Below are positions 1 to 64,000 of a stretch of 64,000 nt of DNA, one piece after another. The position numbers were made by a program, and so were the translations under genes. Under the pieces are notes generated by a model. It saw nothing but the letters and a program-made list of their open reading frames with translations. It ran no database searches and was not told the origin of the DNA. This stretch comes from Actinomycetota bacterium (GTDB lineage: Bacteria; Actinomycetota; Acidimicrobiia; Acidimicrobiales; Ilumatobacteraceae). The stretch lies in NCBI GenBank assembly GCA_963169665.1, contig CAUJET010000204.1, positions 1 to 64,000 of the forward strand. Reading direction: 5' to 3'. Each line of letters starts with the position of its first letter. Positions within the stretch are counted from its first letter, which is position 1.

Positions 1-177
1 AAGCTTCCGGCGGCCGAAGGTTACGGCGTGCGGCGGCCGGAACTGGTCCAGAAGGTCTCGCGCGGCATCTTCCCGGCGGGCAAGCCGCTCGCGGCAGGCA
101 TGACGTTGCAGCGCCAGGACGAGCAGGGCCGCATGCGGCTCGCGCGTGTGCTCGAGGTCGGCGAGACCGAGGTCGTG
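1..177 (+). CDS. SlyD-type FKBP peptidyl-prolyl isomerase, internal fragment
   Basis: Frame 1 from the first base reads without stops and contains EGYGVRRPELVQKVSR, a following FPAG and then LAAGM. This is the layout of SlyD-like FKBP proteins, where YG..(d)PELVQ.V.R..FP......L..GM precedes the insert-in-flap domain. The similarity ends near EVGETEVV, where a SlyD protein would continue into a D-NHPLAG motif. That motif is absent, and the following bases instead read as a flavoprotein on the other strand. The fragment has neither start nor end. It is most likely part of a gene that does not belong next to its neighbour. The family call rests on motif spacing read by eye. Confidence 0.5.
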
Positions 178-372
178 CAGTTGGCGGACCGCACGGGGGG
201 TGAGCACGTCGCCGCAGGCCTTCGACCGGGGGAAGACCCGACGTTCGACGACGACGACGTCATGGCCGCGAGCAGCGAGCCACGCGGCAGCAGCACCACC
301 CGCTGGTCCACCTCCGACGATCAGGACGTCGGCGGTCGGTCCGGCAGCGGCGCCGGGGGGAGGGGGGATCAG
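120..372 (-). CDS. Geranylgeranyl reductase family FAD-dependent oxidoreductase, 5' fragment
   Basis: The minus strand encodes PTADVLIVGGGPAGGAAAAW, the GxGxxG dinucleotide-binding start of a flavoprotein, followed by VVVVERRVFPRSKACGDVLT and PRAVRQLHDLGLAD. The PRxKxCGDxLTPRAVxxLxxLGL block is diagnostic of the geranylgeranyl reductase family, which in actinobacteria reduces isoprenoid tails such as that of menaquinone. The similarity stops after about 80 residues, where the plus strand begins to read as an FKBP. No ATG or GTG is visible in frame; a CTG overlapping the cytochrome c stop codon is the only nearby candidate, so the start is uncertain. The rest of this roughly 400-residue protein is missing. 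Proximity to respiratory genes suits a quinone-modifying role. Confidence 0.6.
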
Positions 373-1205
373 GGCTCCGCGTCGGGAGCGTGACCGGGAG
401 CCGGCGTCGTGCCCACCACGAAGGTGTCCTCGAGCTCGTCGGCGACGTTGTCGAAGGTGATCGAACCGTCCTCGAGGCCGACCCATGCAGGGGCCTCGGG
501 GCTGCACCACTTCTCGTACTCCTCGAGGTAGTCGGCAGTCGGGTCGGCGCCCGACAGCGTGTAGCGCTCGTGGCAGACGACGGCGAGGATCTGCGCCTCG
601 GTGAGGCCACCGCCGGCGGTCGGGCCCTGTGCCGGCATCTGGCCCTTGGCCAGGGTGTTGTGCAGCGGCGAGCGCTCGGGGTTGCCGTAGACGGCGATGC
701 CCTCGTTCGCATACGCCTGTGAGCCGCCGTAGACGAAACGGAGCTGGTCCTCGATGTGCGGGAACGTCTTCAGCACCTCGCCACCGGCGAACGCGTAACC
801 GACGCCACCTTCGCCGCCGGCGCCGTGGCAGCCCGAACAGTTGGCCGTGTAGACCTCGGCACCCTCGCCGAGCGGGCCGGAGACCTTGGCCTCTTTGAAG
901 GTGAGACCCCGGACGTACATGAAGGTCCACAGCGGGAGCAGGCTGAGGGTGGCCATCGCCCAGAACGGGATTCGCTTGCGCGCCTTCGCAGCGGCGACGA
1001 CCGGGATGTCGGGCTTCGGCGGCGGCGGTCCGGCGGGCTTCGCGGGTGCGGCGGGCTTGGCAGCGGCGGCGGGCGTGGCGGCGGCGACCGTGGCCGGTGC
1101 CGACGACGAACCGGCGGCAGGGGCGTCGGCAGGCGCTTCGCCGCCCTCCGCCTTGGCCTTCGCGGCCTTGCTTCGCTTGAGGAGGTGCTCCGGGATCTCG
1201 GTCAC
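369..1205 (-). CDS. Membrane-anchored class I cytochrome c
   Basis: The 278-residue product starts at a GTG and reads VTEIPEHLLKRSKAAKAKAE. An Ala/Pro-rich cytoplasmic stretch follows, then one membrane anchor (IPFWAMATLSLLPLWTFMYV), then an exported haem domain with the single binding site CSGCH and a probable axial Met in KGQMPAQGP. It should shuttle or receive electrons at the outer membrane face, probably for the b6-type complex transcribed divergently. The longer ORF start at 1340 is rejected: the GTG sits 8 nt behind a TATCGT hexamer, and its N-terminus matches that of the subunit IV-like protein at 3490. The gene ends just before the truncated reductase fragment. A role as a complex subunit rather than a free carrier is inferred from the shared N-terminal motif. 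Confidence 0.82.
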   Translation of the reverse strand: MTEIPEHLLKRSKAAKAKAEGGEAPADAPAAGSSSAPATVAAATPAAAAKPAAPAKPAGPPPPKPDIPVVAAAKARKRIPFWAMATLSLLPLWTFMYVRGLTFKEAKVSGPLGEGAEVYTANCSGCHGAGGEGGVGYAFAGGEVLKTFPHIEDQLRFVYGGSQAYANEGIAVYGNPERSPLHNTLAKGQMPAQGPTAGGGLTEAQILAVVCHERYTLSGADPTADYLEEYEKWCSPEAPAWVGLEDGSITFDNVADELEDTFVVGTTPAPGHAPDAEP

Positions 1206-1213
1206 GGCAGAGC

Positions 1214-1219
1214 ACGATA
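1214..1219 (-). promoter_or_regulatory. -10 hexamer TATCGT for the cytochrome c gene
   Basis: TATCGT on the minus strand ends 8 nt before the GTG start, the spacing expected for an actinobacterial leaderless promoter (TANNNT). No Shine-Dalgarno sequence is visible. The same arrangement recurs at several genes in the window, which raises its credibility. Confidence 0.45.
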
Positions 1220-1537
1220 GACGCCCGAGCGCCAGAAAACGGAATCTGCCGCGCGGTCGTTCCGAGGTCACGTCCACGTCGCGTCCACGTCCGGCCCACG
1301 TCCGGCCCACGTCCGCTCGTCGGAGGGTCCGCGGTCGCATGCGTCACGCGATGCACGAGTTCACAACGCACCGTCCGCGGCGTCGGGCGTGGTAGACCGA
1401 TTTCCACACCTTCTCTCGTGATCCAGTCGTCGTCGCCGGTCCGCTGCCGGACATCCGAAGTACGTCGAGCCCCCGTCGATCCCATGCATCTCGGTGTGAT
1501 CGGGGGGTGACCTCCGACGTTCGTCCCCAGCGAACTG

Positions 1538-1566
1538 GTGTCACCCCTGGGTCAGGTGACTAGTGT
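1538..1566 (+). promoter_or_regulatory. Promoter of the bc-nuo operon (GTGTCA-N17-TAGTGT)
   Basis: A -35-like GTGTCA (1538-1543) is separated by exactly 17 bp from a TANNNT-type -10, TAGTGT (1561-1566). This predicts transcription start near 1573 and a leader of about 130 nt before the first GTG. Unlike many other promoters in this window, the first gene here has a Shine-Dalgarno sequence (AAGGAG). Confidence 0.4.
1540..1560. promoter_or_regulatory. Inverted repeat GTCACC-N9-GGTGAC, candidate operator
   Basis: A perfect 6-bp inverted repeat with a 9-bp spacer occupies the interval between the -35 and -10 hexamers of the putative bc-nuo promoter. A third GGTGAC copy lies upstream at 1506-1511. 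The placement suggests a transcription-factor site controlling the whole respiratory operon; the regulator is not identifiable from the window. Confidence 0.4.
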
Positions 1567-1700
1567 TCGTGCAGCGGTTCACATGGGCTGCGCGACGACC
1601 CCTGTCCGTCGACATCCACGTAGCCCGACAAGCACCCAGACCACCGCACGACGATCTGCACCAAGATCTGCATGAGAGAAAGCGAAGGAGTGACGCCGAC

Positions 1701-2186
1701 GTGCAAGCAATCGATGTCCTGACCTGGCCCGGCATGAACCAGGCCTTCATCGTGTCCTTCGTCGCCACCACCGCGCTCGCACTGCTCGCGGTCCCCTACG
1801 CGAAGCGTCGCCCGGTCGGCACGCCGTTCACGTGGGGCGAGGCGATGCTCGCCGCGGTGTGGACCTTCGGCATCATGTTCCTCGCCTTCGGCGTCGTGCC
1901 CCACCAGTGGATCGACCACGCCGACAAGGACCTGGGCTGGAACAAGACCAAGCTCATCTTCGGTCCCTTCGACCTGCTGAAGCCGAAGGCTGCCGGCGGC
2001 AACTTCCCGATGACCCTGCAGTACGAGGCCATCCGCGACGTCATCGTCGTCGTGATCCACCTGTGGTTCTTCGGCCTCATCATCTACCTCTGGGCCATGT
2101 GGCAGAACCGGGGCAAGAAGGCCGCCGCGGCGAGCACCGCCGTCGCCACCTCGACCTACGGCCGTCCGCTGGTGAAGAAGGCCTGA
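1701..2186 (+). CDS. Membrane protein, first gene of the b6-type cytochrome complex operon
   Basis: The GTG start follows AAGGAG at 1685-1690, giving 161 residues; the ORF track's earlier start has no ribosome site and poor coding character. The protein has about three membrane segments (around NQAFIVSFVATTALALLAVP, then AVWTFGIMFLAFGVV, then IVVVIHLWFFGLIIYLWAMW) and a basic Ala-rich tail. No haem or iron-sulfur motif is present. I do not recognise a named family. Its position immediately ahead of the ferredoxin and cytochrome b genes, with one base between stop and next start, implies a small structural or quinone-site subunit of the same complex. Several His and Trp residues near the membrane could bind haem b, but that is speculation. 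Confidence 0.75.
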   Translation: MQAIDVLTWPGMNQAFIVSFVATTALALLAVPYAKRRPVGTPFTWGEAMLAAVWTFGIMFLAFGVVPHQWIDHADKDLGWNKTKLIFGPFDLLKPKAAGGNFPMTLQYEAIRDVIVVVIHLWFFGLIIYLWAMWQNRGKKAAAASTAVATSTYGRPLVKKA

Positions 2187-2187
2187 C

Positions 2188-2601
2188 ATGGCACGCACCG
2201 ATGCGAACCCGCCGCTGATGCCGTTCACGGACGCCTATCAGCTGGTCGAGGTCGACGCCGATTACCTCACCAAGGCGGTGAAGCCCAAGCAGTTCATCCA
2301 CATCGACCAGACCGAGTGCATCATGTGCGAGGGCTGCGTCGACATCTGCCCGTGGAAGTGCATCCACATGGTCAACCCCTCGGCCATCGCCGAGGCGTCG
2401 GGCACCGAACTGCCGGGGACCGACCCGAGCGACAACGTGCTGTTCATCATCGACGACGACATCTGCACCCGCTGCGCACTCTGCGTCGACCGCTGCCCGA
2501 CCGGCGTCATCATCCTCGGGAAGGTGGGCACCCCGGACAGCAACGGCAACTCCCACACCCGTACCAACAACCACGGCTATGCCTACGGCATGCGCCTCTG
2601 A
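2188..2601 (+). CDS. 2[4Fe-4S] ferredoxin of the cytochrome b6-type complex
   Basis: The 137-residue protein carries two complete cluster motifs, CIMCEGCVDICP (from about residue 44) and CTRCALCVDRCP (from about residue 93), separated by roughly 35 residues. It has no membrane segment, so it should sit at the cytoplasmic face. It starts two bases after the preceding stop and is followed by cytochrome b, inside the operon. Canonical bc1 and b6f complexes have no ferredoxin subunit, so this gene suggests an extra electron entry or exit at the cytoplasmic side, for example exchange with ferredoxin-dependent enzymes or with the second, NADH-module-less complex I. That role is inferred; the cluster ligands are seen directly. 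Confidence 0.85.
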   Translation: MARTDANPPLMPFTDAYQLVEVDADYLTKAVKPKQFIHIDQTECIMCEGCVDICPWKCIHMVNPSAIAEASGTELPGTDPSDNVLFIIDDDICTRCALCVDRCPTGVIILGKVGTPDSNGNSHTRTNNHGYAYGMRL

Positions 2602-2630
2602 CAGGCGAGATCGGTAAAGGAACAACCCAG

Positions 2631-3416
2631 ATGGCAAAGATCATCGACGAGTCACCTCGCCCCACCGCCAAGGACCGCGTCAACAAGCTGGTCAGCGACA
2701 CGCAGGGCAGCCAGGCGTGGAACAGCATCTTCCGGCCAGGCTCGATCTTCCGCAAGGGCTACACCGACAGCCCGCGCAACCGCAGCTACGTGGTCATGAA
2801 CTCGGTGCTGTACCACCTGCACCCGGTGAAGGTGAAGCGCCACGCGGTCAAGGTGAGCTACACGCTGTGCCTCGGCGGCCTCAGCTTCTTCCTGTTCATC
2901 CTGCTGACGGTCACGGGCATCTTCCTGATGTTCTTCTACCGTCCCGAGGCCACCCAGGCCTGGAACGACATCTCCAACCTGCAGACCTCGGTCACGTTCG
3001 GGTTGCTGGTACGCAACATGCACCGATGGGGCGCTCACCTCATGGTGCTCAGCGTGTTCCTCCACATGGCCCGCGTCTTCTACCACGGTGCCTACAAGGC
3101 GCCCCGCGAGTTCAACTGGGTGATCGGCATCGTCTTGCTGATGCTCACCCTGCTGCTGTCGTTCACCGGCTACCTGCTCCCGTGGGACCAGCTGGCCCTG
3201 TGGGCCGTGGCCGTGGGTACGAACATGATGGGGTACACCCCGGTGTTCGGTTCCGAGGTCAGATTCGTGCTGCTCGGCGGCAAGGAGATCGGTGCCGAGA
3301 CGTTGCTGCGCTGGTATGTCCTCCACGTGCTGATGCTGCCGTTCGTCATCGTGATCTTCATGGCCATCCACTTCTGGCGTGTCCGCAAGGACGGCGGCAT
3401 CTCGGGCCCGCTCTGA
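2631..3416 (+). CDS. qcrB: Cytochrome b, b6-type N-terminal half (diheme)
   Basis: The 261-residue product covers only the four-helix haem-binding half of cytochrome b. The ligand pairs are His131/His145 (in MHRWGAH and FLHMARVF) and His232/His247 (in VLHVLMLP and AIHFW). The second pair is 15 positions apart, as in cytochrome b6, rather than 14 as in bc1-type cytochrome b. AYKAPREFNWV and TGYLLPWDQLALWAV also follow the b6 pattern. It oxidises menaquinol and sends one electron across the membrane. ATG 2631 was chosen because AAAGGA precedes it; the ORF track start lies inside the ferredoxin gene. The quinol-site helices are encoded by the separate next gene, as in b6f and Firmicutes complexes. 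Confidence 0.9.
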   Translation: MAKIIDESPRPTAKDRVNKLVSDTQGSQAWNSIFRPGSIFRKGYTDSPRNRSYVVMNSVLYHLHPVKVKRHAVKVSYTLCLGGLSFFLFILLTVTGIFLMFFYRPEATQAWNDISNLQTSVTFGLLVRNMHRWGAHLMVLSVFLHMARVFYHGAYKAPREFNWVIGIVLLMLTLLLSFTGYLLPWDQLALWAVAVGTNMMGYTPVFGSEVRFVLLGGKEIGAETLLRWYVLHVLMLPFVIVIFMAIHFWRVRKDGGISGPL

Positions 3417-3489
3417 TGCACCGCACGTTCATGACCCACCCGTCAGCATCCGTCCGCCTCGATCCAGTCCGTTCCGAAGGGAGTCACTC

Positions 3490-4269
3490 GTGACCGAGAT
3501 CCCCGAACACCTCCTCAAGCGGGCCCAGGCCGCGCGAGAGAAGGCCGCCGCCGAGGCGCCCGCCGAGGCAGCATCTGCTGCGCCGGCGGCTTCAGAAGCC
3601 GCTGCCGATCCGCGTATCCCGGCCCACCTGCTCGAGCGCAGCAAGTCCGCGAAGGCACGCGCCGAGGGCGCGAGCGCCGACGGCGGTGGTGGCGTCGCGG
3701 TGCAGGAGAAGGTCGCGAGCGTGGTGCAGGCCGCACCCGCTGGTGGTGGCGTGCCCGTCGGCGCCGGCCCCGGTGGCAACACCCAGCGCCTCCTCACCGT
3801 CGTCAAGAGCGGTTCGATCCAGGAGGTCAAGGCCACTCCGGTCGACAAGGTCCACACCTGGCCGCACCTGCTGGCGGCCGAGTTCGTCGCCGCGCTGGTC
3901 TGCCTCGCGTTCACCTTCGTGTTCTCGGTGTTCGTCAACGCGCCGCTGCTGCAGCTCGCCAACAACAACCAGACGCCGAACCCGTCGAAGGCCCCCTGGT
4001 ACTTCCTCGGTCTGCAGGAACTGCTCACCATGTTCCACCCGATGGTCGCCGGTGTGACCATCCCCGGTGTGGGCATGATCGTGCTGATCCTCGCCCCGTA
4101 CATCGACAAGAACCCGTCCAACAAGCCCGAGGATCGCAAGTTCGCGATCTCGCTGATGACCGTGCACCTCATGTTCTGGGCTGTCCTCGTCATGATCGGC
4201 TCGTTCTTCCGTGGACCGGGCTTCAACTTCACCCTGCCGTGGCGCGACGGCCTGTTCTTCGAGCTGTGA
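3490..4269 (+). CDS. Cytochrome b C-terminal half (subunit IV-like) with basic N-terminal extension
   Basis: The GTG start follows AAGGGAG and gives 259 residues. The C-terminal half has three membrane helices and the subunit IV/PetD signature NPSKAPWYFLGLQELL, supplying the quinol-oxidation site that completes cytochrome b. The first 120 residues are unusual: VTEIPEHLLKRAQAAREKA, an Ala-rich linker, then a second copy as RIPAHLLERSKSAKARAEG, then a Gly/Val-rich linker. The same motif opens the cytochrome c at 369-1205. Family members normally have only a short N-terminus, so the extension is an addition, perhaps for assembly or docking of partners. It is separated from cytochrome b by 73 bp, the longest gap inside this part of the operon. 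Confidence 0.88.
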   Translation: MTEIPEHLLKRAQAAREKAAAEAPAEAASAAPAASEAAADPRIPAHLLERSKSAKARAEGASADGGGGVAVQEKVASVVQAAPAGGGVPVGAGPGGNTQRLLTVVKSGSIQEVKATPVDKVHTWPHLLAAEFVAALVCLAFTFVFSVFVNAPLLQLANNNQTPNPSKAPWYFLGLQELLTMFHPMVAGVTIPGVGMIVLILAPYIDKNPSNKPEDRKFAISLMTVHLMFWAVLVMIGSFFRGPGFNFTLPWRDGLFFEL

Positions 4270-4276
4270 GGTCCGC

Positions 4277-5122
4277 ATGAGTTCCGCTGCTGTCATCGCC
4301 ATCGTCATCGGGGTCGTCGTCGTCCTCGGCGCGATCGCCTTCCTCACCGTCGCCCGCCGCAGCGACGTCCGCGGCGCCGGTGCGCTGTCGCGTGAGACCA
4401 AGCGCCGCGACCGCGACCGCGACGCCGAGATCGACGGACCCGTCACCCCCACCGGCCGCGAGGTCGAGCGTGCCGCCGTGTCCGAGCGGGAGAACTCGCT
4501 CGTCAAGGCCGAGAACCAGGCACCTGCCGTGTGGGTGCCGCCGGATCCGGAGGCCATCGGCGTCAGCCGTCGCCAGTTCTTCAACCGGGCCACCGTCGGC
4601 CTCACCACCACGGGTCTGCTGTCGTTCGCGGCAGCCGGCTTCGTGGCCTTCCTCTGGCCGATCGCCAAGGGCGGCTTCGGTGGCAAGGTCAACGTCGGCA
4701 AGCGTGACGACATCATCGCGAGCATCCGCTCCAACGGCGGCTTCTTCTACGCCCCCGAGGCCCGGGCCTGGCTCACCGAGTACCCCTCGAGCGCACTGCC
4801 CAAGGCGGAGGGCGCCTACGAGCCGGCCGTGCTGGCCTCGCTCGAAGCGGGTCTGATCGCCTCCTACCAGAAGTGCCCGCACCTCGGGTGCCGCGTGCCC
4901 AGCTGCACGAGCAGTCAGTGGTTCGAGTGCCCGTGCCACGGCTCGCAGTACAACCGCGTCGGCGAGAAGAAGGCCGGTCCGGCCCCTCGTGGTCTCGACC
5001 ACTTCGCGTTCACGCTCGGGGCCAGCGGCGACATCGTCGTCGACACCGGCATCATCTACCAGGGCAAGCCGATCGGTACGAACACCACCGGTCAGGAAGC
5101 GGAAGGGCCGCACTGCGTATGA
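4277..5122 (+). CDS. qcrA: Rieske [2Fe-2S] protein with twin-arginine motif
   Basis: The 281-residue protein has an N-terminal membrane helix (residues about 4-24), a charged linker, a twin-arginine motif SRRQFFNRA near residue 98 directly before a second helix, and an exported cluster domain. Both cluster boxes are intact: CPHLGC from about residue 200 and CPCHGSQY from about residue 218, giving two Cys and two His ligands. It takes the first electron from menaquinol and passes it to cytochrome c. The extra N-terminal helix before the Tat-type segment resembles multi-helix actinobacterial QcrA. The start lies 7 bp after the subunit IV stop, and its stop overlaps a downstream ATG (ATGA). Confidence 0.92.
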   Translation: MSSAAVIAIVIGVVVVLGAIAFLTVARRSDVRGAGALSRETKRRDRDRDAEIDGPVTPTGREVERAAVSERENSLVKAENQAPAVWVPPDPEAIGVSRRQFFNRATVGLTTTGLLSFAAAGFVAFLWPIAKGGFGGKVNVGKRDDIIASIRSNGGFFYAPEARAWLTEYPSSALPKAEGAYEPAVLASLEAGLIASYQKCPHLGCRVPSCTSSQWFECPCHGSQYNRVGEKKAGPAPRGLDHFAFTLGASGDIVVDTGIIYQGKPIGTNTTGQEAEGPHCV

Positions 5123-5190
5123 GCACCGCGACCGTTGCCGCCCACGCGCTCACGGGCGCGTCCCACGACATCATGAAGGAAGGCGAGTAG
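5119..5190 (+). CDS. Possible 23-residue small ORF between Rieske and diheme cytochrome genes
   Basis: An ATG overlapping the Rieske stop codon as ATGA opens MSTATVAAHALTGASHDIMK and ends with TAG three bases before the next start. ATGA coupling is used by many true gene pairs in this operon, so translation is possible. No domain is recognisable in 23 residues. It may only couple translation of the two flanking genes, since its end contains the Shine-Dalgarno sequence of the cytochrome gene (AAGGAAGG). It may also be chance. Confidence 0.3.
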   Translation: MSTATVAAHALTGASHDIMKEGE

Positions 5191-5193
5191 TCC

Positions 5194-6267
5194 ATGCTGG
5201 CTGCAAGTACGACCGCGATCGGCTGGGTGATCTTCACGATCACCGTGCTGGGGTGGGTGGTGTACTACTTCGCGAACCGTCGCTCGGCACAGGCCGAGCT
5301 CGGGTCCGAGGTCGAACTCGCACCGAACCGCAAGCCCTACTACGACGATGAGACCCTCGAGGGCAAGCGCCTCGAGCGCGTCCAGCTCTTCGGTGTGCTG
5401 CTGCTCGCGCTCATCGTCGTGATCCTGCCGCTCTACTGGGTGTTCGAACCGCACCGCCAGGCCGGCGCACAGTCCGGCAAGGAGGGCCGCTTCGTCTCCT
5501 GGGGTAGCCAGCTGTACGCCACCACGGCCGAGGGCGGCTTCAACTGCGCCGGCTGCCACGGTGCGAGCGGTGGCGGCGGCGTCGCCCCGTACTCGGTCAG
5601 CGACCCCCTCACGGGTGAGGTCAAGGCCGTGTCGTGGACCGCTCCGGCGCTGAACACGATCTTCTACCGCTACGACGAGAGCGAGGTGAAGTTCATCCTC
5701 GTCTACGGTCGCCCGTTCTCGCCGATGTCTCCCTGGGGTCTCGCTGGCGGTGGCCCGATGAACGACCAGCAGATCGAGACGCTCATCGCCAAGCTGTGGT
5801 CGCTGCAGATCCCGCGCGAGGGTTGCACCGAGGACGACCCGAACTGCGACACCGGCACGTTGCCGGCGTCGGAGAAGCAGCGCATCGACGCCGACGCGAC
5901 CAAGGCGGCCGAGGCGCTCGTCGCCGCCGGCAAGTACGCCACCGTCGACGACGCGATGGGCGAGGCACTGTTCAACCTCAGCACGTCGAGCGGCGCCTAC
6001 TCGTGCGCTCGCTGTCACACCCAGGGTTGGAGCTGGGGCGATCCCGGCGTCACCGGCCAGGGTGCGTTCGGCTGGAACCTCACGGGCGGCAGCACCGCCA
6101 AGCACTTCCCCGATCAGGCCGACATGGAGAGCTTCATCGCCGCCGGCTCCGAGTACGGCAAGCGCTACGGCGTCCAGGCCCAGGGAAGCGGTCGAATGCC
6201 CGGCTTCGGTGCCATGCTCACCGAGGAACAGATCGAAGCCGTCGTCGAATACGTCCGGAGCCTGTAA
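5194..6267 (+). CDS. Diheme membrane-bound cytochrome c of the b6-type complex
   Basis: The 357-residue protein has two N-terminal membrane segments (around GWVIFTITVLGWVVYYF and LFGVLLLALIVVILPLYW), then two class I cytochrome c domains. The haem sites are CAGCH (Cys at about residue 118) and CARCH (about residue 271). A C-terminal MPGFGAMLTEEQIEAVVEYV supplies the likely axial Met of the second haem, and the first domain has Met in PMSPWG or GPMNDQQ. It should accept electrons from the Rieske protein, the role of diheme QcrC in actinobacteria. AAGGAAGG precedes ATG 5194. Its TAA stop is immediately followed by the GTG of the next gene. Confidence 0.9.
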   Translation: MLAASTTAIGWVIFTITVLGWVVYYFANRRSAQAELGSEVELAPNRKPYYDDETLEGKRLERVQLFGVLLLALIVVILPLYWVFEPHRQAGAQSGKEGRFVSWGSQLYATTAEGGFNCAGCHGASGGGGVAPYSVSDPLTGEVKAVSWTAPALNTIFYRYDESEVKFILVYGRPFSPMSPWGLAGGGPMNDQQIETLIAKLWSLQIPREGCTEDDPNCDTGTLPASEKQRIDADATKAAEALVAAGKYATVDDAMGEALFNLSTSSGAYSCARCHTQGWSWGDPGVTGQGAFGWNLTGGSTAKHFPDQADMESFIAAGSEYGKRYGVQAQGSGRMPGFGAMLTEEQIEAVVEYVRSL

Positions 6268-7146
6268 GTGAACGCCTTGCACCACCTCTCCAGCGCCGTC
6301 AACTCGATCGGCGTCCTCGCCACCGAGGCCGGCGTCAACAACGGTCCCGGCGCATGGATGCCCGAACTTCGCGGCATCCTCACCGTCATCATCGGCGTGT
6401 TCGTCCTCATGGGCAGCGTCTACTTCATCCTGATGACCAACATGGGCGCCCGCCTGGCGTTCCTGGTGGCGTTCGCGAGCCTCGCCGGCTGGTTCTTCCT
6501 CATGGGCGCCATCTGGTGGATGTACGGCATCGGCCTGAAGGGTCCGGAGCCGTCGTGGGATCCCGTGCCGGGTCGCACCGTGCTGCAGGACCCGACGGCG
6601 CTCGTGTCCTCGAACGTCCTCGACTCGCCGGTCGAGGTCGCCGACGACCCCACCGCCACGGCCACCAACGTGCAGGAGCAGTTCGTCGCAGAGGGCTGGA
6701 AGCAGCTCGCACCGTCGGCCGCCTCGTTCGGCCAGGCCGCCTCGGCCGCCGAGGGCTACCTCATCGATTCCGGCGCCTTCGCCGGCGGTGACTACCAGGT
6801 GGTCAACGTGTTCGACATCGGCGGCGAGCGGTACCCCCGCTTCGCCGACGGCGCCGTCGACTTCATCGCGTTCTGGCACAAGCCGCGCCACATCGTCGTG
6901 GAGGTCGCGCCGGTCGTGCCGGTCCGCACCGAGCCGGGCCGCGCGCCGTCCACCCCCCGCATCGACGAGGCCCAGCCGCATCAGTACGTCTACATGGTGC
7001 GCAACAAGGGCGCGAAGCGCCAGCCGGCAGGTTTCATCACCATCGGTTCGTTGATCGTGTTCCTGATCTCCGCCTACCTGCTGCACAGCCGCGACAAGCG
7101 GGTCATGTACAACCGCAGCCTGCCCGCGATCCCGCAGAAGGCATAG
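6268..7146 (+). CDS. Membrane protein of the bc-nuo operon, unknown family
   Basis: A GTG directly abutting the cytochrome stop opens a 292-residue protein. Two close membrane helices lie near residues 35-95 (TVIIGVFVLMGSVYFILM and LAFLVAFASLAGWFFLMG, ending in a WWMYGIGLKG element). A soluble central domain of about 140 residues follows, then a last helix (FITIGSLIVFLISAYLL) with a short basic tail. No cofactor motif is seen and I do not recognise the family. It is the last gene of the cytochrome part and lies four bases before nuoA, so it may be an accessory subunit of the complex or connect it to complex I; that is inference from position only. Confidence 0.75.
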   Translation: MNALHHLSSAVNSIGVLATEAGVNNGPGAWMPELRGILTVIIGVFVLMGSVYFILMTNMGARLAFLVAFASLAGWFFLMGAIWWMYGIGLKGPEPSWDPVPGRTVLQDPTALVSSNVLDSPVEVADDPTATATNVQEQFVAEGWKQLAPSAASFGQAASAAEGYLIDSGAFAGGDYQVVNVFDIGGERYPRFADGAVDFIAFWHKPRHIVVEVAPVVPVRTEPGRAPSTPRIDEAQPHQYVYMVRNKGAKRQPAGFITIGSLIVFLISAYLLHSRDKRVMYNRSLPAIPQKA

Positions 7147-7150
7147 ATCG

Positions 7151-7636
7151 ATGGGCCAGTACCTCCCGGTCGTCGTCCTGTTGGCGCTGGCCATCGTCTT
7201 CGGAGCGTTGAGCTTCTTCGCGTCCCGCCTCCTCGCGCCCCGGCGGCCATCCGCCGCCAAGGAAGCGCCGTACGAGTGCGGCATCGTGCCGAGCCGCGAG
7301 CCACCGGAGCGTTTCCCGGTCACGTTCTACGTGGTTGCGATGTTGTTCATCATGTTCGACATCGAGATCATCTTCATCTACCCCTATGCGGTCGACCGGA
7401 GCTTCCTCGGCTCGTACGCGTTCTGGGAGATGCTGGCCTTCAGCGTCGTGTTCTTCGCTGCGTTCGTCTACGTCGTCGCTCGCGGCGCGCTCGACTGGGG
7501 CCCGGTCCAGAAGTACCGACGCCTCGACGAGTCGATGGCGGCCGTGCGCACCACCACGAGCACCATCCGGCGGGTCGGCCTGGAAGGTCGCCTCGACGAG
7601 GCGGACCAGGCATCACGTCAAGGGGAGGCTGCCTGA
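7151..7636 (+). CDS. nuoA: NADH-quinone oxidoreductase subunit A (complex I-1)
   Basis: The 161-residue protein has the three-helix NuoA fold, with YECGIVPS in the conserved Cys-bearing loop and [20 protein letters not shown] in the second helix, whose Asp/Glu residues line the quinone-to-membrane-arm link. It is longer than the usual 120-130 residues because of a charged C-terminal tail after the third helix. It begins four bases after the previous stop with AAGG upstream, so it appears co-transcribed with the cytochrome complex. Its stop overlaps the ATG of nuoB. A second, shorter NuoA is encoded at 39034. Confidence 0.94.
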
Positions 7637-8223
7637 TGGGCATCGTGCAGGACGTCCGCGACAACGGACTCGGTGGACTGGAGCACAACTTCATCACCGG
7701 CAAGATCGAGGACCTCGTCAAGTGGTCCCGCAGCCGCAGCAGCTGGCCGGCCTCGTTCGGTCTCGCGTGCTGCGCCATCGAGATGATGGCCACCGGTGCT
7801 GCCCACTACGACATCAGCCGCTTCGGGATGGAGGTCTTCCGGGCCTCGCCACGTCAGGCCGACATCATGATCGTGGCCGGCCGGGTCAGCCAGAAGATGG
7901 CCCCGGTGCTGCGTCAGGTCTACGACCAGATGATGGAACCCAAGTGGGTCATCTCGATGGGCGTCTGTGCGAGCAGCGGCGGCATGTTCAACAACTACGC
8001 GATCGTGCAGGGCGTCGACCAGGTCGTGCCCGTCGACGTCTACGCGCCGGGTTGCCCGCCGACGCCGGAGACGCTGATCCACGCGATCGAGACGTTGCAC
8101 CAGCTCATCGAGGACGGTGAGATCACCCGCCGCCGCCAGGCCACGGGTGCCGGCGCCGATGTGCACATCACCGAGATCCCGGCTGCCGCGCAGCCGGTGC
8201 CGGTGCTGCTCGGGGTGCGCTGA
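7636..8223 (+). CDS. nuoB: NADH-quinone oxidoreductase subunit B (complex I-1)
   Basis: The 195-residue product carries the ligands of the terminal cluster N2: GLACCAIEM (adjacent cysteines at about residues 45-46), [11 protein letters not shown] and [10 protein letters not shown]. This cluster donates electrons to the quinone. [19 protein letters not shown] is typical of the family. The C-terminus extends about 30 residues past the usual end. Translation is coupled to nuoA by a TGATG overlap. It differs from NuoB2 (39404) by having SS rather than NC after the third cysteine. Confidence 0.95.
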
Positions 8224-8226
8224 TCC

Positions 8227-8739
8227 ATGGCCGACACCACCGATGTGGAGCAGCAGTCTGCACCTGAGCCGGTCACCCTCCACGGGTGTCCGCTCGTCGT
8301 CGCGTTCGGGCAGCAGGTGCTGTTCGTGCCTCGCGACCAGTACACGAAGGTCGTCAAGGCCCTCCTCGCCGACAGCTACGAGATGTGCGCCGACCTCACC
8401 GCGGTCGACTACCTCCAGGTTCCCCAGCGCAACGTGCCCGTCGGGGTCGTCGCCGAGCGTTTCGAGGTGGTCGTCAACCTGTTGTCGCTGAAGGAACGCC
8501 GGCGGATCCGCGTGCGTGTCCAGGTGCCCGAGAGCGACCCGACGATCCCCACGCTGTTCGACATGTACCCCGGCTCGGAGGCGATGGAGCGCGAGGTCTA
8601 CGACATGTTCGGCATCGTGTTCACCGATCATCCCGACCTCAGCCGCATCCTCATGCCCGAGGACTGGGACGGCTTCCCCCTGCGCAAGGACTACGAGGTG
8701 GGCCGGATCCCCGTGCAGTTCAAGGGAGCGCCGAACTGA
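8227..8739 (+). CDS. nuoC: NADH-quinone oxidoreductase subunit C (complex I-1)
   Basis: The 170-residue protein ends with the 30-kDa subunit signature EREVYDMFGIVFTDHPDLSR and the C-terminal DWDGFPLRKDYEVG. It is a structural subunit of the peripheral arm that packs against NuoD and NuoI. It is encoded as a separate gene rather than fused to nuoD. The ATG lies three bases after the nuoB stop, and the stop overlaps the nuoD ATG. Confidence 0.94.
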   Translation: MADTTDVEQQSAPEPVTLHGCPLVVAFGQQVLFVPRDQYTKVVKALLADSYEMCADLTAVDYLQVPQRNVPVGVVAERFEVVVNLLSLKERRRIRVRVQVPESDPTIPTLFDMYPGSEAMEREVYDMFGIVFTDHPDLSRILMPEDWDGFPLRKDYEVGRIPVQFKGAPN

Positions 8740-10073
8740 TGAGCATCCTCGAGACCATCGAGCAGGGCAACGAGCCCGAGCAGGGACTCAAGCCCCGCAG
8801 CGAACTGACCGCGCGCGAACTGCTCCGCGAGGTCGGAGCCGTGCTGCGGATGAGCGAGGCGGAGGCGGCCAAGCTCGGCGACCTCCCGGTCGATCCCTCC
8901 GAGGATCAGACCATGATCATCAACATGGGGCCCCAGCACCCCAGCACGCACGGCGTGCTGCGGCTCATGCTCGAGCTCCAGGGCGAGACCGTGCTGCGGT
9001 GCAAGCCGATCATCGGGTACCTCCACACGGGCATGGAGAAGACGGGCGAGCAGCTCACGTATCTCCAGGGCGGCACGAACGTCACCCGCATGGACTACCT
9101 GAGCCCGCTCAACAACGAGCTGGTGTTCAGCCTGGCGGTCGAGAAGCTGCTCGGCATCGAAGACGACATCCCCGAGCGCGCCGTGTGGATGCGCATGCTG
9201 CTCAGCGAGCTGAACCGCATGAGCAGCCACCTGTTGTTCATGGCGACCAACGGCATGGACCTCGGTGCGGTCTCGATGATGATCTACGGCTGGCGTGAGC
9301 GCGAAGAGGTGCTGCGGTTCTTCCAGAAGGTCACGGGTCTGCGGATGAACCACAACTTCATCCGCCCCGGCGGCCTCGCCGCCGACCTGCCCGACGGCTG
9401 GCGCGACGACGTGCTCGGCCTGCTCGCGCAGATCGAGCCCCGCCTCGACGAGTACGACGTGCTGATGACCGGGCAGCCGATCTGGCGCGACCGCCTCCAG
9501 GGCGTCGGTGTGATCACCGCCCAGGAGGCCATCGCCCTCGGCGCGACCGGCCCGATCCTGCGCGGCACCGGCGTGCCGTGGGACCTGCGTCGCGACCAGC
9601 CGTACCTGCGCTACCCCGAGCTCGACTTCGACGTGATCGTCGGGTCGTACGGCGACGCCTTCGACCGGTACGCCATCCGTCTCAACGAGATCCGCGAGAG
9701 CATGAAGCTCGTCCGCCAGATCCTCGACCGGATGCCGAGCGGCGACTACCGCATCCAGAACAAGAAGGTCACGCCGCCGCCGCGGGCTCGCATCGACGAG
9801 TCGATGGAGGCGTTGATCCACCACTTCAAGATCTTCACCGAGGGCTTCAAGGTGCCCGAGGGCGAGGTCTACGTGGCGATCGAGAGCCCGCGTGGCGAGA
9901 TCGGCTGCTACATCGCGAGCGACGGCTCGCCGACGCCGTACCGCATGCACGTGCGCGCCCCATCGTTCGTCAACATCCAGTGTCTGCCGCACATGATGCG
10001 TGGCGGTCTGGTCGCCGACGCCGTGGCCGTGATCTCGAGCGTCGATCCCGTGCTCGGAGAGGTTGATCGATAG
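8739..10073 (+). CDS. nuoD: NADH-quinone oxidoreductase subunit D (complex I-1), LHTG type
   Basis: The 444-residue 49-kDa-type subunit forms the quinone cavity next to N2. MGPQHPSTHGVLR carries the cavity His loop, and the C-terminus ends in the expected LGEVDR. About 55 residues precede this core, a longer N-terminus than usual. At the site where mitochondrial and E. coli proteins read HRGxEK, this one reads LHTGMEK, so the Arg that mitochondria dimethylate is replaced by Thr, as in Mycobacterium NuoD. The start was chosen at ATG 8739 overlapping the nuoC stop; the ORF track begins inside nuoC. The next gene starts immediately after its TAG. Confidence 0.95.
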   Translation: MSILETIEQGNEPEQGLKPRSELTARELLREVGAVLRMSEAEAAKLGDLPVDPSEDQTMIINMGPQHPSTHGVLRLMLELQGETVLRCKPIIGYLHTGMEKTGEQLTYLQGGTNVTRMDYLSPLNNELVFSLAVEKLLGIEDDIPERAVWMRMLLSELNRMSSHLLFMATNGMDLGAVSMMIYGWREREEVLRFFQKVTGLRMNHNFIRPGGLAADLPDGWRDDVLGLLAQIEPRLDEYDVLMTGQPIWRDRLQGVGVITAQEAIALGATGPILRGTGVPWDLRRDQPYLRYPELDFDVIVGSYGDAFDRYAIRLNEIRESMKLVRQILDRMPSGDYRIQNKKVTPPPRARIDESMEALIHHFKIFTEGFKVPEGEVYVAIESPRGEIGCYIASDGSPTPYRMHVRAPSFVNIQCLPHMMRGGLVADAVAVISSVDPVLGEVDR

Positions 10074-10681
10074 ATGGCACGTCTCAACGACGACAACGTG
10101 CGCCTCGCACAGGAGATCATCGGTCGCTACCCGCGGCCGCGATCTGCCACCATCCCGTTGCTGCACCTCGCGCAGGAGCAGGAGGGCTACCTCACGCAGG
10201 ACGCGATCAAGCACGTCGCCGAGCTCGTCGGCGCCACCTCGGCCGAGGTGCTCGGGACGGCGACGTTCTACGAGATGTTCAAGTTCGAGCCGGTCGGCAA
10301 GTACCTCATCAACATCTGCGGCACCATGTCGTGCGCACTGATGGGTGCCGAGGAGCTCATGCACCACGCCGAGGAGCGCCTCGGGGTGAAGGCCGGTGGC
10401 ACCACGTCGGACGGTCTGTTCACGCTCGAGCACGCCGAGTGCCAGGCCGCCTGCACCGAGGCCCCGTGCCTGCAGGTCAACTACCGCCACGCCTTCCGGG
10501 TCACCAACGCCGACCTCGACACGCTGATCGACGACCTCCGCGCCGGCACGCTCGACGGTGAGATCCCGGCCCACGGCACCCTGGCCCGGGTCCGTCAGTC
10601 CATCCCGGCCGACAAGGCCGCCGGCGTGGTCACTCCCGAGCAGGTCGGCGCCCCTGCCTGGTTCCCGGCAAAGGATCCTTC

Positions 10682-10685
<4 letters not shown>
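10074..10685 (+). CDS. nuoE: NADH-quinone oxidoreductase subunit E (complex I-1)
   Basis: This 203-residue [2Fe-2S] subunit of the NADH module has the thioredoxin-like fold with the four cluster cysteines in CGTMSC and ECQAACTEAPC. The cluster, N1a, lies off the main electron path next to the flavin. Upstream, ATFYEMFKFEPVGKY is characteristic. A roughly 40-residue C-terminal tail extends past the usual end. The gene abuts nuoD and overlaps nuoF by four bases (ATGA). Confidence 0.94.
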
Positions 10686-12099
<1,414 letters not shown>

Positions 12100-12100
<1 letters not shown>

Positions 12101-14502
12101 TGACCGCAACCGACAACAGCCCGGCACCTGGCGCGGACTCGGACGCCCCGCCGCCCGATCCGAACGCCGTGCAGGTCACCGTCAACGGTGTGCCGCACAC
12201 CGCTCGCAAGGGTCAGCTGATCATCGAGGCGGCGGCCGACGCCGGCCAGTACATCCCGCGCTTCTGCTACCACGAGCGGATGACGCCCGTCGGCAAGTGC
12301 CGCATGTGCCTCGTCGAGGCCGACGGCGGCCGAGGCCCCGCGGTCACGGTGTCGTGCATGGTGCCGGTGGCGCCCGACATGAAGATCGAGACCGAGTCGC
12401 CGATGGCGAAGCGGATGCAGGAGGGCGTGCTCGAGCTGCTGCTCGCCAACCACCCCCTCGACTGCCCGGTCTGCGACAAGGGTGGCGAGTGTCCGCTGCA
12501 GGACCAGACGATGAGCCACGGCCCGGGCGAGAGCCGGTTCGTCGAGGAGAAGCGTCACTACGAGAAGCCGATCCCGATCAGCGACCTCGTGTTCCTCGAC
12601 CGTGAGCGCTGCATCCTCTGCGACCGCTGCACCCGGTTCGCCGACGAGGTCGCTGGCGACGCGCTGATCCACTTCATCGGCCGTGGCAACTCCACCCAGG
12701 TGATGACGTTCCCCGACGAGCCGTTCGCCAGCTACTTCAGTGGCAACACCGTGCAGATCTGCCCGGTCGGCGCGCTCACGGCGAAGCCGTACCGCTTCAA
12801 GGCCCGCCCATGGGACCTCGACGAGGTCGAGAGCACCTGCACCACCTGTTCGGTCGGTTGCCGCACCGTCGTGCAGTCGAGCCGCGACCAGCTGCTGCGC
12901 TACCAGGGCGTCGACAGCGATCCGGTCAACTGGGGCTGGCTCTGCGACCGCGGCCGGTTCGGGTTCGAGTCGGTCAACAGCGACCACCGCCTCACCGAGC
13001 CGCTCGTGCGGTCGGCCACCGGCCTCGTGCCCACCAGCTGGAACGCCGCGCTCGCCGCCACGGTCACGCTGATCGAGGACGCGAAGGCCGCTGCCGGTCC
13101 GGAGAGCATCGCGGTGATCGGTGGTGCCCGGGGCACCAACGAGGACGCGTTCGCCTGGGCCCGACTCGCCCACGACGTCATCGACACGCCGAACGTCTAC
13201 TCGCAGATGGGCGACGGCCTGCCGGTCGGCATCCTCGGCATGCCACGAGCAACGATCAACGATGTTGCATCTGCAACGACCATCGTGTTGCTCGCCCCCG
13301 ACCTCAAGGAAGAGCTGCCGATCCTCTACCTGCGCGTGCGCGACGCCGTCGAGAAGCGGCGCGCCAAGGTGATCGAGTTCACTCCGAAGCAGGGCGGCGT
13401 CACGCGGTACGCATGGAAGAGCATCGCCTACGAGCCGGGCACCCAGGTCGACGCCGTCAGCGCCGCCCTCGCCGACCCGGCCATCGCGGCCCAGCTCGCG
13501 TCGGGCAGCGTCGCCGTCGTCGCCGGTCGGGCGAACCTCGCCGAGACCTCGGCTGCCACTGTGCAGGCCCTCCAGACACTGCTGGCCGCCGTGCCGCAGG
13601 CCACGGTGCTCCCGGCGTTCCGCCGCGGCAACGTCGTCGGTGCACTGCAGGTCGGCATGCGCCCCCGCTCCGGCGGTCTCGACACCCGGGGCACGCTGCA
13701 GGCGGCGGCCGACGGCAAGATCGAGTGCCTGATCCTCGTGGGCGCCGACCCGCTCGCCGACTTCCCCGACAGCGACCTCGCCCGCCGCGCCCTCTTCGGT
13801 GCCCGGAGGATCATCAGCGTCGACACCCATCTGTCGGCGACGTCCGACCGGGCCGACGTCGTGCTGCCCGCCGCAGCGTTCGGCGAGAAGAGCGGCACCA
13901 CGACCAACCTCGAGGGCCGGGTCACCACCCTCGGCCGAAAGGTCACCCCGGCCGGCACGAGCCGTCCCGACTGGATGATCGCTGCGGCGATCGCGCAGGG
14001 TCTCGGTGTCGACCTCGGTTACCGCTCCGTCGACGACATCACCGATGCCATCGCCGCCATGGTCGCCTCGTACGACGGCGTCACGCGTGAGGCGCTCGCG
14101 TCGTCGCCCGACGGCATCATGAGCCACACGCCCGCCTCGATCGATCCGATCAACCCCGTGTCGGTGGAGATCGGCGTGCGCAACAGCTACGACTTCCGTC
14201 TCGTGGTCAGCCGCAAGCTGTACGACGCCGCAGTCGGCACGGCGACCAGCCCGTCGATGGCGCACCTGGCGCCGGGTCAGTCGGCCCATCTGCACCCGCT
14301 CGACGTGGAGCGTGCCGGCGTCGTCGCCGGTGCCGAGGTGAAGGTCATCAGCCCGCGGGCGACGGCCGTCATGCGCATCGAGGCCGATCCGACCGTGCTG
14401 CGCGGCACGGTGTGGGTCCCGTTCAACCAGCCGGGTGGCAACGTCGGTGACCTCATCGACTGCACTGCACCCGTCACCGACGTCCGAATCGAGAACCTCT
14501 GA
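12100..14502 (+). CDS. nuoG: NADH-quinone oxidoreductase subunit G (complex I-1)
   Basis: The 800-residue protein relays electrons from the flavin to NuoI. The N-terminal [2Fe-2S] ligands lie in RFCYHERMTPVGKCRMCLVE and VSCM. The [4Fe-4S] ligands lie in CPVCDKGGECPLQ with its HGPGESRF His region, and in CILCDRC and CPVGAL. STCTTCSVGCRTVV opens a molybdopterin-oxidoreductase-like domain and, with WLCDRGRFG, supplies ligands for an N7-type cluster as in E. coli and Thermus. The C-terminal region keeps the molybdopterin-fold shape (VLPAAAFGEKSGTTTNLEGR) without evidence of cofactor use. The start at ATG 12100 overlaps the nuoF stop; the ORF track starts far upstream in a shadow frame. Confidence 0.94.
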
Positions 14503-15725
14503 TGCTGGCGCTCGACCCGCTCCTGATCGGCGACCTCGACCTCGGGGACGTCCTGATCGTCCTCCTCAAGGTCGTCGTCGTCTTCGTCGTCGGCCTCGTC
14601 GCCACCATGCTCATGGTGTGGTTCGAGCGCAAGGTCATCTCGGGCATGCAGAACCGCATCGGCCCGAACAAGGCCGGTCCGTTCGGCCTGCTCCAGACCC
14701 TCGCCGACGGCATCAAGCTGTTCTTCAAGGAGGACCTGATCCCCGAGCGGTCCGACCGCTTCGTGTTCAAGCTGGCGCCGTACCTGTCGTTCGTCCCTGC
14801 CTTCCTCGTCTGGGCCGTCATTCCGCTCGGCGGTGACTTCACCGGTGACAAGCAGGGCCTCGTCACCTGGTTCGGCCGCGAGACGCGCGTGCAACTGGCC
14901 GACCCGCAGATCGGCGTGCTCCTCCTGCTGGCGCTGAGCGGCATCGCCGTGTACGGCATCATGCTCGCCGGCTGGGCATCCGGCTCGAAGTACCCGCTCC
15001 TCGGCTCGGTCCGCGCGTCGGCGCAGATGGTGAGCTACGAAGCGGCGCTCGGCATGAGCATCGGCGCCGTGTTGCTCCTCGCCGGCACGCTCAGCACGAG
15101 CGGCATCGTCGACAACCAGGACGGCTTCACGAACTGGCACCTCGTCTCCACCGGCGTGTTGCCGTTCGTGATCTTCATGCTCGCAGCCACGGCTGAGCTC
15201 AACCGCCCGCCGTTCGACCTCGTCGAGGCCGAGCAGGAGCTCGTCGGCGGCTTCAACACCGAGTACTCCAGCATCCGCTTCGCCTTGTTCTTCCTGGCCG
15301 AGTTCATGAACACGATCACGATGAGCGCGGTGATCGTGACGTTGTTCTTCGGCGGCCCGCAGCCGCTGTCGGTCGACATCGGTGGGCTCCAGTGGGACGG
15401 CGATCTCTACCTCGGGCCGCTCAACGGCACCATCTGGTTCCTGCTGAAGCTGCTCGTGTTCCTGTACGTGTACGTCTGGTTCCGTGCCACGCTGCCCCGC
15501 CTGCGCTACGACCAGCTGATGAACCTCGGATGGAAGATCCTCATCCCGGTGTCGCTCGGCTGGTTCATGCTCCTCGCCGCGTTCAAGCTCGGTCAGGACG
15601 AGGGATGGAACCGGGTCGCCGTCGGCGCGGTCGGCCTGGCGGTGCTCGCCCTCGGCGCAGCCCTGCTGTCGGCGGCCACCAAGGTGAGCGCCCGCAACCG
15701 TGAGCGAGAAGGGGCCATGTTCTGA
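14502..15725 (+). CDS. nuoH: NADH-quinone oxidoreductase subunit H (complex I-1)
   Basis: The 407-residue, roughly eight- to nine-helix protein closes the quinone cavity and joins it to the proton pumps. Conserved blocks include [19 protein letters not shown] in the first cytoplasmic loop, YEAALGMS, and [20 protein letters not shown], the acidic loop of the E-channel. An additional hydrophobic C-terminal segment ([20 protein letters not shown]) with a basic tail lengthens it compared with NuoH2 (348 residues). Both ends overlap neighbours by one base (TGATG). Confidence 0.95.
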
Positions 15726-16426
15726 TGGGCTACTTGGAAGGGTTCGGTATCACCCTCCGCCAGCACCGCCTGTTCGGCGGCAAGCGCGTCACCACCAGCT
15801 ACTCGGGTGGGCGTCGGGCGAGGAAGGGCAAGTCCACCGAGGGCAGTGACGAGAAGATCGACAAGCCCGAGCGGCTGCACGGACGCCACGTCCTCAATCG
15901 CTACGAGGACGGCATGGAGAAGTGCATCGGCTGCGAGCTCTGCGCTGGTGTGTGCCCCGCCAAGTGCATCTACGTGCGTGGCAAGGACAACGATCCCGAG
16001 AACCCCACGTCGCCCGGCGAGCGGTTCGGGTTCGTCTACGAGATCAACTACCTCCGCTGCATCCACTGCGATCTGTGTGTCGAGGCCTGCCCCACGGAGG
16101 CCATCACCGAGAGCAAGATGTTCGAGTTCAGCTTCACGAACCGCAAGGACGCCATCTACACGAAGGCGGAACTGGTGGTCGACGACTCCGGCAAGCCCAA
16201 GCAGCTGCCGTGGGAGGACTGGCGCGAGGGCGAGGATCTGCTCACGAGCGGCTGGATGCGGGCGACCGCGGCCGCCGGTGACGCCAGCTTCGTCGGCGAG
16301 GTCGGTTGGAGCAACGAGCTCGGCTACGGCGTGCGCAGCGCCGAACCGAAGCAGGCCGTGGCGGACACGCCGAAGACGGTCAAGACCATCTCGCGAGGTC
16401 CGGCGAACGGGCACGGGGGACACTGA
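15725..16426 (+). CDS. nuoI: NADH-quinone oxidoreductase subunit I (complex I-1)
   Basis: The 233-residue subunit carries two [4Fe-4S] motifs, [15 protein letters not shown] and [12 protein letters not shown], for clusters N6a and N6b that link NuoG to NuoB. The N-terminal amphipathic region ([20 protein letters not shown]) should lie along the membrane. It is about 60 residues longer than NuoI2 at the C-terminus, ending in a charged, low-complexity tail. It overlaps nuoH and is two bases from nuoJ. Confidence 0.95.
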
Positions 16427-16428
16427 CG

Positions 16429-16986
16429 ATGGAGTTGTTCGTCTTCGTCTGTGCCGCGGCCATGGTGCTGGTGGGTGCGGTGGGCGTGATCGTCCGCAGC
16501 CACCCGGTGCACGCCGCACTCAGCCTCGTGCTCACGCTGTTCGGTGTCGCCGTGCTGTTCGTCGCCCAGGAGGCCCACTTCCTGGCCGCCGTGCAGGTGA
16601 TCGTCTACGCCGGCGCCATCGTCGTGCTGTTCCTGTTCGTGATCATGCTCCTCGGCGTCGACAACGCCGAGGACCTGCAGATCGAGCCGATCGCCGTCCA
16701 GCGCCCGCTCGCCACGATCGTCGGCGCTGGCACGCTCGCGTTGCTCGTGACGGCCGTGACCCAGGGGTCCGACGCGATCCGCTCGGGCACGGGTGCGGGC
16801 ATCGACGACGCCACCGTCACCGGCGACCCCGACAGCAACATCCGCCAGATCGCCCGCGACCTCTTCAGCGACCACGTGTTCGCGTTCGAGCTCGTCTCGG
16901 TGCTGCTGGTGGTCGCCGTCGTCGGCACGGTGCTGTTGTCGCGTCGCCCCGACAAGCTCGGACCCCAGTCGGGAGGCGCGCGGTGA
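16429..16986 (+). CDS. nuoJ: NADH-quinone oxidoreductase subunit J (complex I-1)
   Basis: The 185-residue protein has five predicted helices; [19 protein letters not shown] is the third-helix signature containing the pi-bulge Tyr/Gly region of NuoJ/ND6. It connects the E-channel to NuoK. A hydrophilic loop of about 35 residues with many Asp/Thr sits before the last helix. The start is ATG 16429, two bases after the nuoI stop; the stop overlaps the nuoK GTG. Confidence 0.93.
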
Positions 16987-17300
16987 TCGCTGCGATCGAA
17001 CCCACGTCCACCTGGTACCTGATCCTCGCCGCGCTCCTGTTCTGCGTCGGCATGGTCGGCGTCATGGTGCGGCGCAACCCGCTCGTGATGTTCATGTGCG
17101 TCGAGCTGATGCTCAACGCGGTGAACCTGAGCTTCGTCGCCCTCGCGAAGGATCTGGGCGACATCAAGGGGCAGACCATCGTGTTCTTCGTGATGGTCGT
17201 CGCCGCTGCCGAGGTCGTGGTCGGCCTGGGCATCATCGTTGCCATCCTCCGTCGCAAGCCACAGGCCACTGCTGACGACATGGCGGAGCTGAAGGGCTGA
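16983..17300 (+). CDS. nuoK: NADH-quinone oxidoreductase subunit K (complex I-1)
   Basis: The 105-residue, three-helix protein has membrane glutamates in [15 protein letters not shown] and [13 protein letters not shown], the two proton-path Glu residues of NuoK/ND4L. GTG 16983 overlaps the nuoJ stop as GTGA; the ORF track merges it into a long shadow ORF beginning at 15807. The gap to nuoL is two bases. A paralogue occurs at 43893, and MrpC (30731) is a distant relative. Confidence 0.94.
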
Positions 17301-17302
17301 TC

Positions 17303-19216
17303 GTGGTCGACGTCGTCTGGCTCATTCCTGCACTGCCGCTCGCCGGCTTCGTGCTCATCCTGTTGTTCGGGCGTCGCCTCGGCGACCCGAAGGCGGGCTA
17401 CCTCGCATCGACGATGATCGGCGCGTCGTTCCTCGTCACCGTCGGCGTGTTCGCGGATCTGATGTCGAAGACCGCCGAGGAGCGCCGCCACATCGCGACG
17501 CTGTTCCGCTGGGTTCCCGTCGGCGACCTGCAGGTCGACCTCGCGTTCCTCGCTGATCCGCTCAGCATCACGATGTGCCTGTTCGTCACCGGCATCGGCA
17601 CGCTCATCCACCTGTACGCCGTCGGCTACATGCACGGCGATCCGCGGTTCTCGAAGTTCTTCCTCTACCTGAACCTGTTCGCGCTCAGCATGATCGTGCT
17701 GGTGCTCGGCGAGAACCTGTTGGTCACCTTCCTCGGGTGGGAGGGCGTCGGCACCTGCTCGTACTTCCTCATCTCCTTCTGGCACGAGCGCGACAGCGCG
17801 GCCACCGCCGGCAAGAAGGCCTTCGTCACCAACCGCGTCGGTGACTGGGGCGTGATGATGGCGATGTTCCTGGCGTTCCAGGCCGTCGGCACCGTGAGCT
17901 ACGGCGGCCTCAACGCCGCCGCCGAGAGCGGGGCGCTCAGCCAGAGCACGGCCACCGCGATCGCGATCATGTTGTTCATCGGCGCCTGTGGCAAGAGCGC
18001 CCAGTTGCCCCTCTACATCTGGCTGCCCGACGCGATGGAGGGCCCCACCCCGGTGAGCGCCCTCATCCACGCGGCGACGATGGTGACCGCGGGCGTGTTC
18101 CTGATGACCCGCGTCAACCCGGTGATCGCCGTGTCGGCCGAATGGGTCACCTGGACGATCGCGATCGTCGGCTGCGCCACCGCGCTGTTCGCCGCGACGA
18201 TCGCCGTCGCCCAGAACGACATCAAGAAGGTGCTCGCCTACTCGACGGTCAGCCAGCTCGGGTACATGTTCCTCGCCGTGGGGTCGGGTGCGTACGTGGC
18301 CGCCATCTTCCACATGGTCACCCACGCGTTCTTCAAGGCGCTGCTGTTCCTCGGTTCCGGCTCGGTCATCCACGGCATGCACCACGAACAGGACATGCGC
18401 AAGATGGGCGCGCTGCGCAAGCTGATGCCCGTCACCGCGATGACGTTCATCATCGGCTGGCTCGCCATCGCCGGTGTCCCGCCGTTCGCCGGCTTCTGGA
18501 GCAAGGACGAGATCCTGCTCTACACCTTCGCCAAGAGCCCTGTCCTCTACGTGTTCGGCCTCGTCACCGCGCTGCTCACCGCGTACTACATGACCCGTCA
18601 GGTGATCATGGTGTTCTTCGGCGAGGCCCGCTGGCACGACCACGCCGACGAGCACGGCGCACACGGCGACTTCCAGCCGCACGAGAGCCCGAAGATCATG
18701 CTCCTCCCGCTCGTGGTGCTCGCGGGTCTGTCGATCGTCGGTGGCGCACTGCAGCTGCCGTTCTCGAGCGACCTGCACTTCCTCGAGAAGTGGTTGGAGC
18801 CGGTGATCGAGTTCGGTGAGGCCGACATCCACGGCACCTGGGCGTACGACAACAAGTACCTCCTCCTCGGTGTCGCTGTCCTGATCGCCGCGATCGGCAT
18901 CGCCGCCTCGGTGGCGGTCTACGGCAAGAAGAAGGCGAAGGCCATCGAGCCGGCGATCCTCGAGCAGGGGTGGTACTACGACAAGGGCGTCAGCGCCTTC
19001 ATGGGCGGTCCCGGTCGGAAGGGCTTCGACGCGATCGCCTGGTTCGACGCCAAGGTCGTCGACGGCGCCGTCAACGGTGTGGCCAAGTTGGTGCAGGGCA
19101 CCGCAGGGCAGGCACGCAAGACCCAGAGCGGCTTCGTGCGGCAGTACGCTGCCGCACTCGGTGTCGGGGTCGTGCTCATGCTCGTGTGGTTCGTGGTGAT
19201 CCGGGGGATCCTCTGA
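17303..19216 (+). CDS. nuoL: NADH-quinone oxidoreductase subunit L (complex I-1)
   Basis: The 637-residue antiporter-like subunit is the distal proton pump. LGWEGVGTCSYFLI carries the TM5 Glu, PLYIWLPDAMEGPTPVSALI is the TM7 signature, NDIKKVLAYSTVSQLGYM carries TM8 Lys residues, and GFWSKDEIL lies in TM12. The C-terminus continues as a lateral helix and an additional membrane helix. A His-rich loop (WHDHADEHGAHGDFQPHES, about residues 442-461) lies between helices. It begins with GTG two bases after nuoK and ends in a TGATG overlap with nuoM. Confidence 0.95.
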   Translation: MVDVVWLIPALPLAGFVLILLFGRRLGDPKAGYLASTMIGASFLVTVGVFADLMSKTAEERRHIATLFRWVPVGDLQVDLAFLADPLSITMCLFVTGIGTLIHLYAVGYMHGDPRFSKFFLYLNLFALSMIVLVLGENLLVTFLGWEGVGTCSYFLISFWHERDSAATAGKKAFVTNRVGDWGVMMAMFLAFQAVGTVSYGGLNAAAESGALSQSTATAIAIMLFIGACGKSAQLPLYIWLPDAMEGPTPVSALIHAATMVTAGVFLMTRVNPVIAVSAEWVTWTIAIVGCATALFAATIAVAQNDIKKVLAYSTVSQLGYMFLAVGSGAYVAAIFHMVTHAFFKALLFLGSGSVIHGMHHEQDMRKMGALRKLMPVTAMTFIIGWLAIAGVPPFAGFWSKDEILLYTFAKSPVLYVFGLVTALLTAYYMTRQVIMVFFGEARWHDHADEHGAHGDFQPHESPKIMLLPLVVLAGLSIVGGALQLPFSSDLHFLEKWLEPVIEFGEADIHGTWAYDNKYLLLGVAVLIAAIGIAASVAVYGKKKAKAIEPAILEQGWYYDKGVSAFMGGPGRKGFDAIAWFDAKVVDGAVNGVAKLVQGTAGQARKTQSGFVRQYAAALGVGVVLMLVWFVVIRGIL

Positions 19217-20763
19217 TGTCGTTCCCGATCCTCACCGCACTGGTGCTCGTCCCGGCCGCCGGCGCCCTCGCCGTCGCGCTGCTGTCGCAGCGTCGCCCTG
19301 AATGGATCAAGCTCGTCGCGATCCTCGTCAGCGTCTTCACCGGCGCGATGACGATCTGGTTGCTCTCGACGTTCGAGACCGCCGACAGCGGCTTCCAGTT
19401 CGTCAGCAAGCACGCATGGATCAAGCCGTGGGGCATCTCGTGGCACCTCGGCGTCGACGGCATCTCGCTGTTCCTCGTCGTGCTCACCGGCGTGCTGTTC
19501 CCGCTCGTGATCCTCGGTACCGACCCGCACCACGACCACAAGCGCTACCTCGCCTGGCTGTTGCTGCTCGAGGCCGGGATGATGGGCAGCTTCCTCAGCC
19601 TCGACCTGTTCCTGTTCTTCGTCTTCTTCGAGATCGTCCTCGTCCCGATGTACTTCCTCATCGGTGGCTGGGGCTACGAGGGCCGCGTCTACGCCGCCAC
19701 GAAGTTCTTCCTCTACACGATGGTCGGCTCGGCGTTCATGCTCGTCGGCATCGTCACCACGGCGTTCCTCGCCAAGAGCAATGGCGTCGGCCACCTCACC
19801 TTCGACCTGGTCGAGTTGGCGGAGAAGGCCGAGTTCGCGACGACGACCGGTCGCTGGCTGTTCTTCGCGATCGCCATCGCGTTCGCGATCAAGGTGCCGA
19901 TGTTCCCGCTCCACACCTGGCTGCCCGACGCGCACACGCAGGCGCCCACCGGCGGCTCGGTGATCCTCGCCGGCGTGATGCTGAAGCTCGGCACCTACGG
20001 CTTGCTGCGCTTCGGTGTGTTCCTCTTCCCGGAGGCCGCTCGCTGGAGCCGCCCGCTGTTCCTCACGCTCGCCGTGATCGGCATCATCTACGGCGCGATC
20101 GCCGCGACGATGCAGAAGGACCTCAAGCGCCTCGTCGCCTACTCCTCGGTCGCACACCTCGGCTTCATCGTGCTCGGCACCTTCGCCTTCACGTCACAGG
20201 CCATCACCGGTGCCACGATGCAGATGATCAACCACGGTCTCAGCACCGGTGCGTTGTTCCTCCTCGTCGGGATGATCTACGAGCGTCGCCACACCCGCCA
20301 GATCGCCGAGCTCAAGGGCCTGCAGAAGGTGGCACCCATCTTCGCCGCGGCGTTCATGGTGGTCATGCTGTCGTCCATCGGCGTACCCGGTCTGAACGGT
20401 TTCGTCGGTGAGTACCTGATCCTCATCGGGTCGTTCCTCACGGCCCGCTGGTGGACCGTCGTCGCCGCCACCGGTGTCATCCTCGCTGCGCTGTACCTGC
20501 TGTGGGCCTACCAGCGTGTGTTCCACGGCGAGCCCGACGAGGCCAACCGTTCGTTCCCCGAGCTGCGCGCGAAGGAAGCGGCGGTGCTGCTGCCGTTCAT
20601 CGGCCTCATCGTGTTCACCGGTGTGTATCCCAAGCCGATGCTCGACCGCATCGAGCCGAGTGTGAAGGCGTTGATCACCCACGTGAGCGACAAGACCGGC
20701 TACGAAGAGCCGAACGTCCCCGAGCCGATCGAGGTCGAGGCACACGAGGAGGCCCAGCCGTGA
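19216..20763 (+). CDS. nuoM: NADH-quinone oxidoreductase subunit M (complex I-1)
   Basis: The 515-residue antiporter-like proton pump has about 14 helices. FFVFFEIVLVPMYFLIGGWG is the TM5 signature with the key Glu, PMFPLHTWLPDAHTQAPTGG is the TM7 signature, and KDLKRLVAYSSVAHLGF carries TM8 Lys. The C-terminus ends in an acidic tail. ATG 19216 overlaps the nuoL stop; the stop overlaps the nuoN GTG. Confidence 0.95.
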   Translation: MSFPILTALVLVPAAGALAVALLSQRRPEWIKLVAILVSVFTGAMTIWLLSTFETADSGFQFVSKHAWIKPWGISWHLGVDGISLFLVVLTGVLFPLVILGTDPHHDHKRYLAWLLLLEAGMMGSFLSLDLFLFFVFFEIVLVPMYFLIGGWGYEGRVYAATKFFLYTMVGSAFMLVGIVTTAFLAKSNGVGHLTFDLVELAEKAEFATTTGRWLFFAIAIAFAIKVPMFPLHTWLPDAHTQAPTGGSVILAGVMLKLGTYGLLRFGVFLFPEAARWSRPLFLTLAVIGIIYGAIAATMQKDLKRLVAYSSVAHLGFIVLGTFAFTSQAITGATMQMINHGLSTGALFLLVGMIYERRHTRQIAELKGLQKVAPIFAAAFMVVMLSSIGVPGLNGFVGEYLILIGSFLTARWWTVVAATGVILAALYLLWAYQRVFHGEPDEANRSFPELRAKEAAVLLPFIGLIVFTGVYPKPMLDRIEPSVKALITHVSDKTGYEEPNVPEPIEVEAHEEAQP

Positions 20764-22289
20764 TCGCCGAGACCCTCACCGGACCCCCGATCTCGTGGTT
20801 CGACCTCAGCCCGCTGCTGATCCTGCTCGGCGCAGCGCTGGTGCTGCTCGTCGCCGCATCGCTCACCCCGCGGTGGCCCCGAGGGCTGTACGCGGCATTC
20901 TCGGCGACGGCCGCCGGCGCCACCATGGTCATGGGTTTCGTCCTGTGGGACGACGTCACCGATCAGGGTGCGCGCACCCTCGTGGGCGACGCGATCACGC
21001 TCGACGCGTTCTCGATGTTCGCCACGATCGCGATCGCCGTCACCGTGCTGCTGGCCAGCCTCGTCACCGACGACTACCTGCGCCGCGAGCAGATGGACGG
21101 CCCCGAGGTCTACGCGCTCTACCTCACCGCCGCGATCGGCGGGATCACGATGGCGATGGCAAACGATCTGATCGTGCTGTTCCTCGGCCTCGAGGTGCTG
21201 TCGATCTCGTTCTACGTGCTCGCCGCCAGCCATCGCCGTCGGATCGAGAGCCAGGAAGCAGGCATCAAGTACTTCGTGCTCGGTGGCTTCTCGTCGGCGT
21301 TCTTCCTCTACGGCATCGCCCTCATCTACGGCGGCACGGGCCACACCCGCTACGACGAGATCGTCGGCGCCGTGAACGGCATCGTTCCCACCGAGCGCAA
21401 GGACGCCCTCGTCCTGGCCGGTGTCGCGCTGCTGCTGGTCGGCCTCGCCTTCAAGGTGTCGGCCGTACCGTTCCACTTCTGGACCCCGGACGTGTACCAG
21501 GGTGCGCCCACGCCGGTCACCGCGTTCATGGCATCGGCCGGCAAGATCGGTGCGTTCGCCGCGATGCTCCGGGTGCTCACCCAGGCGTTGCCCAACTGGC
21601 GTGACGACTGGCGCCCGGTCGTGTGGGTGATCGCCGTGGCCACCCTCGTGATCGGCTCGATCCTCGCCGTCGTGCAGACGAACGTGAAGCGCATGCTCGC
21701 CTATTCGTCGATCAGCCACGCGGGCTTCATCCTCGTGGGTGTCGAGGCCGCCGGCCACGCTGCCGGCGAGGCCGATCCCGGCCGGGGCGTCTCCGCATCG
21801 CTGCTCTACCTGCTGCTGTACGCGGTCCTGGTGCTGGGCACGTTCGCGATCGTCACCGTCGTGGGACGCACCGGCGACTCGCAGACCGATCTGGCGGCGT
21901 TCCGCGGCCTGGGCCGGACGCGGCCGGCGCTCGCGCTGGCCATGACCGTGCTCCTGCTCGCGCAGGCGGGTGTGCCGCTCACGTCAGGCTTCGTCGCCAA
22001 GTTCGGCGTGATCGAGGCCGCTGTCGACGAGCGCAGCTACGCCATCGCGATCATCGCCATGCTCGCATCGGTCATCGCGGCGTTCCTGTACCTGCGGATC
22101 ATGATCAGCATGTGGATCACCGACGCCGAGGCGGGCGACGATGCACGCGAAGCGGTGCGCGTCTCGCTCTCGAGCGGAATCGCCATCGTCCTCGCGGTCG
22201 GCTTCACGCTGCTCGTCGGCGTCGCCCCCGGCTGGATCGTCTCGGCTGCGGAGAACGCCACCACCATCGCCCGGTCGGCCCTTCCCTGA
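20760..22289 (+). CDS. nuoN: NADH-quinone oxidoreductase subunit N (complex I-1), last gene of the operon
   Basis: The 509-residue antiporter-like pump contains LFLGLEVLSISFYVLAASHR (TM5 Glu), FKVSAVPFHFWTPDVYQGAP (TM7), and TNVKRMLAYSSISHAGFIL (TM8 Lys). GTG 20760 overlaps the nuoM stop. A hairpin (CCCGGC-N6-GCCGGG) follows within 12 bases, and the next gene is convergent, so the bc-nuo operon ends here. Confidence 0.95.
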   Translation: MIAETLTGPPISWFDLSPLLILLGAALVLLVAASLTPRWPRGLYAAFSATAAGATMVMGFVLWDDVTDQGARTLVGDAITLDAFSMFATIAIAVTVLLASLVTDDYLRREQMDGPEVYALYLTAAIGGITMAMANDLIVLFLGLEVLSISFYVLAASHRRRIESQEAGIKYFVLGGFSSAFFLYGIALIYGGTGHTRYDEIVGAVNGIVPTERKDALVLAGVALLLVGLAFKVSAVPFHFWTPDVYQGAPTPVTAFMASAGKIGAFAAMLRVLTQALPNWRDDWRPVVWVIAVATLVIGSILAVVQTNVKRMLAYSSISHAGFILVGVEAAGHAAGEADPGRGVSASLLYLLLYAVLVLGTFAIVTVVGRTGDSQTDLAAFRGLGRTRPALALAMTVLLLAQAGVPLTSGFVAKFGVIEAAVDERSYAIAIIAMLASVIAAFLYLRIMISMWITDAEAGDDAREAVRVSLSSGIAIVLAVGFTLLVGVAPGWIVSAAENATTIARSALP

Positions 22290-22299
22290 TCGACCCTGG

Positions 22300-22317
22300 C
22301 CCGGCGATGCCGCCGGG
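22300..22317. terminator. Hairpin between convergent nuoN and amidohydrolase genes
   Basis: CCCGGC GATGCC GCCGGG forms a 6-bp GC-only stem in the 39-bp gap between two converging genes. There is no T-tract, so an intrinsic terminator is plausible but unproven; it could act in both directions. Confidence 0.35.
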
Positions 22318-22328
22318 TCGCTACCGGA

Positions 22329-23054
22329 TCAGCGGTCGTGCAGCTGAGCGCGGCGGACGAACTCGTCGAACAGCGCCTGCTGGGCCGGCTCGGTGCTCGT
22401 GGTGTCCTCGGGGTGCCATTGCACACCCACCACCCACGACGCGCCAGTGTGCTCCACCGCTTCGATCAGCCCACCGGGATCGTGCGCGACCGGACGGAGA
22501 TCCGATCCGAGACGGTCGAGGCCCTGATGGTGCACGGAGTAGCAGTGGCGGAGCTCGTCGGTCGCGGTCGCTTCGGCGAGGTGTGACGACGGGTCGATGC
22601 CGACCGGGTGTTCGCACATCCAGTGCCCACCTCCGTCGAGGTCCTGCACGAGCGTGCCGCCCATCGCGACGTTGAGGATCTGCATGCCGCGGCAGATCGC
22701 GAGCACCGGGAGGTCGCGGTCGAGCGCGGCATGCACGAGTGCGAGATCGAACTCGTCGTGCAGCCCGACCATGCCGTAGAGCGCGTCGGTGGTGGCCTGC
22801 TGCCCGTAGCGAGATGGCTCCACGTCGCCACCGCCCGGGAGGAGCAGGCCGCCCAGGCGGTCGAGATAGGTGTGCACCATCTGCGGCGCGGTCGGCAACG
22901 GTGGGAGGAGCACGGGCAACCCGCCCGACTTCGCGACCGCCCGGCTGTACGGCTGGCTGCTGGAGAAGGCGTCGCGCCGGCCCTCGTCGGAGAACGACAA
23001 GACCCGGCCGCAGATGCCGATCAGCGGAGGCCGCGACGCCGTGCTCGACGTCAT
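22329..23054 (-). CDS. PuuD-like class I glutamine amidotransferase-fold hydrolase, copy 1 (peptidase C26)
   Basis: The 241-residue enzyme has the nucleophile motif LAICRGMQILNVAMGG and the catalytic His in VQWHPEDTT, plus LLLPGGGDVEPSRYG early in the chain. This combination marks the gamma-glutamyl-GABA hydrolase (PuuD) branch of peptidase C26, which cleaves gamma-glutamyl amide bonds. The ATG overlaps the stop of its paralogue (ATGA), so the two are translated as a pair. The longer ORF track start at 23261 runs antisense-like through the upstream gene and is rejected. The substrate is unproven; no PuuA ligase or PuuB oxidase is in the window. Confidence 0.85.
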   Translation of the reverse strand: MTSSTASRPPLIGICGRVLSFSDEGRRDAFSSSQPYSRAVAKSGGLPVLLPPLPTAPQMVHTYLDRLGGLLLPGGGDVEPSRYGQQATTDALYGMVGLHDEFDLALVHAALDRDLPVLAICRGMQILNVAMGGTLVQDLDGGGHWMCEHPVGIDPSSHLAEATATDELRHCYSVHHQGLDRLGSDLRPVAHDPGGLIEAVEHTGASWVVGVQWHPEDTTSTEPAQQALFDEFVRRAQLHDR

Positions 23055-23749
23055 CGTGACGTCGCCTGGCGCAGGAGTGCGTCGAACAGCGCCTGCTGTT
23101 CGGGATCGGTGACGGCGGTGTCCTCGGGGTGCCACTGAACCGCCACCGTCCAGCTCGCGCCGTCGACCTCCATGGCCTCGGGCATGCCGTCGTCCGCCGA
23201 GGCCACGAGCCGCAGCCCGTCGCCGAGCCGACCGACGGACTGGTGGTGCACGCTGTGACACGCAGCGGGGCGTTCGGTACGGATGGCCGCGGCGATCCGG
23301 CTGTCGGCATCGACCGTGACGGGGTGCTTGGCGAACCAGTGGTCGTCGGATCCGATGTGCTGGACGAGGTCGCCGCCGAGCGCAACGTTGAGGATCTGCA
23401 TGCCGCGGCAGATGGCGAGCATCGGCTTGTCGGCCGCGAGCGAGTGGCGCACGACGTCGAGCTCGACCTCGTCGTGTTCGGGCACGATCCCGTACAGCTC
23501 GTCGGCGCTGGGCTCCTGGCCGTACCGGCGTGGATCCACGTCGCCACCGCCGTGCAACACGACTGCGTCGAAGCGCGACATCAGCTCGGGGAGCCGGTCG
23601 TGGAGGGCCGGGATCGGCGGCAACATCAGCGGCACGCCGCCGGCGCGCTCGACGGCGCGGAAGTAGGTCTGCCCGGCCGCGAAGCTCTCGCCCCGCACCC
23701 CCTTCGACTCCGGACTCAGACGACCGACGATGAGCACATGCGCTGCCAC
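23051..23749 (-). CDS. PuuD-like class I glutamine amidotransferase-fold hydrolase, copy 2 (peptidase C26)
   Basis: The 232-residue paralogue of the preceding gene has MLAICRGMQILNVALGGDLV, CHSVHHQSVGRLG and VQWHPEDTAV in the same order. The tandem arrangement indicates duplication, after which the copies diverged clearly in sequence. The GTG start at 23749 is chosen because CAGAAT lies six bases before it, the same arrangement as at the divergent aldehyde dehydrogenase. Two hydrolases with one dehydrogenase suggest two gamma-glutamylated substrates, or a heteromeric pair. This is inference. Confidence 0.83.
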   Translation of the reverse strand: MAAHVLIVGRLSPESKGVRGESFAAGQTYFRAVERAGGVPLMLPPIPALHDRLPELMSRFDAVVLHGGGDVDPRRYGQEPSADELYGIVPEHDEVELDVVRHSLAADKPMLAICRGMQILNVALGGDLVQHIGSDDHWFAKHPVTVDADSRIAAAIRTERPAACHSVHHQSVGRLGDGLRLVASADDGMPEAMEVDGASWTVAVQWHPEDTAVTDPEQQALFDALLRQATSR

Positions 23750-23824
23750 GTGGTCATTCTGCCGGGGCGACCGCCCGACCGACGACGTTTCTGTCGGCCT
23801 CCGGGCGCCTGTCAGAATCAGCAC
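23750..23824. promoter_or_regulatory. 75-bp divergent promoter region, matched CAGAAT elements
   Basis: CAGAAT lies exactly six bases before the GTG of each flanking gene: 23756-23761 on the minus strand for the hydrolase pair and 23813-23818 on the plus strand for the aldehyde dehydrogenase. The first base departs from TANNNT, but the shared sequence and spacing argue for paired leaderless promoters. No clear -35 elements are seen. Confidence 0.4.
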
Positions 23825-25219
23825 GTGCCCGATCCGACCACCGATCACTCCTCCGCCCCCTCGACGATCGTCCTCCGCAACCCCGCCACCGAGGAGGTCG
23901 TGCGCGAGCTGACCCTCGCCACGCGGGCCGATGCCGACGCTGCGATCAAGCGCGCGGCCGCGGCCGGACCGGGCTGGCGAGCCATCGCGCCCGCCGACCG
24001 TGCACGCCTCATGCGTCGGTTCGCCGACACCATCGCGGCGCACGCCGACGAGCTCGCCGCGCTCGAGACCGCCAACATGGGTATGCCCATGGGCAACAGC
24101 ACCTGGTGCGCGAACGCCGCGGCCGACGTGATCCACTACTTCGCCGGCGCGATCGACAAGCACACGGGGTCGACCATCCCGGTGGCCGGCGGTGTCGACA
24201 TGACATTCCACGAGCCGCTCGGCGTCGTGGGGCTGATCACCCCGTGGAACTTTCCGGTGCTCATGGCGTCGTGGAAGATCGGCCCGGCGCTCGCCGCCGG
24301 CAACACCGCGGTGCTGAAGCCCGCCGAGATCACCCCGCTCACCGCGATGCGCCTCGGCGAACTCGCGCTCGACGCCGGCATCCCGGAGGGCGTGCTGAAC
24401 GTCGTCGTCGGCACCGGCCCCGAGGTCGGGTGGCGCTTCGTGGAACACCCCACCGTCCGCAAGGTCGCCTTCACCGGTTCGACCGCGGTGGGCAAGCGGA
24501 TCATGGCGGGGTGCGCCGATCAGGTGAAGCGCGTGACGCTCGAGCTCGGTGGCAAGAGTGCCAACATCGTCTTCGCCGACGCCGACATCGAAGCGGCGGC
24601 CGCTGCCGCGCCCGGTGCCGTGTTCGACAACTCGGGCCAGGACTGTTGTGCTCGCAGCCGCGTGCTCGTGCAGCGTTCGGTCTTCGACCGCTTCCTCGAG
24701 CACTTCATCGAGTCGTCGCGTCACTTCACCGTGGGCGACCCCACGTCGCCGAACACGGCCATGGGCCCCCTCGTCACCGCCGAGCACCTCGCCCGGGTGC
24801 GTCGGTTCACCGACGGGCTCGAGACGGTGTACACCGGTGATGTCCCCGAGGGGCCCGGCTACTGGCACCCGATCATGATCGCGACGAGCACCGACCACTC
24901 GGCGAGCATCTGCCGTGACGAGATCTTCGGCCCGGTCGCCGTCGTGATCCCGTTCGAGGACGAGGCCGACGCGATCCGGATCTGCAACGACAGCGACTAC
25001 GGGTTGTCGGGCTCGGTGTGGACCGGTGACGGCTCGCGCGCCCTGCGGGTCGTGCGGGCGATGGACGCCGGCACGATCAGCGTGAACTCGAACAGCTCGG
25101 TGCGCTACTCCACACCCTTCGGTGGCTTCAAGCAGAGCGGCCTCGGCCGGGAGCACTCGATGACGGTGCTCGACCACTACACCGAACTGAAGAACGTCTT
25201 CATCGCGACCGGGAGCTGA
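23825..25219 (+). CDS. NAD(P)-dependent aldehyde dehydrogenase
   Basis: The 464-residue protein of the ALDH superfamily has PWNFPVLMASWKIGPALAAG, FTGSTAVGK in the cofactor site, Glu in LELGGKSAN (about residue 240) and the catalytic Cys in NSGQDCCARSR (about residue 274). It ends with FGGFKQSGLGRE. Its divergent partner genes are gamma-glutamyl-amide hydrolases, which suggests oxidation of a gamma-glutamyl-aminoaldehyde as in PuuC, or of a betaine- or butyraldehyde-type substrate. The ORF track start is upstream in noncoding sequence; GTG 23825 gives the expected N-terminus. Confidence 0.88.
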   Translation: MPDPTTDHSSAPSTIVLRNPATEEVVRELTLATRADADAAIKRAAAAGPGWRAIAPADRARLMRRFADTIAAHADELAALETANMGMPMGNSTWCANAAADVIHYFAGAIDKHTGSTIPVAGGVDMTFHEPLGVVGLITPWNFPVLMASWKIGPALAAGNTAVLKPAEITPLTAMRLGELALDAGIPEGVLNVVVGTGPEVGWRFVEHPTVRKVAFTGSTAVGKRIMAGCADQVKRVTLELGGKSANIVFADADIEAAAAAAPGAVFDNSGQDCCARSRVLVQRSVFDRFLEHFIESSRHFTVGDPTSPNTAMGPLVTAEHLARVRRFTDGLETVYTGDVPEGPGYWHPIMIATSTDHSASICRDEIFGPVAVVIPFEDEADAIRICNDSDYGLSGSVWTGDGSRALRVVRAMDAGTISVNSNSSVRYSTPFGGFKQSGLGREHSMTVLDHYTELKNVFIATGS

Positions 25220-25277
25220 CTGCCGCCTCGTTCACAGGTGCTCACCTCGGCTCGGGGTGGCACCCGCCGACGGCGGA

Positions 25278-25283
25278 TACCGT
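25278..25283 (+). promoter_or_regulatory. -10 hexamer TACCGT of the amidotransferase gene
   Basis: TACCGT ends seven bases before ATG 25291, matching a leaderless TANNNT promoter. The overlapping GTG at 25282 lies inside the hexamer, which argues for the ATG as the start. Confidence 0.45.
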
Positions 25284-25290
25284 GGGGTCG

Positions 25291-25956
25291 ATGCGTGCCC
25301 TGCTGATCGCCAACCAGAACGACGCCGACGCCGGGTACGTCGGCGACCGCTTCCGCTTCCACGGCTACTCGTTCACGGAGTGCTTCCGCGAGCACCCCGA
25401 CGAGTGGCCCGATCTCGTCGGCCACGACCTCGTCCTGCTCCTCGGGAGCGAGTGGAGCGTGTACTGGCCAGAGGTGGCCGACAACGTCGCTGCCGAGGCG
25501 GCGCTCATCCGGGCGGCGCACGAACGTGGCGTCCCGCAGTTCGGCATCTGCTTCGGCAACCAGTCGATGGCGTTCGCACTCGGGGGCACCGTCGAACGAG
25601 CCCGAGAACCTGAGATCGGGTGGTACGAGGTCGTGAGCGACATGCCCGACGTGATCGCCGAGGGACCGTGGCTGCAGTGGCACTACGACGTCGTCACCGT
25701 GCCGCCGGCCGCGACCGAGCTCGCCCGGAGCGTCGTCGGACCGCAGGCGTGGCAGCTGGGCCGTAGCTTCTGCACCCAGTTCCACCCAGAGGTGCACGAG
25801 TCGATCATGGCCCGCTGGACCAAGGGTCCGGGTGCTGCCGAGCTCGAGAGGATGGGCTCGACAGCCGAGCAGGTGATGGCCGAGACCCGCGCCAACATCC
25901 AGGTGAGCCGAGAGCACGCCGAACAGCTCGTCGACTGGTTCGTCGCCTCCCGCTGA
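25291..25956 (+). CDS. Class I glutamine amidotransferase (GATase1) domain protein
   Basis: The 221-residue single-domain protein has the nucleophile in FGICFGNQSMA (Cys at about residue 87) and the catalytic His in QFHPEV (about residue 165), followed by a Glu. It belongs to the GMP-synthase-like stand-alone GATase group, clearly different from the PuuD-like pair. The usual GICxGxQ context has Phe after Cys. It could hydrolyse gamma-glutamyl compounds or act with an unidentified synthetase partner. It lies between the aldehyde dehydrogenase and the permease on the same strand. Confidence 0.8.
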   Translation: MRALLIANQNDADAGYVGDRFRFHGYSFTECFREHPDEWPDLVGHDLVLLLGSEWSVYWPEVADNVAAEAALIRAAHERGVPQFGICFGNQSMAFALGGTVERAREPEIGWYEVVSDMPDVIAEGPWLQWHYDVVTVPPAATELARSVVGPQAWQLGRSFCTQFHPEVHESIMARWTKGPGAAELERMGSTAEQVMAETRANIQVSREHAEQLVDWFVASR

Positions 25957-26081
25957 ACCCGGCAACGGGCAGCGCTCCCGCTCGTCAAGGGGCCGTCAAG
26001 GCACCCTCGAAGATCGTGCTAGAACCTCGCCGCTCGGGGCAGCGATCGTGGGGACCGCGCCGGGCAACCAGGAGGTTCTTC

Positions 26082-27731
26082 ATGTCGACCATCGACGAAG
26101 ACCGCGACCATCTGCACTCGCTGGGCTACGCCCAGGAACTGCATCGCGGCCTCAGTACGTTCAGCAACTTCGCCATCAGCTTCTCGATCATCTCGATCCT
26201 GGCCGGTGGCATGACCAGCTTCTGGCTCGGCATGGTCACGAGCGGGCCGCGCGTCATCACGATCGGGTGGATCGTGGTGGGCTTCTTCGCCCTGCTCGTC
26301 GGCATGGCGCTCGGCGAGATCTGCTCGTCCTACCCGACGGCCGGAGGCCTCTACTACTGGTCGGCCAAGCTCGCCCGGCGGAACCCGGCTCGATGGGCCT
26401 GGTTCACGGGCTACTTCAACCTGCTGGGCCAGATCGGCGTCATCGCGTCGGTCGACTACGCCCTCTCGATCTTCATCAACTACTTCATCCGGATGTTCGA
26501 CGACGGATGGGAACTCACCACGTCGAAGATCTTCATCACCTACCTGATCGTGCTCGTGGTCCACGGACTGCTGAACACCTTCAAGGTGCAGTTGGTGAAG
26601 ATCCTCGGTGACGTGAGCGTGTGGTGGCACGTCGTCGGCGTGGTGATCATCGCCGGCGTGCTGTTCATCGCCCCAGACAACACCCGCGGCATCGGCGCCG
26701 CATTCGACGAGGCCCCTCCCGGCATGACCGGATGGACGGGCGGCACCTTCGTGACCATCTACCTGTTCGCACTCGGTCTGCTCCTGGCCCAGTACACGAT
26801 CACCGGATTCGACGCATCGGCACACGTGAGCGAGGAGACGCACGGCGCTCGTACCGAGGCACCGAAGGCGATCGTGCGTTCCATCTACATCTCGGCGATC
26901 GCGGCGCTCATCCTCAACCTGTCGATGATCGCAGCGCTGCCCAAGAAGGGCGCCGTCGACGCGGACGGCGTCGATCTCTACACGAAGATCGCGTTCGGCA
27001 GCGAGGGCGACTTCTTCCTCGTGAACGCAGCACCGCGACTCATCTCCGAGGCCGTCGGCAGCGGTCTCGCCAAGTTCCTGGTGTTCATCTCGATCGTCGG
27101 TCAGTTCTTCTGCGGCCTCGCATCGGTGACGGCGAACAGCCGGATGATCTACGCGTTCAGCCGTGACAACGCCCTGCCGGGGTCGAAGTGGTGGCACAAG
27201 ATCAACCCGAAGACGCGGACGCCAACGAACTCCGTGTGGCTGGGCGTCACCCTGTCGGCGCTCGTGGGCACCCTGTCGCTGTACCAGAAGGGCGGCTACT
27301 CGACCGCTTTCTTCGCACTCACCGGCATCTGCGTGATCGGTCTGTACATCTCGTACGCGATCCCGATCTACCTCCGCCTGACGAACCCCGACTTCCAGGT
27401 CGGTCCGTGGAACCTCAAGGGGAAGCACCAGATCGTCGGGTGGGTCTCGTTGGTCTGGATCGCGTTCATCACGATCCTGTTCTTCGCACCGTTGTTCTGG
27501 CCCTTCTGGGGGTTCTGGAACGACAGCAATGAGTTCGCTCCGGGCTTCTTCAAGCAGAACAACTTCAACTTCACCGGTCCGCTGATCTTCCTCGCTGCAC
27601 TGGCGATCGGTGCCTACTGGCAGTTCTCCGGCAAGAAGTGGTTCAAGGGCCCGAAGGTCATGGGTTCCAAGGAAGAACTGCTGGCGATCGAGCGCGAGCT
27701 CGACGCCCTGGAGCACGGCAAGCCGCTGTGA
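26082..27731 (+). CDS. APC-family amino acid/polyamine permease
   Basis: The 549-residue protein has about 12 helices and the family features FSIISILAGGMTSFWLG near the N-terminus and ITGFDASAHVSEETHGART in the middle, typical of the GABA/choline/amino-acid permease subgroup. It starts at ATG 26082 after a strong AGGAGG. A TAGAAC element at about 26020 implies a leader of roughly 50 bases. Genomic context (aldehyde dehydrogenase and gamma-glutamyl hydrolases) suggests import of a polyamine, GABA or related amine. A terminator-like hairpin follows. Confidence 0.87.
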   Translation: MSTIDEDRDHLHSLGYAQELHRGLSTFSNFAISFSIISILAGGMTSFWLGMVTSGPRVITIGWIVVGFFALLVGMALGEICSSYPTAGGLYYWSAKLARRNPARWAWFTGYFNLLGQIGVIASVDYALSIFINYFIRMFDDGWELTTSKIFITYLIVLVVHGLLNTFKVQLVKILGDVSVWWHVVGVVIIAGVLFIAPDNTRGIGAAFDEAPPGMTGWTGGTFVTIYLFALGLLLAQYTITGFDASAHVSEETHGARTEAPKAIVRSIYISAIAALILNLSMIAALPKKGAVDADGVDLYTKIAFGSEGDFFLVNAAPRLISEAVGSGLAKFLVFISIVGQFFCGLASVTANSRMIYAFSRDNALPGSKWWHKINPKTRTPTNSVWLGVTLSALVGTLSLYQKGGYSTAFFALTGICVIGLYISYAIPIYLRLTNPDFQVGPWNLKGKHQIVGWVSLVWIAFITILFFAPLFWPFWGFWNDSNEFAPGFFKQNNFNFTGPLIFLAALAIGAYWQFSGKKWFKGPKVMGSKEELLAIERELDALEHGKPL

Positions 27732-27789
27732 TCCTCCTCGGTGCGGGCGCGACCTCGGTCCGCCGGCACCGAATGTGACGAGTGTGAAA

Positions 27790-27815
27790 ACGGGCCGGCC
27801 TTCGGGCCGGCCCGT
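27790..27815 (+). terminator. Hairpin with TTCG tetraloop after the permease
   Basis: ACGGGCCGGCC-TTCG-GGCCGGCCCGT forms a perfect 11-bp stem closed by C(TTCG)G, an unusually stable loop, about 60 bases after the permease stop. There is no T-tract after it, as is common for high-GC actinobacteria. Confidence 0.7.
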
Positions 27816-27906
27816 TCGCGTCCGCTGACTAACGTGGTCGTTGGTGCGCCGGGAAGTCTGGTCGGCATGAGTTCCCCATGCCTCGACACCCCATGACCTC
27901 GACCCG

Positions 27907-30255
27907 ATGATCGTTCTCGTCCTCCTCCACGCCGTCGTGGCCGTCGCCGTGCTCACCGCGGCGCGTGCCCGGCCGGTGGCCGGTGCCGTGCTCGGGTGCG
28001 CAGTGCTCGGTGCCACCGCAGTGACCGTGGGGGTGCTCGGGATCGGCCGGTCGACGGTCAGGCACGAGGCGTGGGCGTGGGTGCCCGACCTCGGGCTCCA
28101 GCTCGCGTTCCGGCTCGACGGGTTCGCCGTGGTGATGGCGCTCGTGGTGTCCGTGATCGGGGTGCTCGTGCTCGCGTACTCGATCTCCTACTTCGACCAC
28201 GACGCGACCTACGTCCGTTTCGTCGGTCTGTTCGTCGCCTTCGCCGGCGCGATGACCGGCCTGGTGATGGCTGCCGACCTGTTCACGATGTTCGTGTTCT
28301 GGGAGCTCACCTCGGTCTGCTCGTTCCTCCTCATCGGCCTCAACGATCGGTCCGCCGCAGCCAGGACGGCAGCGCTGCGGGCACTGTTGGTCACCGGCGC
28401 CGGCGGTCTCTGCCTGCTCGCCGGCGTCGTGCTGCTCCAGGTGGCCGCTGGGACGTCGGACTTCGCCGAGCTGGCGAGCGCCGCACCCGTCGGCTCGATG
28501 GTCACGACCGCGGCGTGCCTCGCGCTCATCGGTGCCTTCACCAAGTCGGCGCAGTTCCCGTTCCACTTCTGGTTGCCCGGGGCGATGGCCGCACCGACCC
28601 CGGTGAGCGCGTACCTGCACTCGGCCACCATGGTGAAGGCCGGCATCGTGCTGATGGCCCGACTCGCGCCGGTGTTCGGCGATCTCGACGTGTGGCGGTG
28701 GGCCGTCGTGGTGTGCGGGGGCACCACGATGCTGCTCGGTGGCGCACGAGCGATGCGCCAGACCGACGCCAAGCTCCTGCTGGCCCACAGCACCGTGTCG
28801 CAGCTGGGGTTCCTCACACTCCTGGTCGGCCTCGGCGTCCCCGGTGCCACCTACGCCGGCGTCGCTCACCTCGTCGCCCACGCCGTGTTCAAGGCGGGGC
28901 TCTTCCTCGGTGTCGGCGTCGTCGACCATGCCACCGGCACTCGCGACATCAGGCGCCTCTCGGGGCTCGCTCGCGAGATGCCATTCGTGACGGTCTGCAT
29001 GTGTGCAGCCGCTGCGTCGATGGCCGGGCTCATCCCGTTGTTCGGCTTCGCGACGAAGGAACAGGCGCTCGTCGCGCTGCTCGACGCCGATGCCGGTGCA
29101 GCGGGCACGGTCGCACTCGTTGCGGTGGTGGTCGGCGCCGTGCTGTCCGCCGGGTACAGCGTGCGGCTGGTCCGCGGACTGTTCGGAACGAAGCGGGACC
29201 TCGCCGACATCGCCGACGTCGAGCACGCACACGTGCACGTGCACCATCGGCCGAGTGTCGGCCTCTCGGTGCCGATGGCGTCGTTCGCGCTCGTCTCGCT
29301 GGTAGCCGGCCTCGGCGCGGACACCGTCGGGCGGTGGCTGCAGGCTCCGGTGGTGGCGCTCGACGCCGGCGCGACCGGGGTGCTGCACCTGTGGCCCGGC
29401 CTCACCACTGCGTTCGCGATCTCGCTGACGGTTGTCGCGCTCGGGGCGGTGCTCGGATGGCGGGTCCCCGACGCCGTGGCGCCGACCGTGGTGAGCGTGT
29501 CGGGGGAGCGGATCTTCCAGCGCGTGTTCGACGGGCTCCTCGACGGCTCGAAGCGGTTGACGGTGGTCACCCAGAGCGGATCGTTGGTCGCCTACCTCGG
29601 CATCGTGATGGCCGTGCTCACCGCCGCGCTGGTGGCGGGGATCGCCAAGGATCCAGGCGCCGGCTTCGACGACCTCCGGCTGGCGGACTCGTGGGTGCAG
29701 GCGGCGATCGCCGCGATCGCGATCGTCTTCGCCGGCGCCGTCGTCGCCGCCCGCGATCGGTTCGTGTCGGCGCTGCTGATCGGCGGGGTCGGATTCGCCT
29801 GTGCGCTGCTCTTCGCGCTCTACGGTGCGCCGGATCTGGCCCTCACCCAGATCCTCGTGGAGACGCTGACGATCGTCGTGTTCCTGCTGGTTCTCCGGCA
29901 GATGCCGCGGCGGTTCGCCGCCGATCCGGTGTGGGCGCCCAAGGTCGTGCGGTTGGCGATCTCGGTCGGCGTCGGCTGCGCGGTCGCTGCGTTCGCCGTG
30001 ATGGTGTCCGCGGCACGCCGGGCGCCGTCGGTGGGCGGCACGTACGCCGAGCTCTCGTTGCCCGAGGCCGGCGGGAACAACATCGTCAACGTGATCCTCG
30101 TCGACTTCCGAGGGGTCGACACCCTCGGCGAGATCACCGTGCTCGCCACGGCGGCGTTGGGTGTCACCAACCTCGTCCGGATGGCGCGCCGGGCACGGGC
30201 GCGGGCACTCGAGGCGGCCGCCCCGTCACCGCTCGAGGGTGGGAGCGACACGTGA
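27907..30255 (+). CDS. mrpA: Na+/H+ antiporter subunit A (MrpA)
   Basis: The 782-residue protein is the largest subunit of the Mrp cation/proton antiporter. The N-terminal part resembles NuoL (FVFWELTSVCSFLLIGLND, FPFHFWLPGAMAAPTPVSAY, LLLAHSTVSQLGFLTL). The C-terminal part has the MrpA-specific helices and PDLALTQILVETLTIVVFLL, related to NuoJ. A His cluster (VEHAHVHVHHRPS, about residues 437-449) lies in a loop. It is the first of seven tightly coupled genes. A TAACGT at 27830-27835 may be the -10; no clear ribosome site precedes ATG 27907. Confidence 0.92.
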   Translation: MIVLVLLHAVVAVAVLTAARARPVAGAVLGCAVLGATAVTVGVLGIGRSTVRHEAWAWVPDLGLQLAFRLDGFAVVMALVVSVIGVLVLAYSISYFDHDATYVRFVGLFVAFAGAMTGLVMAADLFTMFVFWELTSVCSFLLIGLNDRSAAARTAALRALLVTGAGGLCLLAGVVLLQVAAGTSDFAELASAAPVGSMVTTAACLALIGAFTKSAQFPFHFWLPGAMAAPTPVSAYLHSATMVKAGIVLMARLAPVFGDLDVWRWAVVVCGGTTMLLGGARAMRQTDAKLLLAHSTVSQLGFLTLLVGLGVPGATYAGVAHLVAHAVFKAGLFLGVGVVDHATGTRDIRRLSGLAREMPFVTVCMCAAAASMAGLIPLFGFATKEQALVALLDADAGAAGTVALVAVVVGAVLSAGYSVRLVRGLFGTKRDLADIADVEHAHVHVHHRPSVGLSVPMASFALVSLVAGLGADTVGRWLQAPVVALDAGATGVLHLWPGLTTAFAISLTVVALGAVLGWRVPDAVAPTVVSVSGERIFQRVFDGLLDGSKRLTVVTQSGSLVAYLGIVMAVLTAALVAGIAKDPGAGFDDLRLADSWVQAAIAAIAIVFAGAVVAARDRFVSALLIGGVGFACALLFALYGAPDLALTQILVETLTIVVFLLVLRQMPRRFAADPVWAPKVVRLAISVGVGCAVAAFAVMVSAARRAPSVGGTYAELSLPEAGGNNIVNVILVDFRGVDTLGEITVLATAALGVTNLVRMARRARARALEAAAPSPLEGGSDT

Positions 30256-30734
30256 TCGGCCGTCGCTCGCAGATCCTGGACGAGGCCGACCGGTGGCTCT
30301 TCCCGGTGATCCTCCTCGTCTCGGTCTACGTCGCCCTCCGTGGCCACAACGCACCGGGCGGCGGCTTCGCCGGTGGACTCGTCGCCGGGGCGGCGTTCGT
30401 GCTGCGGTTCCTCGCAGGCGGTGCCCTCTCGGTACGCCGCTCCACGATCGCCAGGTCGACGACGCTGATCGGTATCGGCCTCTTCGTCGCTGCCGCCACG
30501 GCGCTCGCACCCCTGCTCGTCGGTGACGCACTGCTGGAGTCGACGATCTGGAAGGTCGACCTCCCTGCGATCGGCACCGTGAAGATCGTGTCGTCGGCGA
30601 TCTTCGACGTCGGTGTCTACCTCTTGGTCGTCGGTGTCGTGCTCGCCGTGCTGCTCGCCCTCGGCGCCGATCCGATCCACCGCGACGGCGAGCGGGCAGA
30701 TGCGGGCGTGGAGGCAGGGGAGGTGCCGTCGTGA
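30252..30734 (+). CDS. mrpB: Na+/H+ antiporter subunit B (MrpB)
   Basis: The 160-residue, four-helix protein has YVALRGHNAPGGGFAGGLVAG, the MrpB signature. It is a membrane subunit required for antiport activity. GTG 30252 overlaps the mrpA stop (GTGA), and its stop overlaps the mrpC GTG. The long plus-strand ORF 27996-30734 is a shadow that ends with this frame. Confidence 0.93.
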   Translation: MIGRRSQILDEADRWLFPVILLVSVYVALRGHNAPGGGFAGGLVAGAAFVLRFLAGGALSVRRSTIARSTTLIGIGLFVAAATALAPLLVGDALLESTIWKVDLPAIGTVKIVSSAIFDVGVYLLVVGVVLAVLLALGADPIHRDGERADAGVEAGEVPS

Positions 30735-31117
30735 GCCTCGCCATGGTCGTCCTCATCGCCGTCCTGTTCGGTACCGGCACGTATCTCCTGTTGCACCGCA
30801 CGCTGACGCGCATGGTGCTCGGGGTGGGCATGTTGGCGAACGGCGTCAACGTCGTGATCGTCGCGACCTCCGGCCCGCCGGGCGAGGCACCGATCGTCGG
30901 TCGTGAAGGCACGACGGATTCGGTTCCGCAGGCGCTCGTGCTCACCGCGATCGTGATCGGGTTCGCGGTCACGGCATTCCTGCTCGCGCTCGCCTGGCGC
31001 AACTGGACGATCGACGGCAATGACGCGGTGGAGGACGACGTGGAGGACCGGCGCGTCGCCCGGGCCGACGAACGTCGTGTGGTCGACGTGCCGAGCGCGG
31101 AGGACGTCGAGCTGTGA
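30731..31117 (+). CDS. mrpC: Na+/H+ antiporter subunit C (MrpC)
   Basis: The 128-residue homologue of NuoK has three helices, with RMVLGVGMLANGVNVVIV and DSVPQALVLTAIVIGFAVTA typical of MrpC. A charged C-terminal tail extends it. It is coupled to both neighbours by GTGA overlaps. Confidence 0.93.
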   Translation: MSLAMVVLIAVLFGTGTYLLLHRTLTRMVLGVGMLANGVNVVIVATSGPPGEAPIVGREGTTDSVPQALVLTAIVIGFAVTAFLLALAWRNWTIDGNDAVEDDVEDRRVARADERRVVDVPSAEDVEL

Positions 31118-32595
31118 ACGCACTCCTCGCCCTGCCGCTCGTGCTGCCGCTCCTCGGTGCCGCGCTGTCGATGATCGTGCGTGCACGAGCCGCGCAGCGC
31201 ACGATCAGCTTCACCGTGCTGGCCGCATCGCTCGGGTGTGCGATCGGTGTGCTCGCGCACGTCGCGTCGACCGGCGAGATCGCGGTGTCGAGCCTCGGCG
31301 GGTGGCCGGCCCCCGTCGCGATCACGCTGGTCGGCGATCGCCTCTCGGCGATGATGCTCGTGATCGCGATCGGGCTCCTGTGCGTGGTGCTCGCCTTCGC
31401 GATCGGGCAGCGTGCCTCCGACGAACGGTCGCCCTACTACCACCCGGTGTACCTGGTGCTGTCGGCGGGCATCGCGCAGGCGTTCCTGGCTGGAGACCTG
31501 TTCAACCTGTTCGTCGCGTTCGAGCTGTTGCTGATGTCCAGCTACGTGCTGCTCACCCTCGAGGGCACCGATGCGCAGATCCGATCGGGGACCACCTACG
31601 TGGTGCTGAACGTGGTCGAGTCGACGGTGTTGCTCACCGCCGTCGGGCTCGTGTTCGCCGCCACCGGCACGGTCAGCATGGCCGAACTGCCGGCGCGCCT
31701 CGCCGAGCTGCCCGATGGGGTGCGCACCGGACTGAACCTGCTGCTGCTCGTGTCGTTCGGCATCAAGGCCGCCGTGTTCCCGCTGTTCTTCTGGCTCCCC
31801 GACGCCTACCCGACCGCGCCGAGCTCGGTGACGGCGGTGTTCGCCGGCCTGCTCACCAAGGTCGGCATCTACGCCATGATCCGCACGGAGACGCTGTTGT
31901 TCCCCGGTGGCGAGTCGACGCTGTTGCTGTGGATCGCAGGGTTCACGATGATCATCGGCGTGCTCGGCGCGATGTCGCACGTGGAGATGAAGCGCATCCT
32001 CAGCTTCCACATCGTCAGCCAGATCGGATACATGGTGATGGGCGTGGCCATCGGCACCGAGGCCGCCCTTGCCGCCACGGTGTTCTTCCTGCTCCACCAG
32101 ATCCCGGTGAAGACGGCCCTGTTCCTCGTGCAGGGCATCGTCGAGCGCGAGACCGGCACGACGGCGTTCGACGACGTGGGTGGCCTCGCCCGCCGCTCGG
32201 GCGTGCTCGCGGCACTGTTCCTGATCCCTGCGTTGAGCCTCGCCGGCCTCCCACCGTTCTCCGGCTTCCTCGGCAAGTACGGCCTCGTGCGCGCCGGCTT
32301 CGAGGACGGTCGGTACGTGATCGTCGCGGTCGCGCTCGCCGGCAGCCTGCTCACCCTGGTGTCGATGACGAAGATCTGGATCGGCGTGTTCTGGGGAGAG
32401 GTGTACCCCGAGGTACCCGCCGGCAGGGTCGGCATCCTCCGCCACCATCGCCTGATGAGCGGCGCCACGGTGGTGCTCGTGCTCGCAACGCTCGCGATCG
32501 CCGCGCTGGCGGGACCGCTGTTCGACTACTGCCGTGCGGCGGGCGAGCAGCTCGTCGATGCCTCCACGTACGTGCGGGCGGTGGTGGGACCGTGA
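31114..32595 (+). CDS. mrpD: Na+/H+ antiporter subunit D (MrpD)
   Basis: The 493-residue NuoM/NuoN-like antiporter subunit has LFVAFELLLMSSYVLLTLEG with the TM5 Glu, AVFPLFFWLPDAYPTAPSSV in TM7 and EMKRILSFHIVSQIGYM with TM8 Lys. The TAPSSV element separates MrpD from complex I subunits. GTG 31114 overlaps the mrpC stop. Confidence 0.93.
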   Translation: MNALLALPLVLPLLGAALSMIVRARAAQRTISFTVLAASLGCAIGVLAHVASTGEIAVSSLGGWPAPVAITLVGDRLSAMMLVIAIGLLCVVLAFAIGQRASDERSPYYHPVYLVLSAGIAQAFLAGDLFNLFVAFELLLMSSYVLLTLEGTDAQIRSGTTYVVLNVVESTVLLTAVGLVFAATGTVSMAELPARLAELPDGVRTGLNLLLLVSFGIKAAVFPLFFWLPDAYPTAPSSVTAVFAGLLTKVGIYAMIRTETLLFPGGESTLLLWIAGFTMIIGVLGAMSHVEMKRILSFHIVSQIGYMVMGVAIGTEAALAATVFFLLHQIPVKTALFLVQGIVERETGTTAFDDVGGLARRSGVLAALFLIPALSLAGLPPFSGFLGKYGLVRAGFEDGRYVIVAVALAGSLLTLVSMTKIWIGVFWGEVYPEVPAGRVGILRHHRLMSGATVVLVLATLAIAALAGPLFDYCRAAGEQLVDASTYVRAVVGP

Positions 32596-33164
32596 TGGTG
32601 CGTTCGACCGCTCGGGCGATCACGCCGAGTGTGGGCCGTACCGTCGCGCTCGTCGCGATGTGGGTCGCCCTGCAGGGAGAAGTCACGGTCGGCAACGTCG
32701 TCGGAGGGCTCGTCGTCGTCGGCTGCATCGAGGTGCTGTTCCCCATGGGGCGACGTGCCGAGCACCGACTCCATCCGTTGGGTGCCGCTCGCTTCGCCGC
32801 CGCACTGGCCCGGGACCTCGTCGCGTCGAGCTGGCAGGTGACGGTCGCCGTCCTGCGCCCCAATGCCGACCGGATCCACACCGAGGTGATCGACGTCGAC
32901 ATCGAGACGCGGTCGTCGCTCGTGGCGTCGCTCGTGGCCAACGCGATCACGCTCACGCCGGGCACGATGACGGTCGAGATCGAACCGACGCCCGCGGGGC
33001 ATCGTCTCGCGGTGCACGTGCTCGGACGCATCGACCAGGAGGCGTTCCGTGACCAGGTGCGCACGCTGGAGCGGCGGGTCCTCGCCGCGGTGTCGCCCGT
33101 CGGCCCGGCCCGCTCGGCGGACGGTTCATCGGACCGCAGCGATGCGACGGGAGGGTCGGCATGA
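32595..33164 (+). CDS. mrpE: Na+/H+ antiporter subunit E (MrpE)
   Basis: The 189-residue protein has two N-terminal helices and the family block NAITLTPGTMTVEIEPTPAG. A Ser/Asp-rich tail follows. ATG 32595 overlaps the mrpD stop (TGATG); an in-frame GTG three bases earlier is equally close. It is a structural subunit of the Mrp complex. Confidence 0.9.
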   Translation: MVRSTARAITPSVGRTVALVAMWVALQGEVTVGNVVGGLVVVGCIEVLFPMGRRAEHRLHPLGAARFAAALARDLVASSWQVTVAVLRPNADRIHTEVIDVDIETRSSLVASLVANAITLTPGTMTVEIEPTPAGHRLAVHVLGRIDQEAFRDQVRTLERRVLAAVSPVGPARSADGSSDRSDATGGSA

Positions 33165-33421
33165 TCGCGGGGTCCTGGATCGCGATCGTGCTGCTGGTGC
33201 TCGCAGCCGCGATCGGCACCTGGCGAGCGGTGCGACGCAGCTCGCTCGGCGACCGGGCGGTGGCGCTCGACACGATCGCCTCGATCATCCAGTGCGGTCT
33301 CTTCGCCGGCGCGGTGATCACCGGTGACGGGATCCTGATCGACCTGGCGCTCGTCCTCGGCCTGCTCGGGTTCCTCACGTCGGTCACCGTCGCTCGCTTC
33401 CTCGAACGGACCGGCACGTGA
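33161..33421 (+). CDS. mrpF: Na+/H+ antiporter subunit F (MrpF)
   Basis: The 86-residue, three-helix protein has LGDRAVALDTIASI, the MrpF signature with the conserved Asp residues, and LALVLGLLGFLTSVTVARFLE at the end. ATG 33161 overlaps the mrpE stop and GGGAGG lies just upstream. Confidence 0.92.
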   Translation: MIAGSWIAIVLLVLAAAIGTWRAVRRSSLGDRAVALDTIASIIQCGLFAGAVITGDGILIDLALVLGLLGFLTSVTVARFLERTGT

Positions 33422-33708
33422 GCGCGGTGCTCGACGTCGCGACCGCGGTGCTGGTCGTGGTCGGCGCGTCGCTCGCCCTCGTCGCCGCGATCGGCCTGCA
33501 CCGCCTCGGTGACACGCGCTCGCGGATGCAGGCCGCGACGAAGCCGGCGACCCTCGGTGTCGTGTGCTGTGCGGTCGGTGCCGCGTTGCAGTTCGGCGAC
33601 CTGAGCCTCGTCGCGAAGGTGATCGTCGCAGTCGGCCTGCAGCTCGTGACGGCACCGGTGGGTGCGCACCTCCTGGCCCGATCGATCACGCGTCGTGAGG
33701 ACCCCTGA
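33418..33708 (+). CDS. mrpG: Na+/H+ antiporter subunit G (MrpG)
   Basis: The 96-residue, three-helix protein has LHRLGDTRSRMQAATKPATLG, diagnostic of MrpG. It completes a canonical ABCDEFG order. GTG 33418 overlaps the mrpF stop. The next gene is convergent after 15 bases with no convincing terminator. Confidence 0.92.
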   Translation: MSAVLDVATAVLVVVGASLALVAAIGLHRLGDTRSRMQAATKPATLGVVCCAVGAALQFGDLSLVAKVIVAVGLQLVTAPVGAHLLARSITRREDP

Positions 33709-33723
33709 GCCGGAGCAAGGTCG

Positions 33724-34632
33724 TCAGACCACGGGGTGGGCGGCGTCGTCGAGCCACACTGCGAACTCGGGTCGGGCCACCAGGCGCTCGCAGTTGCCCA
33801 GGCGCTCGTCGGCGTATGCGACGAAGTCGGTGTCGAGCGTGCTGATCGCCTGCTGCACCACTGCCCACATGCCCTCGCGGAACTCACTCATCACCTTCAT
33901 CAGCTGCAGCCGTGCCCACCGCGCCGCGGTGACCGAACCGAAGTAGAGCTGCAGCAGTTCCTGCTCGGCGGCCTCGGACAGCCCCGCGTTCACGCTCAGG
34001 TTGCCGAGATCGAAGAACACGTCGTTCATCCCGGCGTACTCGAAGTCGAGCAACCACACACGGTCGTCGCCGAACAGCACGTTGCCGGGCAGCAGATCGT
34101 TGTGGCACGGCACCAGGGCCGTAGGCGCCGCGGCGAACGCCTTCTCGATCCGGCGGCTCTGCTGGTGCAACCGCTCGTAGGCGGACGGCGGCATCACCTC
34201 GTGGGTCGCCGCGTCGCGCGCGTGCCACTCGACGACGCGATGGATGGGGAACGCGCCCTGCAGCGGGCCGCTGCCGTGGAAGCGCTTGAGCAGCGGGACG
34301 ACATCGGCGAGGCGGTCGGCGAAGGCCGGTCCTTCGAGATGGCCCCCAGGGACCAGCTGGGTGATCAGCGTGTGGACGCCGGGAAGTTCGCCGAGTACGG
34401 GCGGGCCGATGCCGAGGTCGGCCGCCCGGATGGCGGCCTCCATCTCGTTGGCCCGGTCGATGCCGAGCAGCTCGGTGCGCTCGCCCGGCACCCGCGCCAC
34501 CCAGTCGACGCCGTCGACGGTCACGACGTAGTTCCGGTTCGTGATGCCGCCGTGGAGTGGGCGGATGTCCGGCACATGGCCGGCCCATGCCGGGACACGC
34601 GCGACGAGAGACTCCACTCCGTCCGACCTCAT
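33724..34632 (-). CDS. Choline/ethanolamine kinase-like phosphotransferase
   Basis: The 302-residue protein has the aminoglycoside/choline kinase fold: GGITNRNYVV near the start, catalytic loop CHNDLLPGNVLF and metal-binding WLLDFEYAGMND. The HNDLxxxN and LLDFEYAG pattern matches choline/ethanolamine kinase-like enzymes, so the substrate is probably a small amino alcohol, though sugars are possible. ATG 34632 is preferred over 34638 because a GTGCTACACC element lies at the same distance from it as from the start of the neighbouring glycosyltransferase gene. Confidence 0.82.
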   Translation of the reverse strand: MRSDGVESLVARVPAWAGHVPDIRPLHGGITNRNYVVTVDGVDWVARVPGERTELLGIDRANEMEAAIRAADLGIGPPVLGELPGVHTLITQLVPGGHLEGPAFADRLADVVPLLKRFHGSGPLQGAFPIHRVVEWHARDAATHEVMPPSAYERLHQQSRRIEKAFAAAPTALVPCHNDLLPGNVLFGDDRVWLLDFEYAGMNDVFFDLGNLSVNAGLSEAAEQELLQLYFGSVTAARWARLQLMKVMSEFREGMWAVVQQAISTLDTDFVAYADERLGNCERLVARPEFAVWLDDAAHPVV

Positions 34633-34737
34633 GAGCATGTAGGTGTAGCACCTCCGGCGGGCGCGCGTCGGACGAGCGTGGTCGCGACCTGCGGCGCAAC
34701 GGCTTCGCCGGAGTGGCGCTGTCGCGTCAACGATGTG

Positions 34738-35907
34738 TCAACGATGCGTCGCCGGTGCCGCGATCGCCGCTCGATAGACCGCGACGACCGCGTCGGTGAG
34801 CGCGTCCGGATCGAACGTCCGCATCGCCACCGCGAGGCCCTCCGCACCGATCGCCGCTCGTCGTTCGGGCGACCGGAGGAGGTCGACGAGGGCGTCGGCG
34901 AAGGCCGCCGCGTCGCCGACGGGCACGATCCTGGCGGACTCGCCGTCGACCAGGTGGCGGGTGACCGTGCCCACCGCCGTCGTCACGAGCGGCGCGCCGA
35001 TCGAGAGGCACTCGGCGACCGCCAGGGGCGATCCTTCCCAGATCGACGACAGCGCGACGACGTCGGCGGCGCGCATCTCGTCGATCGGGTTCGGGCGGTG
35101 ACCGGCGATCACGACGGCGTCGTCGAGGTCGAGCCGATGGCGCTCCGCCTCGACCGCAGCGCGCTCCGGACCGTCGCCCACCATCACTGCCCGCAGGTCG
35201 GGCACCTGACGACGGACGAGCGCCATCGCCCCCAGGAACATCGGGAGGTCCTTCTGGGAGTGGTGCCGCGCCACGATGACGACGAGCGGCGTATCGGGGC
35301 CGATGCCGTACGAGTCGCGAACCTCTCGGGCCGAGACGGTGGGTGTGCGTCGTGGCGACACCGGGAGGACGTCGTGTCGGCGGTCGGCCGGTTGGAGGTG
35401 CGCGACCCGCTCCCCGATCTCTGGGCTGATCACGATCACGTGGTCGACCCGGCGGACGATCGCCCGCTCCACCGATGACAGGAGGTGTCGGGCGGCGCCC
35501 TGCTGTGTGCCGGCGACGAGGTTGTGGATGGTGAGCACGAGGGGCGGTCGCTTCGCGCGACGGATGGTGAGCGCCACGAGAGCGGCCTTGAGTCCGTGCA
35601 CGTGTACCACCGAGGGCGCCCGGGGGCCGGTGACGAGCGGGGCGAGCTGACGTCGCGCCCTCAGGACGTCTCCCGGATGCCACGAGGTCGGCACGTCGAC
35701 ATCGGCCGTCTGATCGCCGACGCCGTCCATCACCCCGTGCGGCCCGGCCACGCCGACCCGCCAACCGCGCTCGCCGAGCCGACGTGCGAGCTCGCCGACG
35801 TGCATGCGGATGCCGCCGGTCGACGGGCCGAGCAACTGCAGGACGCTGCCCGCGTCCGGCCGTCCGACCCCGGAGGCGGGATGCAGGTACGGATCGGTCA
35901 CGGACAT
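34738..35907 (-). CDS. GT4-type glycosyltransferase
   Basis: The 389-residue GT-B protein has LLGPSTGGIRMHVGELARRL at the N-terminal donor/acceptor domain, LVVIVARHHSQKDLPMFLGA opening the second domain, and the retaining-GT4 EWEGSPLAVAECLSIG-like motif (IWEGSPLAVAECLS, with nucleotide-sugar-binding Glu). It should transfer a sugar to a lipid, glycan or metabolite; the acceptor is unknown. ATG 35907 is chosen over 35937. It lies 100 bases upstream of the phosphotransferase, possibly in the same unit, and is divergent from the FGGY kinase. Confidence 0.85.
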   Translation of the reverse strand: MSVTDPYLHPASGVGRPDAGSVLQLLGPSTGGIRMHVGELARRLGERGWRVGVAGPHGVMDGVGDQTADVDVPTSWHPGDVLRARRQLAPLVTGPRAPSVVHVHGLKAALVALTIRRAKRPPLVLTIHNLVAGTQQGAARHLLSSVERAIVRRVDHVIVISPEIGERVAHLQPADRRHDVLPVSPRRTPTVSAREVRDSYGIGPDTPLVVIVARHHSQKDLPMFLGAMALVRRQVPDLRAVMVGDGPERAAVEAERHRLDLDDAVVIAGHRPNPIDEMRAADVVALSSIWEGSPLAVAECLSIGAPLVTTAVGTVTRHLVDGESARIVPVGDAAAFADALVDLLRSPERRAAIGAEGLAVAMRTFDPDALTDAVVAVYRAAIAAPATHR

Positions 35908-36001
35908 GGCTCGACGGTGTAGCACGGTGGCTGCCACCGCGCCTCGACCGTCCGTTGCCCGTCCACCCCGCGAGCACGCCGGGTGTCCTGGTCGCCACGC
36001 G

Positions 36002-36007
36002 TACGCT
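36002..36007 (+). promoter_or_regulatory. -10 hexamer TACGCT of the FGGY kinase gene
   Basis: TACGCT ends seven bases before ATG 36015, with no Shine-Dalgarno sequence, fitting a leaderless TANNNT promoter and supporting that ATG against the longer ORF track start. Confidence 0.45.
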
Positions 36008-36014
36008 CGGTGAC

Positions 36015-37511
36015 ATGAGCGGATGCGTGCTGGCGATCGATCTCGGGACGGGCGGGCCGAAGGTGGCGCTGGTGGACGAGACCGGCACGACGCTCGCCTG
36101 GTCGTCGCAGCCGGTGGCCACCGTCTTCCTCGACGACGGTGGTGCCGAACAGGACCCGGAGCAGATGTGGCGAGCCGTGGTGACCGCGACGCGGACGACC
36201 CTCGCCGCCTGTGCGCCGGTGCCGCCGATCGTCGCGGTCGCGGTCACGAGCCAGTACATGAGCACGATCCCCGTGGCGGCCGACGGCCGCCCCACCGGGC
36301 CCTGCGTGCTCTGGATGGACAGCAGGGGTGCGGAGCACAACCTGTCGTTGCTGTCCGACGAGTCGTTCATGCTCTTCGTCGGCCGACACGGCCTGATCCC
36401 GCTGCCGAGCGGGAGCGACAACATCGCCCACGCACACGTGGTCGAGACGTTCCATCCCGAGGCATACGCGGCAGCGGTCGCGTTGGTCGAACCGATGGAC
36501 TACCTGAACGCCCGTCTCACCGGCCGCGTCTGCGCGACGCAGTCGACGGCCTTCGGTCAACTGGTCTGCGACAACCGCACCTGGGGTGCCACGGACTACG
36601 ACCCCGAGCTCGTGGCTGCCACGCGGTTGCGGCCCGACAAGCTCGCTCCGCTCGTCCCGATGCACGGCGTGATCGGCGAGGTCACGTCCACGGCGGCAGC
36701 AGAGCTGGGAATCGCGGCCGGCGTCCCGGTCGTCCCCGGCACGATCGACTCGATCACGTCCGCCGTCGGCACCGGCGCACTGACGGCAGATCGGGGCGCC
36801 GTGATCATCGGCACGACGTCGGTGATGGTGACGCACATCGGCGAGCACCGGGGCGACCTCGGGTCGGGGCTCCTCGCCGTGCCGAGCCCGGTGCCCGGGC
36901 GTTGGTACGTGATGGCCGAGAACGGTGTGGGCGGGCGCGCCCTCGAGTGGGCGGTGCGCCTGTTCGGCTACGGCGACGACATCGCCGGAGCGGTCGACGA
37001 CGCGGCGGCGCTCGTCGACGGTGCCGACGGCGTCGAGTTCGCACCGTGGCTCCTCGGCTCGATCGCACCCCGGCCGAACGACGACGTCCGCGCCGCGTTC
37101 ACCGGGCTGCACCTCCGCCACGACCGCCGCCACCTCACCCGGGCCGTGCTCGACGGCGTGGCCCTCAACCTCGGCTGGCTCCGACCTCCGATGGAGGACT
37201 TCGTCGGCTGCACGTGGCCCCACGTCGCCTTCGGCGGGGGAGGGGCCCAGAGCGACCTCTGGGCCCAACTGCTCGCGAACGCGCTCGATCGACCCGTGCA
37301 CCAACTCGACCAACCGCGCGCGACGAACGCTCGTGGTGCCGCGTTCCTCGCGTTCGCGGAACTCGGCACCATCGCGCTCGACGACGTGCCCTCGTTGCTG
37401 CGCGTGCGTGCGGTTCGCGATCCGGATCCGGCGCAGCGCCAGCGGGTCGCCGCGGCCTTGCGGCGGTTGCAGGCCCTGCACCCCGCGCTGTCGTTGCTGC
37501 CCGACGCCTGA
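36015..37511 (+). CDS. FGGY-family carbohydrate kinase (xylulokinase-like)
   Basis: The 498-residue protein has LAIDLGTGGPKVALVDETG, the first phosphate-binding loop, VLWMDSRG near the sugar site, IIGTTSVMVTHIG, the second phosphate loop, and AFGGGGAQSDLWAQLLANAL near the C-terminus. The layout is that of FGGY kinases, nearest to xylulokinase-like members, but the substrate cannot be fixed from motifs. No sugar transporter or isomerase gene is adjacent. Confidence 0.85.
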   Translation: MSGCVLAIDLGTGGPKVALVDETGTTLAWSSQPVATVFLDDGGAEQDPEQMWRAVVTATRTTLAACAPVPPIVAVAVTSQYMSTIPVAADGRPTGPCVLWMDSRGAEHNLSLLSDESFMLFVGRHGLIPLPSGSDNIAHAHVVETFHPEAYAAAVALVEPMDYLNARLTGRVCATQSTAFGQLVCDNRTWGATDYDPELVAATRLRPDKLAPLVPMHGVIGEVTSTAAAELGIAAGVPVVPGTIDSITSAVGTGALTADRGAVIIGTTSVMVTHIGEHRGDLGSGLLAVPSPVPGRWYVMAENGVGGRALEWAVRLFGYGDDIAGAVDDAAALVDGADGVEFAPWLLGSIAPRPNDDVRAAFTGLHLRHDRRHLTRAVLDGVALNLGWLRPPMEDFVGCTWPHVAFGGGGAQSDLWAQLLANALDRPVHQLDQPRATNARGAAFLAFAELGTIALDDVPSLLRVRAVRDPDPAQRQRVAAALRRLQALHPALSLLPDA

Positions 37512-37548
37512 ACCCGACCCGCCGGAGGTCCGGACGGCCGCACCGTCG

Positions 37549-37554
37549 TAGTGT
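37549..37554 (+). promoter_or_regulatory. -10 hexamer TAGTGT of the PLP-enzyme gene
   Basis: TAGTGT ends six bases before ATG 37561 and lies only 38 bases after the kinase stop, so the PLP-enzyme gene probably has its own leaderless promoter. Confidence 0.45.
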
Positions 37555-37560
37555 GAGGCC

Positions 37561-38943
37561 ATGGGCCTGTTTCCGTACGCCGACCGCTACCCCGTCAATC
37601 GCGAGCTCCCCACCACGGGCCGACCGAGGGCGGAGATCCTCGCCCAGATCGAGGAGATGTCCGCCGCCGAGGACGCCGTCGCCCACGAGGGCAAGATCAG
37701 CGGCTCGATCTACTCCGGCGACGAGGCGCACTACGCCTTCCTGAACGAGGTGTTCGGCCACTACAGCCACGCCAACGTCATCCAGCGCGACATGTACCCG
37801 AGCGCCACGCGGTTCGAGGGCGAGATCATCGCCATGACCGCTGCGCTGATGCACGCCCCCCAGCCGTGCGGCGTGCTCACCAGCGGCGGCACCGAGAGCC
37901 TGATGAACCCGCTGCTGGTGTACCGGGAGTGGGGCCGCGAGCGCGGCATCACCCAGCCGAACCTGGTGCTGCCCTCGACGGCGCACCCGGCGCTCCACAA
38001 GGGTGCTCACTACTTCGGCATCGAGGTGCGTGTCGCCACGGTCACCGACCAGTTCGTCGCCGACATGGACTCGGTCCGGTCGTTGGTCGACGAGAACACC
38101 GTCGCGCTCGCCGGCTCGGCCGGCAGCTACCCGCACGGCCTCATCGACCCGATCGGTGAGCTCAGCGATCTCGCCGTCGAACGCGGCATCAACCTGCACG
38201 TCGACGGCTGCCTCGGCGGGTTCATCCTCTGCTGGGGCGAGGAGCTCGGTGCAGGCGTGCCCGTGTTCGACTTCCGCCACCCGGGCGTGACGTCGATCAG
38301 CGCCGACACCCACAAGTACGGCTTCGGCCTGAAGGGCTCGAGCGTGCTGCTCTACCGCACTCCCGAGCTCCGCCGGAAGCAGTACTTCATCATGCCCGAC
38401 TGGGAGGGCGGCAACTACACGTCGCCCGGCATGAGCGGCTCCCGTTCCGGCGGCATCATCGCCGCCGCCTGGGCAGCGATGGTCACACTCGGTCGCGAGG
38501 GCTACCTCGCGATCGCGGCCGACATCTTCCGCACCGCGGCCCGGTTGCGCGAGATCATCGGCGAACACCCCGAGCTCCGCGTGCTCGGCGACCCGAAGTT
38601 CAACGTCGCCTTCGCCGCCTCGACCGCCGAGGCGCTGGGTGACGACCCGATCGACATCTTCCACGTCAACGACGCGCTCGCCGCGAAGCAGTGGCGGATG
38701 AACGGGCTGCAGCACCCGCCTGCCGTCCACTTCTGCATCACCCGACCGAACACCCTCCCCGGCGTGATGGACCGCTTCGCCGCTGATCTCCACGAGGCCG
38801 TCGGGTACGCCCGCGAGCGCCGTGGCACCCAGCCGCGGTCGGGCGCGACCTACGGCGCCGGCGGCGCGAGCATCCCCCGCGAGAAGGTGGCGGCGGGCAT
38901 CTCGGGCTGGCTCGATGCGACCCAGGCGTTGCCGCCTGCCTGA
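37561..38943 (+). CDS. Sphingosine-1-phosphate lyase-like PLP-dependent decarboxylase family protein
   Basis: The 460-residue fold-type I PLP enzyme has SGGTESLMNPLLVYRE for cofactor phosphate binding, HVDGCLGGF with the Asp facing the pyridine nitrogen, and the Schiff-base Lys (residue 252) in ADTHKYGFGLKGSSV. The DxHKYG..KGSS context and spacing match the sphingosine-1-phosphate lyase/glutamate decarboxylase branch more than aminotransferases. Bacterial members cleave phosphorylated long-chain bases or decarboxylate acids; which applies here is open. It lies directly upstream of the second complex I operon but appears independently expressed. Confidence 0.83.
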   Translation: MGLFPYADRYPVNRELPTTGRPRAEILAQIEEMSAAEDAVAHEGKISGSIYSGDEAHYAFLNEVFGHYSHANVIQRDMYPSATRFEGEIIAMTAALMHAPQPCGVLTSGGTESLMNPLLVYREWGRERGITQPNLVLPSTAHPALHKGAHYFGIEVRVATVTDQFVADMDSVRSLVDENTVALAGSAGSYPHGLIDPIGELSDLAVERGINLHVDGCLGGFILCWGEELGAGVPVFDFRHPGVTSISADTHKYGFGLKGSSVLLYRTPELRRKQYFIMPDWEGGNYTSPGMSGSRSGGIIAAAWAAMVTLGREGYLAIAADIFRTAARLREIIGEHPELRVLGDPKFNVAFAASTAEALGDDPIDIFHVNDALAAKQWRMNGLQHPPAVHFCITRPNTLPGVMDRFAADLHEAVGYARERRGTQPRSGATYGAGGASIPREKVAAGISGWLDATQALPPA

Positions 38944-38994
38944 ACCCGGGGCGACGGGACACCCCGAACAAACTTCGGCACAATGTCGGAGGGT

Positions 38995-39025
38995 TTGTGA
39001 GCCGATTCACGCGGCGTAGTAGCGT
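38995..39025 (+). promoter_or_regulatory. Promoter of the second complex I operon (TTGTGA-N19-TAGCGT)
   Basis: TTGTGA at 38995-39000 and TAGCGT at 39020-39025 are 19 bp apart. TAGCGT ends eight bases before ATG 39034, predicting a leaderless nuoA2 transcript. An inverted repeat ACAAAC-N19-GTTTGT (38968-38998) overlaps the -35 and may be an operator. Confidence 0.45.
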
Positions 39026-39033
39026 CCTGCGCG

Positions 39034-39399
39034 ATGTCAGAGTTTCTTCGCGACTACCTCACCGTGGTCTGGTTCGGGGCGATCGCCCTCGTGCTGGCCG
39101 GTCTGCTGCTGGGGATCGCAGCAGTGGTCCGCCCGAACAAGCCCAACGCCCAGAAGCTCATCGCCTATGAGAGCGGTGTCGATCCCGTGGGCGACGGCTG
39201 GTCACAGAGCCAGGTCCGCTACTACATCTTCGCCCTGCTCTTCGTGGTGTTCGACGTGGAAGCCGTGTTCATCTTCCCTTGGGCCACCCAGCTCGAACGG
39301 TACGGCTCGTTCGGTCTCGTCGAGATGGGTATCTTCGTCTTCGTCCTGCTCCTTGGCCTCGTGTACGCGTGGCGCAAGGGCGTCCTCCGCTGGGTGTAA
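39034..39399 (+). CDS. nuoA: NADH-quinone oxidoreductase subunit A (complex I-2)
   Basis: The 121-residue, three-helix protein has [19 protein letters not shown] and [20 protein letters not shown], the NuoA loop and acidic second helix. The conserved loop Cys (YECG) is replaced by YESG. The length is typical, unlike NuoA1. It opens the second complex I operon behind a leaderless-type promoter. Confidence 0.94.
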
Positions 39400-39403
39400 C
39401 CAC

Positions 39404-39943
39404 ATGGGTCTTGTCGACAAGGGGCGGATGCCCAAACCACTGACGTCCCTGTTCAACCTCGGGCGTTCCTACAGCCTCTGGGTGTACCAGTGGGGTTTGG
39501 CGTGCTGCGCCATCGAGATGGGCGCGGCCTTCGGTTCGCCCCGCTACGACGTGATGCGCCTCGGCGTCATCCCGCTGCCCGCCAGCCCGCGCCAAGCCGA
39601 CCTGGTGGTCATCTCGGGCACCGTCACCGACAAGATGGCCCCGGCCATCAAGCGGCTCTACGAGCAGATGCCCGAGCCCAAGTACGTCATCTCCATGGGT
39701 TCGTGCGCCAACTGCGGCGGCCCGTACTGGGACAGCTACTCCGTCACCAAGGGCGTCGACCAGATCATCCCCGTCGATGTCTACGTGCCGGGATGCCCGC
39801 CCCGTCCGGAGGCCCTGCTCGAGGGCGTCGTGCTGCTGCAGCAACGCATCAAGAACGAAGACATGGGCGCCCGGTGGCGCGGCGAGGAGTACAAGGCGCT
39901 CGTGAAGGACCCGATCGTCGTGGGCGGTGGACCCGTTGAGTGA
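39404..39943 (+). CDS. nuoB: NADH-quinone oxidoreductase subunit B (complex I-2)
   Basis: The 179-residue protein has all N2 ligands: [25 protein letters not shown] and [14 protein letters not shown] 39404 lies four bases after the nuoA stop; the ORF track start is upstream in another gene. Its 3' end overlaps the start of nuoC. Confidence 0.95.
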
Positions 39944-40637
39944 CACCTCGACCTCCCCCACTGCCGACGAGACGCCGGCCCTCGCGAGCGACACGCTCCG
40001 CGAGGGCATCGTCGACAAGTTGCGCGCCGCGCTCGGCGACCAGCTGCTCGACGTCAAGCTCGTGCCGGGCACCGACCTCTGGGCGCGCGTCGCCACCGAG
40101 GCCTGGCGCGACACCGGTCTCGCACTGCGCGACCAGGGCTTCCACTACTTCTGCTTCCTCTCGGCGATCGACTGGCTGCCCAGCCCGTACGGCCGCGGCG
40201 AGGACGATCCGACGGCGCCCGCTCCCGAGCGCTCGACCGAGATCGTGCACGGCTACACCGGCGGCGAGACACGCTTCCAGGTGTTCGCCCGGGTCACCGA
40301 CATCGAGCGTCACATCGGCGTCACGGTGAAGGCCGACGTGCCCGACGTCGCAGCCGGCGAGTCGCCCGTCATCGAGAGTTGGGTCACCAACTACGCGGGC
40401 GCCAACTGGCACGAGCGTGAGTGCCACGAGATGTTCGGCATCACCTTCGCCGGGCACCCCGACCTGCGGAACATGTACCTGCCCACCGACTTCGAGGGCT
40501 ACCCGCTGCGCAAGGACTTCCCGTTGCTCGCCCGGCTCGTGAAGCCGTGGCCGGGCATCGTCGACGTGGAGCCCCTCCCCGGCGAGGGAGACGAATCAAC
40601 CGACGCAGCGGCGGACGGCGAAGGAGCCTCGGCATGA
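39927..40637 (+). CDS. nuoC: NADH-quinone oxidoreductase subunit C (complex I-2)
   Basis: The 236-residue protein contains the 30-kDa signature [20 protein letters not shown] and [16 protein letters not shown]. Its N-terminus and acidic C-terminal tail make it longer than NuoC1. The start is either GTG 39927 or TTG 39936, both inside nuoB; GTG 39927 is given. The stop overlaps the nuoD ATG. Confidence 0.92.
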
Positions 40638-41806
40638 CCGACCTGATCGATCGTCAGAAGCTCAGCTACATCGCGGCCCAGGCCGCCGATGCACGTCTGA
40701 ACGTCGAGCTCGAGACCGAGGGCATGACCCTCAACATCGGGCCCCAGCACCCCGCCACCCACGGCACCCTGCGCATCATCGTCCGCCTCGACGGTGAGCA
40801 GGTGGTGTGGGCCGACCCGTCGGCCGGCTACATGCACCGCGGGTACGAGAAGCTCACCGAGGTCCGTACCTTCCCGCAGGTCACCACGCTGATCAACCGC
40901 ATCGACTGGCTCGGCAGCTTCGCCAACGAAGTGCCGTTCATCCTCGCCGCCGAGCAGCTGATGGACATCGAGGCGCCGCCGCGTGCGCAGTGGATCCGCA
41001 CGATCCTGTTCGAGCTCAGCCGCATCGCCAACGTGTCGCTGTTCCTCGGCGACCTCGGCGTGCAGCTCGGCGCGATCACCCCGGTGTTCATGGCGTTCCG
41101 CGACCGCGAGTACGTGCTGAACCTGATCGAGGGCGCCACCGGTGGTCGGTTCCACCCCAACTTCGACCGCATCGGCGGCCTCAAGGACGACCTGCCCAAG
41201 GGCTGGATCGACGAGACCCGTCAGGTCATGAAGAAGCTCCGCAACTTCTGCGACGAGATCGAGAACCTGCTCTTCGGCAACAAGATCTTCCAGGACCGCA
41301 CCCGCGGCATCGGCGTCATCCCGCCGGCCGTGGCCCAGCAGTACGGCCTCTCGGGCGCCAACCTGCGCGCCAGCGGTGTCGACTGGGACCTGCGTCGTGA
41401 CCAGAAGATCGCGCTCGCCTACGACAAGGTCGACTTCAAGGTCTGGACCCACCCGGACGGCGACAGCTTCGCCCGCTGCTGGATCCGCCTGCAGGAGACC
41501 CGCGAGGCCACCAAGATCGTCGACCAGCTCCTCGACGGGATCCCGTCGGGGCCGGTCATGGCCAAGGTGCCGCGCATCATCAAGGTGCCCGAGGGCGAAG
41601 CCTGGGTGAGCACCGAGAACCCGCTCGGTGAGATGGGCTACTACGTGGTGAGCCAGGGCGACCTCGGCCCGTTCCGCGTGAAGATCCGCACGGCGAGCTT
41701 CAACAACATCTCGATCGTGCCGTGGGTGCTCCGTGGCGTGTACGTCCCCGACGTCATCACCATCCTCGCCTCGCTGTACTTCATCCTCGGAGACATCGAC
41801 AAGTGA
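40634..41806 (+). CDS. nuoD: NADH-quinone oxidoreductase subunit D (complex I-2), HRG type
   Basis: The 390-residue quinone-cavity subunit contains NIGPQHPATHGTLR and GYMHRGYEKLTEVRTFPQV. The HRG arginine corresponds to the residue that NDUFAF7 symmetrically dimethylates in mitochondrial NDUFS2; NuoD1 has Thr there. The C-terminus ends LGDIDK instead of the usual DR. A MidA/NDUFAF7-type methyltransferase ends this operon. ATG 40634 overlaps the nuoC stop. Confidence 0.95.
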   Translation: MTDLIDRQKLSYIAAQAADARLNVELETEGMTLNIGPQHPATHGTLRIIVRLDGEQVVWADPSAGYMHRGYEKLTEVRTFPQVTTLINRIDWLGSFANEVPFILAAEQLMDIEAPPRAQWIRTILFELSRIANVSLFLGDLGVQLGAITPVFMAFRDREYVLNLIEGATGGRFHPNFDRIGGLKDDLPKGWIDETRQVMKKLRNFCDEIENLLFGNKIFQDRTRGIGVIPPAVAQQYGLSGANLRASGVDWDLRRDQKIALAYDKVDFKVWTHPDGDSFARCWIRLQETREATKIVDQLLDGIPSGPVMAKVPRIIKVPEGEAWVSTENPLGEMGYYVVSQGDLGPFRVKIRTASFNNISIVPWVLRGVYVPDVITILASLYFILGDIDK

Positions 41807-42849
41807 TCGCCGTCGACCTTCCCTATTGGGCACAGTCGCTGCTGCGGGTGCTCGGCGGCACGGTCGCCGTGCTGCTCCCCGCGGGCACGATCGTGTACCT
41901 GTTCCTGTTCAAGATGATGAGCTTCATGCAGAGTCGTCTCGGACCCATGGAGGCCGGCCCGTACGGCTCCATGCAGCTGTTCGCCGAGGTCGGCAAGTGG
42001 CTGCAGAAGGAGGACATCCAGCCAGCGCTGGCGGACAAGAAGATCTTCAAGATCGCCCCGCTGATCGTCCTGGTGAGCACCTTCATCCTGGTGGCCGTGG
42101 TGCCCTTCGGCCCCGACGCCTACTTCACCGACTTCGAGGCGGGCGTGTTCTACGCCCTGGCCGTCAGCTCGGTGAGCGTGCTCGGCATCCTCATCGCCGG
42201 CTGGTCGAGCGCCAACAAGTACTCGCTCCTCGGCGGTCTGCGCGCCGCCGGTCAGCTCATCGCCTACGAGCTCCCGATGGTGCTCGCCGTCGTCGGCGTG
42301 GTCATCCAGGCCGGCTCGATGAACATGCAGCAGATCGTGTTCGCCCAGAACCACGGCTCGATCTTCGGTTGGGACGGCGTCGGCAACCCGTACGTCCTCA
42401 CCCAGTTCGTCGCCTTCGGCGTGTTCATGATCGCCGTGCAGGCCGAGCTCACCCAGACGCCGTTCGACATGCCGATCGCCGAGTCCGAACTCGTGTCCGG
42501 ATACATGACGGAGTACTCGGGCTTCCGCTTCCTCATCTTCTTCATCGCCGAGTTCGCCAACGTCGGCATCTTCGCCCTCATCGCGAGCGTGCTGTTCCTC
42601 GGCGGCTGGGGTGTCCCGTTCAGCTGGTTCGGCTGGGACTCGATGGACGCGGTCGACGACTGGATGAACGTCGTCGGGCCGCTGATCATGATCGGCAAGA
42701 TGCTCGCCCTGTCGTTCCTCATCATGTGGGTGCGTTTCAGCTATCCCCGACTCCGTGAGGACCAGCTGCAGCGCTTCGCCTGGAAGGTGCTCATCCCCGT
42801 GTCACTCGTGAACATCATGCTGACCGCGATCTTGAAGGTGGCCTTCTGA
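41803..42849 (+). CDS. nuoH: NADH-quinone oxidoreductase subunit H (complex I-2)
   Basis: The 348-residue protein has [22 protein letters not shown] in the first loop, [13 protein letters not shown], and [21 protein letters not shown], the acidic E-channel loop. GTG 41803 overlaps the nuoD stop. It follows nuoD directly: nuoE, nuoF and nuoG, which lie between D and H in complex I-1, are absent. Confidence 0.95.
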
Positions 42850-43364
42850 TGGGGTTCTTGAAGGATCGCTACAACGAGTACGGCAAGGGCATGTCGGTCA
42901 CGCTCAACACCTTCGTGCAGACCGTGAAGCCGAAGAAGTTGGGCGGCGGCGCCGCCACCGTCCAGTACCCCCGCGAGAAAGAGGCGCCGCCCATCCGGGC
43001 GCGTGGCGTCATCGCGCTCCGCGAGGACAACTGCACGTCGTGCATGCTCTGCGCCCGCAGCTGCCCCGACTGGTGTATCTACATCGAAGGTCACAAGGAG
43101 CTGGCACCGCCGCGCCGCGCCGGTGGCGCACCCCGCAAGGTGAACAAGCTCGACCGGTTCGACATCGACTACGCGTTGTGCATGTACTGCGGCATCTGTG
43201 TCGAGGTCTGCCCGTTCGACGCGCTCTTCTGGAGCCCCGAGTACGAGTACAGCGAGCCCCGCATCGCCGACCTGCTGCACGACAAGACCAAGCTCGGCGA
43301 GTGGATGGAGACGGTGCCCGAGGCGCCCGAGCTCGAGGCCGGCGCGGAGAAGAAGAAGAAGTGA
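42849..43364 (+). CDS. nuoI: NADH-quinone oxidoreductase subunit I (complex I-2)
   Basis: The 171-residue subunit has [15 protein letters not shown] and [12 protein letters not shown] for N6a and N6b. It ends with a Glu/Lys-rich tail. In a complex without NuoEFG it is the outermost iron-sulfur subunit and thus the likely entry point for electrons from ferredoxin or another donor. It overlaps nuoH and nuoJ by TGATG and GTGA. Confidence 0.94.
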
Positions 43365-43885
43365 GCGCCGTGATCCTCGCCGACGACATCTACGTGGCCC
43401 AGAACATCGGCTTCGGCATCATCGCCGCGGTCATGATCGTCGGTGCCCTCAAGGTGGTCACCAGCAAGAACGTCGTGCACGCGGCCCTGTCGCTCGTGCT
43501 CGTGCTCGCCGGCGCCGCCGCCCAGTACCTCCTCCTCGCCGCCGAGTTCGTGGCCGTCACCCAGGTGCTGGTCTACGTCGGCGCCGTCATGGTGCTGTTC
43601 CTGTTCGGTGTGATGCTCACCCGGGCCAAGCTCGGCCAGGAGGGCGACCTCAACAACAAGAACGCCCTGCTCGGCGTGCCGGTCGCGCTGCTGATGCTCG
43701 GCGTCATGTCGTGGGTGCTCATCGACGGTTTCGAGGACACCAAGCTCCCGCAGGACGGCGACCAGGTCTCCGTCCAGGCGGTCAGCGACAGCATCTTCAA
43801 GCCGTACCTGCTGCCGTTCTGGGCGCTGTCGTTCGTGCTCCTCGCCGCTGTCATCGGCGCCATCGTGCTGGCCAGGAAGGACTGA
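43361..43885 (+). CDS. nuoJ: NADH-quinone oxidoreductase subunit J (complex I-2)
   Basis: The 174-residue, five-helix protein carries [20 protein letters not shown], the NuoJ third helix. GTG 43361 overlaps the nuoI stop; an in-frame GTG at 43370 is an alternative. A hydrophilic loop with Asp/Gln precedes the last helix. Confidence 0.93.
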
Positions 43886-43892
43886 GGCCGCG

Positions 43893-44192
43893 ATGTTGAT
43901 CAACAACTTCCTGCTGCTCGGCGCGGTGCTGTTCTGCATCGGCGTCTACGGCGTGATCGCCCGCAAGAACGCCGTCATGGTGCTGATGAGCATCGAGCTG
44001 ATCCTCAACTCGGTGAACATCAACCTCCTCGCGTTCAGCCAGCTGCACGACAACGTCGACGGCAACACGTTCGCGCTGTACATCATCGCCGTGGCCGCCG
44101 CCGAGGTCGGTGTGGGTCTCGCGATGGTGCTGCTCATCTATCGCAACCGCAAGAGCATCTCGCTCGACGAACTCTCCGAGATGAAGGGCTGA
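43893..44192 (+). CDS. nuoK: NADH-quinone oxidoreductase subunit K (complex I-2)
   Basis: The 99-residue, three-helix protein has LMSIELILNSVNINLLAFS and VAAAEVGVGLAMVLLIYR with the two membrane glutamates. It starts seven bases after the nuoJ stop and three bases before nuoL. Confidence 0.94.
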   Translation: MLINNFLLLGAVLFCIGVYGVIARKNAVMVLMSIELILNSVNINLLAFSQLHDNVDGNTFALYIIAVAAAEVGVGLAMVLLIYRNRKSISLDELSEMKG

Positions 44193-44195
44193 TTC

Positions 44196-46523
<2,328 letters not shown>

Positions 46524-46536
46524 GGACAGCTGAACC

Positions 46537-48111
46537 ATGGACGTCATCTCCGATCAGAACTGGCTGCTGAGCCTGGGCACCTTCCTGCCCCTCGCCGGCG
46601 TGCTGGTGATGCTGCTCATCCCGAAGCGCGAGGAGCTCCTGCACAAGCAGGTGGCACTCGTGACGGCGTTGGGCACCCTGGGTGTGGGCATCTACACCCT
46701 CACCCAGTTCGACTACGACAAGGCCGAGCAGCTCCAGTTCTACGCGAACACCGAGTGGATCAGCGTCATCAAGAGCGGCTACACGATCGGCCTCGACGGG
46801 ATCAGCCTGCCGCTGTACTTCCTGTCGATGGTGATCACCGTGCTGGTGATGATCTACAGCTGGGACCACATCCCGTCGCCGGGCAATCCCAAGGCGTTCC
46901 TGATCCTGATGCTGGTGCTCCAGACCGGTATGGCCGGCACCTTCATCGCCCAGGACCTCATCCTCTTCTTCGTCTTCTTCGAAGTGGTGCTGCTGCCGAT
47001 GTACTTCATGATCGGTGTGTGGGGCGGTGAGCAGCGCCAGTACGCGTCGCTCAAGTTCTTCCTCTACACCATGTTCGGCTCGGCCCTGATGCTGGTGGCC
47101 TTCCTGGCGCTCTTCTACCAGACCGACAGCGTGAGCTTCTCGATCCCGTACCTCATCGAGCAGGGCATCAACATCGACGAGGACGTCGCCGTCTGGATCT
47201 TCGCCGGCATGTTCATCGGCTTCGCGGTCAAGGTGCCGATGTTCCCGTTCCACACCTGGTTGCCCGACGCCCATACCCAGGCCCCCACGCAGGGCTCGGT
47301 CATCCTGGCCGCCATCCTGCTGAAGCTCGGTACCTATGGCTTCGTCCGCATCGCCATCCCGATCCTGCCCCAGGCCGCCGTCAAGTGGGCCCCGGTCATC
47401 GGCGTGCTCGCCGTGATCGGCATCATCTACGGCGCCCTCGGCTGTCTTGCCCAGAAGGACATGAAGCGCCTGATCGCCTTCAGCTCCGTGGCGCACATGG
47501 GCTTCGTGATGCTCGGCATCTCCACGCTCACCGCGACGGGCATCAACGCGGCGATGTTCGGCATGGTCGCCCACGGTCTGATCACCGGCATGCTCTTCTT
47601 CTGCGCCGGCAGCATCAAGGAGCGCTACCACACGCTCGAGATCAGCCGGCTCAGCGGCCTGCTCATCCAGATGCCCAAGCTCGGCTGGATCCTCGGCTTC
47701 TGTGCGATGGCCTCGCTCGGTCTGCCCGGCCTCGCCGGCTTCTGGGGCGAGTTCCCGGCGATCCTCAGCGCCTACAACCCGGCGCCCGCACTCAGCGAGC
47801 CGCTGTTCCGGGTGCTCATGGTCATCGCCGCGCTCGGCACGGTGCTCGCCGCCGCCTACCTCCTGTGGCTCTACCAGCGCACGGCGTTCGGTGAACCCAA
47901 CCCGGAGTTCACCGGTCACGGCCACGCCCACGCCGTCGGCGCCGCCGGCAACGACGAGCATCACGACGACATCCATGACGTCAACGTCTTCGAGTGGATC
48001 GCCTGGACCCCGCTGCTCATCGCGATCGTGGTCTTCGGTGTCTACCCGCAGCTGATGTTCAAGGTCATGGATCCGGCGGTCACCCAGCTCGTGGAAGTGT
48101 TCAACAAGTGA
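46537..48111 (+). CDS. nuoM: NADH-quinone oxidoreductase subunit M (complex I-2)
   Basis: The 524-residue pump has FFVFFEVVLLPMYFMIGVWG (TM5), PMFPFHTWLPDAHTQAPTQG (TM7) and KDMKRLIAFSSVAHMGFVML (TM8). Near the C-terminus is a short His-rich stretch (GHGHAHAVGAAGNDEHHDD, about residues 459-477). GAGGAC precedes ATG 46537. The stop overlaps the nuoN GTG. Confidence 0.95.
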   Translation: MDVISDQNWLLSLGTFLPLAGVLVMLLIPKREELLHKQVALVTALGTLGVGIYTLTQFDYDKAEQLQFYANTEWISVIKSGYTIGLDGISLPLYFLSMVITVLVMIYSWDHIPSPGNPKAFLILMLVLQTGMAGTFIAQDLILFFVFFEVVLLPMYFMIGVWGGEQRQYASLKFFLYTMFGSALMLVAFLALFYQTDSVSFSIPYLIEQGINIDEDVAVWIFAGMFIGFAVKVPMFPFHTWLPDAHTQAPTQGSVILAAILLKLGTYGFVRIAIPILPQAAVKWAPVIGVLAVIGIIYGALGCLAQKDMKRLIAFSSVAHMGFVMLGISTLTATGINAAMFGMVAHGLITGMLFFCAGSIKERYHTLEISRLSGLLIQMPKLGWILGFCAMASLGLPGLAGFWGEFPAILSAYNPAPALSEPLFRVLMVIAALGTVLAAAYLLWLYQRTAFGEPNPEFTGHGHAHAVGAAGNDEHHDDIHDVNVFEWIAWTPLLIAIVVFGVYPQLMFKVMDPAVTQLVEVFNK

Positions 48112-49643
48112 TCGCGTCCCTCCTCGCAGCAGCCGGGGACTTCGTGGCGCCGGTGGCCGACTACCACGCGCTCGCGCCCGAGATCGTCCTCGCCGCGGGC
48201 ATCTGCCTCGTGCTGCTCGTCGACCTGTTCGTCGAGGAGCGCCAGCGCTGGATCACCTCGACGCTCGCCGGCTTCGTGCTGCTCGGTGCGTTCATCCCGG
48301 TGGTCACGCTCGCCGTCATCGGTGGCGACGTCCGCAACGGCTTGGGCGGCGACGTGCTCGACGGTCGCTACGTGATCGACGAGTACGCGCTCATCCTGAA
48401 GGCACTGTTCCTCATCGCCGGCTACGTGGTGGTGCTGATGAGCTCCGACGAGATCGAGAGCGGCCGCTACCACCAGGGCGAGTACTACGTGCTGTTGCTC
48501 ACCAGCGTGCTCGGCATGGTGATGATGGCGTCGTCGCGCGATCTCATCAGCATCTTCGTGGCGCTCGAGTTCCTCTCGATCCCGGCCTACATGCTCGCTG
48601 CGTGGAACAAGCGCAACAGCAAGGGCAACGAGGCGGGCATGAAGTACTACCTGCTGGGCGTGTTCGCCTCGGCGATCATGCTGTACGGCATGAGCCTGCT
48701 GTACGGCGTCACCGGCACCACGTTGCTCAGCGAGATCGGTCCGGCGATCACCGCCAACGGTCAGTTCAGCGGCATCGAGGCGCTGGCCGTGGTGTTCATC
48801 GTCGTCGGCTTCGCCTTCAAGGTGAGCGCCGTGCCGTTCCACCAATGGGCGCCCGACGTCTACGAGGGCGCACCGACGCCGATCACCGCGTTCTTGAGCG
48901 TGGCCTCGAAGGCGGCCGGTTTCGTGGCCCTCACGACGCTCGTGTTCCTCGCTTTCCCACTGGCCTCCGACGTGTATCAGCCCTTCATCTGGGTGCTGTC
49001 GGCGGCGTCGATGACGGTGGGCAACCTGCTCGCACTGCGCCAGACGAACATCGTCCGCATGCTCGCCTACTCGAGCATCAGCCAGGGCGGCTTCATCCTC
49101 ATGCCGCTCACGGTGGCGGGTGAGGCCGGCGTCGGTGAGTCGGCGCTCAAGGCGGTCGTCGTGTACCTGGTGGTCTACGCCGCGACCAACCTCGGCGCCT
49201 TCGCCGTGGTCATCGCCGTCGCGAAGAAGACCCGCAGCGGTGACATCTCCAGCTTCGGCGGGCTCTTCTCGTATGCGCCGGCGCTCGGTGTGCTCATGAC
49301 CGTGTTCCTCGCCTCGCTGGCCGGCATCCCGCCGCTCGGCGGCTGGTTCGCCAAGTTCGGCGCCTTCAAGGCCGTCCTCGACGCCGGCACCAACTGGGGT
49401 TACTCGATCGCGATCATCGCTGCGCTCAACACCGTCATCGCCGCGGCGTACTACATCACCGTGATGCGCGAGATCTGGATGAAGCCGGTGCCGGACGGCG
49501 ACGTCACGCCGATCCGCACGCCGTCGTCGATCCAGGCTGCGCTCGTCATCACCTGTGGCGCCACGATCGTGCTGGGCGTGCTGCCCGACCTGGTCGGCCG
49601 CTTCGGCGATCTCAGCGATCTCACCGGTGCCCTCGGCCGCTGA
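48108..49643 (+). CDS. nuoN: NADH-quinone oxidoreductase subunit N (complex I-2)
   Basis: The 511-residue pump has IFVALEFLSIPAYMLAAWNK (TM5), FKVSAVPFHQWAPDVYEGAP (TM7) and TNIVRMLAYSSISQGGFILM (TM8); the TM8 Lys of NuoN1 (VKRM) is Arg (VRM) at one position. GTG 48108 overlaps the nuoM stop. The last 17 bases overlap the methyltransferase gene in another frame. Confidence 0.95.
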   Translation: MIASLLAAAGDFVAPVADYHALAPEIVLAAGICLVLLVDLFVEERQRWITSTLAGFVLLGAFIPVVTLAVIGGDVRNGLGGDVLDGRYVIDEYALILKALFLIAGYVVVLMSSDEIESGRYHQGEYYVLLLTSVLGMVMMASSRDLISIFVALEFLSIPAYMLAAWNKRNSKGNEAGMKYYLLGVFASAIMLYGMSLLYGVTGTTLLSEIGPAITANGQFSGIEALAVVFIVVGFAFKVSAVPFHQWAPDVYEGAPTPITAFLSVASKAAGFVALTTLVFLAFPLASDVYQPFIWVLSAASMTVGNLLALRQTNIVRMLAYSSISQGGFILMPLTVAGEAGVGESALKAVVVYLVVYAATNLGAFAVVIAVAKKTRSGDISSFGGLFSYAPALGVLMTVFLASLAGIPPLGGWFAKFGAFKAVLDAGTNWGYSIAIIAALNTVIAAAYYITVMREIWMKPVPDGDVTPIRTPSSIQAALVITCGATIVLGVLPDLVGRFGDLSDLTGALGR

Positions 49644-50694
49644 CGCCGCCGGCGCCGCCGGTGCCGTCACCGACATCCGTCACGCGATCGACGCCGCCGG
49701 TGGCGCGCTCCGGTTCGACCGGTTCGTGTCGCTCGCGCTGTACGGACCTCACGGGTTCTACACGGGCGAGGGCCGCGCCGGCCGCCGCGGTGACTTCCTG
49801 ACCTCGCCCGAGGTCGGGCCACTGTTCGGGACCGTCGTCGCCGCCTGGATCGCTGCCGAGTTCGAACGTCAGGGACGGCCCGACGACTTCGAGGTCGTCG
49901 AGGTCGGTGCCGGGCCCGGCACCCTCGCGCGTTCGATCCTCGCCCAGTGGCGAGCAGCCGGCGAGCCAGGCCATCCGTACACCGCCGTCGAGGCGGGTGA
50001 GCTGCAACGTGCGGCGCATCCCGACGGTGTGCACTCCGCCGCTGACCTCGACCATCGAGATGGCCGACCGATCACCGGCGTCGTCATCGCCAACGAACTG
50101 CTCGACAACCTCCCGTTCCGTCTCCTCGTGTTCGACGGCAGCTGGCGCGAGGCCCACGTCACCTCGTCACCGGGTGAACCGGAACGGCTGCTCGAGGTCC
50201 TCCTGCCGTTGGCCGAACGCCCGGCGTGGCTCCCGGTCGAGGCGCCGCACGGCGCTCGTGTGCCGTGGCAGGAATCGGCAGCCGAATGGGTCACCGACAC
50301 GCTCGGTCGGCTGGCGACGGGACGTCTCCTCTGCTTCGACTACGTCACGCCGCGGACCGCCGAGCTCGCCACCATGCCCTGGCGCGAGTGGCTGCGCACG
50401 TATCGGGGCCACGAGCGTGGCGGCCACTACCTGACCGGACCGGGCGACCAGGACGTGACGACGCAGGTGGCCCTCGACCAGCTCCCCGAACCGGACGTCG
50501 TCCGGACCCAGGAGCAGTTCCTCCGTCGATGGGGGATCGACGACCTGGTGGAGGAAGGTCGGATCGCATGGGAAGCGGCGGCCGCAGCTCCCACCGTGGC
50601 GGCGATGAAGATGCGCAGCCGCGTGCGCGAGGCCGAGGCCTTGCTCGATCCCACGGGTCTCGGCGCCTTCCTGGCGATCGAGTGGGCGCGCTGA
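49627..50694 (+). CDS. MidA/NDUFAF7-type SAM-dependent methyltransferase
   Basis: The 355-residue protein has the family N-terminus RFDRFVSLALYGPHGFYTGE followed by GRRGDFLTSPEVGPLFG, and the SAM-binding VVEVGAGPGTLARSIL. Then come IANELLDNLPFRLL and LCFDYVTP. Mitochondrial NDUFAF7 dimethylates an arginine in the 49-kDa (NuoD) subunit and is needed for complex I assembly. GTG 49627 lies inside the end of nuoN, so this is translationally coupled as the twelfth gene of the complex I-2 operon. The operon's NuoD carries the target-type HRG arginine. The enzyme-substrate link is inferred from homology and linkage. Confidence 0.88.
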   Translation: MPSAADAAGAAGAVTDIRHAIDAAGGALRFDRFVSLALYGPHGFYTGEGRAGRRGDFLTSPEVGPLFGTVVAAWIAAEFERQGRPDDFEVVEVGAGPGTLARSILAQWRAAGEPGHPYTAVEAGELQRAAHPDGVHSAADLDHRDGRPITGVVIANELLDNLPFRLLVFDGSWREAHVTSSPGEPERLLEVLLPLAERPAWLPVEAPHGARVPWQESAAEWVTDTLGRLATGRLLCFDYVTPRTAELATMPWREWLRTYRGHERGGHYLTGPGDQDVTTQVALDQLPEPDVVRTQEQFLRRWGIDDLVEEGRIAWEAAAAAPTVAAMKMRSRVREAEALLDPTGLGAFLAIEWAR

Positions 50695-50834
50695 GCAGCT
50701 GACGCCACGCCCGCGCGACATCGCGAGCCGAGACGTCGATCCCCCGCAGGATCCCCCGACATCCCCCGCGGACGCTCGGAGTTCACCACTGCCACCGACT
50801 GGCGCGATCCCCGACCGTGGGAACGGTCGCACCC

Positions 50835-51428
50835 ATGCAGCAACCGAGGGTGTCGACGGCCGGACGAGCGTACGCCGAGGCGCCTTCGCCGGAGCCGACC
50901 GTCCGCCGCCGCCTGCGGGCGCGCCTCGATGCACCCCTGATGATCGGGATCGGGATCGGGATCTGGATCGGGATCGCCGTCGGCCTCGGCGGCGGGACGG
51001 CACACGCGTCGCCCGCGCCTGTCCCGGAGGTGGCCCCCGCCGATCCGACCAGCACGCTGCCGACCGTGGAGGAGCCGGAGCCGGGTGGGACTCCCTCGAC
51101 ACCGGCACCGACCACATCGACCACATCGACCACATCGACCACGACGACCTCGCCGACACCGGCCTCGCCGCCGGTGGCGACACCGACGACGGCCGTCGTC
51201 ATCGCCGACGTCGCCACTGGGGCCCCGCCCCTCGTCCCGCAACTCGCCAGCCAGGGGGCCGCGCCCGGCCTCGTCACGGCCTCGCTCGCGCGGCCGGCGC
51301 GCGGCGAACTGCCGGTGACCGGGGGAAGGGAGTCGGCACACGCAACCCTCGCGATGGCGGTCGTGGCTGCCGGCGCCGTCCTGATCCGCCTCGCTCGCCG
51401 TCGCCGCCCGAGTGTGACCGGCGCGTGA
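50835..51428 (+). CDS. Small secreted protein with LPxTG-type sorting signal
   Basis: The 197-residue protein starts with a basic N-terminus and a hydrophobic segment made of Ile-Gly repeats (PLMIGIGIGIWIGIAVGLGG) ending near an AHAS-type cleavage site. A Pro/Thr/Ser-rich region (about 90-130) has a run of TTSTTSTTSTTTT. The end is ELPVTGGRES, a hydrophobic stretch and RLARRRR, the layout of a sortase substrate. It probably forms a short cell-wall stalk. No catalytic domain is seen. ATG 50835 is preferred to GTG 50817. No sortase gene is in the window. Confidence 0.65.
   Translation: MQQPRVSTAGRAYAEAPSPEPTVRRRLRARLDAPLMIGIGIGIWIGIAVGLGGGTAHASPAPVPEVAPADPTSTLPTVEEPEPGGTPSTPAPTTSTTSTTSTTTTSPTPASPPVATPTTAVVIADVATGAPPLVPQLASQGAAPGLVTASLARPARGELPVTGGRESAHATLAMAVVAAGAVLIRLARRRRPSVTGA
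50940..51145 (+). repeat. Short in-frame tandem repeats coding Ile-Gly and Thr-Ser-Thr
   Basis: Two runs lie inside the LPxTG gene: GGGATC hexamers at about 50947-50973, coding the Ile-Gly-rich signal segment, and a nonamer ACCACATCG repeated at about 51110-51143, coding TTS units. Such runs are prone to copy-number change and would alter signal and stalk length in frame. Confidence 0.6.
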
Positions 51429-51469
51429 ACCACTTGTCGCTCTGGTAGGGAAGGCCGAGTCCCGAGGAG

Positions 51470-51475
51470 TAGCGT
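51470..51475 (+). promoter_or_regulatory. -10 hexamer TAGCGT of kup
   Basis: TAGCGT ends nine bases before GTG 51485; the same hexamer and similar spacing occur before nuoA2. No ribosome site is present, so a leaderless transcript is likely. Confidence 0.45.
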
Positions 51476-51484
51476 CCCGGTCCT

Positions 51485-53470
51485 GTGGGATCTGATCAGA
51501 CCGCCGGCCCCGAGTCAGTCACCCTGGCGAAGGAGCACGAGGACCAACACGCTGCCGATCTGACCGACACCGGCGACGGTGCACACGGTCACGGCCACGG
51601 GTCGCACACGAAGGCAGGCACCGCGATGCTCGCGCTGGGCGCGCTCGGTGTGGTCTACGGCGACATCGGCACGAGTCCGCTGTACTCGTTGCGTGAGGCC
51701 TTCAACGGCAAGGGCCACGAGATGATGGTCGACAAGGCGAACGTCTACGGCATCTGTTCCCTGGCGTTCTGGTCGCTCATCATCATCATCTCGATCAAGT
51801 ACCTCATGTTCGTGATGAAGGCCGACAACAAGGGCGAGGGTGGCATCCTGGCGTTGACCGCGCTGGTCATGCGCAAACGCGAACCCCAGGTCACCAAGGC
51901 CGGGTTGCTCGTCGCGCTCGGCATCTTCGGGACGGCACTGCTCTACGGCGACGGCGCGATCACGCCAGCGATCTCGGTGCTCAGCGCGGTCGAGGGACTC
52001 GAAGAGGTGAACACCTCGTTCGCCGACGCGGTCATCCCGATCTCGATCGGCATCCTCATCCTGCTGTTCCTGGTGCAGAGCCGCGGTACGGGCGCGATGG
52101 GCAAGGTCTTCGGTCCGATCATGATGGTCTGGTTCGCCACACTGGCACTGCTCGGGCTGTCGAAGATCTCCGACGGGCCCGAGATCATCGGCTCGATCAA
52201 CCCGCTCTACGCCCTTCAGTACTTCACCCACGAGCCGCTCAAGGCGTTCCTCTCGCTCGGGTCGATCTTCCTGGTCGTCACCGGTGGAGAGGCGCTGTAC
52301 GCCGACATGGGCCACTTCGGTCGCAAGCCGATCATGTACGGCTGGTACGGCATGGTGCTCCCGTCCCTGGTGCTCAACTACTGGGGCCAGGGTGCGTTCC
52401 TCATGGCCAACCCCGAGGTCGTCGACAAGCGCTTCTTCTTCCTCATGGCCCCGGAAGCGTTGAAGCTGCCGCTCGTGCTCCTCGCGACGATGGCCACGGT
52501 CATCGCATCGCAGGCGTTGATCTCCGGCGTGTTCTCGTTGACCGCACAGGCGGTGCAGCTCGACTACCTGCCGCGTATCGCGATCCGCCACACCTCGCAC
52601 CAGCAGTCCGGCCAGATCTACGTGCCGCTCGTGAACTGGGTGCTGATGATCGTGTGCGTCGGCCTCGTGCTCGGGTTCCGGTCCAGCGAGCACCTCGCCG
52701 CCGCGTACGGCATCGCGGTGACGATGACGATGGCGATCACCACGCTGATCTTCTTCAAGGTGCTGGTCGACCGCTGGAAGTGGGCACGGTGGAAGGCGTT
52801 CGCCGTGTGCGTCCCGCTGTTCATCATCGAGCTCGGCTTCCTGGGCGCGAACATCGTGAAGATCCCGAAGGGCGGCTGGTTCGCCCTCGTCGTGGCGATC
52901 GTCCTGATGGTGCAGATGCAGACCTGGCGCAAGGGTCGGGCACTCGTGGCAGCTCGGATCCACCGCGGTGAGCGGCCGATCGCCGAGGTGCTCGACGAGG
53001 CATCCGACGTCAAGCGCGTGGCTGGCACGGCCGTGTTCATGTTCAAGGACCTGGGCAAGGCGCCGCCTGCTCTCGTGAACAACCTGCGGCACAACAAGGT
53101 GCTCCACAAGAACACGCTCATCGTCTCGGTCGACACCGACGAGGCACCCCGCGTCGATGCCGACGAGCGGCACCGGATCTCCAAGGTCGAGCCCGGCGTG
53201 TTCCAGGTGCTGCTCACGTTCGGCTTCATGGAGGAGCCCGACGTGCCGCTCGCCCTGTCGCAGATCGACCACCGCGAGATCCACTTCGATCCCGAGGACG
53301 CCACGTACTTCATCGGTCGCGAGTCGATCGTGGCGGGCAAGGCGCCGGGCATGCACCCTGCGCTCGAGCACCTGTTCGTGCTCCTCAACCGTGGCGCCGA
53401 CAGCGCGAGCAGGTTCTTCAACCTGCCGGCCGACAAGGTGTTCGAGGTCGGCTCGCAGGTCGAGATCTAG
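51485..53470 (+). CDS. kup: Kup-type low-affinity potassium transporter
   Basis: The 661-residue protein has the family start GALGVVYGDIGTSPLYSLRE, about 12 helices, GDGAITPAISVLSAVEGLE and EALYADMGHFGR, then a soluble C-terminal domain from about residue 470. Kup proteins import K+ with protons. The N-terminus carries a short His-rich stretch (GAHGHGHGSH) ahead of the first helix. The gene converges on the next one with 17 bases between them. Confidence 0.94.
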   Translation: MGSDQTAGPESVTLAKEHEDQHAADLTDTGDGAHGHGHGSHTKAGTAMLALGALGVVYGDIGTSPLYSLREAFNGKGHEMMVDKANVYGICSLAFWSLIIIISIKYLMFVMKADNKGEGGILALTALVMRKREPQVTKAGLLVALGIFGTALLYGDGAITPAISVLSAVEGLEEVNTSFADAVIPISIGILILLFLVQSRGTGAMGKVFGPIMMVWFATLALLGLSKISDGPEIIGSINPLYALQYFTHEPLKAFLSLGSIFLVVTGGEALYADMGHFGRKPIMYGWYGMVLPSLVLNYWGQGAFLMANPEVVDKRFFFLMAPEALKLPLVLLATMATVIASQALISGVFSLTAQAVQLDYLPRIAIRHTSHQQSGQIYVPLVNWVLMIVCVGLVLGFRSSEHLAAAYGIAVTMTMAITTLIFFKVLVDRWKWARWKAFAVCVPLFIIELGFLGANIVKIPKGGWFALVVAIVLMVQMQTWRKGRALVAARIHRGERPIAEVLDEASDVKRVAGTAVFMFKDLGKAPPALVNNLRHNKVLHKNTLIVSVDTDEAPRVDADERHRISKVEPGVFQVLLTFGFMEEPDVPLALSQIDHREIHFDPEDATYFIGRESIVAGKAPGMHPALEHLFVLLNRGADSASRFFNLPADKVFEVGSQVEI

Positions 53471-53483
53471 CGCGCCCCGCGCT
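53469..53483. terminator. Small hairpin between convergent kup and dioxygenase genes
   Basis: AGCGCG-CCC-CGCGCT is a 6-bp stem lying across the kup stop and the 17-bp gap. It has no T-tract and is weak evidence for a shared terminator. Confidence 0.25.
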
Positions 53484-53487
53484 CGGG

Positions 53488-54384
53488 TCAGACGCCGACG
53501 GTCAGCGTCGCAGCCAGCCCGCTGGTGACGTCGCCCGTGATGGTCAGCAGCTGGTCCTCCACACCGTCACCGAAGATCTGGTCGTCGGCGTTGTCGGTGT
53601 CGTTGGCGAGTGCGTCGGTGTACCCGGCGGCCGCGTACAGGGCATCGACACCGTCGTCGTCGAAGGCCATCTGGCTGGTGAGGAGCTTCGAGCCGTAGGT
53701 CCCGTCCTCGAAGACCTCGAAGTGGATGTGTGCCGCCCTGCCCTGGTATCGGCCCGGCAGGATCGTCGTGAAGGTGACCGTGCCGGTGGCGTCCGCGATC
53801 TGCACACCGCGGAGCCACGAGAAGTCGCTGAAGTCACCGCCGAGCATCGACGAGTTGTACTGCGAGTACTGGCCCGCCTGGTTGCAGTGCCAGACGTACA
53901 CCGCGGCCCCGGCCTTGGGGGTGTCGGTTGCCGCGTCCAGCACGGTGACGCTGAGGGTCATCGGGACACCGGCCTGCTCGTTCGCACCGCCGATGTCGGT
54001 GCGGATGTCGGAGCGGACCGAGCCGGGATCGGCCAGGACGTTCGCCGTGGTGCCCTCGCCGTTGTCGTTCGACCCGTCGGCTGGGAACGGACCGCCCGTC
54101 TCCTCCGGCGTGACGCCGATGTCGGTCGTCGCCGTCCCGGTCGCCATGGTCGCGGTGGTCGCAGCCGTCGTGGTGGTGGCCTCCGTCGCTCCCGTCGCTC
54201 CCGTCGCTCCGGTCGACGACGAGGTGTCGCCACTGCTGTCGCTCCCGCAGGCGGCGAGCACCGCGGCGCTCGCTGCTGCGCTCAGGAGGCCGAGCATCCG
54301 TCGCCGACCCATCGAGGCGCGGAGCGAGAGGAGGTCGGCGGACGCGCCGTTGGACGGGTGGAACTGACGGGGGTCGTGCTGCAT
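53488..54384 (-). CDS. Secreted intradiol dioxygenase-like lipoprotein
   Basis: The 298-residue protein has a twin-arginine region MGRRRMLGLLS, a lipobox AVLAAC (Cys46) and a Ser/Thr/Gly linker with TGATGATGATEATTTTAATT. The following domain resembles the beta-sandwich of intradiol ring-cleavage dioxygenases: AAVYVWHCNQAGQYSQY and PGRYQGRAAHIHFEVF provide the Tyr, Tyr, His and His positions that bind Fe(III) in the family. Exported lipoprotein versions are known but poorly characterised, and their substrates are unclear. ATG 54384 is chosen; the Met at MGRRRM is an alternative. Confidence 0.82.
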   Translation of the reverse strand: MQHDPRQFHPSNGASADLLSLRASMGRRRMLGLLSAAASAAVLAACGSDSSGDTSSSTGATGATGATEATTTTAATTATMATGTATTDIGVTPEETGGPFPADGSNDNGEGTTANVLADPGSVRSDIRTDIGGANEQAGVPMTLSVTVLDAATDTPKAGAAVYVWHCNQAGQYSQYNSSMLGGDFSDFSWLRGVQIADATGTVTFTTILPGRYQGRAAHIHFEVFEDGTYGSKLLTSQMAFDDDGVDALYAAAGYTDALANDTDNADDQIFGDGVEDQLLTITGDVTSGLAATLTVGV

Positions 54385-54468
54385 GCCAGGAGCCTGTGGA
54401 ACCGCGGTGAGCCGGCGACCAGAGCGAGATGTGAGTTCGGTGAGAATCACCGACGATCGGCGTGACCT

Positions 54469-55365
54469 TCAGCGCGACGGCTCGGGCCGGCTGGTCAGCA
54501 CGGCGCCAACGATCACCACGAGCATGCCGACGATCGCGATCGAGTGCAGCTCGTCGTCGCGGATCGTGACCCCCAGCAGCAGCCCGACGATCGGGGTGAA
54601 GAAGATGCCGATCATCCCGCGCACGGGTCCCGCCCGGTGCAGCAGGACCCCGTAGATCGCGAACGCGACGCCGGTGCCGACGAATCCGAGGGCGAACAGG
54701 GCGCCGAGCGCACTCCACGTGAAGTCGCTGTCGCGGAACCCTGCGACACCGAGCGGCAGTGACCACACCGCGCCGAACACCGTGATCCACAGCATGGTCG
54801 GCAGCGCGCCGTACGCGGCCTGCAGCGGCCTCGCGATGTTCGCCGCGACGGCGTAGCAGACGAGCGCGACGAGCAGGAGCAGGACGCCCCGGGCATCGGC
54901 GCCCGTGTCGCCACCGACGGACGCCAGCGAGATCATCGCGATCCCCGACGCGCCGACCGTGACGGCGAGCATGCGCCGTCGGCTCGGCAGCGTGCGGGTG
55001 AACAGTGCGGTGACGACCGTGGTCATCACCGGCAGCCCACCGTTGATCATCCCGGTGATCGAGGTGTTCACGGTCTGCTCGGCGATGGGGTAGAGCAGGA
55101 ACGGCACCGCCATCCAGACCAGTCCGGTGACGACGAACAACCGGAGGTGCTCGCGGCGGAACCGCCGCCTGGCCGCCGGGAACAGCAGGAGTGCTGCGAC
55201 GCCGAACCCGCAGCGCGCGAGCGGGACGACGGCCGACGCCACATGGTCGATCGCGATCGCGATCCAGAGGAACGAACTGCCCCAGATGATCGCGACCGCG
55301 AGGGACAGGCCCCACTCGGGCGGTCCGAACGTGAGGTGCTGTTCGTCGATCGGCTGGGTGGACAA
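54469..55365 (-). CDS. EamA/DMT-family transporter
   Basis: The 298-residue protein has ten predicted helices in two EamA repeats: AVAIIWGSSFLWIAIAIDHV opens the first, and GVLLLLVALVCYAVAANIAR opens the second. It is a small-molecule exporter or importer of the drug/metabolite superfamily with no assignable substrate. The ORF track extends it far upstream through the acs promoter; TTG 55365 is the best start by length but has no strong supporting signal. It is divergent from acs. Confidence 0.78.
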   Translation of the reverse strand: MSTQPIDEQHLTFGPPEWGLSLAVAIIWGSSFLWIAIAIDHVASAVVPLARCGFGVAALLLFPAARRRFRREHLRLFVVTGLVWMAVPFLLYPIAEQTVNTSITGMINGGLPVMTTVVTALFTRTLPSRRRMLAVTVGASGIAMISLASVGGDTGADARGVLLLLVALVCYAVAANIARPLQAAYGALPTMLWITVFGAVWSLPLGVAGFRDSDFTWSALGALFALGFVGTGVAFAIYGVLLHRAGPVRGMIGIFFTPIVGLLLGVTIRDDELHSIAIVGMLVVIVGAVLTSRPEPSR

Positions 55366-55449
55366 GGTGTTCAGCCTGCCCCACCGGAGCGGTGTGGCAC
55401 CAGCCGATTGAGTGGGCCGTCGACCGAACCGTGTTCGCGAGGCCTTTGC

Positions 55450-55455
55450 TACGGT
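55450..55455 (+). promoter_or_regulatory. Possible -10 hexamer TACGGT of acs
   Basis: TACGGT lies 40 bases before the acs ATG in the divergent spacer. The leader then contains GAGGGGG close to the ATG as a ribosome site. The -35 is not clear. Confidence 0.3.
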
Positions 55456-55495
55456 CGGGCTCCACAAGCGTTCCGCCTGAGGGGGTACCGGGGTC

Positions 55496-57448
55496 ATGAG
55501 CGACAACAGTTCGAATGCGATCGACGCACTGCAGTGGGAGAACCGCAGGTTCCCACCGTCGGAGGCGTTCAAGGACCAGGCGCTGGTCGCCGGCACGTTC
55601 ATGTACGACACGGCCGCGCAGGACGACCTCGGCTTCTGGGCCCAGCAGGCGGCCGAGCTCATCGACTGGAGCACCGACTGGGAGACGATCTGCGAGTGGA
55701 ACCTCCCGTTCGCGAAGTGGTTCGTCGGCGGCCAGCTCAACGTGTCGTACAACTGCCTCGACCGTCACGTGCTCGCCGGCCGCGGCGACAAGGTCGCCTT
55801 CCATTGGGTCGGTGAGCCCGGCGACACCCGCACGGTCACCTACAGCGATCTCCTGGCCGAGACGCAGCGGTTCGCCAACGTGCTCAAGGGTCTCGGCGTG
55901 GGCCGGGGCGACCGGGTCAACATCTACCTGCCGATGATCCCCGAGGCGGCGGTCGCGATGCTCGCCTGCGCCCGCATCGGTGCGGCACACAGCGTCGTGT
56001 TCGGCGGCTTCAGCGCCCACTCCCTGCGCGACCGCATCAACGACGCCGAGGCGAAGGTGCTCATCACTGCCGACGGCGGCTACCGGCGCGGTGACGTGTT
56101 CGCCCTGAAGCCCGTCGCCGACGAGGCCCTCGAGTCCACCCCGTCGATCACGGGTGTCGTGGTCGTGCGCCGTGGCGGCAACGAGGTGGCGATGCAGGAG
56201 GGTCGCGACCACTGGTACCACGACCTCATGGCGGCGGCCGACCCCGTGTGCGCTGCCGACCCGATGGACAGCGAGCAGCTCCTGTTCCTGCTGTACACGT
56301 CGGGCACCACCGGCAAGCCCAAGGGCATCATGCACACCAGCGGTGGCTACCTCACCCAGGTCGCCTTCACCCACAAGTACGTATTCGATCTGCACGACGA
56401 CGACGTGTACTGGTGCACGGCCGACGTGGGCTGGATCACCGGCCACAGCTACATCGTCTACGGACCGCTCGCCAACGGCGCCACGCAGGTGATGTACGAG
56501 GGCGTGCCCAACTTCCCGGGCAACGACCGCTTCTGGGAGATCATCGAGTCCTACGGCGTGACGAAGTTCTACACGGCACCCACCGCGATCCGGACCTTCA
56601 TGAAGTGGGGGATCGAGGAGCCCGCCAAGCACGACCTGTCGAGCCTGAAGGTGCTCGGCTCGGTCGGTGAGCCGATCAACCCGGAAGCGTGGATGTGGTA
56701 CCACGAGCACATCGGTGGCGGTCGGTGCCCGATCGTCGACACGTGGTGGCAGACCGAGACGGGCGGCATCATGATCAGCCCGCTGCCGGGTGCCACCACC
56801 ACCAAGCCCGGGTCCGCGACATTCCCGCTGCCGGGCATCGGCGCCGAGCTCGTCGACGAGAACGGTGTGCGGGTCGATCGCGGCGGTGGGTACCTGACGC
56901 TCACCCGTCCGTGGCCGAGCATGCTGCGCGGCATCTGGGGCGACCAGGAGCGCTACCGCGAGACCTACTGGAGCCGGTTCGACGGCCGGTACTTCGCCGG
57001 CGACGGCGCCAAGCTCGACGACGACGGCTACCTGTGGTTGCTCGGGCGCGTCGACGACGTGATGAACGTCAGCGGCCACCGGATCTCCACCACCGAGGTG
57101 GAGAGCGCCCTCGTCGCCCATCCGTCGGTGGCCGAGGCGGCGGTCGTCGGCGCCACCGACGCCACCACGGGACAGGCGATCATCGCCTACGTCACGCTGC
57201 GCGGCGGTGCCGAGGTCACCGAGCAGGACCTGCGCAACTTCGTGGGCGAGGAGATCGGGCACATCGCCAAGCCGAAGGCGATCTACTTCACCCCCGATCT
57301 CCCGAAGACCCGCAGCGGCAAGATCATGCGGCGGCTGCTGCGCGACGTGGCCGAGGGCCGGAACCTGGGCGACACCAGCACCCTGGCCGACGCCAACGTC
57401 GTCACCGAGCTGCAGCGCCGTGCTGCCGACGTCCCGGCCGAGGACTGA
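55496..57448 (+). CDS. acs: Acetyl-coenzyme A synthetase
   Basis: The 650-residue AMP-forming ligase converts acetate, ATP and CoA to acetyl-CoA. It has [20 protein letters not shown] as the P-loop-like A3 motif, [10 protein letters not shown] in the acyl pocket (Trp typical of acetate specificity), [16 protein letters not shown] at the hinge, and the regulatory/catalytic Lys609 in TRSGKIMRR, which acetylation silences in other bacteria. Numbering and length agree with the Salmonella enzyme. The 1142-residue minus-strand ORF over this gene is a shadow. Confidence 0.96.
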
Positions 57449-57459
57449 CCCCGCCCGCG

Positions 57460-57963
57460 ATGCGAGCCACCGCGCGATGGCGCGACGACGCCCATGAGCC
57501 GGGCCGGGCGATCATCGTCGACATCGACGGTGTGCTGTCCGACGCGTCGCAACGTCAGCACTTCCTGAACAATCCGGAAGGGCGCAAGGACTGGCGCGGG
57601 TTCTTCGGTGCGGTGGGCGACGACCGGCCGCTGCGCGCCGTCCCGGCGCTGCTCGGACTGCTCGATCCGGACCTCACGGTGATCCTGCTGTCGGCCCGCC
57701 CGGCCTGGGTCTTCGAGACCACGCTCGAGTGGCTCGACCGACACTCGATCAGGTGGGACCTGCTCGTGCTCCGCGCCGACGACCAGTACCTGGGCGCTGC
57801 GGAGTTCAAGCGAGGGGTCGTGCAGGAGCTCCAGGGGCGGGGCTTCGTGATCGAACTCGCGATCGACGACGACGATGCGATCTGCGAGATGTACCACGGC
57901 GAGGACCTGCGCGCGCTCTACGTGCACTCGGGCTACTACGCCCGCCCTGCGCCTCCGAGCTGA
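57460..57963 (+). CDS. HAD-superfamily phosphatase (polynucleotide-kinase-phosphatase-like)
   Basis: The 167-residue protein begins IIVDIDGVLSDASQRQHFL, with the DxDG nucleophile motif, then KDWRGFF, VILLSARPAWVFETT (motif II) and IDDDDAICEMY (motif III/IV acidic cluster). The arrangement resembles the C-terminal phosphatase domain of phage-type polynucleotide kinase and related small HAD enzymes. The substrate is not known. It starts 11 bases after acs and probably shares its transcript. Confidence 0.78.
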   Translation: MRATARWRDDAHEPGRAIIVDIDGVLSDASQRQHFLNNPEGRKDWRGFFGAVGDDRPLRAVPALLGLLDPDLTVILLSARPAWVFETTLEWLDRHSIRWDLLVLRADDQYLGAAEFKRGVVQELQGRGFVIELAIDDDDAICEMYHGEDLRALYVHSGYYARPAPPS

Positions 57964-57989
57964 CCGGACCCCCCACACGCGGCCAGGAA

Positions 57990-58011
57990 GAACTGCCCTC
58001 AAGGGCAGTTC
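57990..58011 (+). terminator. Hairpin after acs-HAD unit
   Basis: GAACTGCCC-TCAA-GGGCAGTTC is a perfect 9-bp stem with a 4-base loop, 26 bases after the HAD stop. It lacks a T-tract but is well placed to end the acs transcript. Confidence 0.6.
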
Positions 58012-58033
58012 CGGCCGTGCCGATACCTCCCTC

Positions 58034-60610
58034 GTGGTGGACGGGACCGACAACCAGCCGACCTCCGGGGATCAGCAGACCGGCGAGGATCGAGCGCCCG
58101 CGTCCGGAGCCGGACGCGAGAAGCCCGTGAGCTTCGATTTCAAGCTCCGACTGGGGTCGCGCGAGGAGACCAGCGCCCAGCTCTCGGGCCGGGCGACGGG
58201 CGAGCTCGTGCAGCTGCAGCCCATCGACTGGGACGCCCTGGTGGCACCTCCGGCGGACGAGCCGCGCTCGTACCAGACCGACGGTGACCTGCAGTCGATC
58301 ATCGTGGAGCTGGCCAACCAGATCGCCGGTCCCGACACCAGCTCGCACCCCGTGGTGCACGTCACCGCGTCCGCCACTTTCGAGACTGCTCGCCCGGCGG
58401 CGGCGCCGACGATGCCGGCAGTAGTTCCCGCGCCCCCCGAGGTCCCGGCGACCACGGCGGACGAACCGATCGTCCGTGCGGCGACCCCGGTGCTGCAACC
58501 CGTCGCGCCCCTCGCCCCGACGCTCGCGCCCCTGCCCACCCTCGGCCGTGCGAACGCCGCCGAGTCCGTCACCCCGTCCGCCGCCGAGGTCGCCGCGCCG
58601 CCTGCGACCGTCATCGATGCCGGCGCGACCGTGGCCGCGGCGTCCGCACCGGTCGCCGACGAGGCCGCCGAGGCTCTCGACGCGGTCGACCTGGAGCCGG
58701 CCGTCATGACGGCCCCTGAGATCGTGGATGAACCCCAGCTCGCCGCACCGGCCGAGGCCGTCGAGGTCGTCGAGGTCGCGCACGTCGTCGCCGACGCAGG
58801 AGATGCCGTCGACGCCGACGCGGCACTGGCCGCTGCAGCTGCCGCAGCGATCGCCGCCCACGCGGCGAGGACCGCCGAGGCAGCTCCCGCTGCTCCTGTC
58901 GCTCCGGTCGCCGAACCGGTGGTCGTCGCGAGTGCGGCGGCCCCCGCCCTGCCTGCCGTGGAACCGCCCGCAGCGGTCGCTCCTCCGGCTCCGGTGCCCC
59001 AGCCCGCGCCCGAGATCGCACCTGCTGCGGTGGCGCCCGCCCCGCCCGCTCCCGTCGTCTCGGCGCCCGCTCCGGCGCCCGTCGTGCAGATGGTGTCCGC
59101 CGAGGCCGCGATGGCGGCGACGGCAGCACCGGCACCGGCCCCGCCGGCGGCACCCGCCGCTGCGGTGGCACCCCTCTCGCTCGCGCGCATCGAGCGCAAG
59201 CCGAACGCCGAGCGTCCGACGAAGCCGGTCGACTTCCACGCGCTGCTCGGCCAGGCCGGCCTGCAGCAGCCGGCCGTGCGCCGCCGCAAGAAGCGCCATC
59301 CGTTCCGCGTCCTGTTCAAGCTGATCGTGTTGCTGGGCATCGTCGGTGCCGGTCTGTACTTCGGGAAGATCTATGTGCTCGACAAGCGCTGGGACGCCGA
59401 GCTCAAGCCGTTCGCCGAGGCCGTGTCGACCGAGCGTGAGCTGGAGTGGAAGCACGCCGTCAAGATGGAGACGTTGCCCGCCGACGAATACGCGACGAAG
59501 CTCGCGACCAGCTGGTTGGGCATCACCGAGATCGAGCTCGACACCACCGCCGCCGAGTGGCGTGCGATGGGACTCGCCGAGGGCCGGATCGAACCGGAGA
59601 TCATCGGCAGCGGTGCGATGAGCAGCCGCCCGGTCTTCTACGACCCCACGGACGCCAAGATCTACGAACTCGAGGACCTCCCGGACGAGCTCCGCGAGCT
59701 GTCCCTCGACCGTGCGCTCACCATGGCGCTGCTCGACCAGCACTACGACTGGAGCACCGGTCTCACCGAACTCGAGCCGGCTGAGCGCACCGCAGTGCGC
59801 TCACTGTTCGACGGCGACGCGCTGTCGACCGCGATGGCCATCGTCGACCCGGGCGACGCGGACAGCGCCGAACTGGTGGAACAGATGAGCGAGATCCTCG
59901 CCGATCACGCCGAGGACGCCATCGGCGCACCCCGGTACGCGGTCGATCTCGTCGGCGCGGCCGGCGGTACCCCCAAGCTGTTCGACGGTGCCGACGGGCC
60001 CGGTGGCCGCGACGAACTGCTCCGCAGCGAGCCGCGCAGCGACGCAGCGGTCCTCGATGCCGCTCGTGGCCTCGACTACCGACCCGACGACCTCGGCGGC
60101 GATCTCACCGAGACCCGCGGGTTGCTCTACTGGTACTACGTGCTCGCCGGTCGGCTGACCTCGGCGGAGTCGTGGGATGCCGCGCTCGCGTTCGACGGCG
60201 ACAAGGTCGTCATCTCCGAGACCGCCAACGGCGTGTGCGTGGAAGCGACCATCGCCACGGTCGACGAGGCTGGCCGACTTCGTCTGCTCGACGCACTGCA
60301 ACGCTGGGCGGCAGCCGGCCCGCTCGAGGCCGGCACGACGGTGACCGAGATCGGGACCGAACAGCTGTCGGTGTTCTCGTGCGACCCCGGCCCCGAGACC
60401 GACACGGTGCTCAACGACCAGATCCAGACCTTCGGCGAGTCGGTCGTGGAGCTCACCGTCATCGCTGACCTCGAGGCACGGACGGATGCCGAGCGTGCCT
60501 GCGTGGTGAACGCGGTGCGGGCCTTCGACGTGCCGTCGATCATCGCCACGGGCGACCAGGCGCAGATCGACCCTGCGGTGCAGGGCATCGGCGAGGCCTG
60601 CGTCGGCTAG
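58034..60610 (+). CDS. Large Ala/Pro-rich single-pass membrane protein, unknown function
   Basis: The product is about 858 residues from GTG 58034; GTG 58127, just before SFDFKLRLGSREE, is an alternative start. Three parts are visible: a conserved-looking N-terminal segment of about 110 residues, a long Ala/Pro/Val low-complexity region with Glu/Asp (about 110-400), and, after basic RRRKKRHPF, one membrane helix (LFKLIVLLGIVGAGLYFGKI, near 430). A C-terminal domain of about 410 residues follows, presumably outside the membrane. That domain has four cysteines near its end, possibly two disulfides. No known family is recognised. The layout suggests a cell-envelope or septum-associated protein. 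Confidence 0.75.
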   Translation: MVDGTDNQPTSGDQQTGEDRAPASGAGREKPVSFDFKLRLGSREETSAQLSGRATGELVQLQPIDWDALVAPPADEPRSYQTDGDLQSIIVELANQIAGPDTSSHPVVHVTASATFETARPAAAPTMPAVVPAPPEVPATTADEPIVRAATPVLQPVAPLAPTLAPLPTLGRANAAESVTPSAAEVAAPPATVIDAGATVAAASAPVADEAAEALDAVDLEPAVMTAPEIVDEPQLAAPAEAVEVVEVAHVVADAGDAVDADAALAAAAAAAIAAHAARTAEAAPAAPVAPVAEPVVVASAAAPALPAVEPPAAVAPPAPVPQPAPEIAPAAVAPAPPAPVVSAPAPAPVVQMVSAEAAMAATAAPAPAPPAAPAAAVAPLSLARIERKPNAERPTKPVDFHALLGQAGLQQPAVRRRKKRHPFRVLFKLIVLLGIVGAGLYFGKIYVLDKRWDAELKPFAEAVSTERELEWKHAVKMETLPADEYATKLATSWLGITEIELDTTAAEWRAMGLAEGRIEPEIIGSGAMSSRPVFYDPTDAKIYELEDLPDELRELSLDRALTMALLDQHYDWSTGLTELEPAERTAVRSLFDGDALSTAMAIVDPGDADSAELVEQMSEILADHAEDAIGAPRYAVDLVGAAGGTPKLFDGADGPGGRDELLRSEPRSDAAVLDAARGLDYRPDDLGGDLTETRGLLYWYYVLAGRLTSAESWDAALAFDGDKVVISETANGVCVEATIATVDEAGRLRLLDALQRWAAAGPLEAGTTVTEIGTEQLSVFSCDPGPETDTVLNDQIQTFGESVVELTVIADLEARTDAERACVVNAVRAFDVPSIIATGDQAQIDPAVQGIGEACVG

Positions 60611-60629
60611 TCGGCTCCGGTCGGCCCGT

Positions 60630-61118
60630 CTAGTCGCGGAAGTTGTTGAACTGGAGCGGGATCTCCAGGTCGGCACCCTTCAGCATCGACATCACGGCCT
60701 GCAGGTCGTCGCGCTTCTTGCTCGTCACGCGGACGCTGTCGCCCTGGGTCTGGCTGCTCACACCCTTCGGGCCCTTCTCCTTGATCATCCGGTTGATCTC
60801 GCGCGCCTTGTCGCTGGAGATGCCCACCTTGATCGTCACCACCTGGCGGACCGTGTTCTGCGTGGCCTCCTCGACGGTGCCGTAGTCGACACCCTTGAGC
60901 GACACGCCTCGCTTCACGAGCTTCTCCTCGATCACGACTCGCAGCGCGGCCAGGCGATCCTCGCTGACCGTGCGAAGTGTGATCAGCAGGTCGTTCTGCT
61001 CGATCGACGAATTGGTGTTCTTGAAGTCGAAGCGGTTGGCGATCTCTCGCTGGGCCTGGTCGATCGCGTTGCGGACTTCCTGGCGATCGACCTCGGAGAC
61101 GACATCGAAACTCGGCAT
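60630..61118 (-). CDS. yajQ: YajQ-family nucleotide-binding protein
   Basis: The 162-residue protein starts MPSFDVVSEVDRQEVRNAID and contains RFDFKNTNSSIE, IKVGISSDKAREINRMIKEK and ends LQFNNFRD, all signatures of the YajQ/DUF520 family. Members bind nucleotides, including cyclic-di-GMP in Xanthomonas, or RNA. ATG 61118 is preferred to the earlier ORF start because TACGAT ends six bases upstream. It converges with the large membrane protein gene. Confidence 0.93.
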   Translation of the reverse strand: MPSFDVVSEVDRQEVRNAIDQAQREIANRFDFKNTNSSIEQNDLLITLRTVSEDRLAALRVVIEEKLVKRGVSLKGVDYGTVEEATQNTVRQVVTIKVGISSDKAREINRMIKEKGPKGVSSQTQGDSVRVTSKKRDDLQAVMSMLKGADLEIPLQFNNFRD

Positions 61119-61124
61119 GTGCCC

Positions 61125-61130
61125 ATCGTA
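61125..61130 (-). promoter_or_regulatory. -10 hexamer TACGAT of yajQ
   Basis: TACGAT on the minus strand ends six bases before ATG 61118, a leaderless arrangement without ribosome site. Confidence 0.45.
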
Positions 61131-61200
61131 GGCGTGTGGGCCCACGCGGACCTGGTGTGCGGCCGTCTCTCACGGTGTCTCGCAGTGTCTCGCGAGCCGG

Positions 61201-61230
61201 TTGGCCGCCCGTCGTGCGGCCCGGTAGCGT
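61201..61230 (+). promoter_or_regulatory. Promoter of tRNA-Tyr (TTGGCC-N18-TAGCGT)
   Basis: TTGGCC at 61201-61206 and TAGCGT at 61225-61230 are 18 bp apart and lie 15 bases before the mature tRNA 5' end. This is the best-formed two-part promoter in the window and supports TAGCGT as a genuine -10 here. Confidence 0.55.
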
Positions 61231-61245
61231 ATGACGCCGCAACCA

Positions 61246-61330
<85 letters not shown>

Positions 61331-61334
61331 ATGT

Positions 61335-61378
61335 CGATCGCCAGGCCTCCACAGCGAGACCTGGCGATCGTGGTTTTT
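61335..61378 (+). terminator. Intrinsic terminator after tRNA-Tyr
   Basis: CGATCGCCAGG and CCTGGCGATCG form an 11-bp stem around a 14-base loop, followed by TGGTTTTT. This is the only hairpin in the window with a clear T-tract, immediately after the tRNA. Confidence 0.85.
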
Positions 61379-61416
61379 CGACCCGAACGCCCGACCCATC
61401 GGACCCCAACCACCGC

Positions 61417-63255
61417 ATGATCCTCATCGACGCCACCCGCCTCGCCGCTTCGCGACCCAACCGCCCGCTGTTCGGCGACGTCTCGATCACGGTCAGCGAC
61501 GGCGATCGGATCGGTGTCGTCGGTATCAACGGGTCGGGCAAGACCACGCTGCTGCGGATGCTCGCCCGGGAGATCGATCCGCAGGCGAACCCCGACGGGG
61601 TGATCGGCACCGTGCGGTGGGGACGTGGTGCACGGGTGGGGGTCCTCGCCCAACAGCCGCACCTCCCGGCCGGGACGGTCCGCGACGCGGTGGGCCACGG
61701 ATGGCAGGGCGAGGCGATGCTCACCCGGCTCGGGATGGGCGACATGCTCGACGCCGACACAGGCGGCTTGTCCGGCGGTCAGGCGAAGCGCACCGCCCTC
61801 GCCCGACTGCTCGCAGCCGAGCACGATCTGCTCGTCCTCGACGAACCGACGAACCACCTCGATCTCGACGCGATCGCGTTCCTCGAGCGATGGCTCGCCG
61901 ACTACCGCGGCGGCCTCGTCATGGTCACCCACGACCGCCACGTCCTCGACAGGGTCACCAACAAGGTGCTCGAACTCGACCGTGGCACCGCCTACCTGCA
62001 CGTGCCGTCGGGTTGGCATGCGGGGTCCGGGTATGCGGCCTACCTCGACGGGCGTGCCGAGCGCGAGGCCCAGGCCGAGGCCGCCGAACAGACACGTCGC
62101 AACCTCGCCAAGAGCGAGCTCGCCTGGTTGCGTCGGGGCGCGCCGGCGCGCACCAGCAAGCCGAAGGCGCGGATCGCGAGCGCCACGGCGCTGGTGGAAG
62201 CACGGCCGGATGCACCGGCGCGGGCCGGCGACCTCACGCTGGCGATGGGCAGCCAGCGGCTCGGCTCGAAGGGCGTGGAGTTGCGTGACGTGTCGTTCGT
62301 GTGGCCGGACGGGTCGCAGGTGCTCGAACGCGTCTCGGTTCAGCTGGAGCCCGGCGATCGCATCGGCATCGTCGGGGCGAACGGCGCCGGCAAGTCCACC
62401 CTCCTCGACCTCGTCTCGGCGCGGCGCACGCCCACGTCCGGCAGCGTCGAGGTCGGGGCCACGGTGCGGATCGGCTACTACGACCAGCTGGGCCGCGAAC
62501 TCGACCTCACGCAACGGGTCCGCGAGGCCGTCGCGGGTGACAAGGGTCAGCCGTCGCTCGAGGACCTCGCGCTCATGCGGCGGTTCTGGTTCGACGGCGA
62601 TGCGCAGTTCGCGCCGATGGGCACGTTGAGCGGTGGCGAACGGCGGCGGCTCCAGCTGCTGCTCACCCTCGTCGAGCAGCCGAACGTGTTGCTCCTCGAC
62701 GAGCCGACCAACGATCTCGATCTCGACACGCTGCGAGCGCTGGAGGACCTGCTCGACGACTGGCCGGGCATCGCCGTCGTGGTGAGCCACGACCGGGCGT
62801 TCCTCGACCGCACCGTCGACGAGGTGTGGGCGCTCGACGGCGGCGGTGGGGTGCGGGCCGTGCGCGGTGGCGTGGCCGGATGGCTCGCTGAGCGGGAGGC
62901 CATGGCCGACGCTGCTCGATCCAAGGCGAGCACGCCGTCCGCCGGGTCGACGTTGTCGGGCGGATCGGCGGCGTCCGCAGCCTCGGCGGCGTCGGCCGCT
63001 CGGCCGCGGTCCAAGCCGGTGGCCGGTCGCAGCCCGTCGACCGTCCGGCGTCAGTTGGGCCAGGCCGAACGGGAGGTGCAGGCCGCGACCGAGACTCGCG
63101 ACCGACTCACGGTCGAGATGGCCACGCTGGCCGATCATCGCGAGCTGGCTCGGATCGGCGACCAGCTGGCAGCGGCTCAACACGAGCTCGATGCCGCGGA
63201 GGAGCGCTGGCTGGCCCTCGCCGCCGAGGCCGAGGCCATCGGCCTCGAGCTCTGA
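61417..63255 (+). CDS. ABC-F family ATPase (Uup-like)
   Basis: The 612-residue protein has two nucleotide-binding domains without membrane segments. Walker A motifs are GINGSGKTT and GANGAGKST, signatures are LSGGQAKR and LSGGERRR, and Walker B motifs end in LVLDEPTNHLDLD and LLLDEPTNDLDLD. The C-terminus is an Ser/Ala-rich linker followed by a predicted coiled coil (QLGQAEREVQAATETRDRLT), as in Uup. Such proteins act on ribosomes or at replication structures rather than in transport. ATG 61417 is chosen; the ORF track start runs back through the tRNA. Confidence 0.9.
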   Translation: MILIDATRLAASRPNRPLFGDVSITVSDGDRIGVVGINGSGKTTLLRMLAREIDPQANPDGVIGTVRWGRGARVGVLAQQPHLPAGTVRDAVGHGWQGEAMLTRLGMGDMLDADTGGLSGGQAKRTALARLLAAEHDLLVLDEPTNHLDLDAIAFLERWLADYRGGLVMVTHDRHVLDRVTNKVLELDRGTAYLHVPSGWHAGSGYAAYLDGRAEREAQAEAAEQTRRNLAKSELAWLRRGAPARTSKPKARIASATALVEARPDAPARAGDLTLAMGSQRLGSKGVELRDVSFVWPDGSQVLERVSVQLEPGDRIGIVGANGAGKSTLLDLVSARRTPTSGSVEVGATVRIGYYDQLGRELDLTQRVREAVAGDKGQPSLEDLALMRRFWFDGDAQFAPMGTLSGGERRRLQLLLTLVEQPNVLLLDEPTNDLDLDTLRALEDLLDDWPGIAVVVSHDRAFLDRTVDEVWALDGGGGVRAVRGGVAGWLAEREAMADAARSKASTPSAGSTLSGGSAASAASAASAARPRSKPVAGRSPSTVRRQLGQAEREVQAATETRDRLTVEMATLADHRELARIGDQLAAAQHELDAAEERWLALAAEAEAIGLEL

Positions 63256-63281
63256 TCGCTCGCTGATCGCTCGCTGATCCT

Positions 63282-63596
63282 TCAGCTCGACGTGGAGGTG
63301 TCGCCCAGCGCCGACACGCCGCCGAGCAGGTCGATGAGCTCGCCGACGGTGTGGCTCGCTTCGATCCGGTGCCGCAGGTGGGCAGACCGATCGATGCGGT
63401 AGGTGTTGCGCCGTCCGACCTTGTCGCGCGTGACGATGCCGGCCTCCTGCAGGTTCTCCACGATGCCGAACGCCGTCCGCTCGGTGATGCCGACCCGCTC
63501 GGCGATGTCGCGCAAGCGGGCGTCGGGATCCGCTGCCAGACACATCAACACGTGGCCATGGTTGGACAGGAAGGTCCAGGGGGCTCGTTCGGACAT
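63282..63596 (-). CDS. Winged-helix transcriptional regulator (MarR/ArsR-like)
   Basis: The 104-residue protein has a helix-turn-helix region RDIAERVGITERTAFGIVEN followed by a wing (VTRDKVGRRNTYRI). The start of the domain, WTFLSNHGHVLMCLAADPDA, is the common entry to single-domain winged-helix regulators. There are no sensor cysteines. TAATCT ends six bases before its ATG. Its targets are unknown; it lies between the ABC-F gene and the GNAT gene. Confidence 0.8.
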   Translation of the reverse strand: MSERAPWTFLSNHGHVLMCLAADPDARLRDIAERVGITERTAFGIVENLQEAGIVTRDKVGRRNTYRIDRSAHLRHRIEASHTVGELIDLLGGVSALGDTSTSS

Positions 63597-63602
63597 GGAA
63601 GC

Positions 63603-63608
63603 AGATTA
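63603..63608 (-). promoter_or_regulatory. -10 hexamer TAATCT of the winged-helix regulator
   Basis: TAATCT on the minus strand ends six bases before ATG 63596. A palindrome TTCCGGAA (about 63621-63628) lies just upstream and might be an autoregulatory site. Confidence 0.4.
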
Positions 63609-63719
63609 CCGGCGCTTTTCTTCCGGAAACGGATCGCCCCGTCGGGACGTTGCAGCACCGCCTCGCCCCGAGGCCGCGCCGCCGGCGAAGAGGTCCGCCG
63701 GATCTGCGGTCGTCGCAGC

Positions 63720-64000
63720 TCAGCGCTGATGTCGCTCGTGCAGCAGGCACTGCATGAGGGCGACGTCCAACCACCGGTTGAACTTCCGGCCGGTCTCGCG
63801 TTCGATGCCCACGAGCCTGAACCCGCACCGTGCGTGGAGCGCACGCGAGGCCTCGCCGGTGGCCTCGATGCGGGCGAAGACCGAGTGGAAGCCGCTGCCC
63901 TCGGCGATGTCGAGCAGCTCGCCCAGCAGGAGCGTGCCGATCCCCTGTCCGCCACGATCGCGTCGGACGTACACCGAGTCCTCCACGCTGGTGCGGTACG
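63720..64000 (-). CDS. GNAT-family N-acetyltransferase, N-terminus beyond window
   Basis: The visible C-terminal 93 residues read YRTSVEDSVYVRRDRGGQGI, then GTLLLGELLDIAEGSGFHSV, covering the acetyl-CoA pyrophosphate loop (RxxGxGxG) of GNAT enzymes, and then ARIEATGEASRALHARCGF. The pattern is typical of phosphinothricin/methionine-sulfoximine-type acetyltransferases. The reading frame continues off the window, so the GTG at 63986 is internal and the N-terminal third is missing. Confidence 0.85.
   Translation of the reverse strand, partial: YRTSVEDSVYVRRDRGGQGIGTLLLGELLDIAEGSGFHSVFARIEATGEASRALHARCGFRLVGIERETGRKFNRWLDVALMQCLLHERHQR

Follow-up and report, generated by a model that had tools for sequence, protein, structure and literature searches.

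We found that a gene for a 2[4Fe-4S] ferredoxin (FD) is a conserved member of a b6-type complex III gene cluster in much of the phylum Actinomycetota, which suggests a respiratory complex wired to cytoplasmic electron carriers. The cluster lies in the window, the whole stretch of 64,000 nucleotides that we analyzed from contig C204 of an Ilumatobacteraceae draft genome of 5.8 Mb; the nearest named relatives are MAGs of Ilumatobacteraceae and of other Acidimicrobiia. There the genes for X1, FD, cytochrome b6, subunit IV, the Rieske protein, a diheme cytochrome c and X2 are co-directional, and nuoA follows at 7151 (Table 1). The initial annotation described an eight-cysteine 2[4Fe-4S] ferredoxin encoded between a small membrane protein and cytochrome b, and the open reading frame, the cysteines, the Pfam matches and the conservation all agree with it. 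A single base separates FD from the end of X1 at 2186, and since FD ends at 2601 and the ATG of cytochrome b6 is at 2631, the interval singled out by that annotation (2188-3416) is exactly FD plus cytochrome b6.

Table 1. Features of the ferredoxin-containing complex III cluster and its surroundings in the window
Feature	Position	Strand	Characteristics and basis
X1, small membrane protein, 161 aa	1701..2186	+	3 membrane-length helices, basic C-terminal tail; AF2 model
FD, 2[4Fe-4S] ferredoxin, 137 aa, acidic	2188..2601	+	conserved N- and C-terminal extensions flank both clusters; Pfam, alignments
Cytochrome b6, four-helix type	2631..3416	+	PF00033; four b-heme His present
Cys codon in SYTLCLGG, Cys35 equivalent of cytochrome b6 (covalent heme cN site)	2868..2870	+	PDB alignment register
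Subunit IV (petD-like)	3490..4269	+	PF00032; long N-terminal extension with two IPxHLLxRS motifs
Glu codon in WPHLLAAEF of subunit IV	3880..3882	+	by-eye alignment with b6f Phe40
Rieske protein	4277..5122	+	PF00355; CPHLGC, CPCHGSQY
Diheme cytochrome c, membrane-anchored	5194..6267	+	PF00034, PF13442; two CxxCH
X2, membrane protein with folded extramembrane domain, 292 aa	6268..7146	+	AF2 model
Divergent monoheme cytochrome c, associated, non-core	369..1340	-	common neighbour in Acidimicrobiia loci

The cytochrome b of the cluster is split, with PF00033 (E-value 8.6e-47) and PF00032 (1.9e-7) matching separate open reading frames, and the Rieske protein (5.5e-9) has both the CxHxGC and the CxCHxS motif. 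The cytochrome b6 gene is the sole PF00033 match in the whole genome; the cluster is therefore the cell's complex III rather than a spare copy. The division of cytochrome b into b6 and subunit IV, the Cys35 equivalent and the Rieske protein are as in b6f and heliobacterial b6c complexes, and a diheme cytochrome c replaces cytochrome f, as it does in heliobacteria. Relative to both, the cluster adds FD, X1 and X2, for which we know of no counterparts in either complex, and its subunit IV has a long N-terminal extension. Actinobacterial QcrABC, a bc1-type complex, has the same role of menaquinol:cytochrome c reductase, but QcrB is a single chain of ~500 aa, and cytochrome b6 of the window is not a QcrB (121.7 bits against a model cut-off of 500). 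QcrB takes the place of this cluster in several genomes belonging to its order, and those Acidimicrobiia without a b6-type cytochrome whose genomes we examined encode a QcrB-type cytochrome b instead. Cytochrome b6 passes the NCBIfam ExtP model (308 bits, cut-off 290) and subunit IV fails the ExtQ model (46.6 bits, cut-off 150). The Geobacter ExtOPQ selenite/tellurite cluster as described has multiheme cytochromes and no ferredoxin (PMC5877670), whereas the only cytochrome c within the window's cluster is the diheme one.

FD itself has two complete CxxCxxCxxxCP motifs, with cysteines at 44, 47, 50 and 54 and at 93, 96, 99 and 103, and it matches Pfam 4Fe-4S dicluster families above their cut-offs. 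None of the eight cluster cysteines varies in either of two alignments (21 and 22 sequences). A ninth cysteine at 58 does not mark the family, because NuoI of the same genome also has CPxxC and one FD homolog is without it. In Acidimicrobiia both extensions are conserved (Y17, P33, K34, F36 and a YGxR end), as would be anticipated if its partner were constant. By eye FD has no obvious signal peptide, and we take it to be cytoplasmic. A search of PDB sequences returned no close relative, the best matches being polyferredoxins, with NuoI-type chains at ~28-30 bits, and FD relatives were absent from the plasmids searched. That FD is a chance reading frame is ruled out by its conservation (the invariant cysteines and a seven-gene order kept in dozens of genomes), and its location rules out that it is a part of complex I. 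Among the loci examined there was no genuine fusion of FD to a complex subunit, a joined FD-b6 frame in L086 being an apparent frameshift. One genome, G133, has a second FD copy alone at an unrelated locus (L080:9491-9904), identical over 411 bases; either a gene-sized stretch was duplicated exactly, or the copy is an artefact of the assembly.

No relatives are known of the two added and conserved membrane partners, X1 and X2: neither has a match in Pfam, NCBIfam, PDB sequences or PDB folds. The X1 model (pLDDT 87) has helices at 14-36, 45-76 and 108-146, and the distribution of charges indicates that its basic tail is probably on the cytoplasmic side, the same side as FD. The X2 model has a pLDDT of 88.5; matches of X2 homologs to NCBIfam lipoyl-domain models are probably artefacts of Ala/Pro-rich linkers, as the X2 fold search was empty. 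A further shared element is an EIPEHLLKRSxAAKxKA-type motif at the cytoplasmic N-termini of both subunit IV (3490-3700, twice) and the upstream cytochrome c (1100-1205, - strand), which recurs across Acidimicrobiia and has a different Ala/Lys/Arg-rich helix in its place in other families of the phylum; it may be where a partner common to the two proteins docks. Its loss from FD-less subunit IV was considered as a signal of an interface and rejected, because FD-bearing lineages also vary the His and just two FD-less sequences were available.

How constant is the association of FD with this complex? The order X1-FD-b6-IV-Rieske-c-X2 recurs across the Acidimicrobiia and at 30 loci outside that class, in other actinomycetotal families, so that the seven genes are, as first proposed, a conserved unit. 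X1 is present in 29 of 31 relatives, and among 80 retrieved loci annotated by profiles X1 has its conserved placement in 72 and X2 in 68, the exceptions to the seven-gene order being contig-end cuts, frameshifts and FD-less loci. FD has a match (E <= 1e-8) in 165 of 198 Acidimicrobiia genomes, 158 of them strong, and is retained in genomes near 1 Mb. A b6-type cytochrome occurs in 163 of the 198 and is accompanied by FD in 156, or in 156 of 159 once four contig-end cuts are left out (G110, G122, G136 and G213, of which G122 retains the end of FD). The wider phylum sample holds 100 genomes with a b6-type match, and FD is present in 92 of the 97 that can be assessed, which leaves out G308, with only a second complex type described below, and the truncated G232 and G441. 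The ferredoxin is thus not missing from most clusters.

The genomes truly without FD are three Acidimicrobiia (G047, G063 and G139), in which X1 adjoins b6, and five from the phylum sample (G274, G329, G339, G359 and G378; loci L240-L244). At L219, L220, L222 and L240-L244, where FD is absent and X1 abuts b6, the heme cN cysteine is kept in all. Five families or more have lost FD cleanly but keep X1 and the other genes, and these repeated clean losses lead to the conclusion that FD is a dedicated, tightly linked but optional component. The initial proposal of an extended complex with a ferredoxin therefore stands with regard to conserved linkage, while FD is dispensable to it. These natural FD-minus relatives permit direct comparisons within one genus (G063/G122) and within one family (G139/G020).

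From the gene linkage we infer that FD is physically bound to complex III, and the core subunits offer a candidate point of entry for its electrons. Residues 64-250 of cytochrome b6 align with 30-215 of solved b6f cytochrome b6 chains in the PDB, its b-heme histidine pairs are in place, spaced 14 and 15, and all 74 cluster-type cytochromes b have the Cys35 equivalent, in the motif CLGG. In subunit IV of the cluster a WPHL...E pattern is essentially universal; by analogy its Glu, which is also found at this position in menaquinone-type complexes, is proposed as the second ligand of heme cN. Glu ligation at the position of b6f subunit IV Phe40 lowers the potential of heme cN (PMC12954380). The cluster complex would accordingly be expected to bind a heme cN, and one of low potential. 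The suggestion that the complex is a ferredoxin-linked quinone enzyme is compatible with this conserved site.

We propose that the cluster encodes a menaquinol:cytochrome c oxidoreductase of the b6c type with two additional membrane subunits, X1 and X2, and with a cytoplasmic FD that wires heme cN/bN to a soluble carrier, electrons likely flowing inward; we give this reading about an even chance of being right. FD would lie on the n-side, probably docked to the N-terminus of b6, which is basic and cytoplasmic, and to the X1 tail. The mean net charges (-10 for FD, +8 for the cytoplasmic N-terminus of b6) fit such docking, but an acidic ferredoxin facing basic cytoplasmic loops is a generic feature. 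Through its two clusters FD would connect the cytoplasmic carrier to heme cN/bN at the Qn site, and in the most likely direction electrons would pass from ferredoxin reduced by 2-oxoacid:ferredoxin oxidoreductases to FD, heme cN and menaquinone, the resulting quinol then being oxidized by the same complex towards cytochrome c. We favor inward flow because it is downhill and needs no special potentials, and because it fits both the near-universal occurrence of POR and OGOR in Acidimicrobiia (PMC11697166) and a complex that still works once FD is lost. The genome of the window has KOR alpha, as do 22 of 24 genomes, whether FD-bearing or FD-less; FD is therefore not the sole route for KOR electrons, and with KOR alpha nearly everywhere its co-occurrence with FD is of no use as a test of the donor. 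The proposal for cyclic electron flow through b6f embodies the same idea, that ferredoxin electrons enter at heme cN/Qn, although in plants the ferredoxin is a mobile [2Fe-2S] protein and here it would be a dedicated 2[4Fe-4S] protein encoded in the cluster.

The initial annotation held that Rieske/cytochrome b complexes lack such a subunit, which is too strong, as counterparts exist in anammox bacteria (PMC12954380) and in a second type of actinomycetotal complex. On their cytoplasmic side, anammox Rieske/cytochrome b complexes have an NAD(P) oxidoreductase that contains Fe-S clusters, and those encoded by Kuste4569-4574 and Kustd1480-1485 resemble ours in having a b6-like cytochrome b, an SUIV-like protein and hemes cN (PMC12954380). 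In both cases a cytoplasmic Fe-S path is encoded beside cytochrome b, its attachment being putative here. The n-side part in anammox is a large FAD/NAD(P) oxidoreductase, whereas that of the window's cluster is a stand-alone, flavin-free ferredoxin, profile searches having found no flavin/NAD(P)-binding (Pyr_redox-type) gene in the cluster; on the p-side a multiheme cytochrome in anammox contrasts with the diheme cytochrome c.

The second Rieske/cytochrome b cluster type, found in some Actinomycetota (L224, L229, L231, L246 and L247), has the gene order flavoprotein, cytochrome b, IV, Rieske, c. The flavoprotein combines Fer4_20, Pyr_redox_2 and a C-terminal 4Fe-4S dicluster domain (assigned by Pfam, and for L247 judged by sequence instead); among PDB entries it matches NfnA/NfnABC-type proteins, Nfn and GltD best, and the FD profile scores 56-71 bits on its C-terminal domain. 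NfnABC is also the DALI match of the anammox subunit Kuste4570 (PMC12954380). Upstream of the flavoprotein in L231, L246 and L247 is a weak X1-like gene (20-24 bits). The cytochrome b of this type, in the cases read, is without the heme cN cysteine, so that the window's cluster differs from it both in this residue and in having no NfnB/GltD-like flavin domain. From this layout FD occupies the place of the cytoplasmic oxidoreductase module in a sister complex, and the second type is an apparent relative, in other bacteria, of the NAD(P)-linked complexes of anammox. Two genomes (G065 and G088; L227, L228 and L231) have four to five genes for cytochrome b. One of these belongs to a Rieske-b6-multiheme cytochrome c arrangement, and the multiheme cytochrome frame there, of ~745 aa, also matches subunit IV at its N-terminus. 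Among the papers that were searchable, we found no account of the X1-FD-b6 cluster; within this literature, what is new is a b6c-type complex with a stand-alone ferredoxin replacing an anammox-type cytoplasmic oxidoreductase.

Could electrons instead flow outward through the same assembly? Menaquinol would then be bifurcated at Qp, with the first electron going to the Rieske protein and cytochrome c and the second via bP and bN (cN) to FD, which would reduce a low-potential carrier in the cytoplasm, in the way proposed for anammox complexes and NAD(P)+. The anammox argument rests on high-potential Rieske proteins (PMC12954380), and 68 of 69 Rieske homologs of our cluster have the Ser/Tyr pair that goes with high potential; FD also stands where the second actinomycetotal complex type has its Pyr_redox/NfnB-like flavoprotein, and reduced ferredoxin is required by the roTCA cycle, through which Acidimicrobiia can fix CO2 (PMC11697166). 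We nevertheless consider outward flow unlikely, because [4Fe-4S] ferredoxin potentials are usually well below those expected for bN, a Glu-ligated heme cN of low potential, together with a Qn site, is well matched to normal turnover of the Q-cycle, and the b6/IV core motifs are unchanged despite repeated loss of FD. Its boldest form, in which FD hands the low-potential electron to ferredoxin and aerobic Actinomycetota obtain reduced ferredoxin directly from complex III, is distinctly unlikely; if true, the reduced ferredoxin could serve, for example, carbon fixation by the roTCA cycle.

A different question is whether FD has any business with complex III, or is a soluble ferredoxin for a nearby enzyme and merely co-transcribed. 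The start of a geranylgeranyl-reductase-like flavoprotein gene, cut by the contig start, lies at 1-390 (- strand) of the window; this gene is a frequent divergent neighbor of the cluster in Acidimicrobiia and its product probably saturates the menaquinone side chain. Ferredoxin can serve archaeal geranylgeranyl reductases, and in 25 of the loci searched a gene of the reductase family is near the cluster, often directly upstream of X1. Such a role for FD is weakened by the absence of the reductase gene from all 30 non-Acidimicrobiia loci, where FD is still between X1 and b6, and by its persistence at L219, L220 and L222, where FD has been lost; we judge it highly improbable.

FD might otherwise be an accessory with no catalytic electron route, either structural or redox-sensing, or an assembly factor for heme cN. 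In b6f, heme cN attachment needs dedicated maturation, and the dispensability of FD in several lineages would suit an accessory. Complexes without FD keep the heme cN cysteine, however, and the full conservation of both clusters goes beyond structural need, so there is little likelihood that FD is of this kind. It is least probable, and indeed very unlikely, that FD feeds the second complex I, to which the initial annotation had tentatively linked it. The operon of that complex is at 39034-49643 (NuoA, C, D and I by profile), and it does lack NuoEFG, but FD was never found in a second complex I operon at the loci examined: in the window the FD cluster is followed by the complete NuoA-N set, and elsewhere it recurs with no nuo genes nearby, which leaves the link without positional support.

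Returning to the reading we prefer, that of a complex III with inward electron flow from FD, the cluster in question holds the only cytochrome b of its genome and is the usual form in very abundant, little-studied bacteria, namely Acidimicrobiia, among them those with ~1 Mb genomes, as well as other deep Actinomycetota. Should FD prove to be a subunit, then complex III in these organisms would be a quinol:cytochrome c enzyme and at the same time a junction with the cytoplasmic ferredoxin pool. It would then represent a pared-down relative of the unusual complexes of anammox bacteria, and would be relevant to a long-standing question, namely whether heme cN is an entry point for ferredoxin into b6-type complexes and how such entry works.
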